From: a virus
Length of the DNA: 49,028 nucleotides
Reading direction: 5' to 3' (one strand)
IMG/VR virus record: IMGVR_UViG_3300021364_000034
Span: 1-49,028 of that record
In this document: in pieces, positions 1-49,028 of the stretch
Position numbering within the stretch: the first letter of the stretch is position 1
How the letters are laid out: each line of letters begins with the position of its first letter
The notes under the pieces: model-generated
What the model was told of the DNA's origin: nothing
Database searches by the model: none
The model's input: the letters and a program-made list of their open reading frames with translations, nothing else
Program-made: the position numbers and the translations under genes

Positions 1-301
1 CAGGTTGCTTCTTATCACTTACGGCACCATCAGATGCACCAAAGTCAACAGTCTTTGCCTTGAACTGACGAACACCAGCACCAGATCCAACTGCTTGATA
101 GTTGACTTGATTACCAGTATCTTTTTCGAAAGATTGGAACCATGCAGTATAAAGTGATGCAGGGAAAGAAGCACCAGCACCATTCAGTGTGAACTTTTCT
201 TCTGCTTTATCACCACCAAACCACCAAAAAGCGTTAGCAGCAGGAACAGCAGTAACGGCAGCAGCAGTCAGGGCTGCTGCGATGAGGAGAGATTTTTTCA
301 T
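1..301 (-). CDS. pstS: Phosphate-binding protein PstS, 5' part only (gene runs off the left edge)
   Basis: This is the periplasmic phosphate-binding subunit of the high-affinity Pst transporter, read as 100 codons before the window ends. The start codon is the ATG at 301-299. The product begins with a signal peptide (MKKSLL, then an Ala-rich core ending near AANA). It continues with the PstS hallmark NGAGASFPASLYTAWF and the phosphate-loop region (GSGAGVRQF, DFGASDGAVSD). Phage pstS genes are common in marine cyanomyoviruses and are thought to help an infected, phosphate-starved cell import phosphate. It lies 10 bases after the stop of the exported beta-barrel-like gene, so the two probably share the Pho-box-like promoter at 724-777. 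Family assignment is firm; the C-terminal half cannot be seen. Confidence 0.93.
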   Translation of the reverse strand, partial: MKKSLLIAAALTAAAVTAVPAANAFWWFGGDKAEEKFTLNGAGASFPASLYTAWFQSFEKDTGNQVNYQAVGSGAGVRQFKAKTVDFGASDGAVSDKKQP

Positions 302-311
302 TTATCTAATA

Positions 312-671
312 TCAGAACTTGTACTTGGTTCCAACTTCAACTTTCCAATCACGAGTGCTGTCTTCCTCAAAGAAGTTTTCAAACTTACCATATGCACCAA
401 AATTATCAGTAATCTTTACTTTAGAACCAACTTCAACAACGGTGAAGGTTTCACTATCACCATCATCAGGACTCTTAAAACCTGCACCACCCTCGATGTA
501 AGGACTGAATACTCCTGTCTTCCACTCATAACCAATACGTGCTTGGTTCTTTGCTCCCTTATAGTCTTCGTCAGTTCCTTTGAACTCAGATTTAGTCTCT
601 ACATAAGGACCTGCAAGAGCAGGTGTCGCCAGTGCAGATAATGCCAGTGCGGCAAGTGCGATTGCTTTCAT
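312..671 (-). CDS. Small exported beta-barrel-like (porin-like) protein, paralogue 1
   Basis: The 119-residue product has a clear signal peptide (MKAIALAALALSALATPALA, cleavage after ALA). The mature part is made of alternating polar and hydrophobic stretches, as in short outer-membrane beta-barrels. It ends in Phe (GTKYKF); a terminal aromatic residue is the usual C-terminal signal of outer-membrane barrels. It is related to the protein at 5626-5994: both mature parts begin GPYV and carry a YIEGG/YVQGG element. It sits directly upstream of pstS and downstream of a Pho-box-like promoter, so a role in the host envelope during phosphate starvation is plausible but inferred. A good ribosome-binding site (AAGGA) precedes the ATG. 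No specific family is recognised. Confidence 0.8.
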   Translation of the reverse strand: MKAIALAALALSALATPALAGPYVETKSEFKGTDEDYKGAKNQARIGYEWKTGVFSPYIEGGAGFKSPDDGDSETFTVVEVGSKVKITDNFGAYGKFENFFEEDSTRDWKVEVGTKYKF

Positions 672-723
672 TTTTTAATTCCTTTTTTGTAATGTTTTGT
701 GGTTGTCCTTTTAAGACCTTATT

Positions 724-777
724 ACTATAACACAGAAGTCAAATCCTGTATTTAAGATCAAGTTAAATTGATTTAAT
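724..777 (-). promoter_or_regulatory. Pho-box-like promoter for the barrel-like gene and pstS
   Basis: Read on the minus strand there are three TTAA-centred 8-mers: ATTAAATC (777-770), TTTAACTT (767-760) and CTTAAATA (756-749). Their TTAA cores are 10 and 11 bases apart. This matches the cyanobacterial Pho box pattern of tandem CTTAACCT-like 8-mers with 3-base spacers. Nineteen bases further on is a -10 like TATAGT (729-724), putting the transcript start about 45 bases before the ATG at 671. The downstream gene is pstS, which supports host PhoB-type control. Binding is inferred, not shown. Confidence 0.6.
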
Positions 778-829
778 AGAACAAACCTTCGTATATAGAG
801 GTGTTTAATTTTATTTTAACCTTAATTTC

Positions 830-858
830 TTGACAACAAAACAAACACCCAGTAGAAT
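830..858 (+). promoter_or_regulatory. Candidate sigma70 promoter reading rightwards
   Basis: TTGACA at 830-835 and TAGAAT at 853-858 are separated by exactly 17 bases on the plus strand. Transcription from here would run antisense to the two small genes at 895-1279. It could reach the only plus-strand genes of the window, which start at 1410. No other convincing promoter was seen just before 1410. It may be chance in AT-rich DNA. Confidence 0.4.
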
Positions 859-894
859 GGGCTTGTCCCGGAAGATAAGGATACTTTAAGTTCT

Positions 895-1050
895 TTAGAG
901 ACGAAACTCGTTGATATAATCTAAGACCTTATTCAAGTATTCATCAGCAAGATATTTGTTTTCTGTTAATCCCTTTTGTTCTTTAAGTTCATCTTTTAAT
1001 TTATAAACCTTTGACAAGATTTCATATCTTGTAAGTTGTCCTCTTGGCAT
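895..1050 (-). CDS. Small conserved-type basic protein, 51 aa, unknown function
   Basis: The reading frame begins ATG at 1050, five bases after the stop of the upstream zinc-finger-like gene, so the two are probably translationally coupled. The product starts MPRGQLTRYEILSKVYKLKD and is a charged, probably helical peptide with no membrane segment. Small proteins of this kind sit between operons in many cyanophages. I recognise no domain. Its stop at 897-895 is followed by a weak hairpin near 853-879 (GCCCA/TGGGT, then a T-rich stretch) that may end transcription. Confidence 0.6.
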   Translation of the reverse strand: MPRGQLTRYEILSKVYKLKDELKEQKGLTENKYLADEYLNKVLDYINEFRL

Positions 1051-1054
1051 AATA

Positions 1055-1279
1055 TCACTTTGGTAAATTTTGATCTAAGAACCTGGTTCTTTTCTCCCAA
1101 GTATCTTTCTCTCCATATATATGACCCTTCTTATGCTCTGGATTTATACACTCAGGAGACTCAACCAAACCACATACGAGGTTAGATAAGGTTTTATTAT
1201 CTCCAGTGCAACCAGTCCTCCAGATATGCTGTCCATTTAACCACACTGCTCCACATTTAGGACACTCTTTTCTTTCCAT
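1055..1279 (-). CDS. Small Cys-rich, zinc-binding-like protein, unknown function
   Basis: From the ATG at 1279 the product has 74 residues and begins MERKECPKCGAVW. It carries a CPKC pair near the start and more Cys further on (RTGC, VCGL, PECIN), a spacing that suggests a small zinc ribbon. A longer frame starting with TTG at 1306 is possible, but it has no better ribosome-binding site. The frame ends five bases before the 51-residue gene, so the two form a small unit. Function is unknown; nucleic-acid or protein binding is a guess from the Cys pattern. Confidence 0.6.
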   Translation of the reverse strand: MERKECPKCGAVWLNGQHIWRTGCTGDNKTLSNLVCGLVESPECINPEHKKGHIYGEKDTWEKRTRFLDQNLPK

Positions 1280-1409
1280 ATTTAATTCGGACAATTGTTT
1301 ATCCAATTTTAACTTAAATAGATTTAAATATTTACAATTTTAATATTTTCGTAACATTCGTTTAAAAAATGTTAAGAGACTAAATATTGGTGTTATAAAC
1401 TAAAAGGAT

Positions 1410-1904
1410 ATGAAAAAAGTTTTCATTGCCTTTGGTATGTTATTGATGACTGCCGGTACAGCAAAGGCAGATCTTACTTCAAGATTATCTACTAGTGTTC
1501 AGTTGACTGTAGATAGTCCTTCAGTTACTACTGAGAGAATTGGTAGTAGCTATTCAGTTACAGGAAATAATATTACAGCAAGTACAACTGGTGGTCTTGC
1601 AGCCTTTAGTAGTGGTTCTGCTCCAGGTTATACTCCTACTTCATATTCACTCACAACTGATGGTAATGCATACTCCTTTGTAGAAGGTTATATCGAAGGT
1701 GATACTATTACTTCAGCACAATCTACTCTGAGTAGTGGTCAATTCACTGCACCAGTTCTTCAGGGACAGTCAACCACATTCACTGGTGGTACTGCAGGAA
1801 ATCTTGCAGGTACTATCAATAGTTCCGGTGCAGTTACTTTAACTGCAGGTGGTGCTGGTACTTCAGCAACAGGTCAGTTCGTATCTGAAATTACCATAGA
1901 CTAA
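1410..1904 (+). CDS. Exported Ser/Thr/Gly-rich protein, unknown function
   Basis: This is the first of three plus-strand genes. It encodes 164 residues with a typical signal peptide (MKKVFIAFGMLLMTAGTAKA, cleavage after AKA). The mature chain is almost entirely Ser, Thr, Gly and Val with no Cys and few charges, a composition typical of extended beta-structure in adhesins or surface proteins. The ribosome-binding site AAAGGAT lies just before the ATG. The next gene begins at the last base of this one (TAATG), so translation is coupled. No known domain is recognised. Confidence 0.75.
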   Translation: MKKVFIAFGMLLMTAGTAKADLTSRLSTSVQLTVDSPSVTTERIGSSYSVTGNNITASTTGGLAAFSSGSAPGYTPTSYSLTTDGNAYSFVEGYIEGDTITSAQSTLSSGQFTAPVLQGQSTTFTGGTAGNLAGTINSSGAVTLTAGGAGTSATGQFVSEITID

Positions 1905-2347
1905 TGAATAGATTTCAAGAAGCAATTGGACTTGGATTGATTCTTGGTGTAATTCATGGGATGACACAGCCGGTACATAGTGTGCCGGTCGTGCCTAACT
2001 TTACCCAAGGCTCACTGACAAGTCGCACAGAGACTACATCAAATGTAAGCGAGACTATTAATTCAGTGGATTTCAACACTGGATATCAATATTCAGCAAC
2101 AGGTTCTGGAATTACAGTTGATGGTGACTTATCTCCAGGAACTGGAGAGACTCAAGTGACTATCAATGGGGTGACATCTACTTGGACTGGTGTGACTTCT
2201 AAACCCTCATTTTCTCAAACAACTCCAGGTGGTGCATTTCAGTTTACTGAAACTTATTTTGGACCTGGACTGAGTAATCAGACAATTATTCAAAGAAATA
2301 CAGAAATTAAATCTGTAACAGATTCAGTATCAATCTTCACCCAGTGA
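1904..2347 (+). CDS. Exported or anchored Thr/Ser-rich protein, unknown function
   Basis: This 147-residue product starts at the ATG that overlaps the previous stop codon. An N-terminal hydrophobic segment (IGLGLILGVIHGM) looks like a signal sequence or anchor. The rest is Thr/Ser/Gly-rich and beta-prone, with repeated TxT patterns like its upstream neighbour. Low charge and no Cys again point to an extracytoplasmic or structural protein. It is translated in a chain with the genes on both sides. Confidence 0.7.
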   Translation: MNRFQEAIGLGLILGVIHGMTQPVHSVPVVPNFTQGSLTSRTETTSNVSETINSVDFNTGYQYSATGSGITVDGDLSPGTGETQVTINGVTSTWTGVTSKPSFSQTTPGGAFQFTETYFGPGLSNQTIIQRNTEIKSVTDSVSIFTQ

Positions 2348-2352
2348 TAAGT

Positions 2353-3123
2353 ATGAAAAAATTATTCTTCATTCCATTACTTTTAAGTGCGTTTACTCCT
2401 TCAACATCTTTAGCTCAGGAAATTGGTGGTGTGAGTGCTACCGCTTCTCCTGTAGCTAACTCAAGTGGAAGTGTTACAAATCAAGCTATCCAAGTACTTC
2501 AAGGACCATATATTACAAACACATATGGTGGAGGGATACAATGTCAGGGTCCCACTCTCAACGTTACACCATTTATAACTGGTTCTGTATCTGCACAAAA
2601 ACCATTTGAACCATTTTTTGATGATCCTGTTTATGATGTAACTGACAATTTTGGTGCATTCGATGAGGATGGAAGACCAATTGGTGATGGTATCCTAGAC
2701 AATCCAGGAGACGTAATTTTCTTTAAGAGAACTAGAACCGGTCAAAAGGATAATTACAACCTCTCTCTGGGGGTCTCAGCCACCTTATCAAGACCAACTG
2801 ATAGAAAGTTGCAAGAACAATGTAAAGAAGCTGCTGCAACTCAAATCGCCTTTCAACAACAAGTTACTGCAAACAAAAGATTAGACTTTGAGATCGCCAG
2901 ACTTAAGAACTGTGGAGAGCTCAAGAAACAGGGCATTTATTTCCACCCCAAGTCTCCATATTATAAAGTGTGTGCGGATGTGGTTGTTACTAATCCTGGT
3001 GGTGTCATTCCCCCTCATAGTCATTCTATCCCTTCCCCTTCAAAGTACGAACAGCGTGAGAGTAACTCCGCTGCTGATCTCGGCGTTCCTTTACAGATAA
3101 GATCTCGGACTCCTTCCCCCTAA
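2353..3123 (+). CDS. Exported protein with conserved-looking Cys residues, unknown function
   Basis: The product starts MKKLFFIPLLLSAFTPSTSL, a signal peptide probably cleaved after SLAQ or nearby. A GTG three codons upstream (2344) is an alternative start. The first half has NTYGGGIQCQGPTLN, followed by a barrel-like beta segment (NYNLSLGVSATLS). The second half is helical (KLQEQCKEAAATQIAFQQQ) and then has a Cys-containing stretch (LKNCGELKKQG, YYKVCAD). The order signal, beta segment, helix suggests an envelope or virion-exposed protein. Its last 98 bases overlap the convergent gene at 3026-3781, and both frames look real. Confidence 0.72.
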   Translation: MKKLFFIPLLLSAFTPSTSLAQEIGGVSATASPVANSSGSVTNQAIQVLQGPYITNTYGGGIQCQGPTLNVTPFITGSVSAQKPFEPFFDDPVYDVTDNFGAFDEDGRPIGDGILDNPGDVIFFKRTRTGQKDNYNLSLGVSATLSRPTDRKLQEQCKEAAATQIAFQQQVTANKRLDFEIARLKNCGELKKQGIYFHPKSPYYKVCADVVVTNPGGVIPPHSHSIPSPSKYEQRESNSAADLGVPLQIRSRTPSP

Positions 3124-3781
3124 CTTTATTGATTTTCATAATTAATTTCTTCACCGTTGGTTTGACTACTTTAAGTAGTATGTCAGCTAACGGTTTTGCC
3201 ATGATTGCAGATGATGTAGCGACTACTGCAATTCCACTTGTCGTCATGACTTGACCACCGGAAGGTAAACCAGCAACGATTTGATTTGGTAATGGAACAT
3301 CTTCAGTTATCTGTATACACTCTTGTCCTATGAGTTGATACTGGATAACTTTTTTTCTGAATCCCTCAACAAAAGTTCCTATAGGTTCTTTCGCTTCTTG
3401 TGATGGTGTGGGACAAGAAGCTTGAATTGGTACTGTTGGTGGTTTAACTGGTGGTATCTCTTGAACTATTTTTTCTGGTGATGGTGGTTGTACTGGTTGT
3501 AATTTTGCAGGTTGAGTCGGTATTACTTCCCGTGGTTCAAAACGAATAGGATTGAAACTAGGAACACCAGAATCGCAAAGCGTAAGTACTCCTCTTTTGT
3601 CATCTTCAGGTAAACTCTTATTGTTCGATTCGTAGGCTTCAACACAACCTGGTAAATCAACTACAGGAACACCTAGATTTAATGTAACAGGAGGTGCGAA
3701 AGGAATTGAAATTGATGGATTATTAAAATTGTATCTAGGGATATCAACCGATCTTATTCCTATCTTAGGGATATCAATCAT
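3026..3781 (-). CDS. Pro-rich protein with hydrophobic segment, unknown function
   Basis: The 251-residue product begins MIDIPKIGIRSVDIPRY and has a Pro/Ile-rich N-terminal half. A low-complexity Pro/Lys linker follows (about residues 85-120). After a short Cys-containing domain (IGQECIQITEDV) there is a hydrophobic helix (TTSGIAVVATSSAIMAKP) and a very basic tail. This looks like a membrane-attached or virion-associated protein, but no family is recognised. Its ATG overlaps the end of a 37-residue membrane peptide gene. Its 3' end overlaps the convergent plus-strand gene. Confidence 0.72.
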   Translation of the reverse strand: MIDIPKIGIRSVDIPRYNFNNPSISIPFAPPVTLNLGVPVVDLPGCVEAYESNNKSLPEDDKRGVLTLCDSGVPSFNPIRFEPREVIPTQPAKLQPVQPPSPEKIVQEIPPVKPPTVPIQASCPTPSQEAKEPIGTFVEGFRKKVIQYQLIGQECIQITEDVPLPNQIVAGLPSGGQVMTTSGIAVVATSSAIMAKPLADILLKVVKPTVKKLIMKINKVRGKESEILSVKERRDQQRSYSHAVRTLKGKG

Positions 3782-3887
3782 CTTTAAAAAGATTTGCTAC
3801 AGCTGTAAGTGCAGAATGAATTGCAACATATAAAAAGAAAGTATTTTCATTATCCTTTCTTTTTTTCTTTTTTGATGTGACAGTCAT
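3774..3887 (-). CDS. 37-aa single-span membrane peptide
   Basis: The short frame begins ATG at 3887 and reads MTVTSKKKKRKDNENTFF, then a hydrophobic helix (FLYVAIHSALTAVANLF) and an acidic end. The KKKKRK block before the helix fits a cytoplasmic N-terminus (positive-inside rule). It overlaps the next gene by 8 bases, as real genes here often do. The ribosome-binding site is weak. No function is known. Confidence 0.5.
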   Translation of the reverse strand: MTVTSKKKKRKDNENTFFLYVAIHSALTAVANLFKDD

Positions 3888-3934
3888 AATTTTTATCAGA
3901 AATAGTGTATTATTTACCAATTCTCATAAAATTC

Positions 3935-4180
3935 TCATAAACCTTTGAAATTTGGTGTTGATGGTAACACATCACCAGTATTTTTTGGTAACTCTGGTAA
4001 CGAAGAATCGATTAAAGTTGGTAATAATTCTTTAACTGAATCAGAGACTCCATTGATTAATTGAGTCTTTGTATTGTTGATAATATTTTCTCTCTGAACA
4101 AAAATGCTTGTACCACCTACAACGACTGCAAGTGATACAAGACCTGATAATAATGCTACGACGTTAATAATCTTTTGCAT
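3935..4180 (-). CDS. Small membrane-anchored protein, unknown function
   Basis: The 81-residue product has a single N-terminal hydrophobic helix (VVALLSGLVSLAVVVGG). A polar domain follows with Pro-rich end (LPTLIDSSLPELPKNTGDVL). The helix is probably an uncleaved anchor. It belongs to a row of small membrane proteins between 3774 and 4776. Its stop lies in a short direct repeat (ATTCTCATAAA twice, 3919-3943). No family is recognised. Confidence 0.65.
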   Translation of the reverse strand: MQKIINVVALLSGLVSLAVVVGGTSIFVQRENIINNTKTQLINGVSDSVKELLPTLIDSSLPELPKNTGDVLPSTPNFKGL

Positions 4181-4206
4181 TTTTTGTTGTATATCTTATC
4201 TATCTA

Positions 4207-4287
4207 TTATTCTGAAAAAATAGAAAGAAAGAAAAGAAATACACCCCATAAACAAACCATAAGTGTAAACAATATCTCACCTGACAT
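4207..4287 (-). CDS. 26-aa membrane peptide
   Basis: The frame begins ATG at 4287, two bases after the upstream stop. It encodes MSGEILFTLMVCLWGVFLFF and a short end (LSIFSE), almost all of it one hydrophobic helix. It resembles the very small single-helix proteins of photosynthetic membranes in size only; I do not match it to a known one. The purine-rich run before the ATG is a modest ribosome-binding site. Confidence 0.45.
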   Translation of the reverse strand: MSGEILFTLMVCLWGVFLFFLSIFSE

Positions 4288-4289
4288 AA

Positions 4290-4595
4290 TTAATCTTTTT
4301 TCATATTAATTGTCGATTGAACGGGTGGTTCTTCTTCCTTCTTCTTTTGTGGTGCGGCTCCTCCAGCCTTTGCTGGAGACAAACCAAATGCTGCTAGTGA
4401 ACCAGAGAATACAGAGGCTATAAATGTTGGGTCAAAGTCTAAAATCTTTTGACCATTAGGAAGCCTAACATAACTGAATGTGAGAAGAGAAGCAGACCAA
4501 ATAAGCACAACAACTTTCACTAAATTACCAAGTACCTCATTATTATCTTCATCATGTACTTTTTCTTCTACCTTTGCCTTTGATTTTCCAAACAT
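4290..4595 (-). CDS. Membrane protein with two possible spans, unknown function
   Basis: The 101-residue product has a charged N-terminus (MFGKSKAKVEEKVHDED). Two hydrophobic stretches follow (LVKVVVLIWSASLLTFSYV and FIASVFSGSLAAFGL), then a Lys/Glu/Pro-rich tail. The topology suggests both ends in the cytoplasm. It is followed with only two bases between by the 26-residue membrane peptide. No family is recognised. Confidence 0.65.
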   Translation of the reverse strand: MFGKSKAKVEEKVHDEDNNEVLGNLVKVVVLIWSASLLTFSYVRLPNGQKILDFDPTFIASVFSGSLAAFGLSPAKAGGAAPQKKKEEEPPVQSTINMKKD

Positions 4596-4623
4596 CGGTA
4601 AAAATCTATTTTTAAATATTTAG

Positions 4624-4651
4624 AAAAAAAGGAAGGTTTTATACACCTTCC
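4624..4651 (-). terminator. Intrinsic terminator of the hli-petF operon
   Basis: On the minus strand GGAAGGT (4651-4645) and ACCTTCC (4637-4631) form a perfect 7-bp stem with a 7-base loop, followed by seven T (4630-4624). The loop contains the stop codon of the gene at 4639-4776, so the last codons of that gene form one arm of the stem. Confidence 0.85.
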
Positions 4652-4776
4652 ATAACAGGACTTAATAATCCATCATCAGGTCCATTATCATCATGATCCT
4701 CATCTTTTAATAATGATACCACAACACCGACTAATACAAGTCCTGAAAAAATTTGCAAGATTAATTCAGTGGTCAT
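4639..4776 (-). CDS. 45-aa membrane protein at the end of the hli-petF operon
   Basis: The start is the ATG at 4776, overlapping the stop of the upstream HLIP gene by one base (TGATG). The product has one hydrophobic helix (LILQIFSGLVLVGVVVSLL) followed by an acidic, Asp-rich tail (DEDHDDNGPDDG). A longer in-frame extension upstream is not needed, because the coupled ATG is well placed. Position after two HLIPs and ferredoxin hints at a thylakoid membrane role, but this is inference. Confidence 0.65.
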   Translation of the reverse strand: MTTELILQIFSGLVLVGVVVSLLKDEDHDDNGPDDGLLSPVMEGV

Positions 4777-4883
4777 CACCAGATGCCTGGAATGATTTGA
4801 CCTGTCATTGCATATGCACCCATTGCTGCAATGATACCGAGCATTGCTGCCCAACCATTAATACGTTCTGCGTTTTCGTTCAT
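4776..4883 (-). CDS. hli: High-light-inducible protein (short HLIP)
   Basis: The 35-residue product MNENAERINGWAAMLGIIAA plus MGAYAMTGQIIPGIW is the single-helix chlorophyll a/b-binding-like protein of cyanobacteria and their phages. The family core ERxNGxxAMxGxxAA is present, including the Glu, Asn and Arg that bind chlorophyll and pair helices. HLIPs protect photosystems and are thought to keep the infected cell photosynthetically active. A strong AGGAG lies 7 bases before the ATG. The gene is coupled to the small membrane protein downstream and follows ferredoxin. Confidence 0.9.
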   Translation of the reverse strand: MNENAERINGWAAMLGIIAAMGAYAMTGQIIPGIW

Positions 4884-4907
4884 TGTTTTTCTCCTATTTT
4901 TTGTAAA

Positions 4908-5201
4908 TTAAAGATTCTCTTCTTGTTCAGTTAGAATTACACAATCACTTGTGGGGTATGCAACACATGTGAGTACGTAACCCTCTTCAATTTGTTCATC
5001 ATCAAGAAACGACTGTTCACTTTGATCAACTGTTCCCTCAATAACTTTACCAGCACATGTTGAACAAGCACCAGCTTTACAGGAATAAGGAAGGTCCACT
5101 CCACCATCTTCTGCTGCTTCTAGGATATATTGGTCATCTTCACATGGGAAGGACAATACCAAATCGTTATGTGTTTTAATCGCGATGTTATAAGTTGCCA
5201 T
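4908..5201 (-). CDS. petF: Plant-type [2Fe-2S] ferredoxin
   Basis: The 97-residue product is full length for a photosynthetic ferredoxin. The cluster ligands are C41, C46, C49 and C79, in the spacing C-x4-C-x2-C-x29-C, with the loop [14 protein letters not shown]. Ferredoxin carries electrons from photosystem I. In a cyanophage it could feed reductases such as bilin reductases or host thioredoxin reductase, and so ribonucleotide reductase. It lies between two HLIP genes in one unit. There is no clear ribosome-binding site before its ATG; instead a 16-codon leader frame ends in TAATG overlapping it (see that entry). Confidence 0.95.
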
Positions 5202-5251
5202 TAGAAAGTTTCTGAAAGTTGTTCTACGGAATACGCCAGTAATAAAAACAT
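5201..5251 (-). CDS. Possible 16-aa leader peptide overlapping the ferredoxin start
   Basis: A frame ATG at 5251 encodes [16 protein letters not shown] and ends in TAA whose last base starts the ferredoxin ATG (TAATG). No good Shine-Dalgarno precedes ferredoxin, so coupled translation from this leader is possible. The codons upstream continue in frame without a stop for 16 more residues but without an ATG. The leader itself also lacks a strong ribosome-binding site. Confidence 0.3.
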
Positions 5252-5264
5252 GACGATACTAGTT

Positions 5265-5292
5265 ATTGTAAATATGTTTCTACCATTGTCAA
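5265..5292 (-). promoter_or_regulatory. Sigma70-type promoter for ferredoxin and HLIP
   Basis: On the minus strand TTGACA (5292-5287) and TACAAT (5270-5265) are 16 bases apart. They lie in the 97-base gap between the first HLIP gene and ferredoxin. The transcript would start near 5258, about 57 bases before ferredoxin. It lets ferredoxin be expressed separately from the upstream HLIP. Confidence 0.55.
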
Positions 5293-5298
5293 TATGTT

Positions 5299-5517
5299 TT
5301 AGATTCCAAACAAACCAAAGAAGAAAAGACTACCTGTTGTTGCATAAGATAAAATTGCTGCGATGAATCCCAACATGGCTGTACGACCATTCAACTTCTC
5401 TGCTCTTTCAGCATAAGTTTCATATCCATAACGTTCGGCATCAGTTTGAGAGATATACATTTGTGGTTCTCGTGCAAACATGTTTTGGCGGCCGCCATCT
5501 TCAGTAGTAACTGTCAC
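5299..5517 (-). CDS. hli: High-light-inducible protein (long HLIP)
   Basis: The 72-residue product has a variable N-terminus followed by the HLIP helix: AEKLNGRTAMLGFIAAILSY and a C-terminal TGSLFFFGLF. The Glu-Asn-Arg chlorophyll-binding pattern is intact. The start is GTG at 5517, five bases after a strong AGGAG. It is the first gene after the consensus promoter at 5545-5573 and precedes ferredoxin. Likely role: binding chlorophyll and photoprotection in the host thylakoid during infection. Confidence 0.93.
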   Translation of the reverse strand: MTVTTEDGGRQNMFAREPQMYISQTDAERYGYETYAERAEKLNGRTAMLGFIAAILSYATTGSLFFFGLFGI

Positions 5518-5544
5518 TTGATCTCCTTTGTGAAGTATTGTTAC

Positions 5545-5573
5545 AGTATATATAATTTCTTTAGATTTGTCAA
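5545..5573 (-). promoter_or_regulatory. Strong sigma70-type promoter of the hli-petF-hli unit
   Basis: TTGACA (5573-5568) and TATACT (5550-5545) are 17 bases apart on the minus strand. The promoter begins directly after the terminator of the upstream gene and lies about 30 bases before the HLIP start. The near-consensus form suggests early expression by the host polymerase. Confidence 0.8.
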
Positions 5574-5578
5574 GGGCT

Positions 5579-5605
5579 AAAAAAAGGGAGTCGTTTTGAC
5601 TCCCT
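5579..5605 (-). terminator. Intrinsic terminator of the second barrel-like gene
   Basis: On the minus strand AGGGAGTC/GACTCCCT pairs as a perfect 8-bp stem (5605-5598 with 5592-5585) with a 5-base loop, followed by a T run (5585-5579). It lies about 20 bases after the stop of the gene at 5626 and just before the next promoter, so it separates two transcription units. Confidence 0.88.
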
Positions 5606-5625
5606 CACAAATATCAAGTTGAAAC

Positions 5626-5994
5626 TCAGAAGGCCCAGGTTGCACCAAGCTTGGTACCATAACCACGATCGATGTCCTCTTCACCAGAACCGACGAAAGA
5701 AACTTCACCATAGAGGGAGAGTTGTTCGGTAGCGGAGAAGGAAGCACCTGCTTTACCAGCGAAAACAGTCTTACTTTCAGAACCGTCAGGAGCGACGATC
5801 GCAGGACCACCTTGAACGTAGTAAGAAACTGCACCAGCATCACCAGCATAACCGACAGCGAACTCAGTCAGAGTTCCATCATAATCGGATCCAGTGAAAG
5901 CAGAGTTTGCTTCTACATTAACATAAGGACCTGCAAAAGCAGCACCAGCGGACATGGACAGAGCAGCAGTTGCTGCGAATACAGATTTAATCAT
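5626..5994 (-). CDS. Small exported beta-barrel-like (porin-like) protein, paralogue 2
   Basis: The 122-residue product has a signal peptide (MIKSVFAATAALSMSAGAAF, cleavage after AFA). The mature chain starts GPYVNVE, alternates polar and hydrophobic residues, contains YYVQGG, and ends in an aromatic residue (GATWAF). It is related to the product of 312-671. Unlike that gene it is preceded by a T4-type late promoter and a structured leader with two hairpins (GAGAC/GTCTC and TGCGG/CCGCA between 6012 and 6056). Late expression could mean it acts on the envelope near lysis or is part of the particle. No family name can be given safely. Confidence 0.82.
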   Translation of the reverse strand: MIKSVFAATAALSMSAGAAFAGPYVNVEANSAFTGSDYDGTLTEFAVGYAGDAGAVSYYVQGGPAIVAPDGSESKTVFAGKAGASFSATEQLSLYGEVSFVGSGEEDIDRGYGTKLGATWAF

Positions 5995-6101
5995 TTGAAT
6001 TACCTTTATTTACTTGCGGATTCTCACCGCAGATGAATGAGACTCGACTTGTCTCTATGTTACCAATTGTTACTTTTATTACTGAAAGACAAAAGGTAAT
6101 T

Positions 6102-6109
6102 TATTTATA
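6102..6109 (-). promoter_or_regulatory. T4-type late promoter
   Basis: The minus strand reads TATAAATA, the consensus used by the phage late sigma factor gp55 together with the sliding clamp in T4-like phages. It lies 108 bases before the ATG of the second barrel-like protein. The intervening leader has two 5-bp hairpins. Confidence 0.7.
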
Positions 6110-6134
6110 ATATGTTGACGATGATTTTTCAAAA

Positions 6135-6914
6135 TTATCCTGATGAACCAGATACTCTACCTAAGTAAGGGTCAAAGTCCATCAAATTTTCAATAGTCAT
6201 TTGAGCTCCAGTATTAGACCAGAAATTTAATTGTGCAGAATGATTTGTCTTGTGATATACCTCTACATGATCTTGATGAATACTGGATTCAAATTGAATT
6301 TTATATAACAATAAAGGAATAGCATAAGTATTACCTGAGTTATAAACAAGATCATCTGCAACAGGTCTTGGTCTCACATCATTATCGAGTTTGTATTTTT
6401 CACCTCTGCAATGAAGTCTGATAAGTTTTTCTGCATGATGTCTTGTGATGATATAACACGCAGTTGAGAAGTCATTTACAAATCTTTTATGAATTCTAAC
6501 ATGCACATCTCCCGTACAAATAATTGAAAGTTGAACAACATCCCAATCGTATGGAATCCTACTAAAGAAATCCTTCCAAGTAAAATTCCAGAATCTAACA
6601 AGATCAAGATCACAATCATCTTCCATCATGATTGCGTATGGTTCACCACTCTCATAGAATTGTTTGATAGCCTTGAGGTGAGAGGTAGTACAGCCAATCT
6701 CACCCGGTGAACACATGTCAGGGTATCTTCCCTTTAGAATGTGTCCTAGATCGTCTTCACGACCGTCATAAGCAGACACACGAGTGTAGTTATCAATCTC
6801 CCAGTACTTAAACTGGTTCTCCATGTATTCCCATCTATCTGGTTGTCCATCAAGATTGATACAATAGATCTTAGGAAGACCTTTAAGTTTGTGTACGGCT
6901 TTATTTCTATCCAT
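6135..6914 (-). CDS. Glycosyltransferase family 25 (LPS biosynthesis type)
   Basis: The 259-residue product has the GT25 opening PKIYCINLDGQPDRWEYM, the conserved GEIGCTTSHLKAI and the metal-site motif MMEDDCDL. GT25 enzymes transfer galactose or related sugars onto lipooligosaccharide. The start is the ATG at 6914, which overlaps the stop of the upstream GT11 gene (TGATG) and has GGAAGGTG before it; a TTG start 15 bases upstream is less likely. It is the last gene of the glycan operon. The acceptor could be host LPS or a virion protein. Confidence 0.85.
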   Translation of the reverse strand: MDRNKAVHKLKGLPKIYCINLDGQPDRWEYMENQFKYWEIDNYTRVSAYDGREDDLGHILKGRYPDMCSPGEIGCTTSHLKAIKQFYESGEPYAIMMEDDCDLDLVRFWNFTWKDFFSRIPYDWDVVQLSIICTGDVHVRIHKRFVNDFSTACYIITRHHAEKLIRLHCRGEKYKLDNDVRPRPVADDLVYNSGNTYAIPLLLYKIQFESSIHQDHVEVYHKTNHSAQLNFWSNTGAQMTIENLMDFDPYLGRVSGSSG

Positions 6915-7768
6915 CAGACCACCTTCCAATTTTCACAGTACAAGTCTTTAGTATTTTTATTAGAATAATCGGGACCAAACCACATTTTAGGTGCAATAAC
7001 TGTTCCCCTATTATTTTGTAACCAAGCACCCCACCAGGAAAGAGATGAGTTTGCAATAATAGCACCAGAGCAAAGACTCATCAAACAAAGATCAACGTAT
7101 GGTGTATAAGAACCATCAGGATACTTATCCTCTGGTTCAGAGATAAAGAATCTATCTGAACCGAAGAACTCTTGTTCTTGTACCCATTCTGGAGAGTCTG
7201 AGCAGACAATTACTGGTTGATTTTCTGGGAAATATTCAAGAGCCTTTTTGTAATACTCAATTGGTTGTGGGGGATGTTGAGATGAACACTGTGTATAGGA
7301 CCATTTGAATCCTCTCGAATCAACTAGATTTGGATCACCTCTTCTGACATGTAAAAACAAGGGACTATCAATAGAATCCATCATCTCTTTACAAGGATTT
7401 AAAATCTCATCATGAAATGTAAAATCATAAAGAATTTCATTTTTGATATGATGAAAGTATTTTTCAGTTTGAAAAAACCCATGCAATGAAACATCATTTG
7501 GACAAAGTGAAAACAATTCCTCATCAAAATGAAATTGTTTTTCTGTAACGATTGGGGCATGTCCCATATCAATAAAACTTTCATTGGTAGATTTCACACT
7601 ACCCATGACAAAACAATTTGCAAGACTATAGTTATCAATTCTATGAGAGTCGAAAGGTGGAATACACCATTCATATCCTTTTACTTTTGCGATTCCCCTA
7701 AGAGATGCATATTGAAACATTTGATTACCCAAACGTCCCAAATTTCCTAACTGATTAAATCCTAACAT
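6914..7768 (-). CDS. GT11-type (alpha-1,2-fucosyltransferase-like) glycosyltransferase, copy A
   Basis: The 284-residue product carries the GT11 features: N-terminal GRLGNQMFQYASLRGIA, the nucleotide-binding HVRRGD motif in the middle and NSSLSWWGAWL near the C-terminus. The family moves fucose or a related deoxysugar from a GDP-sugar. It is one of three related copies in this operon (with 8567-9424 and 9424-10272). It overlaps both neighbours by a few bases. GDP-L-galactose is another donor to consider, because a GDP-mannose-3,5-epimerase-like gene starts the operon. Confidence 0.88.
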   Translation of the reverse strand: MLGFNQLGNLGRLGNQMFQYASLRGIAKVKGYEWCIPPFDSHRIDNYSLANCFVMGSVKSTNESFIDMGHAPIVTEKQFHFDEELFSLCPNDVSLHGFFQTEKYFHHIKNEILYDFTFHDEILNPCKEMMDSIDSPLFLHVRRGDPNLVDSRGFKWSYTQCSSQHPPQPIEYYKKALEYFPENQPVIVCSDSPEWVQEQEFFGSDRFFISEPEDKYPDGSYTPYVDLCLMSLCSGAIIANSSLSWWGAWLQNNRGTVIAPKMWFGPDYSNKNTKDLYCENWKVV

Positions 7769-8570
7769 ATTTCATCCTCTCATTCAAATAGTTCTGACTG
7801 TTCATATATTTTATCACAGTATTTCTATCTTGTCTTCTAATCCACTGCCAAAGGTTATGATTATCCATAAACTTTGGATTATTATAATGTGAATTATGTG
7901 TTCGACTATGTTCAAAATGCCAGATCCAATCATTGATTCTTCCAACACGGAAACCTAATGAATTAAATCTGAAATAAAATTCACAATCTTCTGCGCCCCA
8001 AGAAAGAAAGTTTTCATTCCATAATCCACCTTTTAGAACCGCATCTTTACTATAAAACTGAGTCCAACCAATTGTAGATGATTGTATACTACATCTTGGT
8101 TGAATGACGTTCATATCAAATCCACTTGATAAAAACTTATTAAAAACTTCCATAGGATAATCGACTTGATATTGCCATACTCCGCACCCATATGGATAGA
8201 TGACATCAAATTTGTTTTCTTTGATTAGTTTATATGAATTTTGATGACTGGATATAGGATATACAACATCAACATCATGACTACAGATCACACTCGTATC
8301 TGCATGCATGATAAGATCGTTTAATATTCTTGTCTTATGAAAAAGAGTATCACTATTCTCTTCAAAGATATATTCAAGATTTTGAGTACTGACAATTTTT
8401 TTAATTTCTGGAAGTGCTCTGAATTTAAAATTTGCTCTTCCACTTACTTCCTTTACAATTACTTTTGCTTCAGGAAAGTTTTTCAGAAGATAAGAAACTG
8501 AAGTGATGATATTTTTAAGACGGTCTTCAGACTCAATTCTTGTTGGAATGACATAGGTTAAATCGTTCAT
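7755..8570 (-). CDS. GT-A glycosyltransferase (GT2/galactosyltransferase-like)
   Basis: The 271-residue product starts like a GT2 enzyme (LTYVIPTRIESEDRLKNI) and has a metal-binding SHDVDVVYP element. In the second half it has WGAEDCEFYFRFNSLGF, close to the WGxEDxE motif of galactosyltransferase C-terminal domains. The histidine HFEHSRTHN segment follows. It starts ATG at 8570, overlapping the previous stop (ATGA). It sits between two GT11 copies. The sugar it transfers cannot be read from sequence. Confidence 0.82.
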   Translation of the reverse strand: MNDLTYVIPTRIESEDRLKNIITSVSYLLKNFPEAKVIVKEVSGRANFKFRALPEIKKIVSTQNLEYIFEENSDTLFHKTRILNDLIMHADTSVICSHDVDVVYPISSHQNSYKLIKENKFDVIYPYGCGVWQYQVDYPMEVFNKFLSSGFDMNVIQPRCSIQSSTIGWTQFYSKDAVLKGGLWNENFLSWGAEDCEFYFRFNSLGFRVGRINDWIWHFEHSRTHNSHYNNPKFMDNHNLWQWIRRQDRNTVIKYMNSQNYLNERMKYVRI

Positions 8571-9424
8571 AATTCAATCCAACCCTCAGGAATTAAATTG
8601 CTCATATCGTAGTGTGCAAACTGTTTACCAAACCATTTCTTAGGAGCAATAATCTTTTTGTCTTCATTATTCATCAACCAGGCGCCCCACCAAGAGAATG
8701 ATGAGTTAGCAATAATTGCATCAGTACAAAGTGACATTAAACAAAGGTCAGTCCAAGGAACTCTTTGACCATCAGAAAACTCATCGGTTGTTTCGGAAAG
8801 TATAAATCTATCTGGTTTGAAAAAATCCTGTTCTTTACACCATTCAATAACATCAGAGAATACAATGACAGGAATATCTTCAGGAAATTCTGCAAGTGCC
8901 TTTTCATAGTAATTCCAAGTCTGCAATGGATGTGCATCTTGAAGATTGACATATGCCCATTGAAGTTTTGGATCACCTCTTCTAATGTGTAGAAATATTT
9001 TACGACCTTCACCAAGACTATCAATCATTTCTTTACAAGGTTTGTAAATTTCATCTACAAACTCGAAGTCTTCTCTAATTTCCTTCTCAATATTTTTAAA
9101 ATACTTTTCGGATTGGAAATATCCATCAAGATTTACATTATCTGGACATTCATTGAAGAGTTGTTCATTAAAATGAAATTCTTTCCATACCGCCCATCTT
9201 TGAGTTGGTGAGATTCCTTGATGTTCTTTTGTTGCATGAACCATTTTAAACGTGTCAAACATGCAATAATTATTCTCCTCACCAAAGTCTCCTATTCCAC
9301 CAGCTTCAGGGGGTGGAATAATCCAATCTAATCCTCGATTAGATGCAATACCTCTCAATGCTGCATACTGGAACATTTGATTTCCAAGTCTACCAGATTT
9401 TCCAAGTTTATTAAAAGACAACAT
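8567..9424 (-). CDS. GT11-type glycosyltransferase, copy B
   Basis: The start is the ATG at 9424, coupled to the upstream stop (TGATG) with GGGAG before it. The 285-residue product has the same order of motifs as copies A and C: GRLGNQMFQYAALRGIA, HIRRGD, then NSSFSWWGAWL. The segment between the motifs differs clearly from the other copies, so the three probably recognise different acceptors or linkages. It belongs to the long glycan operon. Confidence 0.88.
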   Translation of the reverse strand: MLSFNKLGKSGRLGNQMFQYAALRGIASNRGLDWIIPPPEAGGIGDFGEENNYCMFDTFKMVHATKEHQGISPTQRWAVWKEFHFNEQLFNECPDNVNLDGYFQSEKYFKNIEKEIREDFEFVDEIYKPCKEMIDSLGEGRKIFLHIRRGDPKLQWAYVNLQDAHPLQTWNYYEKALAEFPEDIPVIVFSDVIEWCKEQDFFKPDRFILSETTDEFSDGQRVPWTDLCLMSLCTDAIIANSSFSWWGAWLMNNEDKKIIAPKKWFGKQFAHYDMSNLIPEGWIEL

Positions 9425-10272
9425 CAAATTTTCTCCCAAGATTCTGGAATCAGATCATTCATATTATAATGAGAATATGCTTTGCCAAACCATAAATTAG
9501 GTGTAACAATTTTTCCTGTACCATCTTGTAACCAGGCACCCCACCAACTCATACTACTATTTGCAATTATAGCCCCTTTACACATAGACATCAAACATAA
9601 ATCCCAATAAGGTATCAATGATTGTTGGATAGATCCATCGCCAAGTTTAATTTTATTTGAATACTTTACATGATTTTCTGAAATAAGAAATCTGTCACTT
9701 TCAAATAGTTTTTGATCTGAAACCCAATCAAGAGCATCGGAAAAAATTAAAACAGGAATATCATCATCAAATTTACTTAATGCTGTCTCATAATACTCAA
9801 TCGGTAATACTGGATGATGATCTGGAGTTGCTACATAATCACCCCTACGAATGTGGATGAATATTGCTTCACCAATCTGATCCATTATCTCATTACAATC
9901 AGATACAATATTATCATTGAAAGTAAAATCTTCTCTTATTTCCTTTTCAATATTTTTAAAATATTTTTCTGTTTGAAAATATAAATTTATATTAACATTG
10001 TCGGGACAATTATTATAAAGGTCTTCATCAAAATGAAATAACCCATTGTCTATTGTTCTCCAATTATAATTACCGTATCCTTTATTATCTTCGGATACAT
10101 TTTTCATTTTGAAACATTCAAATAGCCCATAATTACAGGTTGATTCTGAATCTTCATTGGGAATTACCCAATCAAAGTTTCTATTTGATGCGAGTCCCCT
10201 TAACCCAGCATACTGAAACATTTGATTTCCCAAACGTCCATTAGATCCTAAACGATTATAAGATATTGTCAT
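9424..10272 (-). CDS. GT11-type glycosyltransferase, copy C
   Basis: This 282-residue protein is the third GT11 member: GRLGNQMFQYAGLRGLA near the start, HIRRGDYVA in the middle and NSSMSWWGAWL near the end. It overlaps the upstream epimerase gene by 17 bases and is coupled to copy B downstream. HxRRGD binds the GDP part of the donor in this family. Tandem arrangement and shared C-terminal WFGxxYSxYN-like ends indicate origin by duplication. Confidence 0.88.
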   Translation of the reverse strand: MTISYNRLGSNGRLGNQMFQYAGLRGLASNRNFDWVIPNEDSESTCNYGLFECFKMKNVSEDNKGYGNYNWRTIDNGLFHFDEDLYNNCPDNVNINLYFQTEKYFKNIEKEIREDFTFNDNIVSDCNEIMDQIGEAIFIHIRRGDYVATPDHHPVLPIEYYETALSKFDDDIPVLIFSDALDWVSDQKLFESDRFLISENHVKYSNKIKLGDGSIQQSLIPYWDLCLMSMCKGAIIANSSMSWWGAWLQDGTGKIVTPNLWFGKAYSHYNMNDLIPESWEKI

Positions 10273-11113
10273 AATTTTTTCTCATCTCATTAAATACGGA
10301 GTGAATACCATCTTGGATATTTGTTTTTGGTAACCACCAACCACAAATGTATGTGTCTGCTTGGTTTCTCTTGTCAAGTTGTACAGAATCTTTTGCAACA
10401 CCTGGATTGATTTTTACCTGTCTGCCGATTTTATTAAAACAACCAGTAATGATATTGGCAATTTCTTTAATAGTGGTAGAAGTAAATGAAGTGATGTGTA
10501 AAGGATCTTCAGGTTTGAAATCTGTATAAGATTCCATCACTGTTTCTAAGGCCTCACAGCAGTCTTCAGCATACAAGAACTGACGTTCCTCTGTACCATC
10601 TGTCATCATATCAAATTCACCCTCTTCAAATCCCTTTTTGATGAAGTCTGTGATGACATGAGCCTTTGCCATATCATTCTCAATACCATAAACATTCCAG
10701 AACTTAACAGTCAAGCCTTTAAGGGCCATTGTATAAAGTTCTCCCATTTTCTTCGCAGCACCATAAGGAGAATAAGACATATTACTCATCTGAGATGATG
10801 CAAAAACAAATCTTTTGTTATGCTTTTCAAGCAAACCAAAAACGTTTGCCATCATACGAGTATTGTTATCGATAAACTTAAAAGTGTGTTGATATTTTTT
10901 AAGGTATCTAGATCCACCAACATCAAACGCTAGAAAGTATACAAAATCAGAATCTGCAATTCTTTCCTCCAATAATGGATTTGGAATTAATGTAAGATCT
11001 TCATGGGGGTTATTATTTTTATCAAACTCATATACATAATGACCTTTTTTACGTAAATATTCAGTCAAGTATGCACCAATTTGTCCACTTGATCCAAGAA
11101 CGGTGATTTTCAT
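10256..11113 (-). CDS. NAD-dependent sugar epimerase/dehydratase (extended SDR)
   Basis: The 285-residue product has an N-terminal Rossmann motif (VLGSSGQIGAYL, GxxGxxG) and the catalytic YGAAK (YxxxK) in SPYGAAKKMGELY. The serine pair SSQMSN lies before it, as in extended SDRs that act on nucleotide sugars. It could be a heptose or hexose epimerase: an HldD-like role would fit the split HldE pair nearby, but the sequence does not decide this. Its ATG overlaps the stop of the cupin gene (TAATG). Confidence 0.85.
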   Translation of the reverse strand: MKITVLGSSGQIGAYLTEYLRKKGHYVYEFDKNNNPHEDLTLIPNPLLEERIADSDFVYFLAFDVGGSRYLKKYQHTFKFIDNNTRMMANVFGLLEKHNKRFVFASSQMSNMSYSPYGAAKKMGELYTMALKGLTVKFWNVYGIENDMAKAHVITDFIKKGFEEGEFDMMTDGTEERQFLYAEDCCEALETVMESYTDFKPEDPLHITSFTSTTIKEIANIITGCFNKIGRQVKINPGVAKDSVQLDKRNQADTYICGWWLPKTNIQDGIHSVFNEMRKNYDNIL

Positions 11114-11478
11114 TAGTCTCCTTTAATCAATCGAATACTATCTTCGTCAAAGTGTTGAGTAGAAAACTCGAACACTGTGGTGTCTTCTATTGCTTCCATA
11201 CGATGTCTCATACCAGTGGGAACATGAAACTTGTCTCCCGCTTTCAAAACCTTAAGATATGCCATTTCATAGTCATCAGACATACCCCAGTATACATAAA
11301 GATTTCCAGTATGTACATAGAAGACTTCATCTTTATTTTCATGGTAATGCCAGGAACACATTTTTCCCTTACAAAAAAATAAAATTTTACCACAATAAAG
11401 CGGACCATTTGTGATCCACTTTTCATATCCCCAACCTTTAGGGACAAATTTTATCTGGTCGTTTTGTGAAGAATTCAT
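11113..11478 (-). CDS. Cupin-domain protein (sugar isomerase-like)
   Basis: From the ATG at 11478 the product has 121 residues and begins MNSSQNDQIKFVPKGWGYEK. The cupin motifs are visible: SWHYHENKDEVFYVHTG (HxH, later E, and G) and VPTGMRHRMEA (P, G, H). Small cupins like this act in nucleotide-sugar pathways (mannose-phosphate isomerase or sugar ketoisomerase relatives). The gene overlaps the HAD gene upstream by 41 bases. AAGGA lies about 10 bases before this ATG; a longer in-frame start exists but would overlap more. Confidence 0.75.
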   Translation of the reverse strand: MNSSQNDQIKFVPKGWGYEKWITNGPLYCGKILFFCKGKMCSWHYHENKDEVFYVHTGNLYVYWGMSDDYEMAYLKVLKAGDKFHVPTGMRHRMEAIEDTTVFEFSTQHFDEDSIRLIKGD

Positions 11479-11785
11479 TGTCACTAATTCCTTTATCATC
11501 GATGTAATAATCACCTGAGGGTTTACCAAGATGAAGTTCATGGTACTTACATCCCCAAGACTTCAATTGAGAGTCTGTGAAATCGTAGAATTCTTTCTCC
11601 GCTAACTCGCGGGAGTTTTCAAATCTACCCATACCTCTAGCAGTCAAATAGACAACATAGTTGCCATCATCATATAATTTATTTATTTGACTAATTCTAT
11701 CCCATCTTGGATTTGCATGAGTATATCTTTTATCACCCTTTCCAGGATAACATATTGTTCCGTCAATATCAACTACATATCTCAT
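11438..11785 (-). CDS. Small HAD-like phosphatase of sugar metabolism
   Basis: The 115-residue product has the HAD motif I VVDIDGTIC (DxDGT), motif II YLTARG, and the end motif GDYYIDDKG with the acidic pair. No cap domain is present. Capless HADs of this type accompany capsule and LPS nucleotide-sugar clusters, where they dephosphorylate a sugar phosphate. Next to the HldE-like kinase it might supply the heptose bisphosphate phosphatase step, though it is not a typical GmhB. Confidence 0.78.
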   Translation of the reverse strand: MRYVVDIDGTICYPGKGDKRYTHANPRWDRISQINKLYDDGNYVVYLTARGMGRFENSRELAEKEFYDFTDSQLKSWGCKYHELHLGKPSGDYYIDDKGISDNEFFTKRPDKICP

Positions 11786-12527
11786 TTACATCTTCCTCTG
11801 TCAATACATAAGTTCCAAAGTGAGAGACTGCTATTGATGCTGCCTTGTTGGCATATGGGATAGCTTCTTCAATCGTACCATGAATAAGATAATAATTTAC
11901 CAGAGCAGATAAAAATGTATCACCTGCTCCCACAACATCAAAAACTCCCACATTTTTTCCTGGATAGTTTACACCATTATATTCTGCACCTTTAGATCCT
12001 TTGGTTATAATTAAATTATTATTTTTACTTACTAAAGATTTTGCTTCTAACTCATTGATCTTAATGAAACAATTTTCTTTAGGAAGATGTACCTTCTTAC
12101 TATCAACAAAAACCGGACACTTAGAACTTTTAACAATATCAAAAAGGGTTTTCTGATTAAGAAAACCCTTATCATAATCAGATATAACTAAGGCATCATA
12201 TCCATCATTTGGTATCACATAATCCAAAGACTCTAACGGAGTGAGAATTTTGTCATCATCAACTCTTAAAATTTGATGATTATATCTTTCATCAATGTAT
12301 CGAGTCTTTACAATATTTTCTTGATTCGTAATAATATAAACATCAATCCCAAATGCCATTAGGTTTTGTCTGACATTCCAAGCCATACCTAACTTAGTTT
12401 CTTTTCTATCATACCTAAGGATAGGAACAGGGGCCTCTGGATTTAATCTATCACAAGTTCCATAGACATATTCGTCTACACAACTATCCCCTATCAATAA
12501 TACTTTGAATTGTTTTTGTTGTGGCAT
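11769..12527 (-). CDS. PfkB-family sugar kinase, HldE N-domain-like (heptose-7-phosphate kinase)
   Basis: The 252-residue product looks like the N-terminal half of HldE. It has LIGDSCVDEYVYG, the sugar-binding RLNPEAPVP segment typical of RfaE, and the PfkB signature DVVGAGDTFLSALV with its catalytic Asp. HldE phosphorylates D-glycero-D-manno-heptose 7-phosphate. In most bacteria kinase and adenylyltransferase are fused; here they are two genes overlapping by 44 bases, with transferase first. ATG at 12527 is chosen because AGGTGATT precedes it; a GTG two codons upstream is possible. Confidence 0.85.
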   Translation of the reverse strand: MPQQKQFKVLLIGDSCVDEYVYGTCDRLNPEAPVPILRYDRKETKLGMAWNVRQNLMAFGIDVYIITNQENIVKTRYIDERYNHQILRVDDDKILTPLESLDYVIPNDGYDALVISDYDKGFLNQKTLFDIVKSSKCPVFVDSKKVHLPKENCFIKINELEAKSLVSKNNNLIITKGSKGAEYNGVNYPGKNVGVFDVVGAGDTFLSALVNYYLIHGTIEEAIPYANKAASIAVSHFGTYVLTEEDVNEICS

Positions 12528-12882
12528 AATCACCTATTCTATCAAAGAATGTAAGTTCATTAGAATATTGAGATCCGATTATAGGTTTATCCTTCCAGTC
12601 AGATCCTACAACCATTATATCAGGTTTATAAATTTTTATCATATATTCTAATTCTTTATCAGAAGAAAAGATATCAACCTCATCAACTGACTTTAAGTTT
12701 TGAAGAAAGAACTTTCTATCTTCCTGACTATGTATAGGTCTGGTTGGTCCTTTTTTATCTTTGACTCTATCATCAGTATCAATTCCAACCAATAAAAAAT
12801 CTCCCAAACTTTTTGCATAGTTTAGGAGTTCAAGATGACCACGATGAAGAATATCAAATGTGCCATTAACAAAAATCTTCAT
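12484..12882 (-). CDS. Sugar-phosphate nucleotidyltransferase, HldE C-domain-like
   Basis: The 132-residue product is a single cytidylyltransferase-like domain. It opens FVNGTFDILHRGHLELLNYA with the HxGH nucleotide motif and continues with RPIHSQEDR, close to the RPxxxxEQR of HldE, and VVGSDWKDKPIIG. It would activate heptose 1-phosphate to ADP-heptose, working with the kinase encoded next. A TagD-like glycerol-phosphate cytidylyltransferase is the main alternative. The pairing with an HldE-type kinase favours the heptose reading. Confidence 0.82.
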   Translation of the reverse strand: MKIFVNGTFDILHRGHLELLNYAKSLGDFLLVGIDTDDRVKDKKGPTRPIHSQEDRKFFLQNLKSVDEVDIFSSDKELEYMIKIYKPDIMVVGSDWKDKPIIGSQYSNELTFFDRIGDYATTKTIQSIIDRG

Positions 12883-13373
12883 TTTTCTCCCATTACCATG
12901 AATGAATTATTAAGATCCACTCCAGATACAAATATATTCTTGTAACCACGATCAATCATATAAGCTTTAATGATTTCAGGAGTGAATACATGTTTATGTT
13001 TGTAATTGTGCCAGGGTCTCCAATACACTTGACTGAAGTCTGGGAGATACAAGAACAGAGTTCCACCTTCACGAATTTTATCATACCAATAATCCATTGT
13101 AGCAATCCAATTAGGAACGTGCTCAAGACAATGACTAGAAAAGATATAATCTGGAGAAACGTTAGGAGGTAGATTGTCCGCATTCCATGGATCATCAAAG
13201 TCTATATCAATAGGAATAGCATTGGGAAGAGCCCATTCCTTCTTCATACAACCAATATCATATCCATACCCCTCACAAACATTTTGTGCAAAAGGTATAG
13301 CAAATTGAGATGCATTACCTTTAGCTTGAAATTTTGGATAGTAATTTCCTTTGTATTCAATAGTTTCAATCAT
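12879..13373 (-). CDS. SAM-dependent methyltransferase (class I, type 11)
   Basis: The 164-residue product has a shortened class I fold: a glycine motif replaced by YGYDIGCMKKEW, an acidic strand end IDIDFDDPW, then DYIFSSHCLEHVPNW typical of methyltransf_11, and a GGTLFLYLPD strand. In a glycan operon it probably methylates a sugar. The motif I glycines are fewer than usual. It overlaps both neighbours by 4 bases. Confidence 0.75.
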   Translation of the reverse strand: MIETIEYKGNYYPKFQAKGNASQFAIPFAQNVCEGYGYDIGCMKKEWALPNAIPIDIDFDDPWNADNLPPNVSPDYIFSSHCLEHVPNWIATMDYWYDKIREGGTLFLYLPDFSQVYWRPWHNYKHKHVFTPEIIKAYMIDRGYKNIFVSGVDLNNSFMVMGEK

Positions 13374-14083
13374 TCTGCCTCATCAGGTGCTAGTTTTCTC
13401 CAAGTGTCTCTATCTACCTCTACCCACTGCCATGGTTTTTTATATAATTTAGATAAACATTGAGGGGTTTTGTAATGTCTTGGGTGAGTTACAAGTTTTG
13501 TGTTCGGTAGATCCAATGTCTCAATTACATATAGAATAGAAGTATCTACAGTATGAATCTCCTCTGCGTTCTCAAGTATACTACACCAATCAAAAATTGT
13601 AGCTTCATTGTAAATTTTTAGTTCTACAAGTTTGCCTTCATAATTCTCAGGTAATCCTTTCTTCACTCCTTTATGTATTTGATTTAAACCATAGTATTGA
13701 TTGTATAGAATATATTTGTCACCATCATTTATACCTAAAAATTCTTTCAATTCTTTTTCAGTATTAAGATCACGATCATACTTTAAATAATCAGCCCAAT
13801 CTTCCCAATCAACCCCAGCAACTCTATATTTTTCAGTCATGATATTTGGATCATGTCGCTCAGTAAGATCTGTCAATTTTATATTAATTGCACCAGAAAC
13901 ATGTCTAGGTGCATCTGGACCTATATGAACATTTTTAGAAACCTTTACTCTCTTTATTCCACTTTCCCAGAAACATGGAGAAACATACCAATAAACTTTT
14001 CCTTTCTTAGAAAGTTCTTCCGCAATTTTAATCGTAAAAAGAATATCACCAAGACATCCCTGTTGATCAATACAATATTCCAT
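13370..14083 (-). CDS. Putative GT-B glycosyltransferase (GT9/heptosyltransferase-like), uncertain
   Basis: The 237-residue product begins with QGCLGDILFTIKIAEELSKK, like the GDxLxxxP opening of GT9 enzymes. Later it has ILENAEEIHTVDTSILYVIE, which resembles the donor-site segment where GT9 enzymes have a conserved Asp and a helix of small residues. With HldE-like genes beside it a heptosyltransferase role is attractive but weakly supported. It is shorter than typical GT9 (about 320 residues). Confidence 0.55.
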   Translation of the reverse strand: MEYCIDQQGCLGDILFTIKIAEELSKKGKVYWYVSPCFWESGIKRVKVSKNVHIGPDAPRHVSGAINIKLTDLTERHDPNIMTEKYRVAGVDWEDWADYLKYDRDLNTEKELKEFLGINDGDKYILYNQYYGLNQIHKGVKKGLPENYEGKLVELKIYNEATIFDWCSILENAEEIHTVDTSILYVIETLDLPNTKLVTHPRHYKTPQCLSKLYKKPWQWVEVDRDTWRKLAPDEAE

Positions 14084-14089
14084 ATCGTT

Positions 14090-14890
14090 TTATATTAGAT
14101 AGTTTTTGTAAATAAAATCTTCAGCAACTGGGAGTTTCATTGAACGTTGATAGTTATCCCTTAAAGCATCCATTTTAGAATAATAAAGTTCTTCAGTCAA
14201 TGTAGAAATATCAAAGTCATCATCCAAGAATATAATACCATCCTCATTAAAATACTCGGTAACTCCTTTACAACCGTAGAAAATAGGGATTGTTCCTGTG
14301 GCAAAACAATCAGTAAGTTTTTCTGTAAAGTAAGTATCATAGACTGCATTCTCTACTGCAATTGAGAACATGTAATCTCTCAAACCATCTTCTTTTCTAG
14401 GAAGATCTCTGAATCCACGACCATAAAGATCAACTTGATCTCTAAACTTCCTCACAAATTCTAGTCTCTTACGATGACCAGGAACCATAGACTTGTTTGA
14501 GGATATCATAGAGACTAGTTTGGTCTTCTCATAGATCTTACGTTCTTCAATCCATGGAGCTGCATTACTCATTACGTATTGAAACTTAGGATACTTTTCA
14601 CAAAGTTCTTTATCACAACTAAGAATACCATCCACTCTGGAAGCAACAAAGTCGTAGTTTGCAATAATCCAATCATAAACACTTTGTATAATTTGTTTAG
14701 ATTCTAGTAACCAGATATACTTTGGTATTGAAGAAGTATCCTGAAATACATCTAATGATCTTTGATTTGTATAAAAACTTACTTCACCAGAACCATCATA
14801 AACCCATTCTGTAAATTTAGATAAATTTTTATCAGATGATGATGGTAACAATGAATCATTACATACTAAATTAATTTTAAATTTTTCCAT
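14090..14890 (-). CDS. GT10 fucosyltransferase-like (alpha-1,3-FucT family)
   Basis: The 266-residue product contains the GT10 signature in its C-terminal half: FSIAVENAVYDTYFTEKLTD followed by CFATGTIPIFYG. This corresponds to the ENxxxxxYxTEK...GxxPIxxG motif that binds GDP-fucose. The N-terminal half is a divergent acceptor domain with WLLESKQII and SCDKELCEKYP. It is the second fucosyltransferase-type family in the operon besides the three GT11 copies. Confidence 0.85.
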   Translation of the reverse strand: MEKFKINLVCNDSLLPSSSDKNLSKFTEWVYDGSGEVSFYTNQRSLDVFQDTSSIPKYIWLLESKQIIQSVYDWIIANYDFVASRVDGILSCDKELCEKYPKFQYVMSNAAPWIEERKIYEKTKLVSMISSNKSMVPGHRKRLEFVRKFRDQVDLYGRGFRDLPRKEDGLRDYMFSIAVENAVYDTYFTEKLTDCFATGTIPIFYGCKGVTEYFNEDGIIFLDDDFDISTLTEELYYSKMDALRDNYQRSMKLPVAEDFIYKNYLI

Positions 14891-14895
14891 AATAA

Positions 14896-15717
14896 TTATC
14901 GATAATTTACATGATCATCATAAAATTGAAAATCTTTTTCGGAGAAGAACAGAGCCATATGAGAAACATTACTATTCATCAGTAGCATTCTATCACACTT
15001 GGAAAGAATAAAGACCTCAATCATAAGACTCTTTATAACTTCTATCTTTTCTTGCTCACTAATATTCAGTGAGTGAATACCAACGTCAGTATTTTTAAAT
15101 TGTTCTTTATTGTCAAAGAAAATTACTTTTCCTGGATAGAAGTCATTAAGACTTACATAAGTTTCTTTTTCATCAGATGTAACAAATAAGTAATCATAGT
15201 TGTCAATATACTTATCTACGATACTTTTTACATACTCCCGATTTATTTTATTACCCTGTCCACTAGCATGACCATTAGTGAAATGATCTCTTCCTCTTCT
15301 ATGAATTCCAAGAATTTTTTTACCTTTATATGGTTTTAAAAAATTATCAACTTGATTAATAAAATCTCTCTTTGGTTTTGCATATTTTTTGATAATTTTT
15401 CTTTGTGTATTCACAAAATCTATATCTTGAAATTTTTTTCTTTCATCACCACCGTAACCATAAAGAGATTGTCCAAGATCCCAGTCTGTACAAATTTCTA
15501 ATGAATCTGCTGTTTCTTTATCAATACCAAAAGGTTGTTCAAAAACCACCTCCCAATTATTAATGTTAAGAGAATATGAAGTATTATAAGTTTGAATATA
15601 CAATTCAATATCTTTATCTAATGCATGATTTATTGCGGTCATACACATAAAGAATATACCACCATACCCTATCGAAGAACCTGGAGATACTATTTTATGA
15701 TAATTTATTTTTTTCAT
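14896..15717 (-). CDS. Fucosyltransferase-like GT-B protein (GT23/NodZ-like)
   Basis: The 273-residue product has the HxRR(G)xD-type donor motif GIHRRGRDHFTNG in the centre, then a nucleotide-binding-like YDYLFVTSDEKETY and a C-terminal segment KCDRMLLMNSNVSHMALFF. This layout is shared by alpha-1,6-fucosyltransferases and O-fucosyltransferases. It starts ATG at 15717 and lies 5 bases upstream of the GT10 gene. Identity of donor and acceptor is open. Confidence 0.72.
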   Translation of the reverse strand: MKKINYHKIVSPGSSIGYGGIFFMCMTAINHALDKDIELYIQTYNTSYSLNINNWEVVFEQPFGIDKETADSLEICTDWDLGQSLYGYGGDERKKFQDIDFVNTQRKIIKKYAKPKRDFINQVDNFLKPYKGKKILGIHRRGRDHFTNGHASGQGNKINREYVKSIVDKYIDNYDYLFVTSDEKETYVSLNDFYPGKVIFFDNKEQFKNTDVGIHSLNISEQEKIEVIKSLMIEVFILSKCDRMLLMNSNVSHMALFFSEKDFQFYDDHVNYR

Positions 15718-15727
15718 ATATCATCTA

Positions 15728-16393
15728 TTAAATTTTTTCAAAAAAAGAATTTCCCCATGTACCATCACCACTTACACTTGGATTTCCTTTATGAATAAAA
15801 CCAAATTGTTTAAGATAATTACTCAATTCATCAAAGTAAACCCCATTTTCATAGTCATGAAAAGAAAAAGTAGCTTCTGAATTGATATATTTAACATTTT
15901 CTAGAAGTTTTTTTGCTCCCTTAAAAATTAATAACTCTGCTCCTTGAGTATCGATGTTAATGAAATCAATATCAAAATCTAAATTATTTCTTTCAAATAA
16001 TGTGTCTATAGTGATACTATTTAATTTTATTGTTCCATTATAATAATTCTTTTCATTTGTCTCTGCATCCATTTTTCCAGCTGAACCAGAAATTTTTTTA
16101 AAAATAGAGGACATTCCTCTATTATCTTTCCAATAGTAAAGATGAAAATCAGTTTCCTCATCATCTTTATCAGTGATGAGTTCATTAATCATAATACTTT
16201 CGAAACAAGGTTCAGTATTATTAATGTTATCAACTAATTCTCTATAAATTTCTGGGTTTGCCTCGATCCAAATTACTTTTTCAAAACCCCAATCTTCATA
16301 TTCATCAACTTCTTCACCACGATATGCACCAATATGAAGCACATTTTTAATCTGCTTATTTGAAATAAAATTATTTAAATTCATTTTGTTCAT
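15728..16393 (-). CDS. FkbM-family methyltransferase
   Basis: The 221-residue product has the FkbM features: VLHIGAYRGEEVDEYEDWGF, an acidic strand IWIEANPEIY, and DFINIDTQGAELLIFKGA with the family GAE motif. These enzymes O-methylate sugars or small molecules using SAM. Its ATG overlaps the stop of the GME-like gene (TGATGA). In context it most likely methylates a sugar of the phage-directed glycan. Confidence 0.87.
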   Translation of the reverse strand: MNKMNLNNFISNKQIKNVLHIGAYRGEEVDEYEDWGFEKVIWIEANPEIYRELVDNINNTEPCFESIMINELITDKDDEETDFHLYYWKDNRGMSSIFKKISGSAGKMDAETNEKNYYNGTIKLNSITIDTLFERNNLDFDIDFINIDTQGAELLIFKGAKKLLENVKYINSEATFSFHDYENGVYFDELSNYLKQFGFIHKGNPSVSGDGTWGNSFFEKI

Positions 16394-17442
16394 CAGTCAA
16401 TATTAATTTGTTGAGAAATCCATTCGTATGTTTTACGAATACCTTCCTCAAGACTCTGAGAGTAATCCCATCCCAACTTCTCACGAACCAAATCATTATT
16501 TGAATTACGACCGCGAACACCAGTTGGAGCATCAAGTTTGTAAAGCTTTCTAACTACCTTACCAGACACCTTTGCAGCAGTCTCTACCAGTTGATTAATA
16601 GTCACCATCTCCTCAGAACCAATATTCACTGGTCCCATGAAGTCAGATTGCATCATTCTCCAAGTTGCTTCAATGCATTCGTCAATGAACAGGAAGGAAC
16701 GAGTCTGTAAACCATCTCCCCACACTTCGATTCCTCCACCGACCTCCGGGAGTCTAGCGACCTTACGGCAGATTGCAGCTGGAGCTTTCTCTCTTCCTCC
16801 GTCCCAAGTTCCTTCGGGACCAAAGATGTTATGATAACGAGCAACACGAACAGGGATACCATAATTGCGATTGTATGCGAAGTAGAGTCTCTCACTAAAG
16901 AGTTTCTCCCATCCATATTCCGAATCTGGGTCTGCTGGATATGCTGATTCTTCACGGCAATCAGGATTATCGGGATCGAGTTGATTATGTTCTGGATACA
17001 TACATGCAGATCCAGAATAGAAAATCTTAGTTTTATTTTGTTCAGTGATTTGGTTCCACTTACGTTGTTCTTCTAGAACATTCAAGTTGATGGATACAGA
17101 GTTGTGCATGATGTCTGCATCGTTCTCACCCGTGAAAACAAAACCTGCACCGCCCATATCAGCAGCAAACTGATAGATCTCATCAAAAGGCTCAAGAAAC
17201 TTATCTACAATCTCATTGTAGAAGTTTCCATTCTCTCCAGCATATTTGATACACCGTTTAACAAAACTTACATCACGAAGATCCCCAAGAACAAACTCAT
17301 TAGCTTGGTGATTAGAAAACTCTGGATACTTTAGATCAACACCACGTACCCAATATCCTTCGGAACGTAGACGTTTGACCATGTGACTACCAATGAATCC
17401 ACCTGCACCAAGTACAAGCGCAGTCTTCCTATACTCTGTCAT
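16393..17442 (-). CDS. GDP-mannose 3,5-epimerase-like enzyme
   Basis: The roughly 349-residue product is close to plant-type GDP-D-mannose 3,5-epimerase. It has GAGGFIGSHMVKRL at the NAD site, FAADMGGAGFVF, the catalytic YGWEKL (YxxxK), RYHNIFGPEGTW, GGREKAPAAICRK, WGDGLQTRSFLFIDEC and GVRGRNSNN. The enzyme makes GDP-L-galactose, a donor chemically close to GDP-fucose. It is the first gene of the glycan operon, directly after the promoter at 17468-17496. ATG at 17442 leaves room for a short leader; ATG at 17451 is the alternative. GDP-mannose would come from the host. Confidence 0.9.
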   Translation of the reverse strand: MTEYRKTALVLGAGGFIGSHMVKRLRSEGYWVRGVDLKYPEFSNHQANEFVLGDLRDVSFVKRCIKYAGENGNFYNEIVDKFLEPFDEIYQFAADMGGAGFVFTGENDADIMHNSVSINLNVLEEQRKWNQITEQNKTKIFYSGSACMYPEHNQLDPDNPDCREESAYPADPDSEYGWEKLFSERLYFAYNRNYGIPVRVARYHNIFGPEGTWDGGREKAPAAICRKVARLPEVGGGIEVWGDGLQTRSFLFIDECIEATWRMMQSDFMGPVNIGSEEMVTINQLVETAAKVSGKVVRKLYKLDAPTGVRGRNSNNDLVREKLGWDYSQSLEEGIRKTYEWISQQINID

Positions 17443-17467
17443 AAAATCCATCCATTACACTCTATTT

Positions 17468-17496
17468 AGTTTAGAACTTCAAAGTTCTATTGTCAA
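17468..17496 (-). promoter_or_regulatory. Glycan-operon promoter with a perfect palindrome in the spacer
   Basis: TTGACA (17496-17491) and TAAACT (17473-17468) are 17 bases apart on the minus strand. The spacer is filled by the palindrome TAGAACTT-TG-AAGTTCTA (17489-17472), two 8-base arms with a 2-base centre. The palindrome touches the -10. Such a placement is typical of a repressor operator. The transcript start would fall near 17461, just ahead of the GME-like gene. Confidence 0.65.
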
Positions 17497-17511
17497 GATA
17501 ATTTTAAGCAT

Positions 17512-17540
17512 AAAAAAAGAGATCTATAAAAATCTCTTTT
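17512..17540 (-). terminator. Intrinsic terminator before the glycan operon
   Basis: AAAAGAGAT/ATCTCTTTT pairs over 9 bp with an 8-base loop, followed on the minus strand by a T run (17518-17512). It closes the transcription unit coming from the tRNA region. There is also a T run on the other side, so it may work in both directions. Confidence 0.75.
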
Positions 17541-17692
17541 CTAGGGTATTCATGCCGCGCCAAGTTATTTTTTTAAGAGTAATAACTAAATCTCTGGGTC
17601 TAATGACTCCACCACCCAGTTTAACGAACTAGGAAACACGGGATTGAAGGGGAACCTCCACCGACCAGGGCAAGTTTTATGTCATTCCGTGA
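17541..17692 (-). ncRNA. Possible structured RNA between a coiled-coil gene and a terminator
   Basis: No protein gene is seen here. On the minus strand the ends can pair: AGGGTAT (17706-17700, overlapping the end of the upstream gene) with ATACCCT (17549-17543). Inside are CTGGGT/ACCCAG (17619-17614 with 17599-17594) and AGTTATT/AATAACT (17587-17581 with 17569-17563). The stretch ends at the intrinsic terminator. A GGTTC...AATCCC element resembles a tRNA T-arm, but no cloverleaf can be built. It is a candidate only. Confidence 0.3.
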
Positions 17693-18001
17693 CTAAAGGA
17701 TACCCTTAGAAAGTTTTGTAATACTAAGGCCCTTATTTAACTTAAGAACTCTTAAAAGTTCATTGAACTTACTTTCAATACTATCATCAGAAACAGAAGG
17801 TGAAGAATTCTTCTCCTCAAGTTGAGCCTTGAGTGAAACAATTTCGGCTTCTAGTGCACTCAATCTCTCATCATTTTTTAACTGGGTGGCACCAGTTGGT
17901 TTTGTATGAGATTGTTCTTCTAGTTTTTGAAGCCTTGCTTCAACTTCCTCATCATACTTAGACATATATGCGCCAGATTCAGATGTCTTTCTAGTTGCCA
18001 T
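17693..18001 (-). CDS. Small coiled-coil protein, unknown function
   Basis: The 102-residue product has a charged N-terminus and a long heptad-like helix (VEARLQKLEEQ and later DERLSALEAEIVSLKAQLEE). A second short helix at the C-terminus follows (FNELLRVLKLNKG). No other domain is seen. Its end overlaps the possible structured RNA. It lies downstream of two small unknown genes that share the consensus promoter at 18496-18524. Confidence 0.65.
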   Translation of the reverse strand: MATRKTSESGAYMSKYDEEVEARLQKLEEQSHTKPTGATQLKNDERLSALEAEIVSLKAQLEEKNSSPSVSDDSIESKFNELLRVLKLNKGLSITKLSKGIL

Positions 18002-18024
18002 GTATCTAAAAGGTTATCTATTAT

Positions 18025-18258
18025 CTATTTAGATACTCTGTCTTTAACGTAACAGTTTACACTTGCAGGATCTAACCAACAGGTATAATCATAATCTTCC
18101 ATTGCAGTCATTAACTGCATCTGGTTATCGCATAGGTACATGTCTTTGTATTTGCCAGATATAGAACTCATCTTTTGAATTCTACAGTCTGGAGATCCAT
18201 TCTCAAGTGTTCCATTCTCAATGTAACGATAAGGAAACCTTTCAAGAATTACTTTCAT
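18025..18258 (-). CDS. Small protein with several Cys, unknown function
   Basis: The start is the ATG at 18258, overlapping the previous stop (TGATGA). The 77-residue product includes GSPDCRIQK, MYLCDNQMQ, YTCWLDPAS and NCYVKD, four Cys spread without an obvious zinc pattern. It has mixed alpha/beta character. No family is recognised. Confidence 0.6.
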   Translation of the reverse strand: MKVILERFPYRYIENGTLENGSPDCRIQKMSSISGKYKDMYLCDNQMQLMTAMEDYDYTCWLDPASVNCYVKDRVSK

Positions 18259-18473
18259 CAAGCAACCTCAACACTTTCCAAATCTTCAGCAAGACAGTCA
18301 ATCAGAATGTCATAATCATCAAGAGGATCACCTGAAAAAGTCACACCATCATTTTCGTAAAACTTACGAACCTTTTTGAAAAGTTTCGGATTCTTTACAT
18401 CAAGGAAGAAGTCTCCATTTACTGCGCAACGGAGTGTGGTAATGTCTTTTTTGAACCTTGTAGTGATTGTCAT
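18258..18473 (-). CDS. Small protein, unknown function
   Basis: The 71-residue product starts at the ATG at 18473 (MTITTRFKKDITTLRCAVNG). A longer open frame exists, but a consensus promoter lies inside it at 18496-18524, which supports the shorter start. The sequence has a beta-rich first half and an acidic helix at the end (IDCLAEDLESVEVA). It heads a three-gene unit that ends at 17693. Confidence 0.62.
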   Translation of the reverse strand: MTITTRFKKDITTLRCAVNGDFFLDVKNPKLFKKVRKFYENDGVTFSGDPLDDYDILIDCLAEDLESVEVA

Positions 18474-18495
18474 TGTCTTTTGTGTTGACCTTAGT

Positions 18496-18524
18496 ATTAT
18501 AAGGGTTTTGACTGGGATAGTCAA
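18496..18524 (-). promoter_or_regulatory. Consensus sigma70 promoter
   Basis: TTGACT (18524-18519) and TATAAT (18501-18496) are 17 bases apart on the minus strand. The transcript would begin near 18489, about 15 bases before the ATG at 18473. It directly follows the last tRNA gene and restarts transcription for the three small genes. Confidence 0.82.
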
Positions 18525-18549
18525 GAGGACAGCTTGGGAACTGTCCGAG

Positions 18550-18622
18550 TGCTCCTTGAGGGAATCGGACCCACCTTAGGCAAGTTATGAGCTTGCTGCA
18601 TTCACCAGATTGCTAAAGGAGC
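18550..18622 (-). tRNA. tRNA with CAU anticodon (Met, or lysidine-type Ile2)
   Basis: A full cloverleaf can be drawn on the minus strand. The acceptor is GCTCCTT/AAGGAGC (7 perfect pairs), the D-stem GCA/TGC, the anticodon arm GCAAG-CTCATAA-CTTGC and the T-loop TCCGATT. The discriminator is A and CCA is not encoded. Sequence alone does not separate elongator Met from a tRNA-Ile whose C34 becomes lysidine. Confidence 0.88.
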
Positions 18623-18624
18623 CA

Positions 18625-18696
18625 TAGGACTGTTGGGACTTGAACCCAAATCACTCCGTTATAAGCAGAGGGCCTTGACCTTTAGGCGACAGTCCC
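18625..18696 (-). tRNA. tRNA-Ile(UAU)
   Basis: Minus-strand cloverleaf with acceptor GGGACTG/CAGTCCT (one G-U), anticodon arm CTCTG-CTTATAA-CGGAG giving anticodon UAU, and T-arm TTGGG-TTCAAGT-CCCAA. It would read the rare AUA codon, which is more common in AT-rich phage genes than in a GC-richer host. It starts two bases before the CAU tRNA. Confidence 0.87.
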
Positions 18697-18704
18697 AAAG
18701 TAGG

Positions 18705-18878
18705 TTAGGATGCCTCGTTGTTATCTTCTGTATACATTTCGTATATACTATCATCTACAGGTATCATTACCGCTGCAGACCCATCATCATTCACTATACC
18801 TATTCGTTCTCCGTTTTCAACTCGTTCTAACAGATTGTCAAAATTGTCCTGAAATTCTTTCACTGTGAAGACTTCCAT
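18705..18878 (-). CDS. Phd/YefM-like antitoxin-family protein, orphan
   Basis: The 57-residue product begins MEVFTVKEFQDNFDNLLERV and continues ENGERIGIVNDDGSAAVMIP. This matches the Phd/YefM antitoxin N-domain: a beta strand, the helix with xxLLxRVxxGE, then a hairpin ending in AVMIP. That domain binds operator DNA and, through its C-terminal tail, a Doc or YoeB type toxin. The tail here is short and acidic (YEMYTEDNNEAS). No toxin gene lies beside it: the neighbours are tRNAs. It could neutralise a host toxin or act as a small DNA-binding repressor. The ribosome-binding site is weak. Confidence 0.62.
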   Translation of the reverse strand: MEVFTVKEFQDNFDNLLERVENGERIGIVNDDGSAAVMIPVDDSIYEMYTEDNNEAS

Positions 18879-18914
18879 AATTGATAATATTTAGTGAGGG
18901 GTATTAATACCCAA

Positions 18915-18988
18915 TCGGGAATGCAGGATTTGAACCTGCGGCCTGACGCTCCCAAAGCGTCTGCTCTACCAAACTGAGCTAATTCCCG
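18915..18988 (-). tRNA. tRNA-Pro(UGG)
   Basis: Acceptor CGGGAAT/ATTCCCG, anticodon arm GACGC-TTTGGGA-GCGTC (anticodon UGG) and T-arm GCAGG-TTCAAAT-CCTGC are all perfect. The Pro-specific C1-G72 pair is present. It begins at the base after the encoded CCA of tRNA-Ser, so the two are cut from one precursor. U34 is a standard site for cmo5U in bacteria. Confidence 0.95.
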
Positions 18989-19075
18989 TGGCGGAAGAGA
19001 GAGGATTCGAACCTCCGGTGCTATTAACACGGTTGTTTTCAAGACAACTGCCTTAAACCACTCGGCCACTCTTCC
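18989..19075 (-). tRNA. tRNA-Ser(UGA) with long variable arm and encoded CCA
   Basis: Acceptor GGAAGAG/CTCTTCC, anticodon arm GTTGT-CTTGAAA-ACAAC (UGA), a long variable arm (CGTGTTAATAGCAC) and T-arm GGAGG-TTCGAAT-CCTCT identify a class II tRNA-Ser. Discriminator G is followed by an encoded CCA (18991-18989), unlike the other tRNAs here. It abuts tRNA-Pro without a spacer. Confidence 0.95.
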
Positions 19076-19077
19076 AT

Positions 19078-19326
19078 TTATCGGACATCAAAGTCCAATC
19101 TTCTGACCTTTCTTTTTCTTCTTTGTTCTTGATAGGAAAGATCGGATTGACTTAGGAAATTTTTAGGAATCGTTTCCCTGTTTGATTCTATCATAACAAC
19201 CATAGTTAAGTCAACAGCGGTAACCTTGTCTTCTATCACTGTCATCATGTTAGGGCAACCACAACATTGGGTATGATGGTTGCTTTTTATTTCTCTATTA
19301 CAATTTTTACATCTTACTGTAATCAT
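19078..19326 (-). CDS. Small zinc-ribbon-like protein between tRNA genes
   Basis: The 82-residue product starts MITVRCKNCNREIKSNHHTQ and continues CCGCPNMMTV, giving CxxC and CCxC pairs that fit a zinc ribbon in the first 25 residues. The rest is a short beta/helix segment and a strongly basic end (QRRKRKVRRLDF). The form suggests nucleic-acid binding. It lies between tRNA-Val and tRNA-Ser, with its stop only two bases before the latter. Confidence 0.7.
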   Translation of the reverse strand: MITVRCKNCNREIKSNHHTQCCGCPNMMTVIEDKVTAVDLTMVVMIESNRETIPKNFLSQSDLSYQEQRRKRKVRRLDFDVR

Positions 19327-19348
19327 GGTTCATAAGTCTATTGAATAA

Positions 19349-19420
19349 TGCTCGAAGAGGGATTCGAACCCCCGACACCCTCCGTGTAAAGGAGACATTC
19401 TACCACTGAACTATTCGAGC
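19349..19420 (-). tRNA. tRNA-Val(UAC)
   Basis: Acceptor GCTCGAA/TTCGAGC, anticodon arm TCTCC-TTTACAC-GGAGG (one G-U) with anticodon UAC, and T-arm GGGGG-TTCGAAT-CCCTC-type pairing form a normal cloverleaf. The discriminator is A. U34 is a cmo5U site in bacterial tRNA-Val. Confidence 0.94.
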
Positions 19421-19424
19421 TAGG

Positions 19425-19496
19425 CTCCCCCGGCAGGATTCGAACCTGCGACCAGACGATTAACAGTCGTCGGCTCTACCGCTGAGCTACAGAGGA
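19425..19496 (-). tRNA. tRNA-Asn(GUU)
   Basis: Acceptor TCCTCTG/CGGGGGA (with G-U pairs), anticodon arm GACGA-CTGTTAA-TCGTC (GUU) and T-arm GCAGG-TTCGAAT-CCTGC. Discriminator G agrees with Asn. Its 5' end follows a T run that ends a long hairpin (see the neighbouring RNA candidate). Confidence 0.94.
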
Positions 19497-19644
19497 AAAA
19501 AACATTACACTTATCCGTATGCTATATGGGCATCAACAACACCCAGTATACTGATAGTTTGTAATGGAGCAAGAAGAAAGTAACCAACTCTCTAGATCAC
19601 AGTGTGGTTAGCACCGTCGCGGGCGAGCTCATTCCCCGTCTAAG
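19497..19644 (-). ncRNA. Possible small structured RNA inside the tRNA array
   Basis: This 148-base gap has no protein gene and no complete cloverleaf. On the minus strand it can fold into TAACCA/TGGTTA (starting near 19613) and then one long hairpin (19566-19503). The hairpin's stems are CATTACA/TGTAATG, TATC/GATA, GTAT/ATAC and TGGG/CCCA, nested with small internal loops. The hairpin is followed directly by seven T. That combination looks like a small RNA ending in an intrinsic terminator, or a decayed tRNA region. Confidence 0.38.
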
Positions 19645-19716
19645 AGCCTCTGACAAGATTTGAACTTGCGACCTGAGCTTTACAAAAGCCCTGCTCTGCC
19701 ACTGAGCTACGGAGGC
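19645..19716 (-). tRNA. tRNA-Thr(UGU)
   Basis: Acceptor GCCTCCG/CAGAGGC has one C-A mismatch; the anticodon arm is GGGCT-TTTGTAA-AGCTC (anticodon UGU) and the T-arm GCAAG-TTCAAAT-CTTGT. The discriminator is T. U34 is a cmo5U site in bacteria. Confidence 0.92.
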
Positions 19717-19768
19717 GGGCACTCAGTTAGTATATATCAACTGAGTTGTAAATGGAACTAAGTTCCAA

Positions 19769-19842
19769 CAGGCAAGGAGGGATTCGAACCCCCGACCAAC
19801 GCATTAGAAGTGCGATGCTCTATTCCACTGAGCTACTTGCCC
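19769..19842 (-). tRNA. tRNA-Arg(UCU)
   Basis: Acceptor GGGCAAG/CTTGCCT (one G-U), anticodon arm TCGCA-CTTCTAA-TGCGT with anticodon UCU (its outer pair is a T-T mismatch), and T-arm GGGGG-TTCGAAT-CCCTC-type pairing. Discriminator G. It reads AGA, frequent in AT-rich phage genes. The stop codon of the upstream small gene lies inside its 5' end. Confidence 0.93.
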
Positions 19843-20024
19843 TTGATGGACTTGAAGTACATACGATAGTATGTCTTCTTGATTTTGTCAAGGGTTTCCA
19901 TATCATCTTGGAAACCCATGTACTTGAGGAGTTGGGATGACCCCTCAAGATCACTGATTAATCTTAACAGATTAGAGGGGGACCTGTCAAGTCCCCCAAA
20001 TTTGAACTTTGAAGGATCATTCAT
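19833..20024 (-). CDS. Small helical protein, unknown function
   Basis: From the ATG at 20024 the product has 63 residues beginning MNDPSKFKFGGLDRSPSNLL and ending with a basic YYRMYFKSIKGK. It overlaps the stop of the upstream gene by 8 bases (ATGAATGA), as expected for a coupled gene. Its last 10 bases overlap tRNA-Arg. It looks helical and soluble; no family is recognised. Confidence 0.55.
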   Translation of the reverse strand: MNDPSKFKFGGLDRSPSNLLRLISDLEGSSQLLKYMGFQDDMETLDKIKKTYYRMYFKSIKGK

Positions 20025-20313
20025 ACATGTATTGAATATTTTCAGATCCTCCAATTGGATCAATATGGAGAGTGGTTGATGAACTCTCAGTTGCAATATC
20101 ATACATCAATTGATGGATATCCACTGATTCTATCTCAACAGATTCCAATTCTTTTTCTTGTTCTTCAATTACCCTCTCTTGTTCCATATACTCAAGTTGT
20201 TTCTGTGACCTTACAGGTGCAGGTCCGAACCAAATATCATCTTCCAAATATACTGGAGCAGGAACCCCAACATAAGGAGAAACACTTTCAATCTTGATTT
20301 CTTCGTTGTTCAT
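20017..20313 (-). CDS. Acidic protein, unknown function
   Basis: The 98-residue product is strongly acidic, with a Pro-rich first part (VSPYVGVPAPVYLEDD, WFGPAPVRS). A Glu-rich helix follows (YMEQERVIEEQEKELESV). It has no membrane segment or Cys. It follows the exported lysozyme-like gene by 3 bases, so the two are co-transcribed. Function unknown. Confidence 0.62.
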   Translation of the reverse strand: MNNEEIKIESVSPYVGVPAPVYLEDDIWFGPAPVRSQKQLEYMEQERVIEEQEKELESVEIESVDIHQLMYDIATESSSTTLHIDPIGGSENIQYMYE

Positions 20314-20316
20314 TTA

Positions 20317-20931
20317 TCAAGCCCAAACAAGTTTTTTAGTGTAATCATATGAATATTGACGACGATCACCTTCAATCCCCCAACCTAACCAATAGTAGGC
20401 TGGAGTCATATATTCACTCACAGTCAAACCAGATCCTTCAAACATCGGAAGATTCTTTTGGAAGATGTCTTCATTGATCATGTAACGAGTTTGGCCTTCT
20501 AATGATGAAGGATCACAGTCATAGTTCTCGCAAAAGTCTCCAAGACCTTTGTATCTACTAAGAGTTGTCCATTGAATCAAACCATACCCACCACTATAAC
20601 ACTTGTCATAAGGAACTCTGGCTCCCCCTTCACAAATGTTAGGAAAAAACTTGCTTTCCTGTTTAATATTTCCCATGATCGTTGCAAGAGCATTACGATC
20701 TGTGATTTGTGTGTTCTCCTGTAGTTCAGCAAGAACGTATTGTTCATTAAAGTTACAATCAGGACACTTCCATTCCTTTTCAATCATTTCAATTGGCACT
20801 ACATCTTCAAACTCATCAACATCATTAATGAAATCATCAGCTTTATTTTCCACCGTTGAAGATGCTAGACAGGAAGTTCCTATGAATACTGTCGATAAAA
20901 CTGCAAGTGAATTAAAAAGTGATTTAGTCAT
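20317..20931 (-). CDS. Exported protein with phage tail-lysozyme-like domain
   Basis: The 204-residue product has an N-terminal signal (MTKSLFNSLAVLSTVFIGTS followed by C), which could be a type I signal or a weak lipobox. From about residue 70 it matches the phage tail lysozyme family: ATIMGNIKQESKFFPNICEG with the catalytic-type Glu, and SGGYGLIQWTTLSRYKGL. Later it has YWLGWGIEGDRRQYSYDY. The predicted role is cutting peptidoglycan from the outer side of the inner membrane. In T4-like phages the tail lysozyme is in the baseplate without a signal, so an exported version may serve lysis. Confidence 0.78.
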   Translation of the reverse strand: MTKSLFNSLAVLSTVFIGTSCLASSTVENKADDFINDVDEFEDVVPIEMIEKEWKCPDCNFNEQYVLAELQENTQITDRNALATIMGNIKQESKFFPNICEGGARVPYDKCYSGGYGLIQWTTLSRYKGLGDFCENYDCDPSSLEGQTRYMINEDIFQKNLPMFEGSGLTVSEYMTPAYYWLGWGIEGDRRQYSYDYTKKLVWA

Positions 20932-20944
20932 GAATTAGAAAAAG

Positions 20945-21373
20945 TCAAACATTAAAGTAATCCTTGCGGTAGTACCGTCCGAGGATGTTGGAATTGTAGT
21001 ACAGGGGCGTCTCGTCTGTCAACCGCTGTGACAGAACTTCATTGAGGAACAGCTGTCGGGTCTCCTCAAAATTAACCTTTCCCTTGGTATTATGTAGGGA
21101 TATTATTTGACGTGAAAATTTATCTTTACCATGAAAGGTCACATCCTCTTTAAGTTCAGGACATGACCCATAGTATTTTTTCCAGTCAGATTCTGACTTT
21201 ACTCTTCTAGTCTTTCCTTTAGGTTTTCTAAACGACCAAAAATACTTTCTCCCAATGTATTGTCTCTTGTTGATGTCATTGGTAATGAGATAAACAAAGC
21301 CATAGTTGTCCCCAATAAGATCAGAGGTAAAGGGTTTACCTTCATACATCCATGGGTTTTCGTAGTCACACAC
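20945..21373 (-). CDS. GIY-YIG-type endonuclease (putative homing endonuclease)
   Basis: The 142-residue product has the GIY-YIG core in variant form: NYGFVYLITNDINKRQYIGR, followed by basic residues (KPKGKTRRVK) and SDWKKYYGSCPELK. The later part (FEETRQLFLNEVLS) fits the catalytic Glu and helix of the family. It starts with GTG at 21373, adjacent to the previous stop (TGAGTG). Position just after nrdB is typical of free-standing homing endonucleases, which often target RNR genes. Confidence 0.75.
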   Translation of the reverse strand: MCDYENPWMYEGKPFTSDLIGDNYGFVYLITNDINKRQYIGRKYFWSFRKPKGKTRRVKSESDWKKYYGSCPELKEDVTFHGKDKFSRQIISLHNTKGKVNFEETRQLFLNEVLSQRLTDETPLYYNSNILGRYYRKDYFNV

Positions 21374-21529
21374 TCAGTCTTCTTCATAGTCCTGAAATAT
21401 GTAGTCATCAAGTTTTTTGGCCTCTATTGACCTTAGGTATTGAATGTAGAGTCCGATGGCGTGATCGTTTGGATCCCCATCGTACCATTCTTTAAAGTTT
21501 GAATCCTGAGAATGTGTCTTTTTTGACAT
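21374..21529 (-). CDS. 51-aa acidic protein overlapping the end of nrdB
   Basis: The frame ATG at 21529 encodes MSKKTHSQDSNFKEWYDGDP and ends DDYIFQDYEED. Its first 38 bases overlap the last codons of nrdB in another frame, and its stop touches the GTG of the GIY-YIG gene. The product is soluble and acidic. The neat junctions suggest it is real; function unknown. Confidence 0.55.
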   Translation of the reverse strand: MSKKTHSQDSNFKEWYDGDPNDHAIGLYIQYLRSIEAKKLDDYIFQDYEED

Positions 21530-22688
21530 CTTGTTTGATTCCACCAACTACATACGATTCGACTTCTGTTTCTTGCGGTGCAACCTGAAGACCTTTGGAT
21601 GAGATCCAATGTTGTGTCCAGGGAAGTGGATTGTTCTTAGCAGAAATATCGTATACAGGCTTAAGACCAATAGCCTTAAGTCTACGATTAGCAACCCACT
21701 CAACATATTGTTTTAGAAGAGTATCATTTAAACCGATCATACTACCATCACGGAAAAGATAGTCTGCCCATCTCTTTTCTTCATTGACAGCTTTGTCAAA
21801 CATTGCATACAACCACTCTTCCTCTTCTTTCCAAATCTGTAACATTTCTGGATCATCACCAGTTTTCCATTTGTTCAGAATATTCTGAGTGATTGCTAAG
21901 TGTTGGTTTTCGTCTCGTGCGATGAGAGAGATGATCTTAGCTGATCCTTCCATAAGCTTAAGTTCACCAAAGGCGAAACTACAAGCAAAACTAACGTAGA
22001 AGCGAATACCCTCAAGAATGTTAACGTTGGCAACTGCTCTGAAGAGTTTGCGTTTGACATCTTTGATTTCTTGTTGTGATACGGATGTGTCACGGAAGTC
22101 TGACTTCCACTGATTACCTATACCCCACTCTTGTGCACTGTTAATGAAATCATCGTAAGACTCAGTAACAGTCTTTGCACGTTCCAGAATCCTTTCATCT
22201 GTGATAATAGTATCAAACACTTCAGAAGGATCTGAATAGATGTTCTTAATGATGTATGTGTATGAACGACTATGGATCATCTCCATGAATCCCCATACTT
22301 CCATACATGCTTCAAGTTCAGGAAGAGAACAATAAGGAATGAAAGCCATTCCTGGTCCTCTACCCTGAATAGAATCCAACATAATCTGATACTTCAGATT
22401 AGAAGTATAGATATGTTTTTGTTCTGGACGTAGTGATTGATAATCACCACGATCTTTTTGAAGGGAGACCTCCTCAGGTCTCCAGAAATATCCTAATTGT
22501 TGAGTTGTGAGTTTTTCAAAGACCGGGTACTTATAAGAATCATATCTTTGAATTCCTAAAGGTTTACCAAAAAACATTGGTTGTTTCTTTGAGTTATGAA
22601 CTTCAGGATTGAATACAGTCATTCCTTTCACTTTACTCATTACATTATTATCATCTACTGATGATACTTTAAACTGCGCAAGACTCAC
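21492..22688 (-). CDS. nrdB: Class Ia ribonucleotide reductase beta subunit NrdB
   Basis: The 398-residue product is the radical-generating subunit that reduces ribonucleotides together with NrdA. The di-iron ligands and radical Tyr are visible in order: LDSIQG (Asp), FMEMIHSRSYTYI (ExxHxxxY, Tyr radical), NILEGIRFYVSF (Glu), and ARDENQHLA (ExxH). The C-terminal tail FSGFKL is the usual NrdA-docking peptide. The start is GTG at 22688, six bases after GGAGG inside the end of nrdA; the two genes overlap by 20 bases. Confidence 0.96.
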   Translation of the reverse strand: MSLAQFKVSSVDDNNVMSKVKGMTVFNPEVHNSKKQPMFFGKPLGIQRYDSYKYPVFEKLTTQQLGYFWRPEEVSLQKDRGDYQSLRPEQKHIYTSNLKYQIMLDSIQGRGPGMAFIPYCSLPELEACMEVWGFMEMIHSRSYTYIIKNIYSDPSEVFDTIITDERILERAKTVTESYDDFINSAQEWGIGNQWKSDFRDTSVSQQEIKDVKRKLFRAVANVNILEGIRFYVSFACSFAFGELKLMEGSAKIISLIARDENQHLAITQNILNKWKTGDDPEMLQIWKEEEEWLYAMFDKAVNEEKRWADYLFRDGSMIGLNDTLLKQYVEWVANRRLKAIGLKPVYDISAKNNPLPWTQHWISSKGLQVAPQETEVESYVVGGIKQDVKKDTFSGFKL

Positions 22689-24969
22689 ACTCTGCCTCCT
22701 CTGCTTGACTTAGTTCTTCCAATAAATTGTTCAAATCTGACTTCTCTTCCACTACTTCATCAGTCTTGATGTCGTAAGTGTTCTGATAATAAGAAGTCTT
22801 CCAACCATACTTATATGTAGTCAAAAGGTCATTTGCCATTTGTGAGACTGGTACCTCATTATCAGGATAATTTTCTGGATTGTAACTCCAGTTACCAGAA
22901 ATAGCCTGATCAAAGAACTTCTGCATTACAGAAACAATATTGATATATCCCTGGTTACTCTTCATTTCCCAGAGTAGTGTGTAATTGTTTTTAAGTGTTT
23001 GATAAGACGGTACAATCTGCTTAAGGGGTCCTTTCTTACTCTTCTTAATGGACAAATAGTCTCTAGGTGGCTCGATTCCATTTGTTGCGTTTGACACAAC
23101 GGAACTGCTCTCCGAAGGCATTTGAGCCGACAATGTGCTGTGTCGTAATCCGTGAGCCAGAATCGACTCTCTAAGGCCTTCCCAATCATGCTGAAGATCT
23201 TGTGAAGTAATCTCATCGACATCCTTCTTATATGTGTCGATGGGAAGAATACCGTCTGAATACTTTGTACGACCAAAGTATTCACAGTGTCCCTTCTCTT
23301 TGGCAATTTCATTTGAAGACTTGAGTAAGTAATACTGGAAAGATTCTGATAGACCATGGACAGCATCCCAGGCCTCTTGAGAATCGTAGTTATAACCAAG
23401 TTTAGCCAGATAGTGAGCCAGACCAATGAAACCCACCCCAAGTGACCTACGAGCCTTTGTAGCCACCTCAGCGACCCTTATAGGATACTCCTGATAGTCG
23501 ATCAGTTCCTCCAGTCCACGTACCGACAGATCACAAAGATCCTCTAGTTCCTCATCAGATTTGATCTTACCAACATTTACAGCAGAAAGAATACACAAGG
23601 CAATCTCACCAGGCATCTCCTCGTCAATATGGTTCAAAGGTTCTGTTGGTAGAGTAATCTCCTGACATAGGTTACTCATTGTAACACGATCCTTGAAGGA
23701 AGAGTGAGTATTACAATGGTCGATATTCATGATGTAGATACGACCAGTCTCAGCCCTCTCTTTCAGAAGATTCAGAATAAGCTCCTGAGCCTTGATAGTT
23801 TTCTTCGGAATAGATCCATCAGATTCATAAGTTTTATACAAATCATCAAACTTATCAGTGCCGAAAGCATCGTACAAACCTGGTACATCGTGAGGGTTAA
23901 ATAAGGTGATGTCTCCATCTTGGATGAATCTCTCATAGAAGATTTTTGAAAGTTGGATTGAGTAGTCAAGTTTTCTAACACGATTATCTTCGGTTCCTTT
24001 GTTATTCTTGAGAACCAAGATATCTTCTATCTCTTGGTGCCAGATAGGAAAGTGAACTGTAGCAGAACCACCTCTGATACCGTTCTGTGTACAACATCTG
24101 ACAGTTGCTTCAAACTTTTTGAGGAAGGGGACAACACCTGTGTGTTGTACCTCTCCACCTCTGATTTTAGAGTTGATGCCACGGATTCGACCTGCGTTGA
24201 TACCGATACCAGCCCTCTGTGCGACATACCGGCCAATAGCCATATCACTGCTAAAGATACTATCGAGGGAGTCATCAACATCAACGAGAACACAAGATGC
24301 AAATTGACGAAGTGGTGTTCTGACCCCTGCCATGATTGGTGTTGGGATGTTGATTTTGTGTTTACTGATTGCGTCATAATACCTCTTGACATATGACAAT
24401 CTTGTATCTTTTGGATATTCCTGAAAGATAGTCAATGCAATCATGATGTACATGAACTGCGGAGTCTCATAGACCCTTCCAGAACTTCTATCCTGTACTA
24501 GGTATTTATCCACAACCTGCCTCAATCCGGCGTAAGTGAAGAAATAATCACGTTGATGATCAACAAAAGTTTCAACCTTTTGAATCTCTTCAATTGAATA
24601 CTTGGTGAAAATATCTCTATCGTAAAGATTATCGCAGGCAAGTTTTTGAATGTGATCTATCAATGAAGGGAGTTCATGCATCTTACCAAACAACTGTTTC
24701 CTGACAGAGAACAGAAGGAGACGTGCTGCAACATACTGATAGTTTGGATGATCAAGATCAATCAAATCAGATGCACTCTTGATAAGAATCTCTTGTATTT
24801 CTTCGGTAGTAATCCCATCGTAAAACTGAATACCAGAAGTCATCTCAACTTGACTTGCAGACACACCAGCAAGACCTTTGGTTGCCTCTTCAACCATCTT
24901 GTGCATTTTTTCAAGATCCAGTTTTTCTACTGAACCATTTCTCTTAGTAACTTTCAATCCGTTGCTCAT
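22669..24969 (-). CDS. nrdA: Class Ia ribonucleotide reductase alpha subunit NrdA
   Basis: The 766-residue product has an N-terminal ATP-cone region (RNGSVEKLDLEKMHKMV). The active-site elements are FASCVLVDVDDS, NLCQEITLPTEP (N, C and E of the catalytic triad) and EIALCILSAVNVG. The C-terminal redox pair is CESC, which accepts electrons from glutaredoxin or thioredoxin. Length is typical for NrdA. It supplies dNTPs for phage DNA synthesis and overlaps the primase gene by 4 bases. A ferredoxin and a glutaredoxin-like gene elsewhere in the window may feed electrons. Confidence 0.97.
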   Translation of the reverse strand: MSNGLKVTKRNGSVEKLDLEKMHKMVEEATKGLAGVSASQVEMTSGIQFYDGITTEEIQEILIKSASDLIDLDHPNYQYVAARLLLFSVRKQLFGKMHELPSLIDHIQKLACDNLYDRDIFTKYSIEEIQKVETFVDHQRDYFFTYAGLRQVVDKYLVQDRSSGRVYETPQFMYIMIALTIFQEYPKDTRLSYVKRYYDAISKHKINIPTPIMAGVRTPLRQFASCVLVDVDDSLDSIFSSDMAIGRYVAQRAGIGINAGRIRGINSKIRGGEVQHTGVVPFLKKFEATVRCCTQNGIRGGSATVHFPIWHQEIEDILVLKNNKGTEDNRVRKLDYSIQLSKIFYERFIQDGDITLFNPHDVPGLYDAFGTDKFDDLYKTYESDGSIPKKTIKAQELILNLLKERAETGRIYIMNIDHCNTHSSFKDRVTMSNLCQEITLPTEPLNHIDEEMPGEIALCILSAVNVGKIKSDEELEDLCDLSVRGLEELIDYQEYPIRVAEVATKARRSLGVGFIGLAHYLAKLGYNYDSQEAWDAVHGLSESFQYYLLKSSNEIAKEKGHCEYFGRTKYSDGILPIDTYKKDVDEITSQDLQHDWEGLRESILAHGLRHSTLSAQMPSESSSVVSNATNGIEPPRDYLSIKKSKKGPLKQIVPSYQTLKNNYTLLWEMKSNQGYINIVSVMQKFFDQAISGNWSYNPENYPDNEVPVSQMANDLLTTYKYGWKTSYYQNTYDIKTDEVVEEKSDLNNLLEELSQAEEAECESCAV

Positions 24970-25958
24970 ATCTTTTTCCAGGTTGTGAATTTGAGTTTTG
25001 CTTGTAAACCTTGATATACATTTGATTCTACTATCTTTTGGACATCATGTCCAGATAAAACCATATCGTTTATGTCTTTATCTCGTATACTAAGAGGCCA
25101 GATGACAACTCTTTCTCCTTGTTCAATACATCGTTCAATACGATTAACAATCTCTTTATTACGGGGCTCGTTATCGTATACAAAAACTTTAGTGCTTCCC
25201 TCAAGATCACAAATGTCACCGTCACTCCCACACAGAGCCACACTATTCCTGATAAAAGAGCTGTCGAAGGGTCCTTCGACCACAAAGACTGGTAATTCTT
25301 TATCGATTGTGTCAATTCCATAAACTTTGGGTGCATCTTCGTCCAACATGATGGTTAAGTATTTAATAGGGTTTGTGGAGATGGCTCTACCCTGAACACC
25401 AATAAGTTTGTTATTCCTTACAAGAGGAATAACAATCCTCTGTTCTCCATATTTTGTGTTTGGAAATGTATCCGGTTTGATACTATTCACAAACTCCTGA
25501 AAGTTTTTTGCATAGAAATATTTCCCTTTAAATATTGCCCTAGTCTCAAGATAATTTCTTGATACATCCACACTAAATGCATCTGGAAGATCAATGACTA
25601 CATTTCTTTTGAAATTTGGTTTTGATGATTTCAATCGTTCAAAAATATCTTCTGGACTTTCTGTCTGAAAATTCTTTCCACTCTTTCCATCCTTAAACTT
25701 CTCAAACACATACTGTTTATGTGTTTCAGGATCTAAATCTTTGATAAAACTACTGAATGAAATACTGATACCGCAGTTATGACATTTATAGTTCGTATTA
25801 TTCTTTACCTGATAAAGATAACCTCTTGCTTTGTTCTTTTGTTTCTGACTGTCACCACAAATTGGACAGCGGAAGTTATATAGATTTGCCTTTACCTTTT
25901 TGAATTTAGATAATCTTGAGGAAATCAGATTGATGTACTTTACATCAATAAAATCCAT
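24966..25958 (-). CDS. 61: DNA primase (T4 gp61-like)
   Basis: The 330-residue product has an N-terminal zinc site (FRCPICGDSQ and YKCHNCGISI). It then has a TOPRIM-like core: FVVEGPFDSSFI with the conserved Glu, and KVFVYDNEPRNKE with an acidic pair. This is the order in bacterial and T4 primases, which make RNA primers for lagging-strand synthesis with the gp41 helicase. It lies upstream of nrdA, overlapping by 4 bases. Confidence 0.92.
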   Translation of the reverse strand: MDFIDVKYINLISSRLSKFKKVKANLYNFRCPICGDSQKQKNKARGYLYQVKNNTNYKCHNCGISISFSSFIKDLDPETHKQYVFEKFKDGKSGKNFQTESPEDIFERLKSSKPNFKRNVVIDLPDAFSVDVSRNYLETRAIFKGKYFYAKNFQEFVNSIKPDTFPNTKYGEQRIVIPLVRNNKLIGVQGRAISTNPIKYLTIMLDEDAPKVYGIDTIDKELPVFVVEGPFDSSFIRNSVALCGSDGDICDLEGSTKVFVYDNEPRNKEIVNRIERCIEQGERVVIWPLSIRDKDINDMVLSGHDVQKIVESNVYQGLQAKLKFTTWKKI

Positions 25959-25959
25959 G

Positions 25960-26343
25960 TCACTTCCTATAACTCATACTCACTATAGGTAAATTCACTT
26001 GACTTGTCAAGTAATTTGAAACTTCTGGTAATGCTCTTAAACCCATAGAGATGACAGCAATACCACCAAGTCCCATCCAAACTCTTTTTTCTAACGTACG
26101 TATTCTTTGCAATACGAGGTCATGATCCCCGTCCATTTTATCACGGAGTTTGTCAATTTTAGTAAAGAGTACTGAGTCAGTTTCTTCTTGTTTTGATATA
26201 CGTTCTTCATGTACTGCAAGCATTCTACTTACAGTAGTATTTACCTCAGATAATTTTTGAATTGCGGTATCAATTCTTAGTACAACCGAATTCAAATCCT
26301 CAAGTTTTTGCTCTAATACTGCAACCTTAACTTCTGTTTCCAT
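25960..26343 (-). CDS. Coiled-coil protein with C-terminal membrane helix
   Basis: The 127-residue product is a long helix with heptads (VLEQKLEDLNSVVLRIDTAI, then VLQRIRTLEKRV). A hydrophobic segment follows (MGLGGIAVISMGLRAL). This layout resembles XhlA-like holin-associated proteins and some phage membrane anchors, but the match is only in architecture. It starts at ATG 26343 and its stop precedes the primase ATG by one base. Confidence 0.65.
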   Translation of the reverse strand: METEVKVAVLEQKLEDLNSVVLRIDTAIQKLSEVNTTVSRMLAVHEERISKQEETDSVLFTKIDKLRDKMDGDHDLVLQRIRTLEKRVWMGLGGIAVISMGLRALPEVSNYLTSQVNLPIVSMSYRK

Positions 26344-26647
26344 TTTGGGGTTTAAAATAAGGATTGAAATCTAAGGCTTTCTTCATTGTCTTTCTTGCCT
26401 TTTTATCCTTTCTCTTCTGCTGTCTATCCATCAAATCCTTAATCGCCTTCTTCACAAATTTATTTCTACCATCCAATTTCATATTGGCGTCATAACCAGC
26501 AGTAGGACCAGCAGCAGGGGAGGAATTAGAAAATCCACCAGATCCCCCTGGAGGATTTGCCACCATACCTTCCTCATTCACACTGAACTCATCATACATT
26601 GCTGAACGAAAAGCATTAACAAACCGATCAATCTTATCTTTATCCAT
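26327..26647 (-). CDS. Conserved-type cyanophage protein with Gly/Pro-rich linker
   Basis: The ATG at 26647 is preferred (MDKDKIDRFVNAFRSAMYDE) because it overlaps the upstream stop in the usual way. The 106-residue product has an N-terminal helix, a flexible linker (ANPPGGSGGFSNSSPAAGPT) and a very basic C-terminal helix (MDRQQKRKDKKARKTMKKAL). Linker and basic tail suggest binding to DNA or to a virion partner. No function is known. Confidence 0.65.
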   Translation of the reverse strand: MDKDKIDRFVNAFRSAMYDEFSVNEEGMVANPPGGSGGFSNSSPAAGPTAGYDANMKLDGRNKFVKKAIKDLMDRQQKRKDKKARKTMKKALDFNPYFKPQNGNRS

Positions 26648-27020
26648 TTGAAATACCATTAAGTGCTTCTAGACATGTCTGATCCATCTCAATTTCATGA
26701 ATATAAGATCTTGGATGATCTGGTAACTTATTCAAAAAAACTACAAATGTTTTTATTGATGACCATAAACTTTTATCAATTTTATAAAACAACATGGGTG
26801 TTGTTGCTTCACCAAAGATATTATATAGAATAATAAAATGATTAATGAGTAAATGAACCTTTAAATCGCCACCACCTTTATACCGTTTTAGGAGTCTTTT
26901 GATATATCTAAAACGACTTAGGTCTTTTTCAAAATCCTCCCGAGTAACAGCTTGGGGATTTTCATAATTTTTAATAGCAAAAATAAGGAAATTTTCCTCA
27001 TTCAACTCATTGAATAACAT
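26640..27020 (-). CDS. Conserved-type cyanophage protein, unknown function
   Basis: The 126-residue product begins MLFNELNEENFLIFAIKNYE and has a helical core with basic FRYIKRLLKRYKGGGD and hydrophobic LLINHFIILYNIFGE. It is soluble and helical. I recall homologues next to virion genes in many cyanomyoviruses, always without a function. It follows the late virion gene by 3 bases and so is probably late. Confidence 0.68.
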   Translation of the reverse strand: MLFNELNEENFLIFAIKNYENPQAVTREDFEKDLSRFRYIKRLLKRYKGGGDLKVHLLINHFIILYNIFGEATTPMLFYKIDKSLWSSIKTFVVFLNKLPDHPRSYIHEIEMDQTCLEALNGISNG

Positions 27021-27023
27021 TTA

Positions 27024-27536
27024 TCATTCTGCCGTTGGATAATCGATACCGCCAGTTGTAATACCCGACATTGCAACAAGAGTTTCTTTCTTAACTCTTA
27101 AGTTACCAAGATTATCCAGATAAGTTGTAACACCTACCCAACCTTCATGAGTTACACTGTATTCAGAGGAAACACCTTCAGCATTGGCAACACCATATAC
27201 AAGTGAGTCATAATCACCATTAGTTTCACTGAAGTGATTGTCCTGTACACTCGACTTTGGAAGTTGAGACACAGTGAAATCAACGCCAGAAATGGCAGAA
27301 CCATTCAGACCCATTGTTGATGCAATGGTAACTGAAGTTGTACTTGCGACACTTGCAATCACAGCATCACCAAAGTAAGTACCACCTCTGGTTCCAAAAC
27401 GAATTACATCACCTTCTAAACCACCTTGACCATCAAGGCCGAATGAAGTACCTGAACCAGTTACGACCCTTGTAGAATAGTCTAGGGTTACTGTTCCTAC
27501 CGACCCTACATTGTCGTTATTTCCCCAAAGTGCCAT
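27024..27536 (-). CDS. Virion structural-type protein (beta-rich)
   Basis: The product starts at the ATG at 27536, MALWGNNDNVGSVGTVTLDY, and has 170 residues. It is Gly/Ser/Thr/Val-rich and beta-structured (VVTGSGTSFG, RGGTYFGDAV, STTSVTIAS). A TTG 33 bases upstream extends the frame, but ATG is preceded by ACAAGGG and fits the late promoter 35 bases away. Homologues with the same N-terminus are common in T4-like cyanophage particles. The exact part of the virion is unknown. Confidence 0.8.
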   Translation of the reverse strand: MALWGNNDNVGSVGTVTLDYSTRVVTGSGTSFGLDGQGGLEGDVIRFGTRGGTYFGDAVIASVASTTSVTIASTMGLNGSAISGVDFTVSQLPKSSVQDNHFSETNGDYDSLVYGVANAEGVSSEYSVTHEGWVGVTTYLDNLGNLRVKKETLVAMSGITTGGIDYPTAE

Positions 27537-27570
27537 GTCTTGTGCCCTTGTAAAGTTACTTTCTTTCAAA

Positions 27571-27578
27571 TATTTATA
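27571..27578 (-). promoter_or_regulatory. T4-type late promoter of the virion gene
   Basis: The minus strand reads TATAAATA ending 35 bases before the ATG at 27536. Its first bases overlap the T run of the preceding terminator. Confidence 0.8.
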
Positions 27579-27605
27579 AAAAAATAGGAGACGGGTAGTC
27601 TCCTA
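27578..27605 (-). terminator. Intrinsic terminator fused to a late promoter
   Basis: TAGGAGAC (27605-27598) and GTCTCCTA (27592-27585) form a perfect 8-bp stem with a 5-base loop, followed by seven T (27584-27578). The last T is the first base of the late promoter TATAAATA. It ends the unit containing the 66-residue protein. Confidence 0.9.
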
Positions 27606-27609
27606 TGTA

Positions 27610-27810
27610 TCAATCTTCTCTTGTTTTAATTGCACCTTTTACAACCTCAAGGAGTTGATCATCCATCTCGGTCTTAGTTAATGCTACCGCCTTACCAAGA
27701 ATCAAAAGACAAATGTCAATAAGCTTCTCACCAAGTTCCTCATTATTAGGAATCTTATCAACTGCATCCGAAATGATCTTTGCTGCCAGAGGAAGAAGGA
27801 ATGATAGCAT
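27610..27810 (-). CDS. 66-aa protein with hydrophobic N-terminus
   Basis: The product begins MLSFLLPLAAKIISDAVDKI and has a second hydrophobic stretch (LIDICLLILGKAVALT) before a charged end. Two amphipathic or membrane helices are likely, a layout seen in small holins and in membrane-associated proteins, but no function can be assigned. It is followed within 5 bases by the terminator. Confidence 0.62.
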   Translation of the reverse strand: MLSFLLPLAAKIISDAVDKIPNNEELGEKLIDICLLILGKAVALTKTEMDDQLLEVVKGAIKTRED

Positions 27811-27837
27811 GGTGAATACCTATTACTATCTTATATA

Positions 27838-28368
27838 TCAATCTGACTCACCAGGACGAGATCTGTATGGATCATCCTTTTTAGTATTTGCAAGATAGTT
27901 ATCGTAACGACGTTTTGCTTCTTTCTTTTTATCTTCAGGAGACATCTCTTTCTTAGGAGCCTTAGTGTTTATGAATGAGTTACCCATAGATTTCTTCACA
28001 CGATCAAATGCAGTCTCTTCCTTTGCCATCTTAGTTGCAGTGGCATACATTACAGACTTTGCATCATCTCCATATCTCTTTTCAAAATCACCTTCCTTCT
28101 TTTTCATACCTTTTACAATATCTTCTTTTTCCTTCTCCTCTTCGGGAGTCAAAGTTCTTTCTTGAATGTCAATAACAGTTCCACCAATCTCTTTGAAGAC
28201 CTCATTGGCTTCAGACATTGTAGGATTAATGACAACTTTATTATTAACTTTCTCTCCCTCTTTTACTTCTCTTCTGGGGACTTTACGTGTCTTTGGTTCT
28301 ATTGGAGGAACATCCACTACCTCACGTAGATCATCTCTCCAATTAGAATAGTTAACTTCTCTTTTCAT
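27838..28368 (-). CDS. Charged, helical virion-associated-type protein
   Basis: From the ATG at 28368 the product has 176 residues: MKREVNYSNWRDDLREVVDV, then a Lys/Glu-rich stretch, then YGDDAKSVMYATATKMAKEE. I know this last motif from several cyanophage head-region proteins. A GTG start four codons upstream has a somewhat better ribosome-binding site and cannot be excluded. A late-type promoter lies at 28396-28403. Function unknown. Confidence 0.68.
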   Translation of the reverse strand: MKREVNYSNWRDDLREVVDVPPIEPKTRKVPRREVKEGEKVNNKVVINPTMSEANEVFKEIGGTVIDIQERTLTPEEEKEKEDIVKGMKKKEGDFEKRYGDDAKSVMYATATKMAKEETAFDRVKKSMGNSFINTKAPKKEMSPEDKKKEAKRRYDNYLANTKKDDPYRSRPGESD

Positions 28369-28372
28369 CCTA

Positions 28373-29656
28373 TTAGACACGATTTCTCTTGTACCTATTT
28401 ATGAATTCCTTGATATTTGACTTGGGTCCTTTGTAAGCTTTACCACCTGGTTGTAAGTTCTCTCCACCATTTTCATGTCCTGGTGTAAGATCTGATGCGT
28501 ACTTAAAATAACCTGTGGTACCTGATAAGGTATTTGGTTTTTTAGAAGTTCTCATCTTACGATCCATTTTAACTTCAGTGTACTCACACAGATCACGTAT
28601 CCAGGACTTGAACATCATATCACTCTCGGTGACACAGATCAAATAGTTGGTTCCTCTACGAACAATTCTACCAACTAAACCGGTATTGAGATTCTGAACC
28701 TTCTCGTTGATTTTAAAAATATTTCCCTTCACGTAATTCTCTCTGAGATTCTTCCAATCAAACTTCGGAGCAATCTGCCAGAGTGACCAACCCTCTTCCA
28801 CATTCATTGCCTTACGAACGGTATTCATAATTGTCTTTGCAGTTGCATCATCAATGTTATCTGGAATACCAGATCTGAATGTTTCGAAGTCACCTTCTGC
28901 AGCTGCCTTTCTCATCTTTGATGCGGACATACCAGTCACACCTTCAGAGTCATCATCTCTCTGACCTGCGGAGATAGTTTCAATCTCATCAAATTCATAA
29001 ATGTCACCATTATATTTTTGAGCAAGACTATCAAATTCAGATACTCTATCAGAACCAACAACGATCTTTACATTTGAATATCCATCAGAATCTGCAATCT
29101 TTAATGCATCAAAGATAGTCTTGACACTGTCATCATTAATGATACTCTCCTCATGATCAGGGAACATCTTTCTCATCAGATCAGTCTTTTGTCCTGGTTC
29201 CAATGGGTTCTTCTTTGGATCATTAGACCTTGATGGATATACTCTCATATCTCCATCACCAGCAACTTTTGCAGCAGAATCAAGAAGTTTCTTATGTCCA
29301 ATAGTTGGTGGATTGAATCTTCCAAATACCAGTGTTAAAGTCTCACCTTCTTTACTTTGACCTGTCCCTTCTTCTTCAGAACCAACTCTTTCTTTAGAAG
29401 TATCAACCTCTGCAGTCTTAGCAGCTCTACCTACCTGTTGATCTGGTGTTTTGTATTGTGGTTGAGAAGAAGGTTGACCTCTCTTAGAATCCTTTTTGTC
29501 ATAATAAACAAATTGTCCACCTTCAGTTTTACCTACCTTATTACCAGCTTTATCTACCCAATTTCCCTGGCCGTCGCCAGTCAGACCAAGTTGTCTTGCA
29601 CGCTCAGATGCCTTGGTCTGTCTTGCTTCAGAAAAAAAGTTAAGGAAACTCTTCAT
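28373..29656 (-). CDS. Candidate internal (ejected) protein with nucleotidyltransferase domain
   Basis: The ATG at 29656 gives 427 residues. The N-terminus MKSFLNFFSEARQTKA closely resembles the capsid-targeting peptide of T4 internal proteins (MKTYQEFIAEA-like), which is cut by the prohead protease. Residues about 15-56 form a module shared with the next protein upstream (SERARQLG...GNWVDKAGNK). From residue about 108 there is a cytidylyltransferase-like domain: VFGRFNPPTIGHKKLL (HxGH type) and GMSASKMRKA. The C-terminal region is basic and ends FINRYKRNRV. Packaging in the head and delivery into the host is inferred; the substrate is unknown. Confidence 0.78.
   Translation of the reverse strand: MKSFLNFFSEARQTKASERARQLGLTGDGQGNWVDKAGNKVGKTEGGQFVYYDKKDSKRGQPSSQPQYKTPDQQVGRAAKTAEVDTSKERVGSEEEGTGQSKEGETLTLVFGRFNPPTIGHKKLLDSAAKVAGDGDMRVYPSRSNDPKKNPLEPGQKTDLMRKMFPDHEESIINDDSVKTIFDALKIADSDGYSNVKIVVGSDRVSEFDSLAQKYNGDIYEFDEIETISAGQRDDDSEGVTGMSASKMRKAAAEGDFETFRSGIPDNIDDATAKTIMNTVRKAMNVEEGWSLWQIAPKFDWKNLRENYVKGNIFKINEKVQNLNTGLVGRIVRRGTNYLICVTESDMMFKSWIRDLCEYTEVKMDRKMRTSKKPNTLSGTTGYFKYASDLTPGHENGGENLQPGGKAYKGPKSNIKEFINRYKRNRV
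28396..28403 (-). promoter_or_regulatory. Late promoter candidate (CATAAATA)
   Basis: The minus strand has CATAAATA, one base off the TATAAATA consensus. It lies 28 bases before the ATG at 28368, within the end of the upstream gene. Confidence 0.5.
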
Positions 29657-29677
29657 TTCTATCAATATCCTATATTG

Positions 29678-29685
29678 TATTTATT
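29678..29685 (-). promoter_or_regulatory. Late promoter candidate (AATAAATA)
   Basis: AATAAATA on the minus strand ends 21 bases before the ATG at 29656, across the stop codon of the upstream gene. It leaves only a short leader containing AGGAT. Confidence 0.45.
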
Positions 29686-31705
29686 AGAAGAACCTGTTGT
29701 TCTTATTATACTTTGAAAGGAATGACTTTCCATAAGATGAGGACACTTTTCTAACTGTCTCATATTCCTCCTTGAAGACCTTACCAGCCTTCTTATCTTT
29801 TAAGATATCTTCGTCAATCAAACCAAGTTCAATGAGTTTCCTATTGACTGCCTTTGGTTCTCTTTCTTGATTGCCTGAAGCAATGGCCTCTGCCCAGCCA
29901 TCCATATATCTCTGTCTATCTTCTGGTTTTGCATTAGCCATTGACTGTAAGAAACCACGATAAACATTTTCTTGAAGTGCTACTGTTCTTCTTCCAGATT
30001 TATCAGTAATACCTCTACTTAATCCAGTGGCCTTAAGTAATGTTTTACCAAGTTTTGATTTCATACCTGCTGCCTTCTTTTTATCCTTTTCATCAGTTGC
30101 AACTTTTCTGAACTCATTTCTTAGATCAGTATATCTATTATCATCTGCACCAAAATGTTCCTGTAAGATTTCTCTTGTTACACCATTACTAAGACCCTTA
30201 CCACCTTCACCTAGAAGTGTCTTTACTAATTCATCACCAACAGTTCCAATCTGATTCTGTTTCTCAAATAATTTTTCAATACCACCAAAATCTTCTTCTG
30301 ATTTATCTTTATTTGGATCAACTTCCCTCGCGAAGAAATCCTTCATTGATAAATCTACTTTCTTCTGATTTATATTTGAATTAATTAGTGTAAAGTTATC
30401 ATCATTTTCTCTCTGTTCCCATTCCTCTTTACCAGGTTTACCACCATCCTTATTATTAAAACCTCTCACATGTTCTAAATCCATTGCTTGAATATCAAGA
30501 GGAAGACCAGTATATGCATCACGTCCACCTTGTTCAAGATAGATTCTCCACATCAATTTTGCTCTATCTTTATTATTTGCAGGTCCTCTTCTTATGGTAC
30601 CATCATCATTTTTTCCAAGATAATGAATGTCCTTATGTGCCTTATCATCAGAAACATACTTATCATTTGTGACTTGACCTTTACCACTTAAAGATTTTTT
30701 AAATGCATCAGGAAGAATATCAAATGAGGCATCTACAAATTCATCAGATACTTCATTTGATCTCACAGAATCCACAAACTTTTTAATTTGTTCTGGAGAT
30801 CCATCCCCATATCCTTCTAATAATCTATCACGATTTGCCATGAGATTCTGGACATCAGCATACCCAAGATTATTTTTACCCGCACCAGAATTGACTCTTC
30901 CTTCAAATGTCTTTGCATGAGCCATTGCTTGAATAAAAGACTTCTTGTTCGTAGAACTCGGAATAGTTTTTAAACTCTCAGTGAATTTAGCAAACTTCTT
31001 CTCCATGATTTTTCTCTGACGATCAGCCATAGCTCTCATCATAGTTTCTGATTCATTCGCAAACTTCTCATACTCTGCATCAAATGCCTCATCATCATTT
31101 GTGTAGTCAATTTCATCCTCTATTTCAGCAACAGAGTCATCAAGAGTCTTAAATTCTGATTCATCTTTAGGTTCCTCTTCACCTCTAATATCAGAGAGTA
31201 AATCATCAAGACCCTCTACTTCTTGAGCAGCAGCTTCTGCTTCTGCCTCAGCCTTATCCTTTGCAATCATATCATCTGCTTGTTGAGAAACCTGCTTCTT
31301 ACGTGCCGGACTCATAACTGACCCTCGACCACGAGAGAGTTGTTTTACTACATCCTTCTTATCACCAGAACTTAATGCAGTTTCAGTAGGACCACCAGGA
31401 ACAACCCTACCCATCTGATTTGATACGGGTGGTTCTTCTAATCCTACAGGTTCTTCTTGTGAAGGAACTTCTTGTTTAAATTTTGAAAGAGTCTTTGGTT
31501 CTTGAGACTTAGGCTCTATATCTTGTTTCGTAGGTTCTTCGATCTCTATGAAACGAGTACCATCTGTTCTATATCTTTTACCTGTTTTTGGATCACCCCA
31601 TACACCTCTGGCTCGGTATTCATACCCAAGTTCAGCTGCCCTTTCGGAAGTAGTGGACTCCAGAAGATTTCTAGAGTCCTTCAGAAATTTAAATACGTCT
31701 CTCAT
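29684..31705 (-). CDS. Large candidate internal protein with HNH nuclease domain
   Basis: The 673-residue product starts MRDVFKFLKDSRNLLESTTS. Residues about 17-60 are the module shared with the nucleotidyltransferase protein (SERAAELG...GVWGDPKTGK). A long acidic low-complexity linker follows to about residue 230. Near residues 390-450 is an HNH-like domain: DAYTGLPLDIQAMDLEHVRG, with the catalytic His, then NDDNFTLINSNINQKKVD. The Cys pairs of zinc HNH nucleases are absent. Size, linker and shared N-terminus suggest packaging in the capsid and action on host DNA after ejection. Confidence 0.78.
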   Translation of the reverse strand: MRDVFKFLKDSRNLLESTTSERAAELGYEYRARGVWGDPKTGKRYRTDGTRFIEIEEPTKQDIEPKSQEPKTLSKFKQEVPSQEEPVGLEEPPVSNQMGRVVPGGPTETALSSGDKKDVVKQLSRGRGSVMSPARKKQVSQQADDMIAKDKAEAEAEAAAQEVEGLDDLLSDIRGEEEPKDESEFKTLDDSVAEIEDEIDYTNDDEAFDAEYEKFANESETMMRAMADRQRKIMEKKFAKFTESLKTIPSSTNKKSFIQAMAHAKTFEGRVNSGAGKNNLGYADVQNLMANRDRLLEGYGDGSPEQIKKFVDSVRSNEVSDEFVDASFDILPDAFKKSLSGKGQVTNDKYVSDDKAHKDIHYLGKNDDGTIRRGPANNKDRAKLMWRIYLEQGGRDAYTGLPLDIQAMDLEHVRGFNNKDGGKPGKEEWEQRENDDNFTLINSNINQKKVDLSMKDFFAREVDPNKDKSEEDFGGIEKLFEKQNQIGTVGDELVKTLLGEGGKGLSNGVTREILQEHFGADDNRYTDLRNEFRKVATDEKDKKKAAGMKSKLGKTLLKATGLSRGITDKSGRRTVALQENVYRGFLQSMANAKPEDRQRYMDGWAEAIASGNQEREPKAVNRKLIELGLIDEDILKDKKAGKVFKEEYETVRKVSSSYGKSFLSKYNKNNRFF

Positions 31706-31720
31706 CGGAACTACGATCTA

Positions 31721-32713
31721 TCAACCTTCCCAGGAATCAACCTTTGCCTGAATGGCTTCCAGTTCTGCCTCAGAGAATTGTACACTTTCTTTCTTCATCT
31801 TTTTATCCATACACTTCTCACATCCTTTACCATCACAGTTCTCACACTTTCCTTTCTTACCCATTGATTTACCAATGGCCTTACGACGATTCATCAGGTA
31901 CTCATCAGATGAATCTTTATCACCATCATTATCAATATCACCATCTTCCTGACCTACAGGATCCATATGTTTCTTCTCATAGATGGATGCATAAGCGTCA
32001 CCCCAGTCCTTACGGATTTTGGAGACTTCTTCTTTCTTCATCTTTGCCTTAGTCTTCGCAAGCAATCTTTCTCTTGCAGCGTCTCTTTCACTCTTTTTAA
32101 TATTAAACATATCGCGATCGGTGGTGAGTTTTGGATCCACAGAACCAGGACCATACCCTTCACTCATTCTCTTGGCAACTTTAGAAGCACCAGATGCAAC
32201 TCTATCAGCTGCCTTACGAATCATTCCTTTCAGTCCAGACTTGGCAGTTGCCTTTGCTTCAGATGCTTTTCTTGAAGTTTGGGCAGACATGTTTCTTGCA
32301 GTCTGACCTGCTCTTCTTGCCTTGTCATCTACAGACTGTTTTGCCTTTCTATAAGCACCGTATGCCTTTACTGCACCAGTTGCTGCAGTTTCCTTTGCTC
32401 GTCCCATGGCACCCCTCATGGCACCCTTAATTCTACTAATCTTCTGTGCTCTTGGAGACTGAGTATCAGAACCGTAAGTTACTTTTGCTTCAGAAATCAA
32501 ATCCTCAAAAATAACCTCTGCACCAAAAAGTGAATAACCTTCTTCAAAAAGTTCTTGAAGTGCTGATTCAGCAATTTCTGAAAGTTCACTATCAGTAATC
32601 AGTGAGAGATCCATCTCTGATATTTCATCACGAATAGAACTTAAAGTTTCCTTTACACCGTCATCATATACGGCACTATAGGCTTCAAGAATACCACGAA
32701 GTTCTGCAGACAT
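31721..32713 (-). CDS. Ala/Lys-rich internal-type protein with EF-hand-like loop and Cys cluster
   Basis: The 330-residue product starts MSAELRGILEAYSAVYDDGV, an opening I recognise from cyanophage head proteins. The centre is histone-like, rich in Ala, Lys and Arg (GAVKAYGAYRKAKQSVDDKA). Then comes an acidic loop, DGDIDNDGDKDSSDE, spaced like an EF-hand calcium site. Next is a CENCDGKGCEKC cluster (two CxxC) that could bind zinc, and finally an amphipathic end. It follows a consensus late promoter. DNA binding inside the capsid is a reasonable inference. Confidence 0.75.
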   Translation of the reverse strand: MSAELRGILEAYSAVYDDGVKETLSSIRDEISEMDLSLITDSELSEIAESALQELFEEGYSLFGAEVIFEDLISEAKVTYGSDTQSPRAQKISRIKGAMRGAMGRAKETAATGAVKAYGAYRKAKQSVDDKARRAGQTARNMSAQTSRKASEAKATAKSGLKGMIRKAADRVASGASKVAKRMSEGYGPGSVDPKLTTDRDMFNIKKSERDAARERLLAKTKAKMKKEEVSKIRKDWGDAYASIYEKKHMDPVGQEDGDIDNDGDKDSSDEYLMNRRKAIGKSMGKKGKCENCDGKGCEKCMDKKMKKESVQFSEAELEAIQAKVDSWEG

Positions 32714-32723
32714 TTTTCTGTAA

Positions 32724-32933
32724 CTATTTTACCTTATTTTTATTTATATCCTCTAACTGTTTCCTTTCGTTTTCATATATTGAGGATGGATTGTTATAGA
32801 TTTCTAATCCCTCTTTAATACCTGGTATCAACCATTGGTCAATTCTATAACAATATTTCCAATTCACAGGTTGAATACAATTTAATACAACTACTGTCCA
32901 GAATGCTGTCAAGTAATTAATTATCGTGTACAT
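32724..32933 (-). CDS. 69-aa protein with N-terminal hydrophobic helix
   Basis: The product begins MYTIINYLTAFWTVVVLNCI, a probable membrane segment, followed by WKYCYRIDQWLIPG and a charged end. It starts 17 bases inside the end of the O-fucosyltransferase-like gene and is likely translated with it. The late promoter at 32741 lies inside this gene. No function is recognised. Confidence 0.6.
   Translation of the reverse strand: MYTIINYLTAFWTVVVLNCIQPVNWKYCYRIDQWLIPGIKEGLEIYNNPSSIYENERKQLEDINKNKVK
32741..32748 (-). promoter_or_regulatory. T4-type late promoter of the Ala/Lys-rich head protein
   Basis: The minus strand reads TATAAATA ending 27 bases before the ATG at 32713. The spacing to the start codon is like that of the other late promoters here. 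Confidence 0.75.
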
Positions 32934-34083
32934 CAGTTACTAATTTTCCGTTAATTTCTTTCATCCATTGATAGTGTGAAGATTGGTTCCAGTGCCAATA
33001 ATTGTCCTCCGCAGTTGACCAAGGAATGGTACTGGTGATATCTTCATTTGGACTTTCAGGCATGTGATTTATTCCAAACCAATCATCTGCCTGTCTTCCA
33101 TCAAGACCTCTCATAATGTTTATTCTTTTAGTAAATGTTGAGAGATATGTTCCAAAAAAGTTTTCAGACATAGAGCAAATAACTTGATCCATAACAGCAA
33201 TATTCAATTTATCTGATTCATTAAAATCTTCCTTGAGGTTATATTTAAAATCTTCATAAAAGTATATATCATATTTTTCTCCAAGTTTTTCAAAGAAGGT
33301 TCTATCCTTCTCATCAGTTGCAATATATAAAGGCAATTCTGGTTCTGAAAAAGGGCAATCATCAATGACCTTTAAAAGTTTTTCTGGTTCATTATACACT
33401 TCAATATCTTCAGATCTTGTATATAAAAAATCGTTCCTACGAACATGGACCGCATTATATGGACCAATTTTAGATCTTACAACCTCACAATATTCATAAT
33501 ACTTAGGATGATATTTAAATACTCTATTAATTTTATCCTTCAAATCATTTCTTCCTTTTTCTCCACCAGGATAAACATGATACCAATAATGCCCAAATAA
33601 ATTATTTTCAAAATGTAAAAATTGATTACTACAACTTAAATCAACAATATCTCGATTGTTTCTAAATTTTTTAAAATCCTCAGTTTCTGGAATATCTTTT
33701 ACTAGAATACTATGAGCGTCACATATATTATTCTTGTTAAAGGTAATTTTTCTAGTGTCTAATTCTAGGTTTTCCAATTTACCTGTGTATGATCTTTCAG
33801 ATTGTATAATATCTAATTTGTCACGAAACTCTGGAACATTTCTATACTCAATACAATCAAACTCTTTTAATAAAATATTCTTATCAAAAATTTCCCAAAT
33901 GTTTCTCCAGTCTTTTTTCTTTTGAGATTCACAAATATGAATCATCCAACAGTCTGGTGGAAGAATTACTTTTCTTCCAGTAATCTCTGCAATAGATAAA
34001 AAGGTTTCATATGACATAATAACATTTACAAGTCCAGAAAAATATGGACTAAATGAAATATATTTCGTTTTGTCGTCTGCCAT
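32917..34083 (-). CDS. O-fucosyltransferase-like (GT65/68-type) protein
   Basis: The 388-residue product has an N-terminal half with SGLVNVIMSYETFLSIAEIT and RKVILPPDCW. The donor-binding segment is NAVHVRRNDFLYTR (HxRRxD type), followed by LPLYIATDEKDRTFFEKL and a C-terminal MDQVICSMSENFFGTYLSTF. This order matches the GDP-fucose protein O-fucosyltransferase superfamily, including the TDE and S-x-F acceptor region. It lies outside the glycan operon, just upstream of candidate head proteins, so it may modify a protein. Donor and acceptor are unknown. Confidence 0.75.
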   Translation of the reverse strand: MADDKTKYISFSPYFSGLVNVIMSYETFLSIAEITGRKVILPPDCWMIHICESQKKKDWRNIWEIFDKNILLKEFDCIEYRNVPEFRDKLDIIQSERSYTGKLENLELDTRKITFNKNNICDAHSILVKDIPETEDFKKFRNNRDIVDLSCSNQFLHFENNLFGHYWYHVYPGGEKGRNDLKDKINRVFKYHPKYYEYCEVVRSKIGPYNAVHVRRNDFLYTRSEDIEVYNEPEKLLKVIDDCPFSEPELPLYIATDEKDRTFFEKLGEKYDIYFYEDFKYNLKEDFNESDKLNIAVMDQVICSMSENFFGTYLSTFTKRINIMRGLDGRQADDWFGINHMPESPNEDITSTIPWSTAEDNYWHWNQSSHYQWMKEINGKLVTDVHDN

Positions 34084-34097
34084 AATTACAAAACTAA

Positions 34098-34271
34098 TTA
34101 GTTATCATTTGTATTCTGTTTCCACACAATCTGATGTGCCATCTTATCTCTTAACTTATTTATTCTCTCATTATTGAAGTGTGCAAAGTTAGGATATTTT
34201 TCAACCTTCTTATAATAATGAAGTGCATTGAGTATAATAGTATAATCCTCAATTGATAGTTCAAACTTCAT
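34098..34271 (-). CDS. Small helical protein, unknown function
   Basis: The ATG at 34271 gives 57 residues, MKFELSIEDYTIILNALHYY, then a basic helix (ERINKLRDKMAHQIVW). A frame seven codons longer (ATG at 34292) is possible; the GGGGAG lies closer to that side. It is soluble and helical. No domain is recognised. Confidence 0.55.
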   Translation of the reverse strand: MKFELSIEDYTIILNALHYYKKVEKYPNFAHFNNERINKLRDKMAHQIVWKQNTNDN

Positions 34272-34347
34272 CTGCGATTCTTTACTCCCCATGTCATATT
34301 CATAGTTATAGTTAATAATACAATAAACACAAAAACGAACAATGTGC

Positions 34348-34614
34348 TCATAACTTACCGCCAACTTCTGCAGAACCCACTACTCTTACTGACCCCTCAG
34401 GCCAACCATCTTGTTCACATTTAAGATGCCATCGAGTCATTGAAATAACTCCTTGCTTTGTTCCACCAGTAAGCATAGGTCGGCCCTCTGTAGTCATTGT
34501 GGTAAATAAACCAAATCTTGTCTCCCAGACATAAAATATCTCATCAATAATTTCTGCATTATCTGGGACTTGAAAGACTGCTTCAAGTTTTTCAACACTT
34601 TCACTATTAATCAT
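34348..34614 (-). CDS. Small protein, unknown function
   Basis: The 88-residue product starts MINSESVEKLEAVFQVPDNA and includes FYVWETRFGLFTTMTTEGRP and RWHLKCEQDGWPEGSV. It is mixed alpha/beta with several Trp. It starts 8 bases inside the end of the glutaredoxin-like gene. No family is recognised; similar genes sit at this place in other cyanophages. Confidence 0.65.
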   Translation of the reverse strand: MINSESVEKLEAVFQVPDNAEIIDEIFYVWETRFGLFTTMTTEGRPMLTGGTKQGVISMTRWHLKCEQDGWPEGSVRVVGSAEVGGKL

Positions 34615-34846
34615 AAAATCCTCTCTCTTTCATAAAATGTAACGCTTGTTTCATATCACCTATGTGATGAACACCAATGGTGACTTGAGGATATGTTGCC
34701 TCTTTACCAAATTCAGATTCAAATGCTCTTTGACTGAAATGATTGTTTAATTTATATTCTAAAATATCAATTTTTAATCTCTTGAGTAGAGATGTCATTC
34801 TCTCACACTCTTGACTACCGTTACTGTAAATTACTGCTGAAGTCAT
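34607..34846 (-). CDS. Glutaredoxin-like protein lacking the first active-site Cys
   Basis: The 79-residue product has the glutaredoxin fold order: VIYSNGSQECERMTSLLKRL at the active site, AFESEFGKEATYPQVTIG with the cis-Pro (TYPQV), and a C-terminal GDMKQALHFMKERG. The usual CPYC is replaced by SQEC, so only the second Cys remains. Normal monothiol glutaredoxins keep the first Cys. It might still work with another thiol, or bind rather than reduce a partner. A link to NrdA/NrdB is plausible but not shown. Confidence 0.75.
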   Translation of the reverse strand: MTSAVIYSNGSQECERMTSLLKRLKIDILEYKLNNHFSQRAFESEFGKEATYPQVTIGVHHIGDMKQALHFMKERGFYD

Positions 34847-35009
34847 AGTCGATTACTATTCTTTTATGGGAACTTTTTTTATCTATAACTGTCACATATT
34901 TTGCCTTACCACCTAATAGAGACTCAATATTTTCTACAAGGTTTTGAACAATTACTTTATTGGTTTCTTCCCTCCACTTCTCTTCATTTTCTTGTCTAGG
35001 ATTAGTCAC
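34821..35009 (-). CDS. Small charged protein, GTG start
   Basis: The best start is GTG at 35009, four bases after a perfect GGAGG, giving 62 residues (MTNPRQENEEKWREETNKVI...). A longer frame upstream overlaps two other genes and has no such site. The product has a charged helix and a basic beta end (KYVTVIDKKSSHKRIVIDYD). It overlaps the neighbours by 8 and 26 bases. Unknown function. Confidence 0.6.
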   Translation of the reverse strand: MTNPRQENEEKWREETNKVIVQNLVENIESLLGGKAKYVTVIDKKSSHKRIVIDYDFSSNLQ

Positions 35010-35184
35010 TTTGCCTCCATTGTCTCCATGTGTCAATCTCTTCCTGAGTTGGAACTCTGATTGTGACACGAGTGCCATCTCGTTCAAATTCCTTATTCAT
35101 CTCTATGAAAGTTTCAGGAGTAATCTTAATCTCTTTGTAACCAGTCTTCTGGACTGTCTCGTCGGAACCATTCATTGATGTCAT
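35002..35184 (-). CDS. Small protein, unknown function, start uncertain
   Basis: The frame ends at 35002 with VPTQEEIDTWRQWRQSD. From ATG at 35184 it has 60 residues; ATG at 35175 is another choice, and neither has a strong ribosome-binding site. It overlaps the upstream gene by about 60 bases, more than usual here. The central part (IKITPETFIEMNKEFERDGT) looks like a real folded segment. No family is recognised. Confidence 0.45.
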   Translation of the reverse strand: MTSMNGSDETVQKTGYKEIKITPETFIEMNKEFERDGTRVTIRVPTQEEIDTWRQWRQSD

Positions 35185-35440
35185 CTGCGCCGTCAAATTG
35201 TGTTTTATAGTTGGATGGATCGGGATCACCTAGTCCCATCCGATTCATAAAATCATCCATAGTACCTTCTTGGATGTTTTGTGAGGATTGTCTTCTAGCC
35301 ATCTTCAACATTTCATTTGCTGTGGTATTGACTTTAGATAATTTTTGAGCCCATACCATATCTTCAAGTTTTACTTCTTCCTTGTTTACAATTTTCTTAC
35401 AGATAAACTCCAATCGAAGTCTGTATTGAGTGGACAGCAT
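35126..35440 (-). CDS. Conserved-type cyanophage protein, unknown function
   Basis: The 104-residue product starts MLSTQYRLRLEFICKKIVNK and is helical, with MVWAQKLSKVNTTANEMLKM in the middle and an acidic end (DDINEWFRRDSPEDWLQRD). A late-type promoter lies at 35460-35467 and GAGG lies before the ATG. Function unknown; late position suggests a structural or assembly role. Confidence 0.66.
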   Translation of the reverse strand: MLSTQYRLRLEFICKKIVNKEEVKLEDMVWAQKLSKVNTTANEMLKMARRQSSQNIQEGTMDDFMNRMGLGDPDPSNYKTQFDGADDINEWFRRDSPEDWLQRD

Positions 35441-35459
35441 ATTATTTTACCCTCTGAGA

Positions 35460-35467
35460 TATTTATT
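35460..35467 (-). promoter_or_regulatory. Late promoter candidate (AATAAATA)
   Basis: AATAAATA on the minus strand ends 19 bases before the ATG at 35440 and overlaps the stop codon of the upstream gene. It would mark the switch from the modification/replication genes to the late genes. Confidence 0.5.
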
Positions 35468-35672
35468 CTTTAGGATTATCTTTTTTATTAAATCCAAATG
35501 GTCCATCTTTTTCTTCAAGGGCAAGTTTCAATGCAACTCCACCAACAGCTTCCATGACCTTAAGAATATCTTCTGTCTTTGCATCTTCTCCAAGTTCTTT
35601 TGCAACATACCAATACTTAGGCCAGAATGTTTCACCGGCCTTTTGATAATCTTCAAGTGTGAGTAGTTTCAT
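35463..35672 (-). CDS. 69-aa protein next to the DNA methyltransferase, unknown function
   Basis: The product begins MKLLTLEDYQKAGETFWPKY and includes WYVAKELGEDAKTEDILKVM and VGGVALKLALEEKDGP. It is helical and soluble. It starts 4 bases inside the end of the C5-methyltransferase gene (ATGA), so it is co-translated with it. I recall homologues in many cyanomyoviruses, including some without the methyltransferase, so a link to DNA modification is uncertain. Confidence 0.65.
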   Translation of the reverse strand: MKLLTLEDYQKAGETFWPKYWYVAKELGEDAKTEDILKVMEAVGGVALKLALEEKDGPFGFNKKDNPKE

Positions 35673-36787
35673 AGTTTTGATAATACTTGTTTGTAAATAC
35701 TTTCTGCAATTGCTTTCATCATAAGTGGTGGAACCATTCTACCAATTCTTTCTGTTTGTTGTGAATGTGAACCAGTCAGAATGAAGTCATCAGGAAGTGA
35801 TTGAATACGTTTGAGTTCTGGAACTGTCAGAACCCTATCCTCATTCCAGTGTATCAGACCTCCACTGGCTGTCAAGGTAGGAGATGGTTTATAAAAAGAT
35901 GCCCTCTTGGTATTGAAACAATGTCCCTTCTCGTGGTAGTCCATACCACTCAAAACTTTAGTTGGATTCTTTGGCATCTTCTGAATCACCTTCTGATAGA
36001 TACCACTATTCAACATATGTTCTGTGAGAGTTTTTACATTCTCAGGATCATTTTCCACGCCACCAATAATATCACCAATAGTTGTTTCTTTTGATGACCT
36101 ATCAGGAAACAATGAGGATACAGTCAAGACATTGAGACCTAGTTTATCTGCAATGTCTTGACGAACTGCAATAAAGATAAGTCTTTCTCTTCCTTGACCA
36201 ATACCAAAATATGATGCCTTCATTACTCGTGATGTAATGAGATAACCAATTTTCTCAAATGCATTAGTTATCATTGCATAATACTTCTTTGCCTCCCCAA
36301 CTGTCAAACCCTTGACATTCTCACCAACAATAATCTTTGGTTGAATACCTTTGGCAACACGAATAAATTCAAAGAATAAATCTTCGATGTTCTCAACCTT
36401 CTTACCATCAGAATAGTTTTTGGTCTTACCCCATCCATCAGAGTGTTTAGCACCTTCTCCACGACACATAGACCCTGCCACAGAAAATGCAGAACAAGGT
36501 GGTGAACCATCAAGTATATCGAGTTCACGAGGTTTTAATCCAGTGATCTTAAGAAAGTCTCCACCAACTAATTTTTTAATATCGTCAGGAACAATATGCG
36601 TGGATGGGTAGTTTGATGAATATGTATTTCTTGCTTCTTCTACAAATTCATTGATACAAAGAATTTTTCCACCAGCAAGACGATAACCGGTAGAAGATCC
36701 ACCCCCACCGGCGAAAGTAGAAATAACGGTGAACTTTTCTTGAGCCTCACCGTCATAGACATCTTGTAATTTATATGGAAGTTTCAT
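35669..36787 (-). CDS. DNA cytosine-C5 methyltransferase with altered motif X (IGR), possible carboxymethyltransferase
   Basis: The 372-residue product has all core C5-MTase motifs. Motif I is STFAGGGGSS (residues 23-32), motif IV is GSPPCSAFS (P96-P97-C98, catalytic Cys98), motif VI is GENVKG (156-158) and motif VIII is GQGRER (197-202). The region between 220 and 300 recognises the target, and PTLTASGG (303-310) follows. Motif X normally reads GNxVPP; here it is ERIGRMVPP, so Arg350 replaces the conserved Asn near the SAM methyl group. In an engineered C5-MTase a basic residue at this Asn allows carboxy-SAM to be used and makes 5-carboxymethylcytosine. The gene follows an asparagine-synthetase-like gene (4-base overlap) and a CmoA-like gene. 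Confidence 0.93.
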   Translation of the reverse strand: MKLPYKLQDVYDGEAQEKFTVISTFAGGGGSSTGYRLAGGKILCINEFVEEARNTYSSNYPSTHIVPDDIKKLVGGDFLKITGLKPRELDILDGSPPCSAFSVAGSMCRGEGAKHSDGWGKTKNYSDGKKVENIEDLFFEFIRVAKGIQPKIIVGENVKGLTVGEAKKYYAMITNAFEKIGYLITSRVMKASYFGIGQGRERLIFIAVRQDIADKLGLNVLTVSSLFPDRSSKETTIGDIIGGVENDPENVKTLTEHMLNSGIYQKVIQKMPKNPTKVLSGMDYHEKGHCFNTKRASFYKPSPTLTASGGLIHWNEDRVLTVPELKRIQSLPDDFILTGSHSQQTERIGRMVPPLMMKAIAESIYKQVLSKL

Positions 36788-37599
36788 AAGGGTAATATCG
36801 ATTGTCCAGTAGATGCATAATCAGAAGCCAAGTCCATAACTCTCTTCCTCTTACGATTATTTAGCATTTTATCTTTTAGTAGATTTTCAAATAGATGATC
36901 AATATTAGATCCCAATTGAAGATTGATATGATCTTTCACGTTGGAAACTCTTGCAAATTCTTCTTCAAATGCGTCTCTCACTTTTTGTTTTTGTTTAGGC
37001 TGATTTAATTCAAACCAATTATACCTAAAAAAGTATTCTTTTACAATATCGTGATAGATGTATGGGTGGACAAGTTTTATATTTCTTTCATTTGACAACT
37101 GTTCAATCTGACGAAATCCAGTCACATTATGTGGCATGAAATAATTACGTCTGAATTGATCGAACTTTTCTTTTGGTTCTTTAAAGTGAAGAATTGCTTT
37201 CTTACTCACACCATAGTACCCATCAGCACCAATACCACTTAGAAGATATAACTCTTTGATTTGGGGAAAGACATAGAGAAATGGAAAAGTACATTCGAAG
37301 TGAGTCTTTTTCCGACAATCATAATCTCTTACAAGTTGAAGAAAATCATCTCTCAAATTTTTAGTAGGAACTACAACAGTATTACATTCCCAACCAAATT
37401 CTTTACTAACCTCTTCAGCTTTACATGCATCATAAGACTTATCACCCTCAAGATGAAAAGTATATGCTGTAATTTTTTTACCTAGACGATGAGCAGCAAA
37501 ACCCAGACTCAAACTATCTACACCACCAGACAACAAAATCCCCACATCATCTGTGGGGACTTCTTTCCTTATAATATTTACCAGAATTTTATCTATCAT
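36784..37599 (-). CDS. Asparagine-synthetase-like PP-loop amidotransferase, no glutaminase domain
   Basis: The 271-residue product has the PP-loop LLSGGVDSLSLGF (SGGVDS at 24-29) near the N-terminus. It has LSGIGADGYYG (120-130), which matches the LSGxGxDExFGGY motif of asparagine synthetase with Glu changed to Gly. These domains adenylate a carboxylate and replace AMP by ammonia. The N-terminal glutaminase domain of AsnB is absent, so ammonia must come from elsewhere. It lies between a CmoA-like gene and a C5-methyltransferase, overlapping the latter by 4 bases. Amidation of a carboxylate on modified DNA is an attractive guess; QueC-like or tRNA-modifying roles are alternatives. Confidence 0.82.
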   Translation of the reverse strand: MIDKILVNIIRKEVPTDDVGILLSGGVDSLSLGFAAHRLGKKITAYTFHLEGDKSYDACKAEEVSKEFGWECNTVVVPTKNLRDDFLQLVRDYDCRKKTHFECTFPFLYVFPQIKELYLLSGIGADGYYGVSKKAILHFKEPKEKFDQFRRNYFMPHNVTGFRQIEQLSNERNIKLVHPYIYHDIVKEYFFRYNWFELNQPKQKQKVRDAFEEEFARVSNVKDHINLQLGSNIDHLFENLLKDKMLNNRKRKRVMDLASDYASTGQSILPL

Positions 37600-37610
37600 A
37601 AGATTTCAAC

Positions 37611-38306
37611 TCATTTAATAGCAATGACTCCAACGAACTGATGGTTTCTCCAGAAGATCTGACAATCTTTGAAACCAGCTGACATAATCATACCATAAAG
37701 TTCCTTCCATGTGTTGGGTTTCAACATATCACGAAGTTGTTGTTCTTTATCCATGATCTCATCAGCAGAAAAAGTTTTTCTCTTGTAATCATAATGATTA
37801 AATGTAAGAAGTTCTTGAAAGAATGCATTCTCACACATCAACTTCTCTGCAAAGATAAAAGCACCACCTTCATTCAAACCATTGTAGATCTTATCAATAG
37901 TATTTTGACGAGTGGTCTTTGGCATAAACTGAAGAGTGAATAATGATGTCACCAAAGAACAATTCCTGAACTCATAGTTAGTGACATCACCACGTACCCA
38001 CTCAAGAAGGGCCCAGGGATAGTCTTTACGAATCTCAGTATATCTTGAGTCGAGATCATCATAAAAACTACCTGCGAGTTCTACACCCACATAGTGAGCC
38101 TGTTTACGATTGATATTGTTACCAAGAATCATCTTAGTCAACTTTCCAGTTGAACACCCAACATCAACAACTTTAGTATTATCTTCAACAAAGTATCGAG
38201 AGAAAGATACAGTGTCTTCTAGAAGATTTGAATAACCACGAATAGAACTGTCAATGTGATTGTCAAAACCTTCAGGTGAGTGTGCGAATGAAAAGTCGTA
38301 AGTCAT
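37611..38306 (-). CDS. CmoA-like SAM enzyme (carboxy-SAM synthase family)
   Basis: The 231-residue product follows E. coli CmoA along its length: HIDSSIRGYSNLLE (CmoA RSVPGYSN), VVDVGCSTGKLT (DLGCSLGAAT), LFTLQFMPKTTRQNTIDKIY ([20 protein letters not shown]), GLNEGGAFIFAEKL and NHYDYKRKTFSADEI. CmoA makes carboxy-SAM from SAM and prephenate; CmoB then uses it to form cmo5U34 in tRNA. In my alignment by eye E. coli Arg199, which holds the carboxylate, corresponds to Glu188, and the nearest Arg is Arg192, one helical turn on. So activity must be tested; a plain methyltransferase is possible. It heads a chain with the amidotransferase and the C5-MTase. Confidence 0.82.
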   Translation of the reverse strand: MTYDFSFAHSPEGFDNHIDSSIRGYSNLLEDTVSFSRYFVEDNTKVVDVGCSTGKLTKMILGNNINRKQAHYVGVELAGSFYDDLDSRYTEIRKDYPWALLEWVRGDVTNYEFRNCSLVTSLFTLQFMPKTTRQNTIDKIYNGLNEGGAFIFAEKLMCENAFFQELLTFNHYDYKRKTFSADEIMDKEQQLRDMLKPNTWKELYGMIMSAGFKDCQIFWRNHQFVGVIAIK

Positions 38307-38492
38307 TTATTTACCGCCTGTATCGTAGTTTAGTTTATCATCAATCTGTTCATCTAGTGAAGTAATCACCTGACGAATATCAACAATTCTTTGTGGAACA
38401 CAGGTAGGATCGTAAGTATAATTCTCCTGCTCTTTATATAGCACCTGACGGATTGCAGCTGCTGTTCTAAGTTCAAGTTCAAGTTTAATCAC
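38307..38492 (-). CDS. 61-aa protein, unknown function
   Basis: The helical product starts MIKLELELRTAAAIRQVLYK and ends DEQIDDKLNYDTGGK. It overlaps the mazG gene by 4 bases and abuts the CmoA-like gene, so it belongs to the same transcript. The TAAAIRQVL stretch looks like a structured helix. No domain is recognised. Confidence 0.65.
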   Translation of the reverse strand: MIKLELELRTAAAIRQVLYKEQENYTYDPTCVPQRIVDIRQVITSLDEQIDDKLNYDTGGK

Positions 38493-38896
38493 AGGTCTCC
38501 CTCTTTACGGTTTTCAGAATAGTGGACATCAAAAGTTCCTTCAGGGTAACGTGCAGAAAGTTTTTCAACATTCATCTGAAGAACTTCATCGAAAGAAATA
38601 TCAAGTGCCATACATGCTTGAGCCATATACCACATGATGTCACCAAGTTCACGTTTCATGTGAAAAATATTTTCTTCAGTGTATGGTTTACCTTGAAGGA
38701 AAATCTTTTTTACAACTTCAGTAAACTCACCAGACTCAGCAGTCAAACCAAAGGCAGCAGTCATCAGTTGAGTTACATTACAGTCATCCCTAACTTCAAG
38801 TTCAGAGAGTCGGGATGCAAGGGTTGGCCAATCAAGACTTGGCTTACTCGTAGTTTGCTTAACAAATTCAATATACTTATTAGGATCAATAGTCAT
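38489..38896 (-). CDS. mazG: MazG-like nucleotide pyrophosphohydrolase
   Basis: The 135-residue product has the MazG metal site: GLTAESGEFTEVVKK (ExxE type) and, after about 28 residues, KRELGDIMWYMAQAC (ExxD). These enzymes cleave NTPs or ppGpp-like molecules to monophosphates. Cyanophage MazG is thought to change the host nucleotide state, helping RNR. The product is a single domain, half the size of E. coli MazG. It overlaps both neighbours by 4 bases. Confidence 0.9.
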   Translation of the reverse strand: MTIDPNKYIEFVKQTTSKPSLDWPTLASRLSELEVRDDCNVTQLMTAAFGLTAESGEFTEVVKKIFLQGKPYTEENIFHMKRELGDIMWYMAQACMALDISFDEVLQMNVEKLSARYPEGTFDVHYSENRKEGDL

Positions 38897-39177
38897 AGTT
38901 CTAGGGGTTCTTGTTGTCTTTCAGGTAAAATTTGTTGTGCAGGAAGTTCAAAGTCAGGAGCAACCTTTACATAAGGAACATCAACAATCGTTTGAGATGG
39001 GAAGTAAATTTTAACATAGGTATAATCATATGCCCAGTTCATTTCACAGATTTTTTTTGCATCTTGCTCAGAACCACAGTGACAGTATCTTTTACCTTGT
39101 GTATCTCTCACTTCAAAGTAATGAGGAGGTTCATTTCTAACAGGTTTTGATTGTAATTCTCTAGTAGTAAGTCCCAT
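38893..39177 (-). CDS. Conserved-type protein after helicase gene, unknown function
   Basis: The ATG at 39177, one base after the helicase stop, gives 94 residues starting MGLTTRELQSKPVRNEPPHY. The central part FEVRDTQGKRYCHCGSEQDA contains a CHC pair, and KKICEMNWAYDY follows. The C-terminus is Pro/Gln-rich. A longer upstream frame overlaps the helicase and is unlikely. No function is known. Confidence 0.65.
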   Translation of the reverse strand: MGLTTRELQSKPVRNEPPHYFEVRDTQGKRYCHCGSEQDAKKICEMNWAYDYTYVKIYFPSQTIVDVPYVKVAPDFELPAQQILPERQQEPLEL

Positions 39178-39178
39178 A

Positions 39179-40552
39179 TCAAAACTTGAATCCCTCAAAC
39201 GATTTCTTTGGCTTCTCCTCATAACTATACTCCTCTTCTTTCTTGTTGTCAAGAATATCTTCCTGTGCAGTCTGTTCACAATCAAACAATCTCATCTTTG
39301 ATCTATCAATACCAACAACAAATCTTTTGTAGATACTGAGATCGTTATATCTATTCTTCAGTTGTTTTACAAGTATCTGTCCAAGGGATTCGAGCTCTTC
39401 AGTACTAATAAGGGCAAACATAAGATCAGCAGTAGCAGGGAGACCAAAGGACTCACTAGTATCAGTAAGCTCGACATCAGAGCTACCATAACCAGAACGA
39501 GTGGTCTGCGTGGCAGAAACGATAGGGACGTTTGCTTCGCAAGCCAGTCCTCTAAGTTCTTCAGCAATAGACTTAATAACCGTATATGAATTAACATTGC
39601 TACCCGCCCGATACCTAGAGGAAGCACAAATATTAAGGTAATCAATGAAAATAATGTCAGGTCTAAATGATTTCTTAAGTGCAAGTTCGTTAAGAAGTGA
39701 TTTAAAGTGTCCACTGTGTGCCGTTGCAGTAGGATATTCTTTGATGATAAGAGTTCCCTTTGTCTTCTGTGCAAGATTATTTACTTTTGTCTCAAAAGTA
39801 TTTTTAGGGAGTTCAGTGATGTCTTGAATATTTACGTTCAGAAGATTTGCATCAATACGTTCTGCAATCTTTTCTTCAGCCATCTCACAAGTGATGTACA
39901 AAACATTCTTGTTCTGAAGAAGACAAGATGATGCCATGTGACACATAAACAAAGACTTACCAACACCAGTACCGGCTAGAGCAATGTTGAGAGTTTTGTT
40001 GGGTAGACCACCCTTTGTAATCTTATTGAAGTGTTCTAGATCAAACTCAATCTTACTCTCTTTCTTATGATACAGAGCGTATCTTTCTTCATAGTCTTGT
40101 AAGTAATCATGACCTACATGATTATCAAAACTCACACTTAGTGCATCGGAAAGAATTGATGGAATTGCATCAGGAGCCTTCTTTTCATGTTGTCCATCAG
40201 CAATTTGGATCGACTCCATCAGTGCAAGATAAATTGCACGTTCTTTACACCACTTCTCGGTGGTATCACATAACCATTCAAACTCCTGTGGTTCTTCAGT
40301 TAGATTACGAATTAGATGAACTAACTCTTTGAAAGTTTGTTCATTGATATCATTCCTCTTCTCAACTTCAATACTCAATACTTCTTGAGTTGGAGTTTCA
40401 TTATATTGATTTACAAAGTCAACAATTTCCTCAAACACAATCTTTTGATTATGATCTTGAAAATATTCTGACTTGATAAAAGGAATTGTTTTTCTTAGAT
40501 ATTCTTCATTATGTAATAAATTCTTGAGAACAAGAAATTCAACTCTCTCCAT
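39179..40552 (-). CDS. 41: Replicative DNA helicase (T4 gp41, DnaB family)
   Basis: The 457-residue product has an N-terminal helical domain and a RecA-like C-terminal domain. It has Walker A ALAGTGVGKSLF (194-200), Walker B-like DIIFIDYLNICAS, and later SATQTTRSGYGSS. It unwinds the fork 5' to 3' and recruits the gp61 primase. The tail is acidic then KKSFEGFKF, in the place where T4 gp41 contacts its loader. It overlaps uvsX by 14 bases. Confidence 0.95.
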   Translation of the reverse strand: MERVEFLVLKNLLHNEEYLRKTIPFIKSEYFQDHNQKIVFEEIVDFVNQYNETPTQEVLSIEVEKRNDINEQTFKELVHLIRNLTEEPQEFEWLCDTTEKWCKERAIYLALMESIQIADGQHEKKAPDAIPSILSDALSVSFDNHVGHDYLQDYEERYALYHKKESKIEFDLEHFNKITKGGLPNKTLNIALAGTGVGKSLFMCHMASSCLLQNKNVLYITCEMAEEKIAERIDANLLNVNIQDITELPKNTFETKVNNLAQKTKGTLIIKEYPTATAHSGHFKSLLNELALKKSFRPDIIFIDYLNICASSRYRAGSNVNSYTVIKSIAEELRGLACEANVPIVSATQTTRSGYGSSDVELTDTSESFGLPATADLMFALISTEELESLGQILVKQLKNRYNDLSIYKRFVVGIDRSKMRLFDCEQTAQEDILDNKKEEEYSYEEKPKKSFEGFKF

Positions 40553-41546
40553 AACTAAACTCTTTCCTTGCGATTTGATCTAACTTTTCCATGACTTCAG
40601 GTGTGAAGTATTGTTCAGGATCTTTTAGGATTGCTTTGGCATAAATCTTCTTACCATCAATCTCGTACCTCCCTGCCATATTCTTCCACAATCCTCCAAG
40701 TTCTCCAAGTTCTAACAAACCATAATACTTATCCAATCCCCTTTGGTCATAAAATAGACGAATCGTAACTTCTTGATTTTCTTTACTCAAACGCGACTTA
40801 GCAGTCTTTGCCTTGATAAGGTTTCCAACAACTTCCGTTCCATCCTTTTCTTTTTTCTTTGAGAGATATATGATAGAAGAAGCGGCGTACTTAAGACCAC
40901 TACCTCCACCCATCTCTTTTGTAGGAACATAAGACCCGATAACATCATAGGTGTGATTGGTTACAATCATTGGAATTTTTGCTTGACCAAGTTTCAATGT
41001 CAACATTCTAAAAGCACCTTTGACCAACTGGGATTTGGTCATGTCTCTTACTTGTTTATCATCTAACGCATCTCTGATTTCCTTTTCAGTAGATAACATA
41101 CCCAAAGAATCTAACACAAACATACATGGTTTGCGTTCATCTTCATTTTTCTTTAAGTATATATCTACAGCCTTAAGAGCCTTTGTTCTAAACTCTTCAA
41201 TTGTCACGACATTGACAACAACCAAACGTGATAAGTCAACACCACGACTCTCTAGGAGTGACTTATTGATAGCTGCCTCAGTATCAAAATACAGGCAATA
41301 TCCATCAGGATTAGAGTCCAGAAAATTCTTAACCACTGCGAGGCTAAAAAAAGTTTTTCCAGTACTAGACTCGCCAGCAATGGCAGTAATCTTATTCCCA
41401 GAAACACCGCCAAATATACTGCCTGACACAAGTCCATTAAAAATGTAAGAACCCGTGTCAACATACGTTTCAGTTTCATCAATGTCTGCAGCAAGTTGTG
41501 TATAGTCGTCACCAATCTCTTTTACAATATCTTTTAGAAAGTCCAT
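40539..41546 (-). CDS. uvsX: Recombinase UvsX (RecA family)
   Basis: The 335-residue product has a RecA core: Walker A AGESSTGKTFFSL (58-70), Walker B CMFVLDSLGML, and MIVTNHTYDVIGSY in the L1/L2 region with MGGGSGLKYAAS. UvsX forms filaments on single-stranded DNA and drives recombination-dependent replication. The length is shorter than T4 UvsX (about 390), as usual in cyanophages. It lies between the oxygenase-like gene and the helicase. Confidence 0.95.
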   Translation of the reverse strand: MDFLKDIVKEIGDDYTQLAADIDETETYVDTGSYIFNGLVSGSIFGGVSGNKITAIAGESSTGKTFFSLAVVKNFLDSNPDGYCLYFDTEAAINKSLLESRGVDLSRLVVVNVVTIEEFRTKALKAVDIYLKKNEDERKPCMFVLDSLGMLSTEKEIRDALDDKQVRDMTKSQLVKGAFRMLTLKLGQAKIPMIVTNHTYDVIGSYVPTKEMGGGSGLKYAASSIIYLSKKKEKDGTEVVGNLIKAKTAKSRLSKENQEVTIRLFYDQRGLDKYYGLLELGELGGLWKNMAGRYEIDGKKIYAKAILKDPEQYFTPEVMEKLDQIARKEFSYGES

Positions 41547-41547
41547 A

Positions 41548-42138
41548 TTAATTAAAATTGAGCAAAGAATTAAAGGGTTCTATGGTAGGTATCTCCATAT
41601 TTAAGGAATATCTTATTCTATTACCAGATGGTTTAGTTGGCGCGTGTCTTACATAATCTGGAAATATAAGAAGTTCATTTTCTTCTACATGATAAGTAAA
41701 TATATCATCAAACGAATTATTTTTAAGACAAAAACTTATACCATCACCATCATTAGTTTGATGATAGTATACACCATTTATTGTTGTAGTTCTTGTATGA
41801 TCATGAAAAACTGAAGAATAGTCATCTCCACAAGACCTATAGCACCATATTATATTTCTATAGATTGACACATCTACTGTATAAGGTTTAAATATTCTTT
41901 CACAAATATCTGTAAATGACCTTACAAGTTCCACAAAAAATAAATCGCAATTATTTTTAATAATTGGATAATTATAAGCTGCTTTTGAATAGTGGTCTAA
42001 TTGAGCTAAATAATATAGTTTATGATTTTCTTCAAGAATATTATTCACTCTTACAATATCAAATAAAGATTGTTTATAAAAATTTTTTATTGATAAAATT
42101 TTCAAATCTTTATGGATAATTTCAAGAAACAATTCCAT
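41548..42138 (-). CDS. Putative 2-oxoglutarate/Fe(II) oxygenase
   Basis: The 196-residue product has a C-terminal double-stranded beta-helix pattern: SSVFHDHTRTTTINGVYYHQ (HxH/HxD type metal site), then ENELLIFPDYVRHAPTKPSG with the distal His and the later Arg (NRIRYSLNMEI). This is like the phage 2OG-FeII_Oxy_5 group often labelled prolyl hydroxylase. It lies in an unusual place, between uvsX and the polymerase gene (its ATG overlaps the gp43 stop region). A target protein or nucleic acid is not known. The N-terminal half is Asn/Leu-rich and less conserved. Confidence 0.72.
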   Translation of the reverse strand: MELFLEIIHKDLKILSIKNFYKQSLFDIVRVNNILEENHKLYYLAQLDHYSKAAYNYPIIKNNCDLFFVELVRSFTDICERIFKPYTVDVSIYRNIIWCYRSCGDDYSSVFHDHTRTTTINGVYYHQTNDGDGISFCLKNNSFDDIFTYHVEENELLIFPDYVRHAPTKPSGNRIRYSLNMEIPTIEPFNSLLNFN

Positions 42139-44675
42139 TAGGAGAAAAATAATTCGAGGTTTACAGTCTTCTCAACATTCCAACCAATAGCATCAAGAAT
42201 AGTCTTGAGTGGTTCAAGGAAAGCTTTGTTGAATTGTAGTTCGTAGTCAATGTATTTGTCAATTCCAATCTCTCTTGGAAACTCAGAGATGAATGAGATC
42301 ACATTTTCTCTAATTGGATTTGCCTTCTTGAGATAGATGAACTTAATCTTCTCACCATTGTTAATCTCAGAGTATTTGTTTTGCAGACCATATTCTTTAA
42401 TGTAGTGATTATATAGTAGAGCACCACGAACATGAATAGGAGAACCTTTTCCGTAGATAGTAGAGTGACTCTTATGTTTCTTTACATCAGATACAGATCT
42501 TGGAAATGCAATCTCTTCTGGTGGTAATTTATTGAACTGTTGTCTTGAGTCATCGATGAATTTGATAACATCATCCTCCGTTCCATTCATCATCAACTTG
42601 AGTGCATCTTTGATCATGGTTCTACATGGAGCAGGAGTAGAAGACTTCACAGCCTCGATACCCATGATCTTCAGTTTAGGTTCTTCATAACGAACACCCT
42701 CACTGTCCCAAACATTGAGAATGTATCTTTTCTTTGCTGTCCAGATTCCACGATCTGCAATGTTCTCCCGTTTCATCTGCATCTTTTGAGAATATGCGTT
42801 TACATACGTCGCAAGTTCCTGGTAACTTTCCTCGATAAATGGTTCCAGTTTTTCTTCACAGACCTTATTAAGTAAGGTGACAACTGCTGCTTTGTCGCCA
42901 GACTTAGAACTAAGAAATTTAGAAACAACAGGTCCAAAGTTAATATAGATTGAGTCAGTGTCAGATGCAATGACATAATCCCTTTTCTTTGTTTGTAATA
43001 GGTTATTTAGATATCCGTTAACTTTGTTCTCAATCCAACGAATTGAAGTTTGACCAGAAAGAGTGATTGCTTCAGCATTTGCAAGTTTGAAGAAACGGAA
43101 ATATTGATTACCAATTGCACCATAGCAAGAGTTCAGAGCAATCTTACGAGCCATCTGGAAGTTATTGAACTTGGCGATGTCTTTGATTGTCTGATTCTTT
43201 ATCTTGATCAACTCAACATCTTTACGATTCTTCAGTTGTCCTTCAATGTCAACCAACTTTTGTTTAGATGCCAACATCTTCTTCTTGAAGACTTTACGTT
43301 CCGCATACATCTTCTCCATCAACTCAGGCATAAATCCTTTGATGTCTTTACGGAACATTGCACCGTTTGCACAGACCGCATAGTCCTTATACATCTCAAA
43401 GGTAATCTCCTTATTCAGAATTTTATCGATGGTAGCAGACGGATGTTTCTCATCCACCAGAGTCTCTGGAGAAATGTTGTACTGCATCATCAGGTGAGGG
43501 TACAGGGAGTTCAAGTCAAACGACACCACCCAGTCATAGACCCCTGGTACGGGTTGTTTCACGTAGGCACCCTCATACCTCTTATCCTTCTCCGTACGGT
43601 CACGAGGAGGAATGACAATCTTTCTCTTCTTCAGATAGTTGTAGATGATCGTATCCCACATGCGGACTTGATACATCACATCAACAAAATTAACCTTGGC
43701 ATCATAAGCCATGGTCAATGCCAACTCAATCAGTTTCATCTTATCTTCCATACGGTCAACAAGTTCAACGTCAATGATGTTGTAATCTACAAACTTCTTC
43801 CAGTTACCATTGTAAAAATCTTTGAATGTATCAAACTCAGAGTGATCTAGTTTCTTCTGACCAAGTTCTACCTGGGCAATATAGTCCAGTCTATAACTCT
43901 CTTGGTTTGTATAAGTAAACTTCTTATACAGTTCAAGATAATCAAGTGTGGTAACACCAGCAATATCAAAAACATTAAACTCACGACCATTGATAAAAAT
44001 AGTATCATGACTGACAATACCCCAAGGAGAAATCATCTTCATCTTCTTTGTGCCCATGATTCTGTCAATACGGCCACAAAGATATGGAATATCATACAGA
44101 CGACAATTCCAACCAGTTACAACTTCTGGAGGATTTCTACTCCAATGGTATAAGAATGAATTGATCATATCAACTTCATTCTCAAAATGATAATAAGTTA
44201 CATTATCCTTTGTCGGATTGTATGGCTTTCTTCCCCAAGTATGAATCTTTTTGGTTGCATAATCCTGAATAGAGATAGTCAATAACTCCTCTGAACAAGA
44301 ATCTGGATCGGGAAATCCATCTTCAGATTTAACCTCAATATCAATCGTTACAAGATTAATTTTCTTGATATCAAACTTGATCTCATCTTCAGGATACTTA
44401 TCCGAGATGTATTGAAACACATACCTATCGTTACCGTAGATCCTAAATCCATCTACGTCTTCGTACTTCTTATAAAACTCTCTACAATCCTTTACTGTAC
44501 CTGGTTTAATAGGTTCTACATTTTCACCCTCAAGTGTTTTGTATTCAGTTTCTCTATTCGACTTAACAAATAGAGTTGGAGAGTATTCTTCTTTGAAAAT
44601 GACACTACGTCCATTCTCATATCCACGAACCAGGAAGTTGTTACCAACGACCTGGACATTTGTATAAAAGCGCAT
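42138..44675 (-). CDS. 43: DNA polymerase gp43 (family B)
   Basis: The 845-residue product has the proofreading exonuclease motif VTIDIEVKSEDG near residue 110. The polymerase motifs follow in order: SFDLNSLYPHLMMQYN (motif A), RKIALNSCYGAIGN (motif B) and ASDTDSIYINFG (motif C). Its last residues, TVNLELFF then S, resemble the clamp-binding end of T4 and RB69 polymerase. T4 gp43 is slightly longer (898). It is followed by the oxygenase-like gene and preceded by two Sm-like genes. Confidence 0.97.
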   Translation of the reverse strand: MRFYTNVQVVGNNFLVRGYENGRSVIFKEEYSPTLFVKSNRETEYKTLEGENVEPIKPGTVKDCREFYKKYEDVDGFRIYGNDRYVFQYISDKYPEDEIKFDIKKINLVTIDIEVKSEDGFPDPDSCSEELLTISIQDYATKKIHTWGRKPYNPTKDNVTYYHFENEVDMINSFLYHWSRNPPEVVTGWNCRLYDIPYLCGRIDRIMGTKKMKMISPWGIVSHDTIFINGREFNVFDIAGVTTLDYLELYKKFTYTNQESYRLDYIAQVELGQKKLDHSEFDTFKDFYNGNWKKFVDYNIIDVELVDRMEDKMKLIELALTMAYDAKVNFVDVMYQVRMWDTIIYNYLKKRKIVIPPRDRTEKDKRYEGAYVKQPVPGVYDWVVSFDLNSLYPHLMMQYNISPETLVDEKHPSATIDKILNKEITFEMYKDYAVCANGAMFRKDIKGFMPELMEKMYAERKVFKKKMLASKQKLVDIEGQLKNRKDVELIKIKNQTIKDIAKFNNFQMARKIALNSCYGAIGNQYFRFFKLANAEAITLSGQTSIRWIENKVNGYLNNLLQTKKRDYVIASDTDSIYINFGPVVSKFLSSKSGDKAAVVTLLNKVCEEKLEPFIEESYQELATYVNAYSQKMQMKRENIADRGIWTAKKRYILNVWDSEGVRYEEPKLKIMGIEAVKSSTPAPCRTMIKDALKLMMNGTEDDVIKFIDDSRQQFNKLPPEEIAFPRSVSDVKKHKSHSTIYGKGSPIHVRGALLYNHYIKEYGLQNKYSEINNGEKIKFIYLKKANPIRENVISFISEFPREIGIDKYIDYELQFNKAFLEPLKTILDAIGWNVEKTVNLELFFS

Positions 44676-44929
44676 TACTTAACCAGGTCTGTATATTTGT
44701 CTGTGAGTTTACCGTTTGGATCTGCGATGGTCAATATTTTGTCAGAATGAATCATAAACTCATTCTGGCCTGTTACATCAACCAACCAAGGAGACATTGT
44801 TCCATTCTCATGTAAAGTGAATGGTTCAATTAATTTACAATCTGGTTCACCGATTTCTCCAGATACTTCCTCAATCTGACTGATCAGAATAATATCATTC
44901 GTCAGAACTAGAACTTTGAGTGGTTTCAT
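44675..44929 (-). CDS. Sm-like (LSm) fold candidate, copy 1
   Basis: The 84-residue product starts MKPLKVLVLTNDIILISQIE and ends with a strand-helix DKILTIADPNGKLTDKYTDL. The pattern (strand, strand, hydrophobic SPWLVDV, then xxxLTDKYTDL) resembles the two longer Sm-like proteins at 44895 and 46951. A cyanophage Sm-like protein of this type has a solved ring structure. RNA binding is inferred. It overlaps the next gene by 35 bases. Confidence 0.6.
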   Translation of the reverse strand: MKPLKVLVLTNDIILISQIEEVSGEIGEPDCKLIEPFTLHENGTMSPWLVDVTGQNEFMIHSDKILTIADPNGKLTDKYTDLVK

Positions 44930-45224
44930 ATTTTTCTACTCCATCAGTATACATTTTTACAAGTTGTTCCACTGGCTCAGTGATTGTTACAACCCAGTCT
45001 GATACAACGGGAATCACTTTATCTTTAGTCAGTGGCATCCAGGGAAGAAGTTGAATCTTCGAAGGTACTCTCGACATACCTTCTGTCTCTCCCATTTCAG
45101 TGACAAGTTTTACACGACAAGGATATTTAAGGAAGTAACCAACCACCTTCTCATCCACAACCATTTCTTGAACTTCTGCAACTACGTCTTCTCCAGACTT
45201 CAGAAGTAATAGTTTAACATTCAT
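44895..45224 (-). CDS. Sm-like (LSm) protein, copy 2
   Basis: The 109-residue product starts MNVKLLLLKSGEDVVAEVQE, a near match of the N-terminus of the protein at 46951 (MNVKVFRMSSGEDVVADVIE). Both continue with a PxxxxL strand and a W-V-V strand before an ELV/QLVxxY helix. This is the cyanophage Sm-like family, expected to form small rings and perhaps bind RNA. It is the first gene after the perfect promoter at 45249-45277 and lies upstream of gp43. Confidence 0.72.
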   Translation of the reverse strand: MNVKLLLLKSGEDVVAEVQEMVVDEKVVGYFLKYPCRVKLVTEMGETEGMSRVPSKIQLLPWMPLTKDKVIPVVSDWVVTITEPVEQLVKMYTDGVEKYETTQSSSSDE

Positions 45225-45248
45225 TTTTTCAACAGTATTCCTAAATTA

Positions 45249-45277
45249 ATTATACAATAAAAATGGAGGGGTGTCAA
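45249..45277 (-). promoter_or_regulatory. Perfect sigma70 promoter of the polymerase operon
   Basis: TTGACA (45277-45272) and TATAAT (45254-45249) are exactly 17 bases apart on the minus strand. The -35 lies within the 3' arm of the terminator stem at 45265-45302. The transcript would start near 45242 and run through the Sm-like genes into gp43. This is the best consensus match in the window and suggests early expression. Confidence 0.88.
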
Positions 45278-45302
45278 ACTGGATTGTGCCAGTTACCCCT
45301 CC
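45265..45302 (-). terminator. Intrinsic terminator overlapping the next promoter
   Basis: GGAGGGGT (45302-45295) pairs with ACCCCTCC (45272-45265), with an inner ACTGG/CCAGT pairing, and ATTTTTATTG follows. The 3' side of the hairpin contains the TTGACA of the next promoter. Confidence 0.82.
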
Positions 45303-45321
45303 GTCAGCGGCGACGATATTT

Positions 45322-45329
45322 TATTTATA
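45322..45329 (-). promoter_or_regulatory. T4-type late promoter just before a terminator
   Basis: The minus strand reads TATAAATA. A transcript from here would reach the terminator at 45302-45265 within about 50 bases, unless late polymerase reads through. It could make a short RNA or give late expression of the polymerase operon. Confidence 0.55.
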
Positions 45330-45361
45330 CTGTGGTTAGAAATAAGTTGTCCGGTGGTGCA

Positions 45362-45445
45362 TTAGGGAAATACTCCGCCCATGAGCCCGTTGATAAAAAG
45401 AGTAATTGTGGCTCCGATTGTAAGAGTGGCGGCTGTAAAATTCAT
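45362..45445 (-). CDS. 27-aa membrane peptide
   Basis: The ATG at 45445 is placed 8 bases after a strong GGAGG. It encodes MNFTAATLTIGATITLFING then LMGGVFP, a single hydrophobic helix with a Gly-rich end. Good translation signals and isolation between regulatory sites support a real gene. Function unknown. Confidence 0.55.
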   Translation of the reverse strand: MNFTAATLTIGATITLFINGLMGGVFP

Positions 45446-45467
45446 TAGTCATCCTCCATAGTTACAT

Positions 45468-45499
45468 AGTATATATCAATTATGTATCATGTTGATACA
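45468..45499 (-). promoter_or_regulatory. Possible promoter with inverted repeat before the 27-aa gene
   Basis: TATACT (45473-45468) is a good -10 in the context GATATATACTATG. The -35 position has no match; instead the perfect inverted repeat TGTATC-5 bases-GATACA (45499-45484) covers it. This could be a binding site for a regulator. The assignment is weak. Confidence 0.35.
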
Positions 45500-45543
45500 A
45501 AAGTCTGTAACTTTCAATACCAAATTACTCTTATTGTCTTGGA

Positions 45544-45969
45544 TCAAATATAATCAACCCTTTTATGATGTTCTGGAACTACTTTTGTTAATGTGATTGA
45601 TAAAAGTCCGTCTTCAAATACGACGTTTGTGACCTCTGTGTCTTCAGATAGTGTCCAGGATCTTTCAAAGTTTCTTTGAGCCAATCCCTTGTGGACAAAT
45701 GTTCCCTCTTCATCAGATACTTCCTTTTGCCCCCTGACAAAAAGTTTTCCATACTCGGTGTAAGCATTTACTTGTTCCTTTTTAAATCCTGCTAATGCAA
45801 TTTCTAATTTTGTTTCATTACTATTTACTTGAATTACATTATAGGGAGGATAATTATTGACTGATGTACAAGAAATTCTATCAAAATATTGATCCATTCC
45901 GATTGAATTTTTTGCAATACGATCCATCAACTGATCTAAATTGGCAACATTATACTTTGCAAGTGACAT
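45544..45969 (-). CDS. hsp20: Small heat-shock protein (Hsp20/alpha-crystallin)
   Basis: From the ATG at 45969 (AAGGAG seven bases before) the product has 141 residues. The alpha-crystallin domain covers roughly residues 40-130: YPPYNVIQVNSNETKLEIAL, AGFKKEQVNAYTEYGKLFVR, RNFERSWTLSEDTEV and the closing FEDGLLSITL. These proteins hold unfolded proteins in oligomers. Nearly all T4-like cyanophages have one near the replication genes. It is flanked by terminators. Confidence 0.94.
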   Translation of the reverse strand: MSLAKYNVANLDQLMDRIAKNSIGMDQYFDRISCTSVNNYPPYNVIQVNSNETKLEIALAGFKKEQVNAYTEYGKLFVRGQKEVSDEEGTFVHKGLAQRNFERSWTLSEDTEVTNVVFEDGLLSITLTKVVPEHHKRVDYI

Positions 45970-46043
45970 GTGACTTCTCCTTAATAAGCGAGATTGTGTT
46001 GTGTGGACCCTTACGGCGTCCAATATTATTTAACCATAAAACG

Positions 46044-46077
46044 AAAAAAAGAGATATGGTGAAAACCGTATCTCTTT
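46044..46077 (-). terminator. Intrinsic terminator after regA
   Basis: AAAGAGATA (46077-46069) pairs with TATCTCTTT (46056-46048) over 9 bp; GGT/ACC inside adds further pairing around a small loop. A T run follows (46050-46044). It ends the gp44-gp62-regA unit. Confidence 0.85.
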
Positions 46078-46123
46078 ATAGGGTGTTCCGATTGTAGAGT
46101 GTGCCGCACGAAAAGCACGAAAA

Positions 46124-46131
46124 TATTTATC
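46124..46131 (-). promoter_or_regulatory. Late promoter candidate (GATAAATA) just before a terminator
   Basis: GATAAATA on the minus strand overlaps the regA stop codon and lies 47 bases before the terminator stem at 46077. The arrangement repeats that at 45322-45265. It may be chance. Confidence 0.3.
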
Positions 46132-46564
46132 AACCTTCTTCAGTCTTTCCTCTCTTACCGATATTATACTTCTGTTCCAGTGTCCAATCACTCTTATCCC
46201 TATAAGAGAGAACTTTTATTTGATTCAATGGTGAAATGTCAAGAACAGAATCTTCTTTGACAATAGTAATAAGTCCCCAATCTGAAAGAAGTTTAGTAAT
46301 ACGATTCCTTCGCTGAACATCATTTACAGTAAGGTTGGCATATTTACCATCAAGAGCAAACAGTTCTTTGAAATGTACAATGAAGTACTTTCCTTGTTTA
46401 TGAAGAATATGACATGATTGATACAGTTTCTTCTCTTTCCTAGAAGCTACTCCAATACGTGTCAGAGTTTCTCTTACCTTAAGAAAATCATCAGGTTCAT
46501 TAAGTCTGATCTCGACCATTTGATCTTGAGACCAATTTACCTGAGGTTCAGCAGTTTGGTTCAT
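46130..46564 (-). CDS. regA: Translational repressor RegA
   Basis: The 144-residue product has the RegA features VEIRLNEPDDFLKVRETLTR, GKYFIVHFKELFALDGKYAN and the basic DVQRRNRITKLLSDWGLI. RegA binds the start regions of early phage mRNAs and blocks translation. It is a little longer than T4 RegA (122). It starts 4 bases inside the end of gp62, the same order as in T4. Confidence 0.95.
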   Translation of the reverse strand: MNQTAEPQVNWSQDQMVEIRLNEPDDFLKVRETLTRIGVASRKEKKLYQSCHILHKQGKYFIVHFKELFALDGKYANLTVNDVQRRNRITKLLSDWGLITIVKEDSVLDISPLNQIKVLSYRDKSDWTLEQKYNIGKRGKTEEG

Positions 46565-46947
46565 TTTTTTCCACCAGTTTCAAGTCGTTGTTTGATAAAT
46601 TCAATTTGTTCATTAGACAGTATTTTCAGAACTTGAGATGCCTTCTCAGTACTATATCCATAGTATTGTTTAACAAACTCTAAATCTGATACCTTTTCTT
46701 TTTTTATCCAAGGAGAGAATCTCTTCCTCTTTCTCAATATATTTAGATAAAAATTATATTGCATGTCCTTATCCAAGAAATGATATTTGTTCATTTCATT
46801 GGCGATCAGGACGCAATCAAGGTGTCCAGAGAAACAACGATTTATAATATAGGGAGGATACTCTTTGATAAGAGTGGAGTCTTCTTCAAGAAGATTCTCT
46901 TTCGTAAAATTAAGAGAGTTCAACCAATCCTTCAATTCAATTGACAT
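46561..46947 (-). CDS. 62: Clamp loader small subunit (gp62)
   Basis: The 128-residue product (T4 gp62 has 187) starts MSIELKDWLNSLNFTKENLL and has IINRCFSGHLDCVLIANEMN and MQYNFYLNILRKRKRFSPWI, segments known from cyanophage gp62. With four gp44 subunits it loads the sliding clamp. Identification rests on these segments and on the gp44-...-gp62-regA gene order. Confidence 0.88.
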   Translation of the reverse strand: MSIELKDWLNSLNFTKENLLEEDSTLIKEYPPYIINRCFSGHLDCVLIANEMNKYHFLDKDMQYNFYLNILRKRKRFSPWIKKEKVSDLEFVKQYYGYSTEKASQVLKILSNEQIEFIKQRLETGGKK

Positions 46948-46950
46948 AAA

Positions 46951-47238
46951 TCACAAAATAAGTTTACTACTAGGAGTTTTAATTGTAGAGAACATTTCTT
47001 CGTATTGTTCTACAAGTTCATCATTCACATTAGCCAGATATACAATCCAACGTCTATTGATTTCAAGTTCCTTCTCATCACGATTTAAAAGTGGTGAGTA
47101 AGGAGCAAAACCAAGTCTACCATCACCCTGATTAAATGCAACGATAGGATTCGAAACTACAATACTATCTTCTTTGGTTTCAATAACATCTGCAACCACA
47201 TCCTCACCAGAGGACATACGAAATACTTTTACATTCAT
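46951..47238 (-). CDS. Sm-like (LSm) protein, copy 3
   Basis: The 95-residue product begins MNVKVFRMSSGEDVVADVIE and ends with a strand INRRWIVYLANVNDELVEQY, matching the protein at 44895. It belongs to the cyanophage Sm-like family. Placement between clamp-loader genes in this operon suggests a role in phage RNA or replication control. Whether it forms a ring, and on which RNA, is unknown. Confidence 0.72.
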   Translation of the reverse strand: MNVKVFRMSSGEDVVADVIETKEDSIVVSNPIVAFNQGDGRLGFAPYSPLLNRDEKELEINRRWIVYLANVNDELVEQYEEMFSTIKTPSSKLIL

Positions 47239-47244
47239 TTAAAA

Positions 47245-47910
47245 TTACACTCCATCATCAAAAAAATTATCTAAAGTTGTTTGTTCTGGTTTCAAAAAGA
47301 AATCAGGATAGGTTTTAAAAATAATTGGATCATATTTACTATACACTAATAGTTTGCTAAAATCAATGTCTGCTGGTTTTCTTTTCCAATTATCTCTATC
47401 TAAGCAAGGATTTTTACCAAAAATAAAATTTCCATCTTCACGAAGAGGAATCAAATTTACAGGAGTTTCCCAAATTAATTGTCGATATGGTGTAAGAAGA
47501 ACATGATAAAAATAATCATAATCTTTTGGGCATTTTTGAGATCTACCATTTTTTAAGTGGGGAGCAGTTTTTCCACCACTTTGAAAGTTAAAGTTAAAAC
47601 GAGAACGATAAACTTTTTTTCCAGTTCTTTTGAAAATACCATGATCCATATCAAGTTGATAAACAACTTTTTTTACCTGACCTCGGATCCAACCTTCTGG
47701 TTTTTCAATAAGCAAATCAACACCCTCATCAACATGAGGTTCTGCAATATTGATACCTTGCAAAAGAAAATATGCCTTAACAAGATTCTCACATGCAGTT
47801 CCACCAAACTTCGTGAGACCATCTTCTCTACTAAGAGGTTTGGTTTCCTCCTCCATCAAAAGTGGCATACATCGAACTAATCTTTGTGCATTTGGAGATC
47901 TATTACCCAT
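47245..47910 (-). CDS. PD-(D/E)XK-like nuclease with a C-terminal clamp-binding motif
   Basis: The 221-residue product starts at the ATG overlapping the gp44 stop (TAATG). Around residues 35-90 is a PD-(D/E)XK core: GTACENLVKAYFLLQG, then DEGVDLLIEKPEGWIRGQVK (Asp, and QVK in place of ExK). The C-terminal tail is QTTLDNFF followed by DDGV, a near-perfect PIP box (QxxLxxFF), the motif by which proteins bind sliding clamps. It sits between both clamp-loader genes. A replication-coupled nuclease or repair enzyme is inferred; homing is less likely because the gene is neatly coupled. Confidence 0.72.
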   Translation of the reverse strand: MGNRSPNAQRLVRCMPLLMEEETKPLSREDGLTKFGGTACENLVKAYFLLQGINIAEPHVDEGVDLLIEKPEGWIRGQVKKVVYQLDMDHGIFKRTGKKVYRSRFNFNFQSGGKTAPHLKNGRSQKCPKDYDYFYHVLLTPYRQLIWETPVNLIPLREDGNFIFGKNPCLDRDNWKRKPADIDFSKLLVYSKYDPIIFKTYPDFFLKPEQTTLDNFFDDGV

Positions 47911-48857
47911 TACTTAAATTCACACTCCACCATAATTTCAGTTAGACATGCAAGCATATTTATCTCTTGATCTGCTACAAATGCCGCCTGATACTGATAC
48001 TTAGCAATAATGAGAACAGCAGCAGCGATACCACTACCATCCAAGTGTGAATATACTGCGTCGTAAACACTACGAAGAAGAACGTGAGGGTCATTATCAA
48101 GATTATCCACGACCCACTTCCTGACCTTAGCAAATTCTTTATCCTTGAGATTTTTAAAAAGTTCATCGGTTTTTACATTACTAAATGCAGCTAAAATGCC
48201 AGTATCAATTTTACCACTTACAGAATATCTCTGTAGTTCATTCAGAACACGTCTCCAGTCAGGAAAGTGTTTCTGAATAAGTTCTACCAAGACCTTGTTA
48301 TCATATTCAATACCCTCTGTAGAGAGGATTTGTTGGAGGCGAAGGTAGAACTTTCCTGCAAGTTCCTGACGTTCTTTTCCTTTAATTGAGAAGTCAATGA
48401 CTGCACATCTGGAGTGCAGTGGTGAGATGATTTTGTTTTTGTAGTTACATGTAAAGATGAATCTACAGTTACCAATAAACTCCTCAGTAAACGCCCGTAG
48501 GCAGAGTTGAACATCCGGGGTTGTGTTATCTGCCTCATCAATGATGATGACTTTGTGTTTTGCAGTTGACGAAAGTGATACGGTCGAAGCGAAATTCTTC
48601 GCATTGTTTCTGACAGTGTCGAGGAATCTTCCTTCATCGGATCCATTGATGACATAATAGTCTACTCCAAGTTCATGACACAGTGCCTTAGCGACTGTGG
48701 TCTTCCCACAACCAGGAGGACCAGATAAAAGAAGGTTGGGCACTTCACCCTTCTCTACAAATTTTTTGAATGTAGTCTTAATCCCGTCAGGGAGAATACA
48801 ATCCTCAATAGTCTGTGGTCGGTAAGATTCAACCCAGACAAATTCATTACGATTCAT
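47910..48857 (-). CDS. 44: Clamp loader large subunit (gp44)
   Basis: The ATG at 48857 gives 315 residues, MNRNEFVWVESYRPQTIEDC. AAA+ motifs are clear: Walker A LSGPPGCGKTTVAK (46-53), Walker B KVIIIDEADN (near 104-111), and sensor and SRC motif SPLHSRCAVIDF. A TTG four codons upstream extends the frame but overlaps the previous stop. gp44 with gp62 opens and loads the clamp using ATP. Confidence 0.96.
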   Translation of the reverse strand: MNRNEFVWVESYRPQTIEDCILPDGIKTTFKKFVEKGEVPNLLLSGPPGCGKTTVAKALCHELGVDYYVINGSDEGRFLDTVRNNAKNFASTVSLSSTAKHKVIIIDEADNTTPDVQLCLRAFTEEFIGNCRFIFTCNYKNKIISPLHSRCAVIDFSIKGKERQELAGKFYLRLQQILSTEGIEYDNKVLVELIQKHFPDWRRVLNELQRYSVSGKIDTGILAAFSNVKTDELFKNLKDKEFAKVRKWVVDNLDNDPHVLLRSVYDAVYSHLDGSGIAAAVLIIAKYQYQAAFVADQEINMLACLTEIMVECEFK

Positions 48858-48859
48858 TA

Positions 48860-49028
48860 TCAAATCCAATCAGGTTTGCGATGGGGAAGTCTAACATAAT
48901 TATCCTTCACCCATGATTTAGATGCAATGTACATTTTGTATTTGTCGTAAATATCAATACTCGTATCATACTTGAACTCATCAGGTCCAGCAAAGACAAA
49001 CGGTTTAGGACCCTTCCCAGAGCGTCCT
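48860..49028 (-). CDS. C-terminal end of an unidentified protein (runs off the right edge)
   Basis: The open frame covers 55 codons and ends TGA two bases before the gp44 ATG. It reads GRSGKGPKPFVFAGPDEFKY, then DTSIDIYDKYKMYIASKSWV and a basic end RLPHRKPDWI. In T4 the gene before gp44 is the sliding clamp gp45, but this tail does not look like one. With only the end visible I cannot identify it. Confidence 0.7.
   Translation of the reverse strand, partial: GRSGKGPKPFVFAGPDEFKYDTSIDIYDKYKMYIASKSWVKDNYVRLPHRKPDWI

Follow-up and report, generated by a model that had tools for sequence, protein, structure and literature searches.

Why does a phage DNA cytosine C5-methyltransferase carry an arginine at the motif X position normally held by asparagine, and does this residue point to a cofactor other than SAM? 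The question is raised by a gene on an uncultured virus contig of 49,028 bases (IMG/VR record IMGVR_UViG_3300021364_000034, analyzed over its full length and referred to as the window), the nearest relatives of which include the Synechococcus phages RB11-B, RN05-S, S-B05 and S-B43. Our reading, which we consider highly probable, is that the gene encodes a CmoX ortholog within a CmoA/CmoX/CmoY pathway, with Arg350 giving specificity for carboxy-SAM (Cx-SAM) and 5gcxmC, the glycine amide of 5-carboxymethylcytosine (5cxmC), as end product. The features of the locus are listed below, with the S-B43 proteins (SpCmoX, SpCmoY and SpCmoA) as reference.

35669..36787 (-): cmoX, predicted DNA cytosine C5-carboxymethyltransferase, 372 aa (Pfam DNA_methylase, E 2.7e-51; 325/372 identical to SpCmoX, PDB 8YF3)
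35738..35740 (-): AGA codon of Arg350, replacing the motif X Asn (alignment; residue and number match the Cx-SAM-binding Arg350 of SpCmoX)
35840..35953 (-): residues 279-316, piece of the target-recognition region (identical to SpCmoX)
36494..36496 (-): codon of Cys98, catalytic, motif IV SPPC (alignment; nucleophile in SpCmoX)
36784..37599 (-): cmoY, predicted ATP-dependent amide ligase, 271 aa, without glutaminase domain (Pfam Asn_synthase, E 6.9e-13; 221/271 identical to SpCmoY)
37611..38306 (-): cmoA, predicted carboxy-SAM synthase, 231 aa (TIGR00740, E 3.3e-35, under the curated cut-off; 201/231 identical to SpCmoA)

The initial annotation had read motif X as ERIGRMVPP with AGA in place of the asparagine codon, and both the residue and its coordinates proved right; in the alignment the arginine sits in the Asn column and no other Asn is found there. 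The remaining catalytic motifs of CmoX are intact, as had been claimed (FAGGGGS, INEF, D69, GSPPC98, ENV156-158 and QxRxR198-202), and the window protein has the C5-methyltransferase fold and SPPC catalytic motif of a CmoX together with an arginine at the position of HhaI Asn304. Arg350 is kept in 80/80 of the closest IMG/VR relatives and in S-B43, RN05-S and S-CRM01, and its codon varies among 82 full-length matches (AGA 62, CGT 10, CGA 6, AGG 4). The dN/dS of cmoX relative to S-B43 is ~0.05 (0.072/1.46). Judged from these sequences, Arg350 is neither chance nor decay, being invariant in relatives through four codons at a low dN/dS.

When solved structures were searched with the window CmoX, 8YF3 matched over 372/372 residues (E 1.7e-226), and it also ranks first among the structural matches to the predicted model (pLDDT 86.7). 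According to PMC12783734 (Yang et al., Nat Commun 2025; December 2025), 8YF3 is the crystal structure with Cx-SAM of S-B43 CmoX, a DNA cytosine C5-carboxymethyltransferase in which Arg350 stands for HhaI Asn304 and touches the carboxymethyl group of Cx-SAM. What the initial annotation hoped to learn from docking carboxy-SAM is thereby already answered for the ortholog. Wild-type SpCmoX is reported there to use Cx-SAM only, and the R350N mutant to be inactive, accepting neither SAM nor Cx-SAM. The Cx-SAM contacts named in that paper (F25, E47, F48, D69, C98 and R350) are all conserved in the window CmoX. Carboxy-SAM use, which the initial annotation had deduced from the basic residue, is therefore well supported, having been reported for the 87%-identical SpCmoX, while its proposal to compare cofactor preference after mutating Arg350 to Asn needs correction: since SpCmoX R350N takes neither cofactor, the same mutant of the window enzyme is expected to be dead rather than a methyltransferase. 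Residues 279-316 show no difference from SpCmoX, so the same GC target is predicted. The kind of enzyme, Arg350 and the mechanism are already known from the published account of this close ortholog, and this contig may well be among those covered by the IMG/VR survey described in PMC12783734.

The cmoX gene is linked to a putative Cx-SAM synthase gene, with cmoA (a neighbor left unmentioned in the initial annotation) two genes upstream on the same strand, and cmoY and cmoX overlap by 4 nt; the order cmoA-cmoY-cmoX is the same in S-B43. CmoY, which adjoins cmoX, is of the Asn-synthetase type of ATP-dependent ligase without the glutaminase domain, and its model, of moderate quality (pLDDT 75), resembles asparagine and beta-lactam synthetases in structure comparison. 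The nearest solved relatives of CmoA are 4gek and 4iwn, annotated as tRNA (cmo5U34)-methyltransferase. The window CmoA scores under the curated equivalog cut-offs (121.9 vs 193.3 bits for TIGR00740, 104.8 vs 285 for NF011995), as do all 7 phage CmoA matches examined, so the bacterial cut-off is no fair test for phage CmoA; the 87% identity to the assayed SpCmoA argues for a CmoA more strongly than the model score does. Elsewhere in the window, an ORF at 32917-34083 (-) matches GDP-fucose protein O-fucosyltransferase (Pfam O-FucT, E 2.8e-15), and a 673-aa ORF at 29684-31705 (-) contains a stretch, DAYTGLPLDIQAMDLEHVRGFNNKD, that looks HNH-like on visual inspection alone.

The locus resembles the CmoX/CmoY/CmoA system of S-B43 in gene order, protein lengths, Arg350, Cys98, the named Cx-SAM contacts and part of the recognition region (identity: CmoX 87%, CmoY 81.5%, CmoA 87%), but lies on a separate uncultured phage contig known from sequence and differs by 47 (CmoX), 50 (CmoY) and 30 (CmoA) substitutions. 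It also parallels the engineered M.MpeI N374K described in PMC12783734, in which replacing the Asn of motif X by a basic residue leads to Cx-SAM use; that enzyme carries Lys and prefers CG, whereas the window CmoX is natural, carries Arg and has GC as predicted target. With M.HhaI and M.HaeIII it shares the C5-methyltransferase fold and catalytic motifs at 21-25% identity in structural alignment; those enzymes have Asn at motif X (Asn304 in M.HhaI) and use SAM, whereas the window enzyme has Arg and would use Cx-SAM.

The survey in PMC12783734 is described as retaining only sequences with Arg350. We gathered phage C5-methyltransferases without an arginine filter and recorded for each the residue at motif X and whether the same stretch also carries a CmoA gene. 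CmoA was present on the stretch for 84 of the 108 Arg-type sequences and for 0/21 of the Asn type. Among the 24 Arg-type sequences lacking it, 22 are closely related to the window gene and have <2.5 kb of sequence upstream, another comes from a contig whose first base falls within the gene, and the last is that of Erwinia phage Yoloswag, with CmoA ~14 kb away. When sequences were clustered at 50% identity, CmoA accompanied 6/6 Arg clusters vs 0/4 Asn clusters (Fisher p = 0.005), counts that are small because each of three viral scans yielded no more than 3 to 9 loci. The alignment of motif X across phage enzymes suggested by the initial annotation thus finds Arg with CmoA and Asn without it, and since relatedness guided the sampling and not all stretches are long, this contrast is support rather than an unbiased survey. 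The Asn-type negative control is new relative to the main text of PMC12783734, from which it is absent.

Motif X residues other than Arg and Asn were also encountered. Leu characterizes the Melnitz type (L086 4010-6194, L097-L176), with CmoA in 0/81 on the stretch searched and a Tet_JBP oxygenase homologue in 64 of the 80 contigs searched; this family probably uses SAM. On account of this Leu-type family, with its Tet_JBP neighbors and no CmoA, we rejected the general rule that a new cofactor is signaled by any departure from Asn at motif X. Gly-type enzymes from Staphylococcus phages and related contigs have CmoA in 6/6. The Staphylococcus phage genes with Gly (L091 5980-7679, L092 5950-8468, L204-L207) adjoin cmoA; a CmoY-like gene sits between cmoA and the methyltransferase in L092, and L206 has an Arg-type copy besides the Gly-type one. 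Gly at this position may be either another way of binding Cx-SAM or a sign of a different role. Alcaligenes phage Afa-NA1 (L093 5917-10461) has a CmoA gene, but no C5-methyltransferase was found in its 78 kb record; a D12-class N6-adenine methyltransferase lies a few kb from the CmoA gene and is a candidate for adenine carboxymethylation, a modification that the authors of PMC12783734 say they did not find.

Two readings would strip Arg350 of functional meaning. A decaying or non-functional gene would explain the loss of a textbook residue (the motif X Asn) from the window methyltransferase, but the frame is full-length, the other motifs are intact, dN/dS is ~0.05 and 98% identical copies exist in other contigs; decay is rejected, with next to no probability left to it. 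The other reading, of a standard 5mC methyltransferase that uses SAM and whose Asn has drifted to Arg without consequence, gains something from the Melnitz-type family, where Leu in 81/81 sequences shows that the Asn is not universal and where CmoA is lacking on the searched stretch. We nevertheless regard it as very improbable, given that SpCmoX, with the same Arg, takes only Cx-SAM (PMC12783734) and that the Arg is invariant among relatives and linked to cmoA.

A less remote, though still unlikely, alternative accepts CmoX as described and places the difference at the last step, with CmoY joining another amine or none, and hence an end product other than the glycine amide. CmoY and SpCmoY differ at 50/271 positions, so the amine could differ; the ligase is swapped or missing in relatives, and other amines are expected in other ligase clusters (PMC12783734). 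Against this, CmoY is 81.5% identical to SpCmoY and lacks the glutaminase domain, and the PPi loop SGGVDS, KKTHFECTFPF and SGIGADGYYGVSKKA are the same in the two enzymes (I136V comes just after SGIGADGYYGVSKKA). A primary amide as product of the window CmoY was considered and dropped, because the glutaminase domain, present in the 465-aa variants that relatives have in this slot, is absent and the protein matches the glycine-using S-B43 enzyme.

For the preferred 5gcxmC pathway, the present analysis contributes the residue, motifs, gene cluster, orthology and co-occurrence, while the enzymatic steps were shown, the structure was solved and 5gcxmC was seen with the 81-87% identical S-B43 proteins. 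PMC12783734 reports that the S-B43 trio yields Cx-SAM, then 5cxmC at GC sites and finally its glycine amide, 5gcxmC, which is also present in S-B43 phage DNA. By analogy, the phage's own CmoA would convert SAM and prephenate to Cx-SAM; Cys98 of CmoX would then attack cytosine C6 and the carboxymethyl group would be transferred to C5, with Arg350 binding the Cx-SAM carboxylate and making the enzyme specific for this cofactor. CmoY would use ATP to activate the resulting 5-carboxymethylcytosine in GC dinucleotides and would couple it to glycine, and 5gcxmC would shield the phage DNA from host restriction. We infer from S-B43 that the window enzymes act in this way, and likewise the GC target, glycine as the amine and restriction protection as the benefit.

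The position between cmoA and cmoX is an exchangeable slot among relatives. It is empty in some; in others it is filled by the 271-aa CmoY, by CmoY together with a ParB-like or a GmrSD_N/HNH-type ORF, by a ligase of 465 aa whose N-terminal part is a glutaminase domain (Pfam GATase_6, GATase_7 and Asn_synthase), or by this glutaminase type and a second CmoX. L052 (1-7094) and L054 share 99.0% identity as far as the cmoA end and 99.0% again from the first base of cmoX onward, yet the slot holds CmoY in L052 and the 465-aa glutaminase-fused ligase in L054 (5065-6462), a precise gene-for-gene swap; L083/L079 and L060/L068 show the same exchange between adjoining flanks of 91-96% identity. These pairs are metagenome contigs, in any single one of which chimeric assembly is possible, but several pairs agree. 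On the CmoX tree the slot must change 9 times altogether; counting what well-supported branches require, each ligase type accounts for no fewer than 5 changes. Exchange of the slot genes is thus evident at the sequence level, and we infer that the final base, and how it is recognized, changes as a result. The complete phages RN05-S (L002 5280-7119) and S-CRM01 (L003 5297-7134) have CmoA and CmoX and no Asn_synthase-family gene in the whole genome; their end product may be free 5-carboxymethylcytosine.

Other variants of the locus were observed. Tandem CmoX genes, both with Arg at motif X, occur in L075 (7531-9773), L076, L077 and L080; the upstream copy shares 72% identity with the window protein but has a different recognition region, which suggests a second target sequence. 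The extra ORFs before cmoY (L057 7846-9192; L062 2589-3920; slot ORFs of L034, L051 and L083) are of two kinds, one weakly matching GmrSD_N and HNH endonucleases and the other ParB-like proteins.

A natural Cx-SAM enzyme acting on DNA, as established in December 2025, gives the base a carboxyl handle and has phages borrowing chemistry from tRNA modification. To this our analysis adds the Asn-type control, the caution from the Leu type that a motif X without its Asn is not in itself a sign of Cx-SAM use, and the exchange of finishing ligases between near-identical phages, which the main text of PMC12783734 does not mention and which is the one fresh lead beyond that work. We narrowly favor the view that cmoA-cmoX forms a fixed carboxymethyl writer on which related cyanophages swap the finishing enzyme (a glycine ligase, a glutaminase-fused predicted primary-amide ligase, or nothing), thereby changing the surface of their DNA and perhaps evading hosts that recognize one decoration. 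What selects for different DNA decorations would thereby become testable in culture, for instance with RN05-S and S-B43, which are both on record from Synechococcus sp. MW02.
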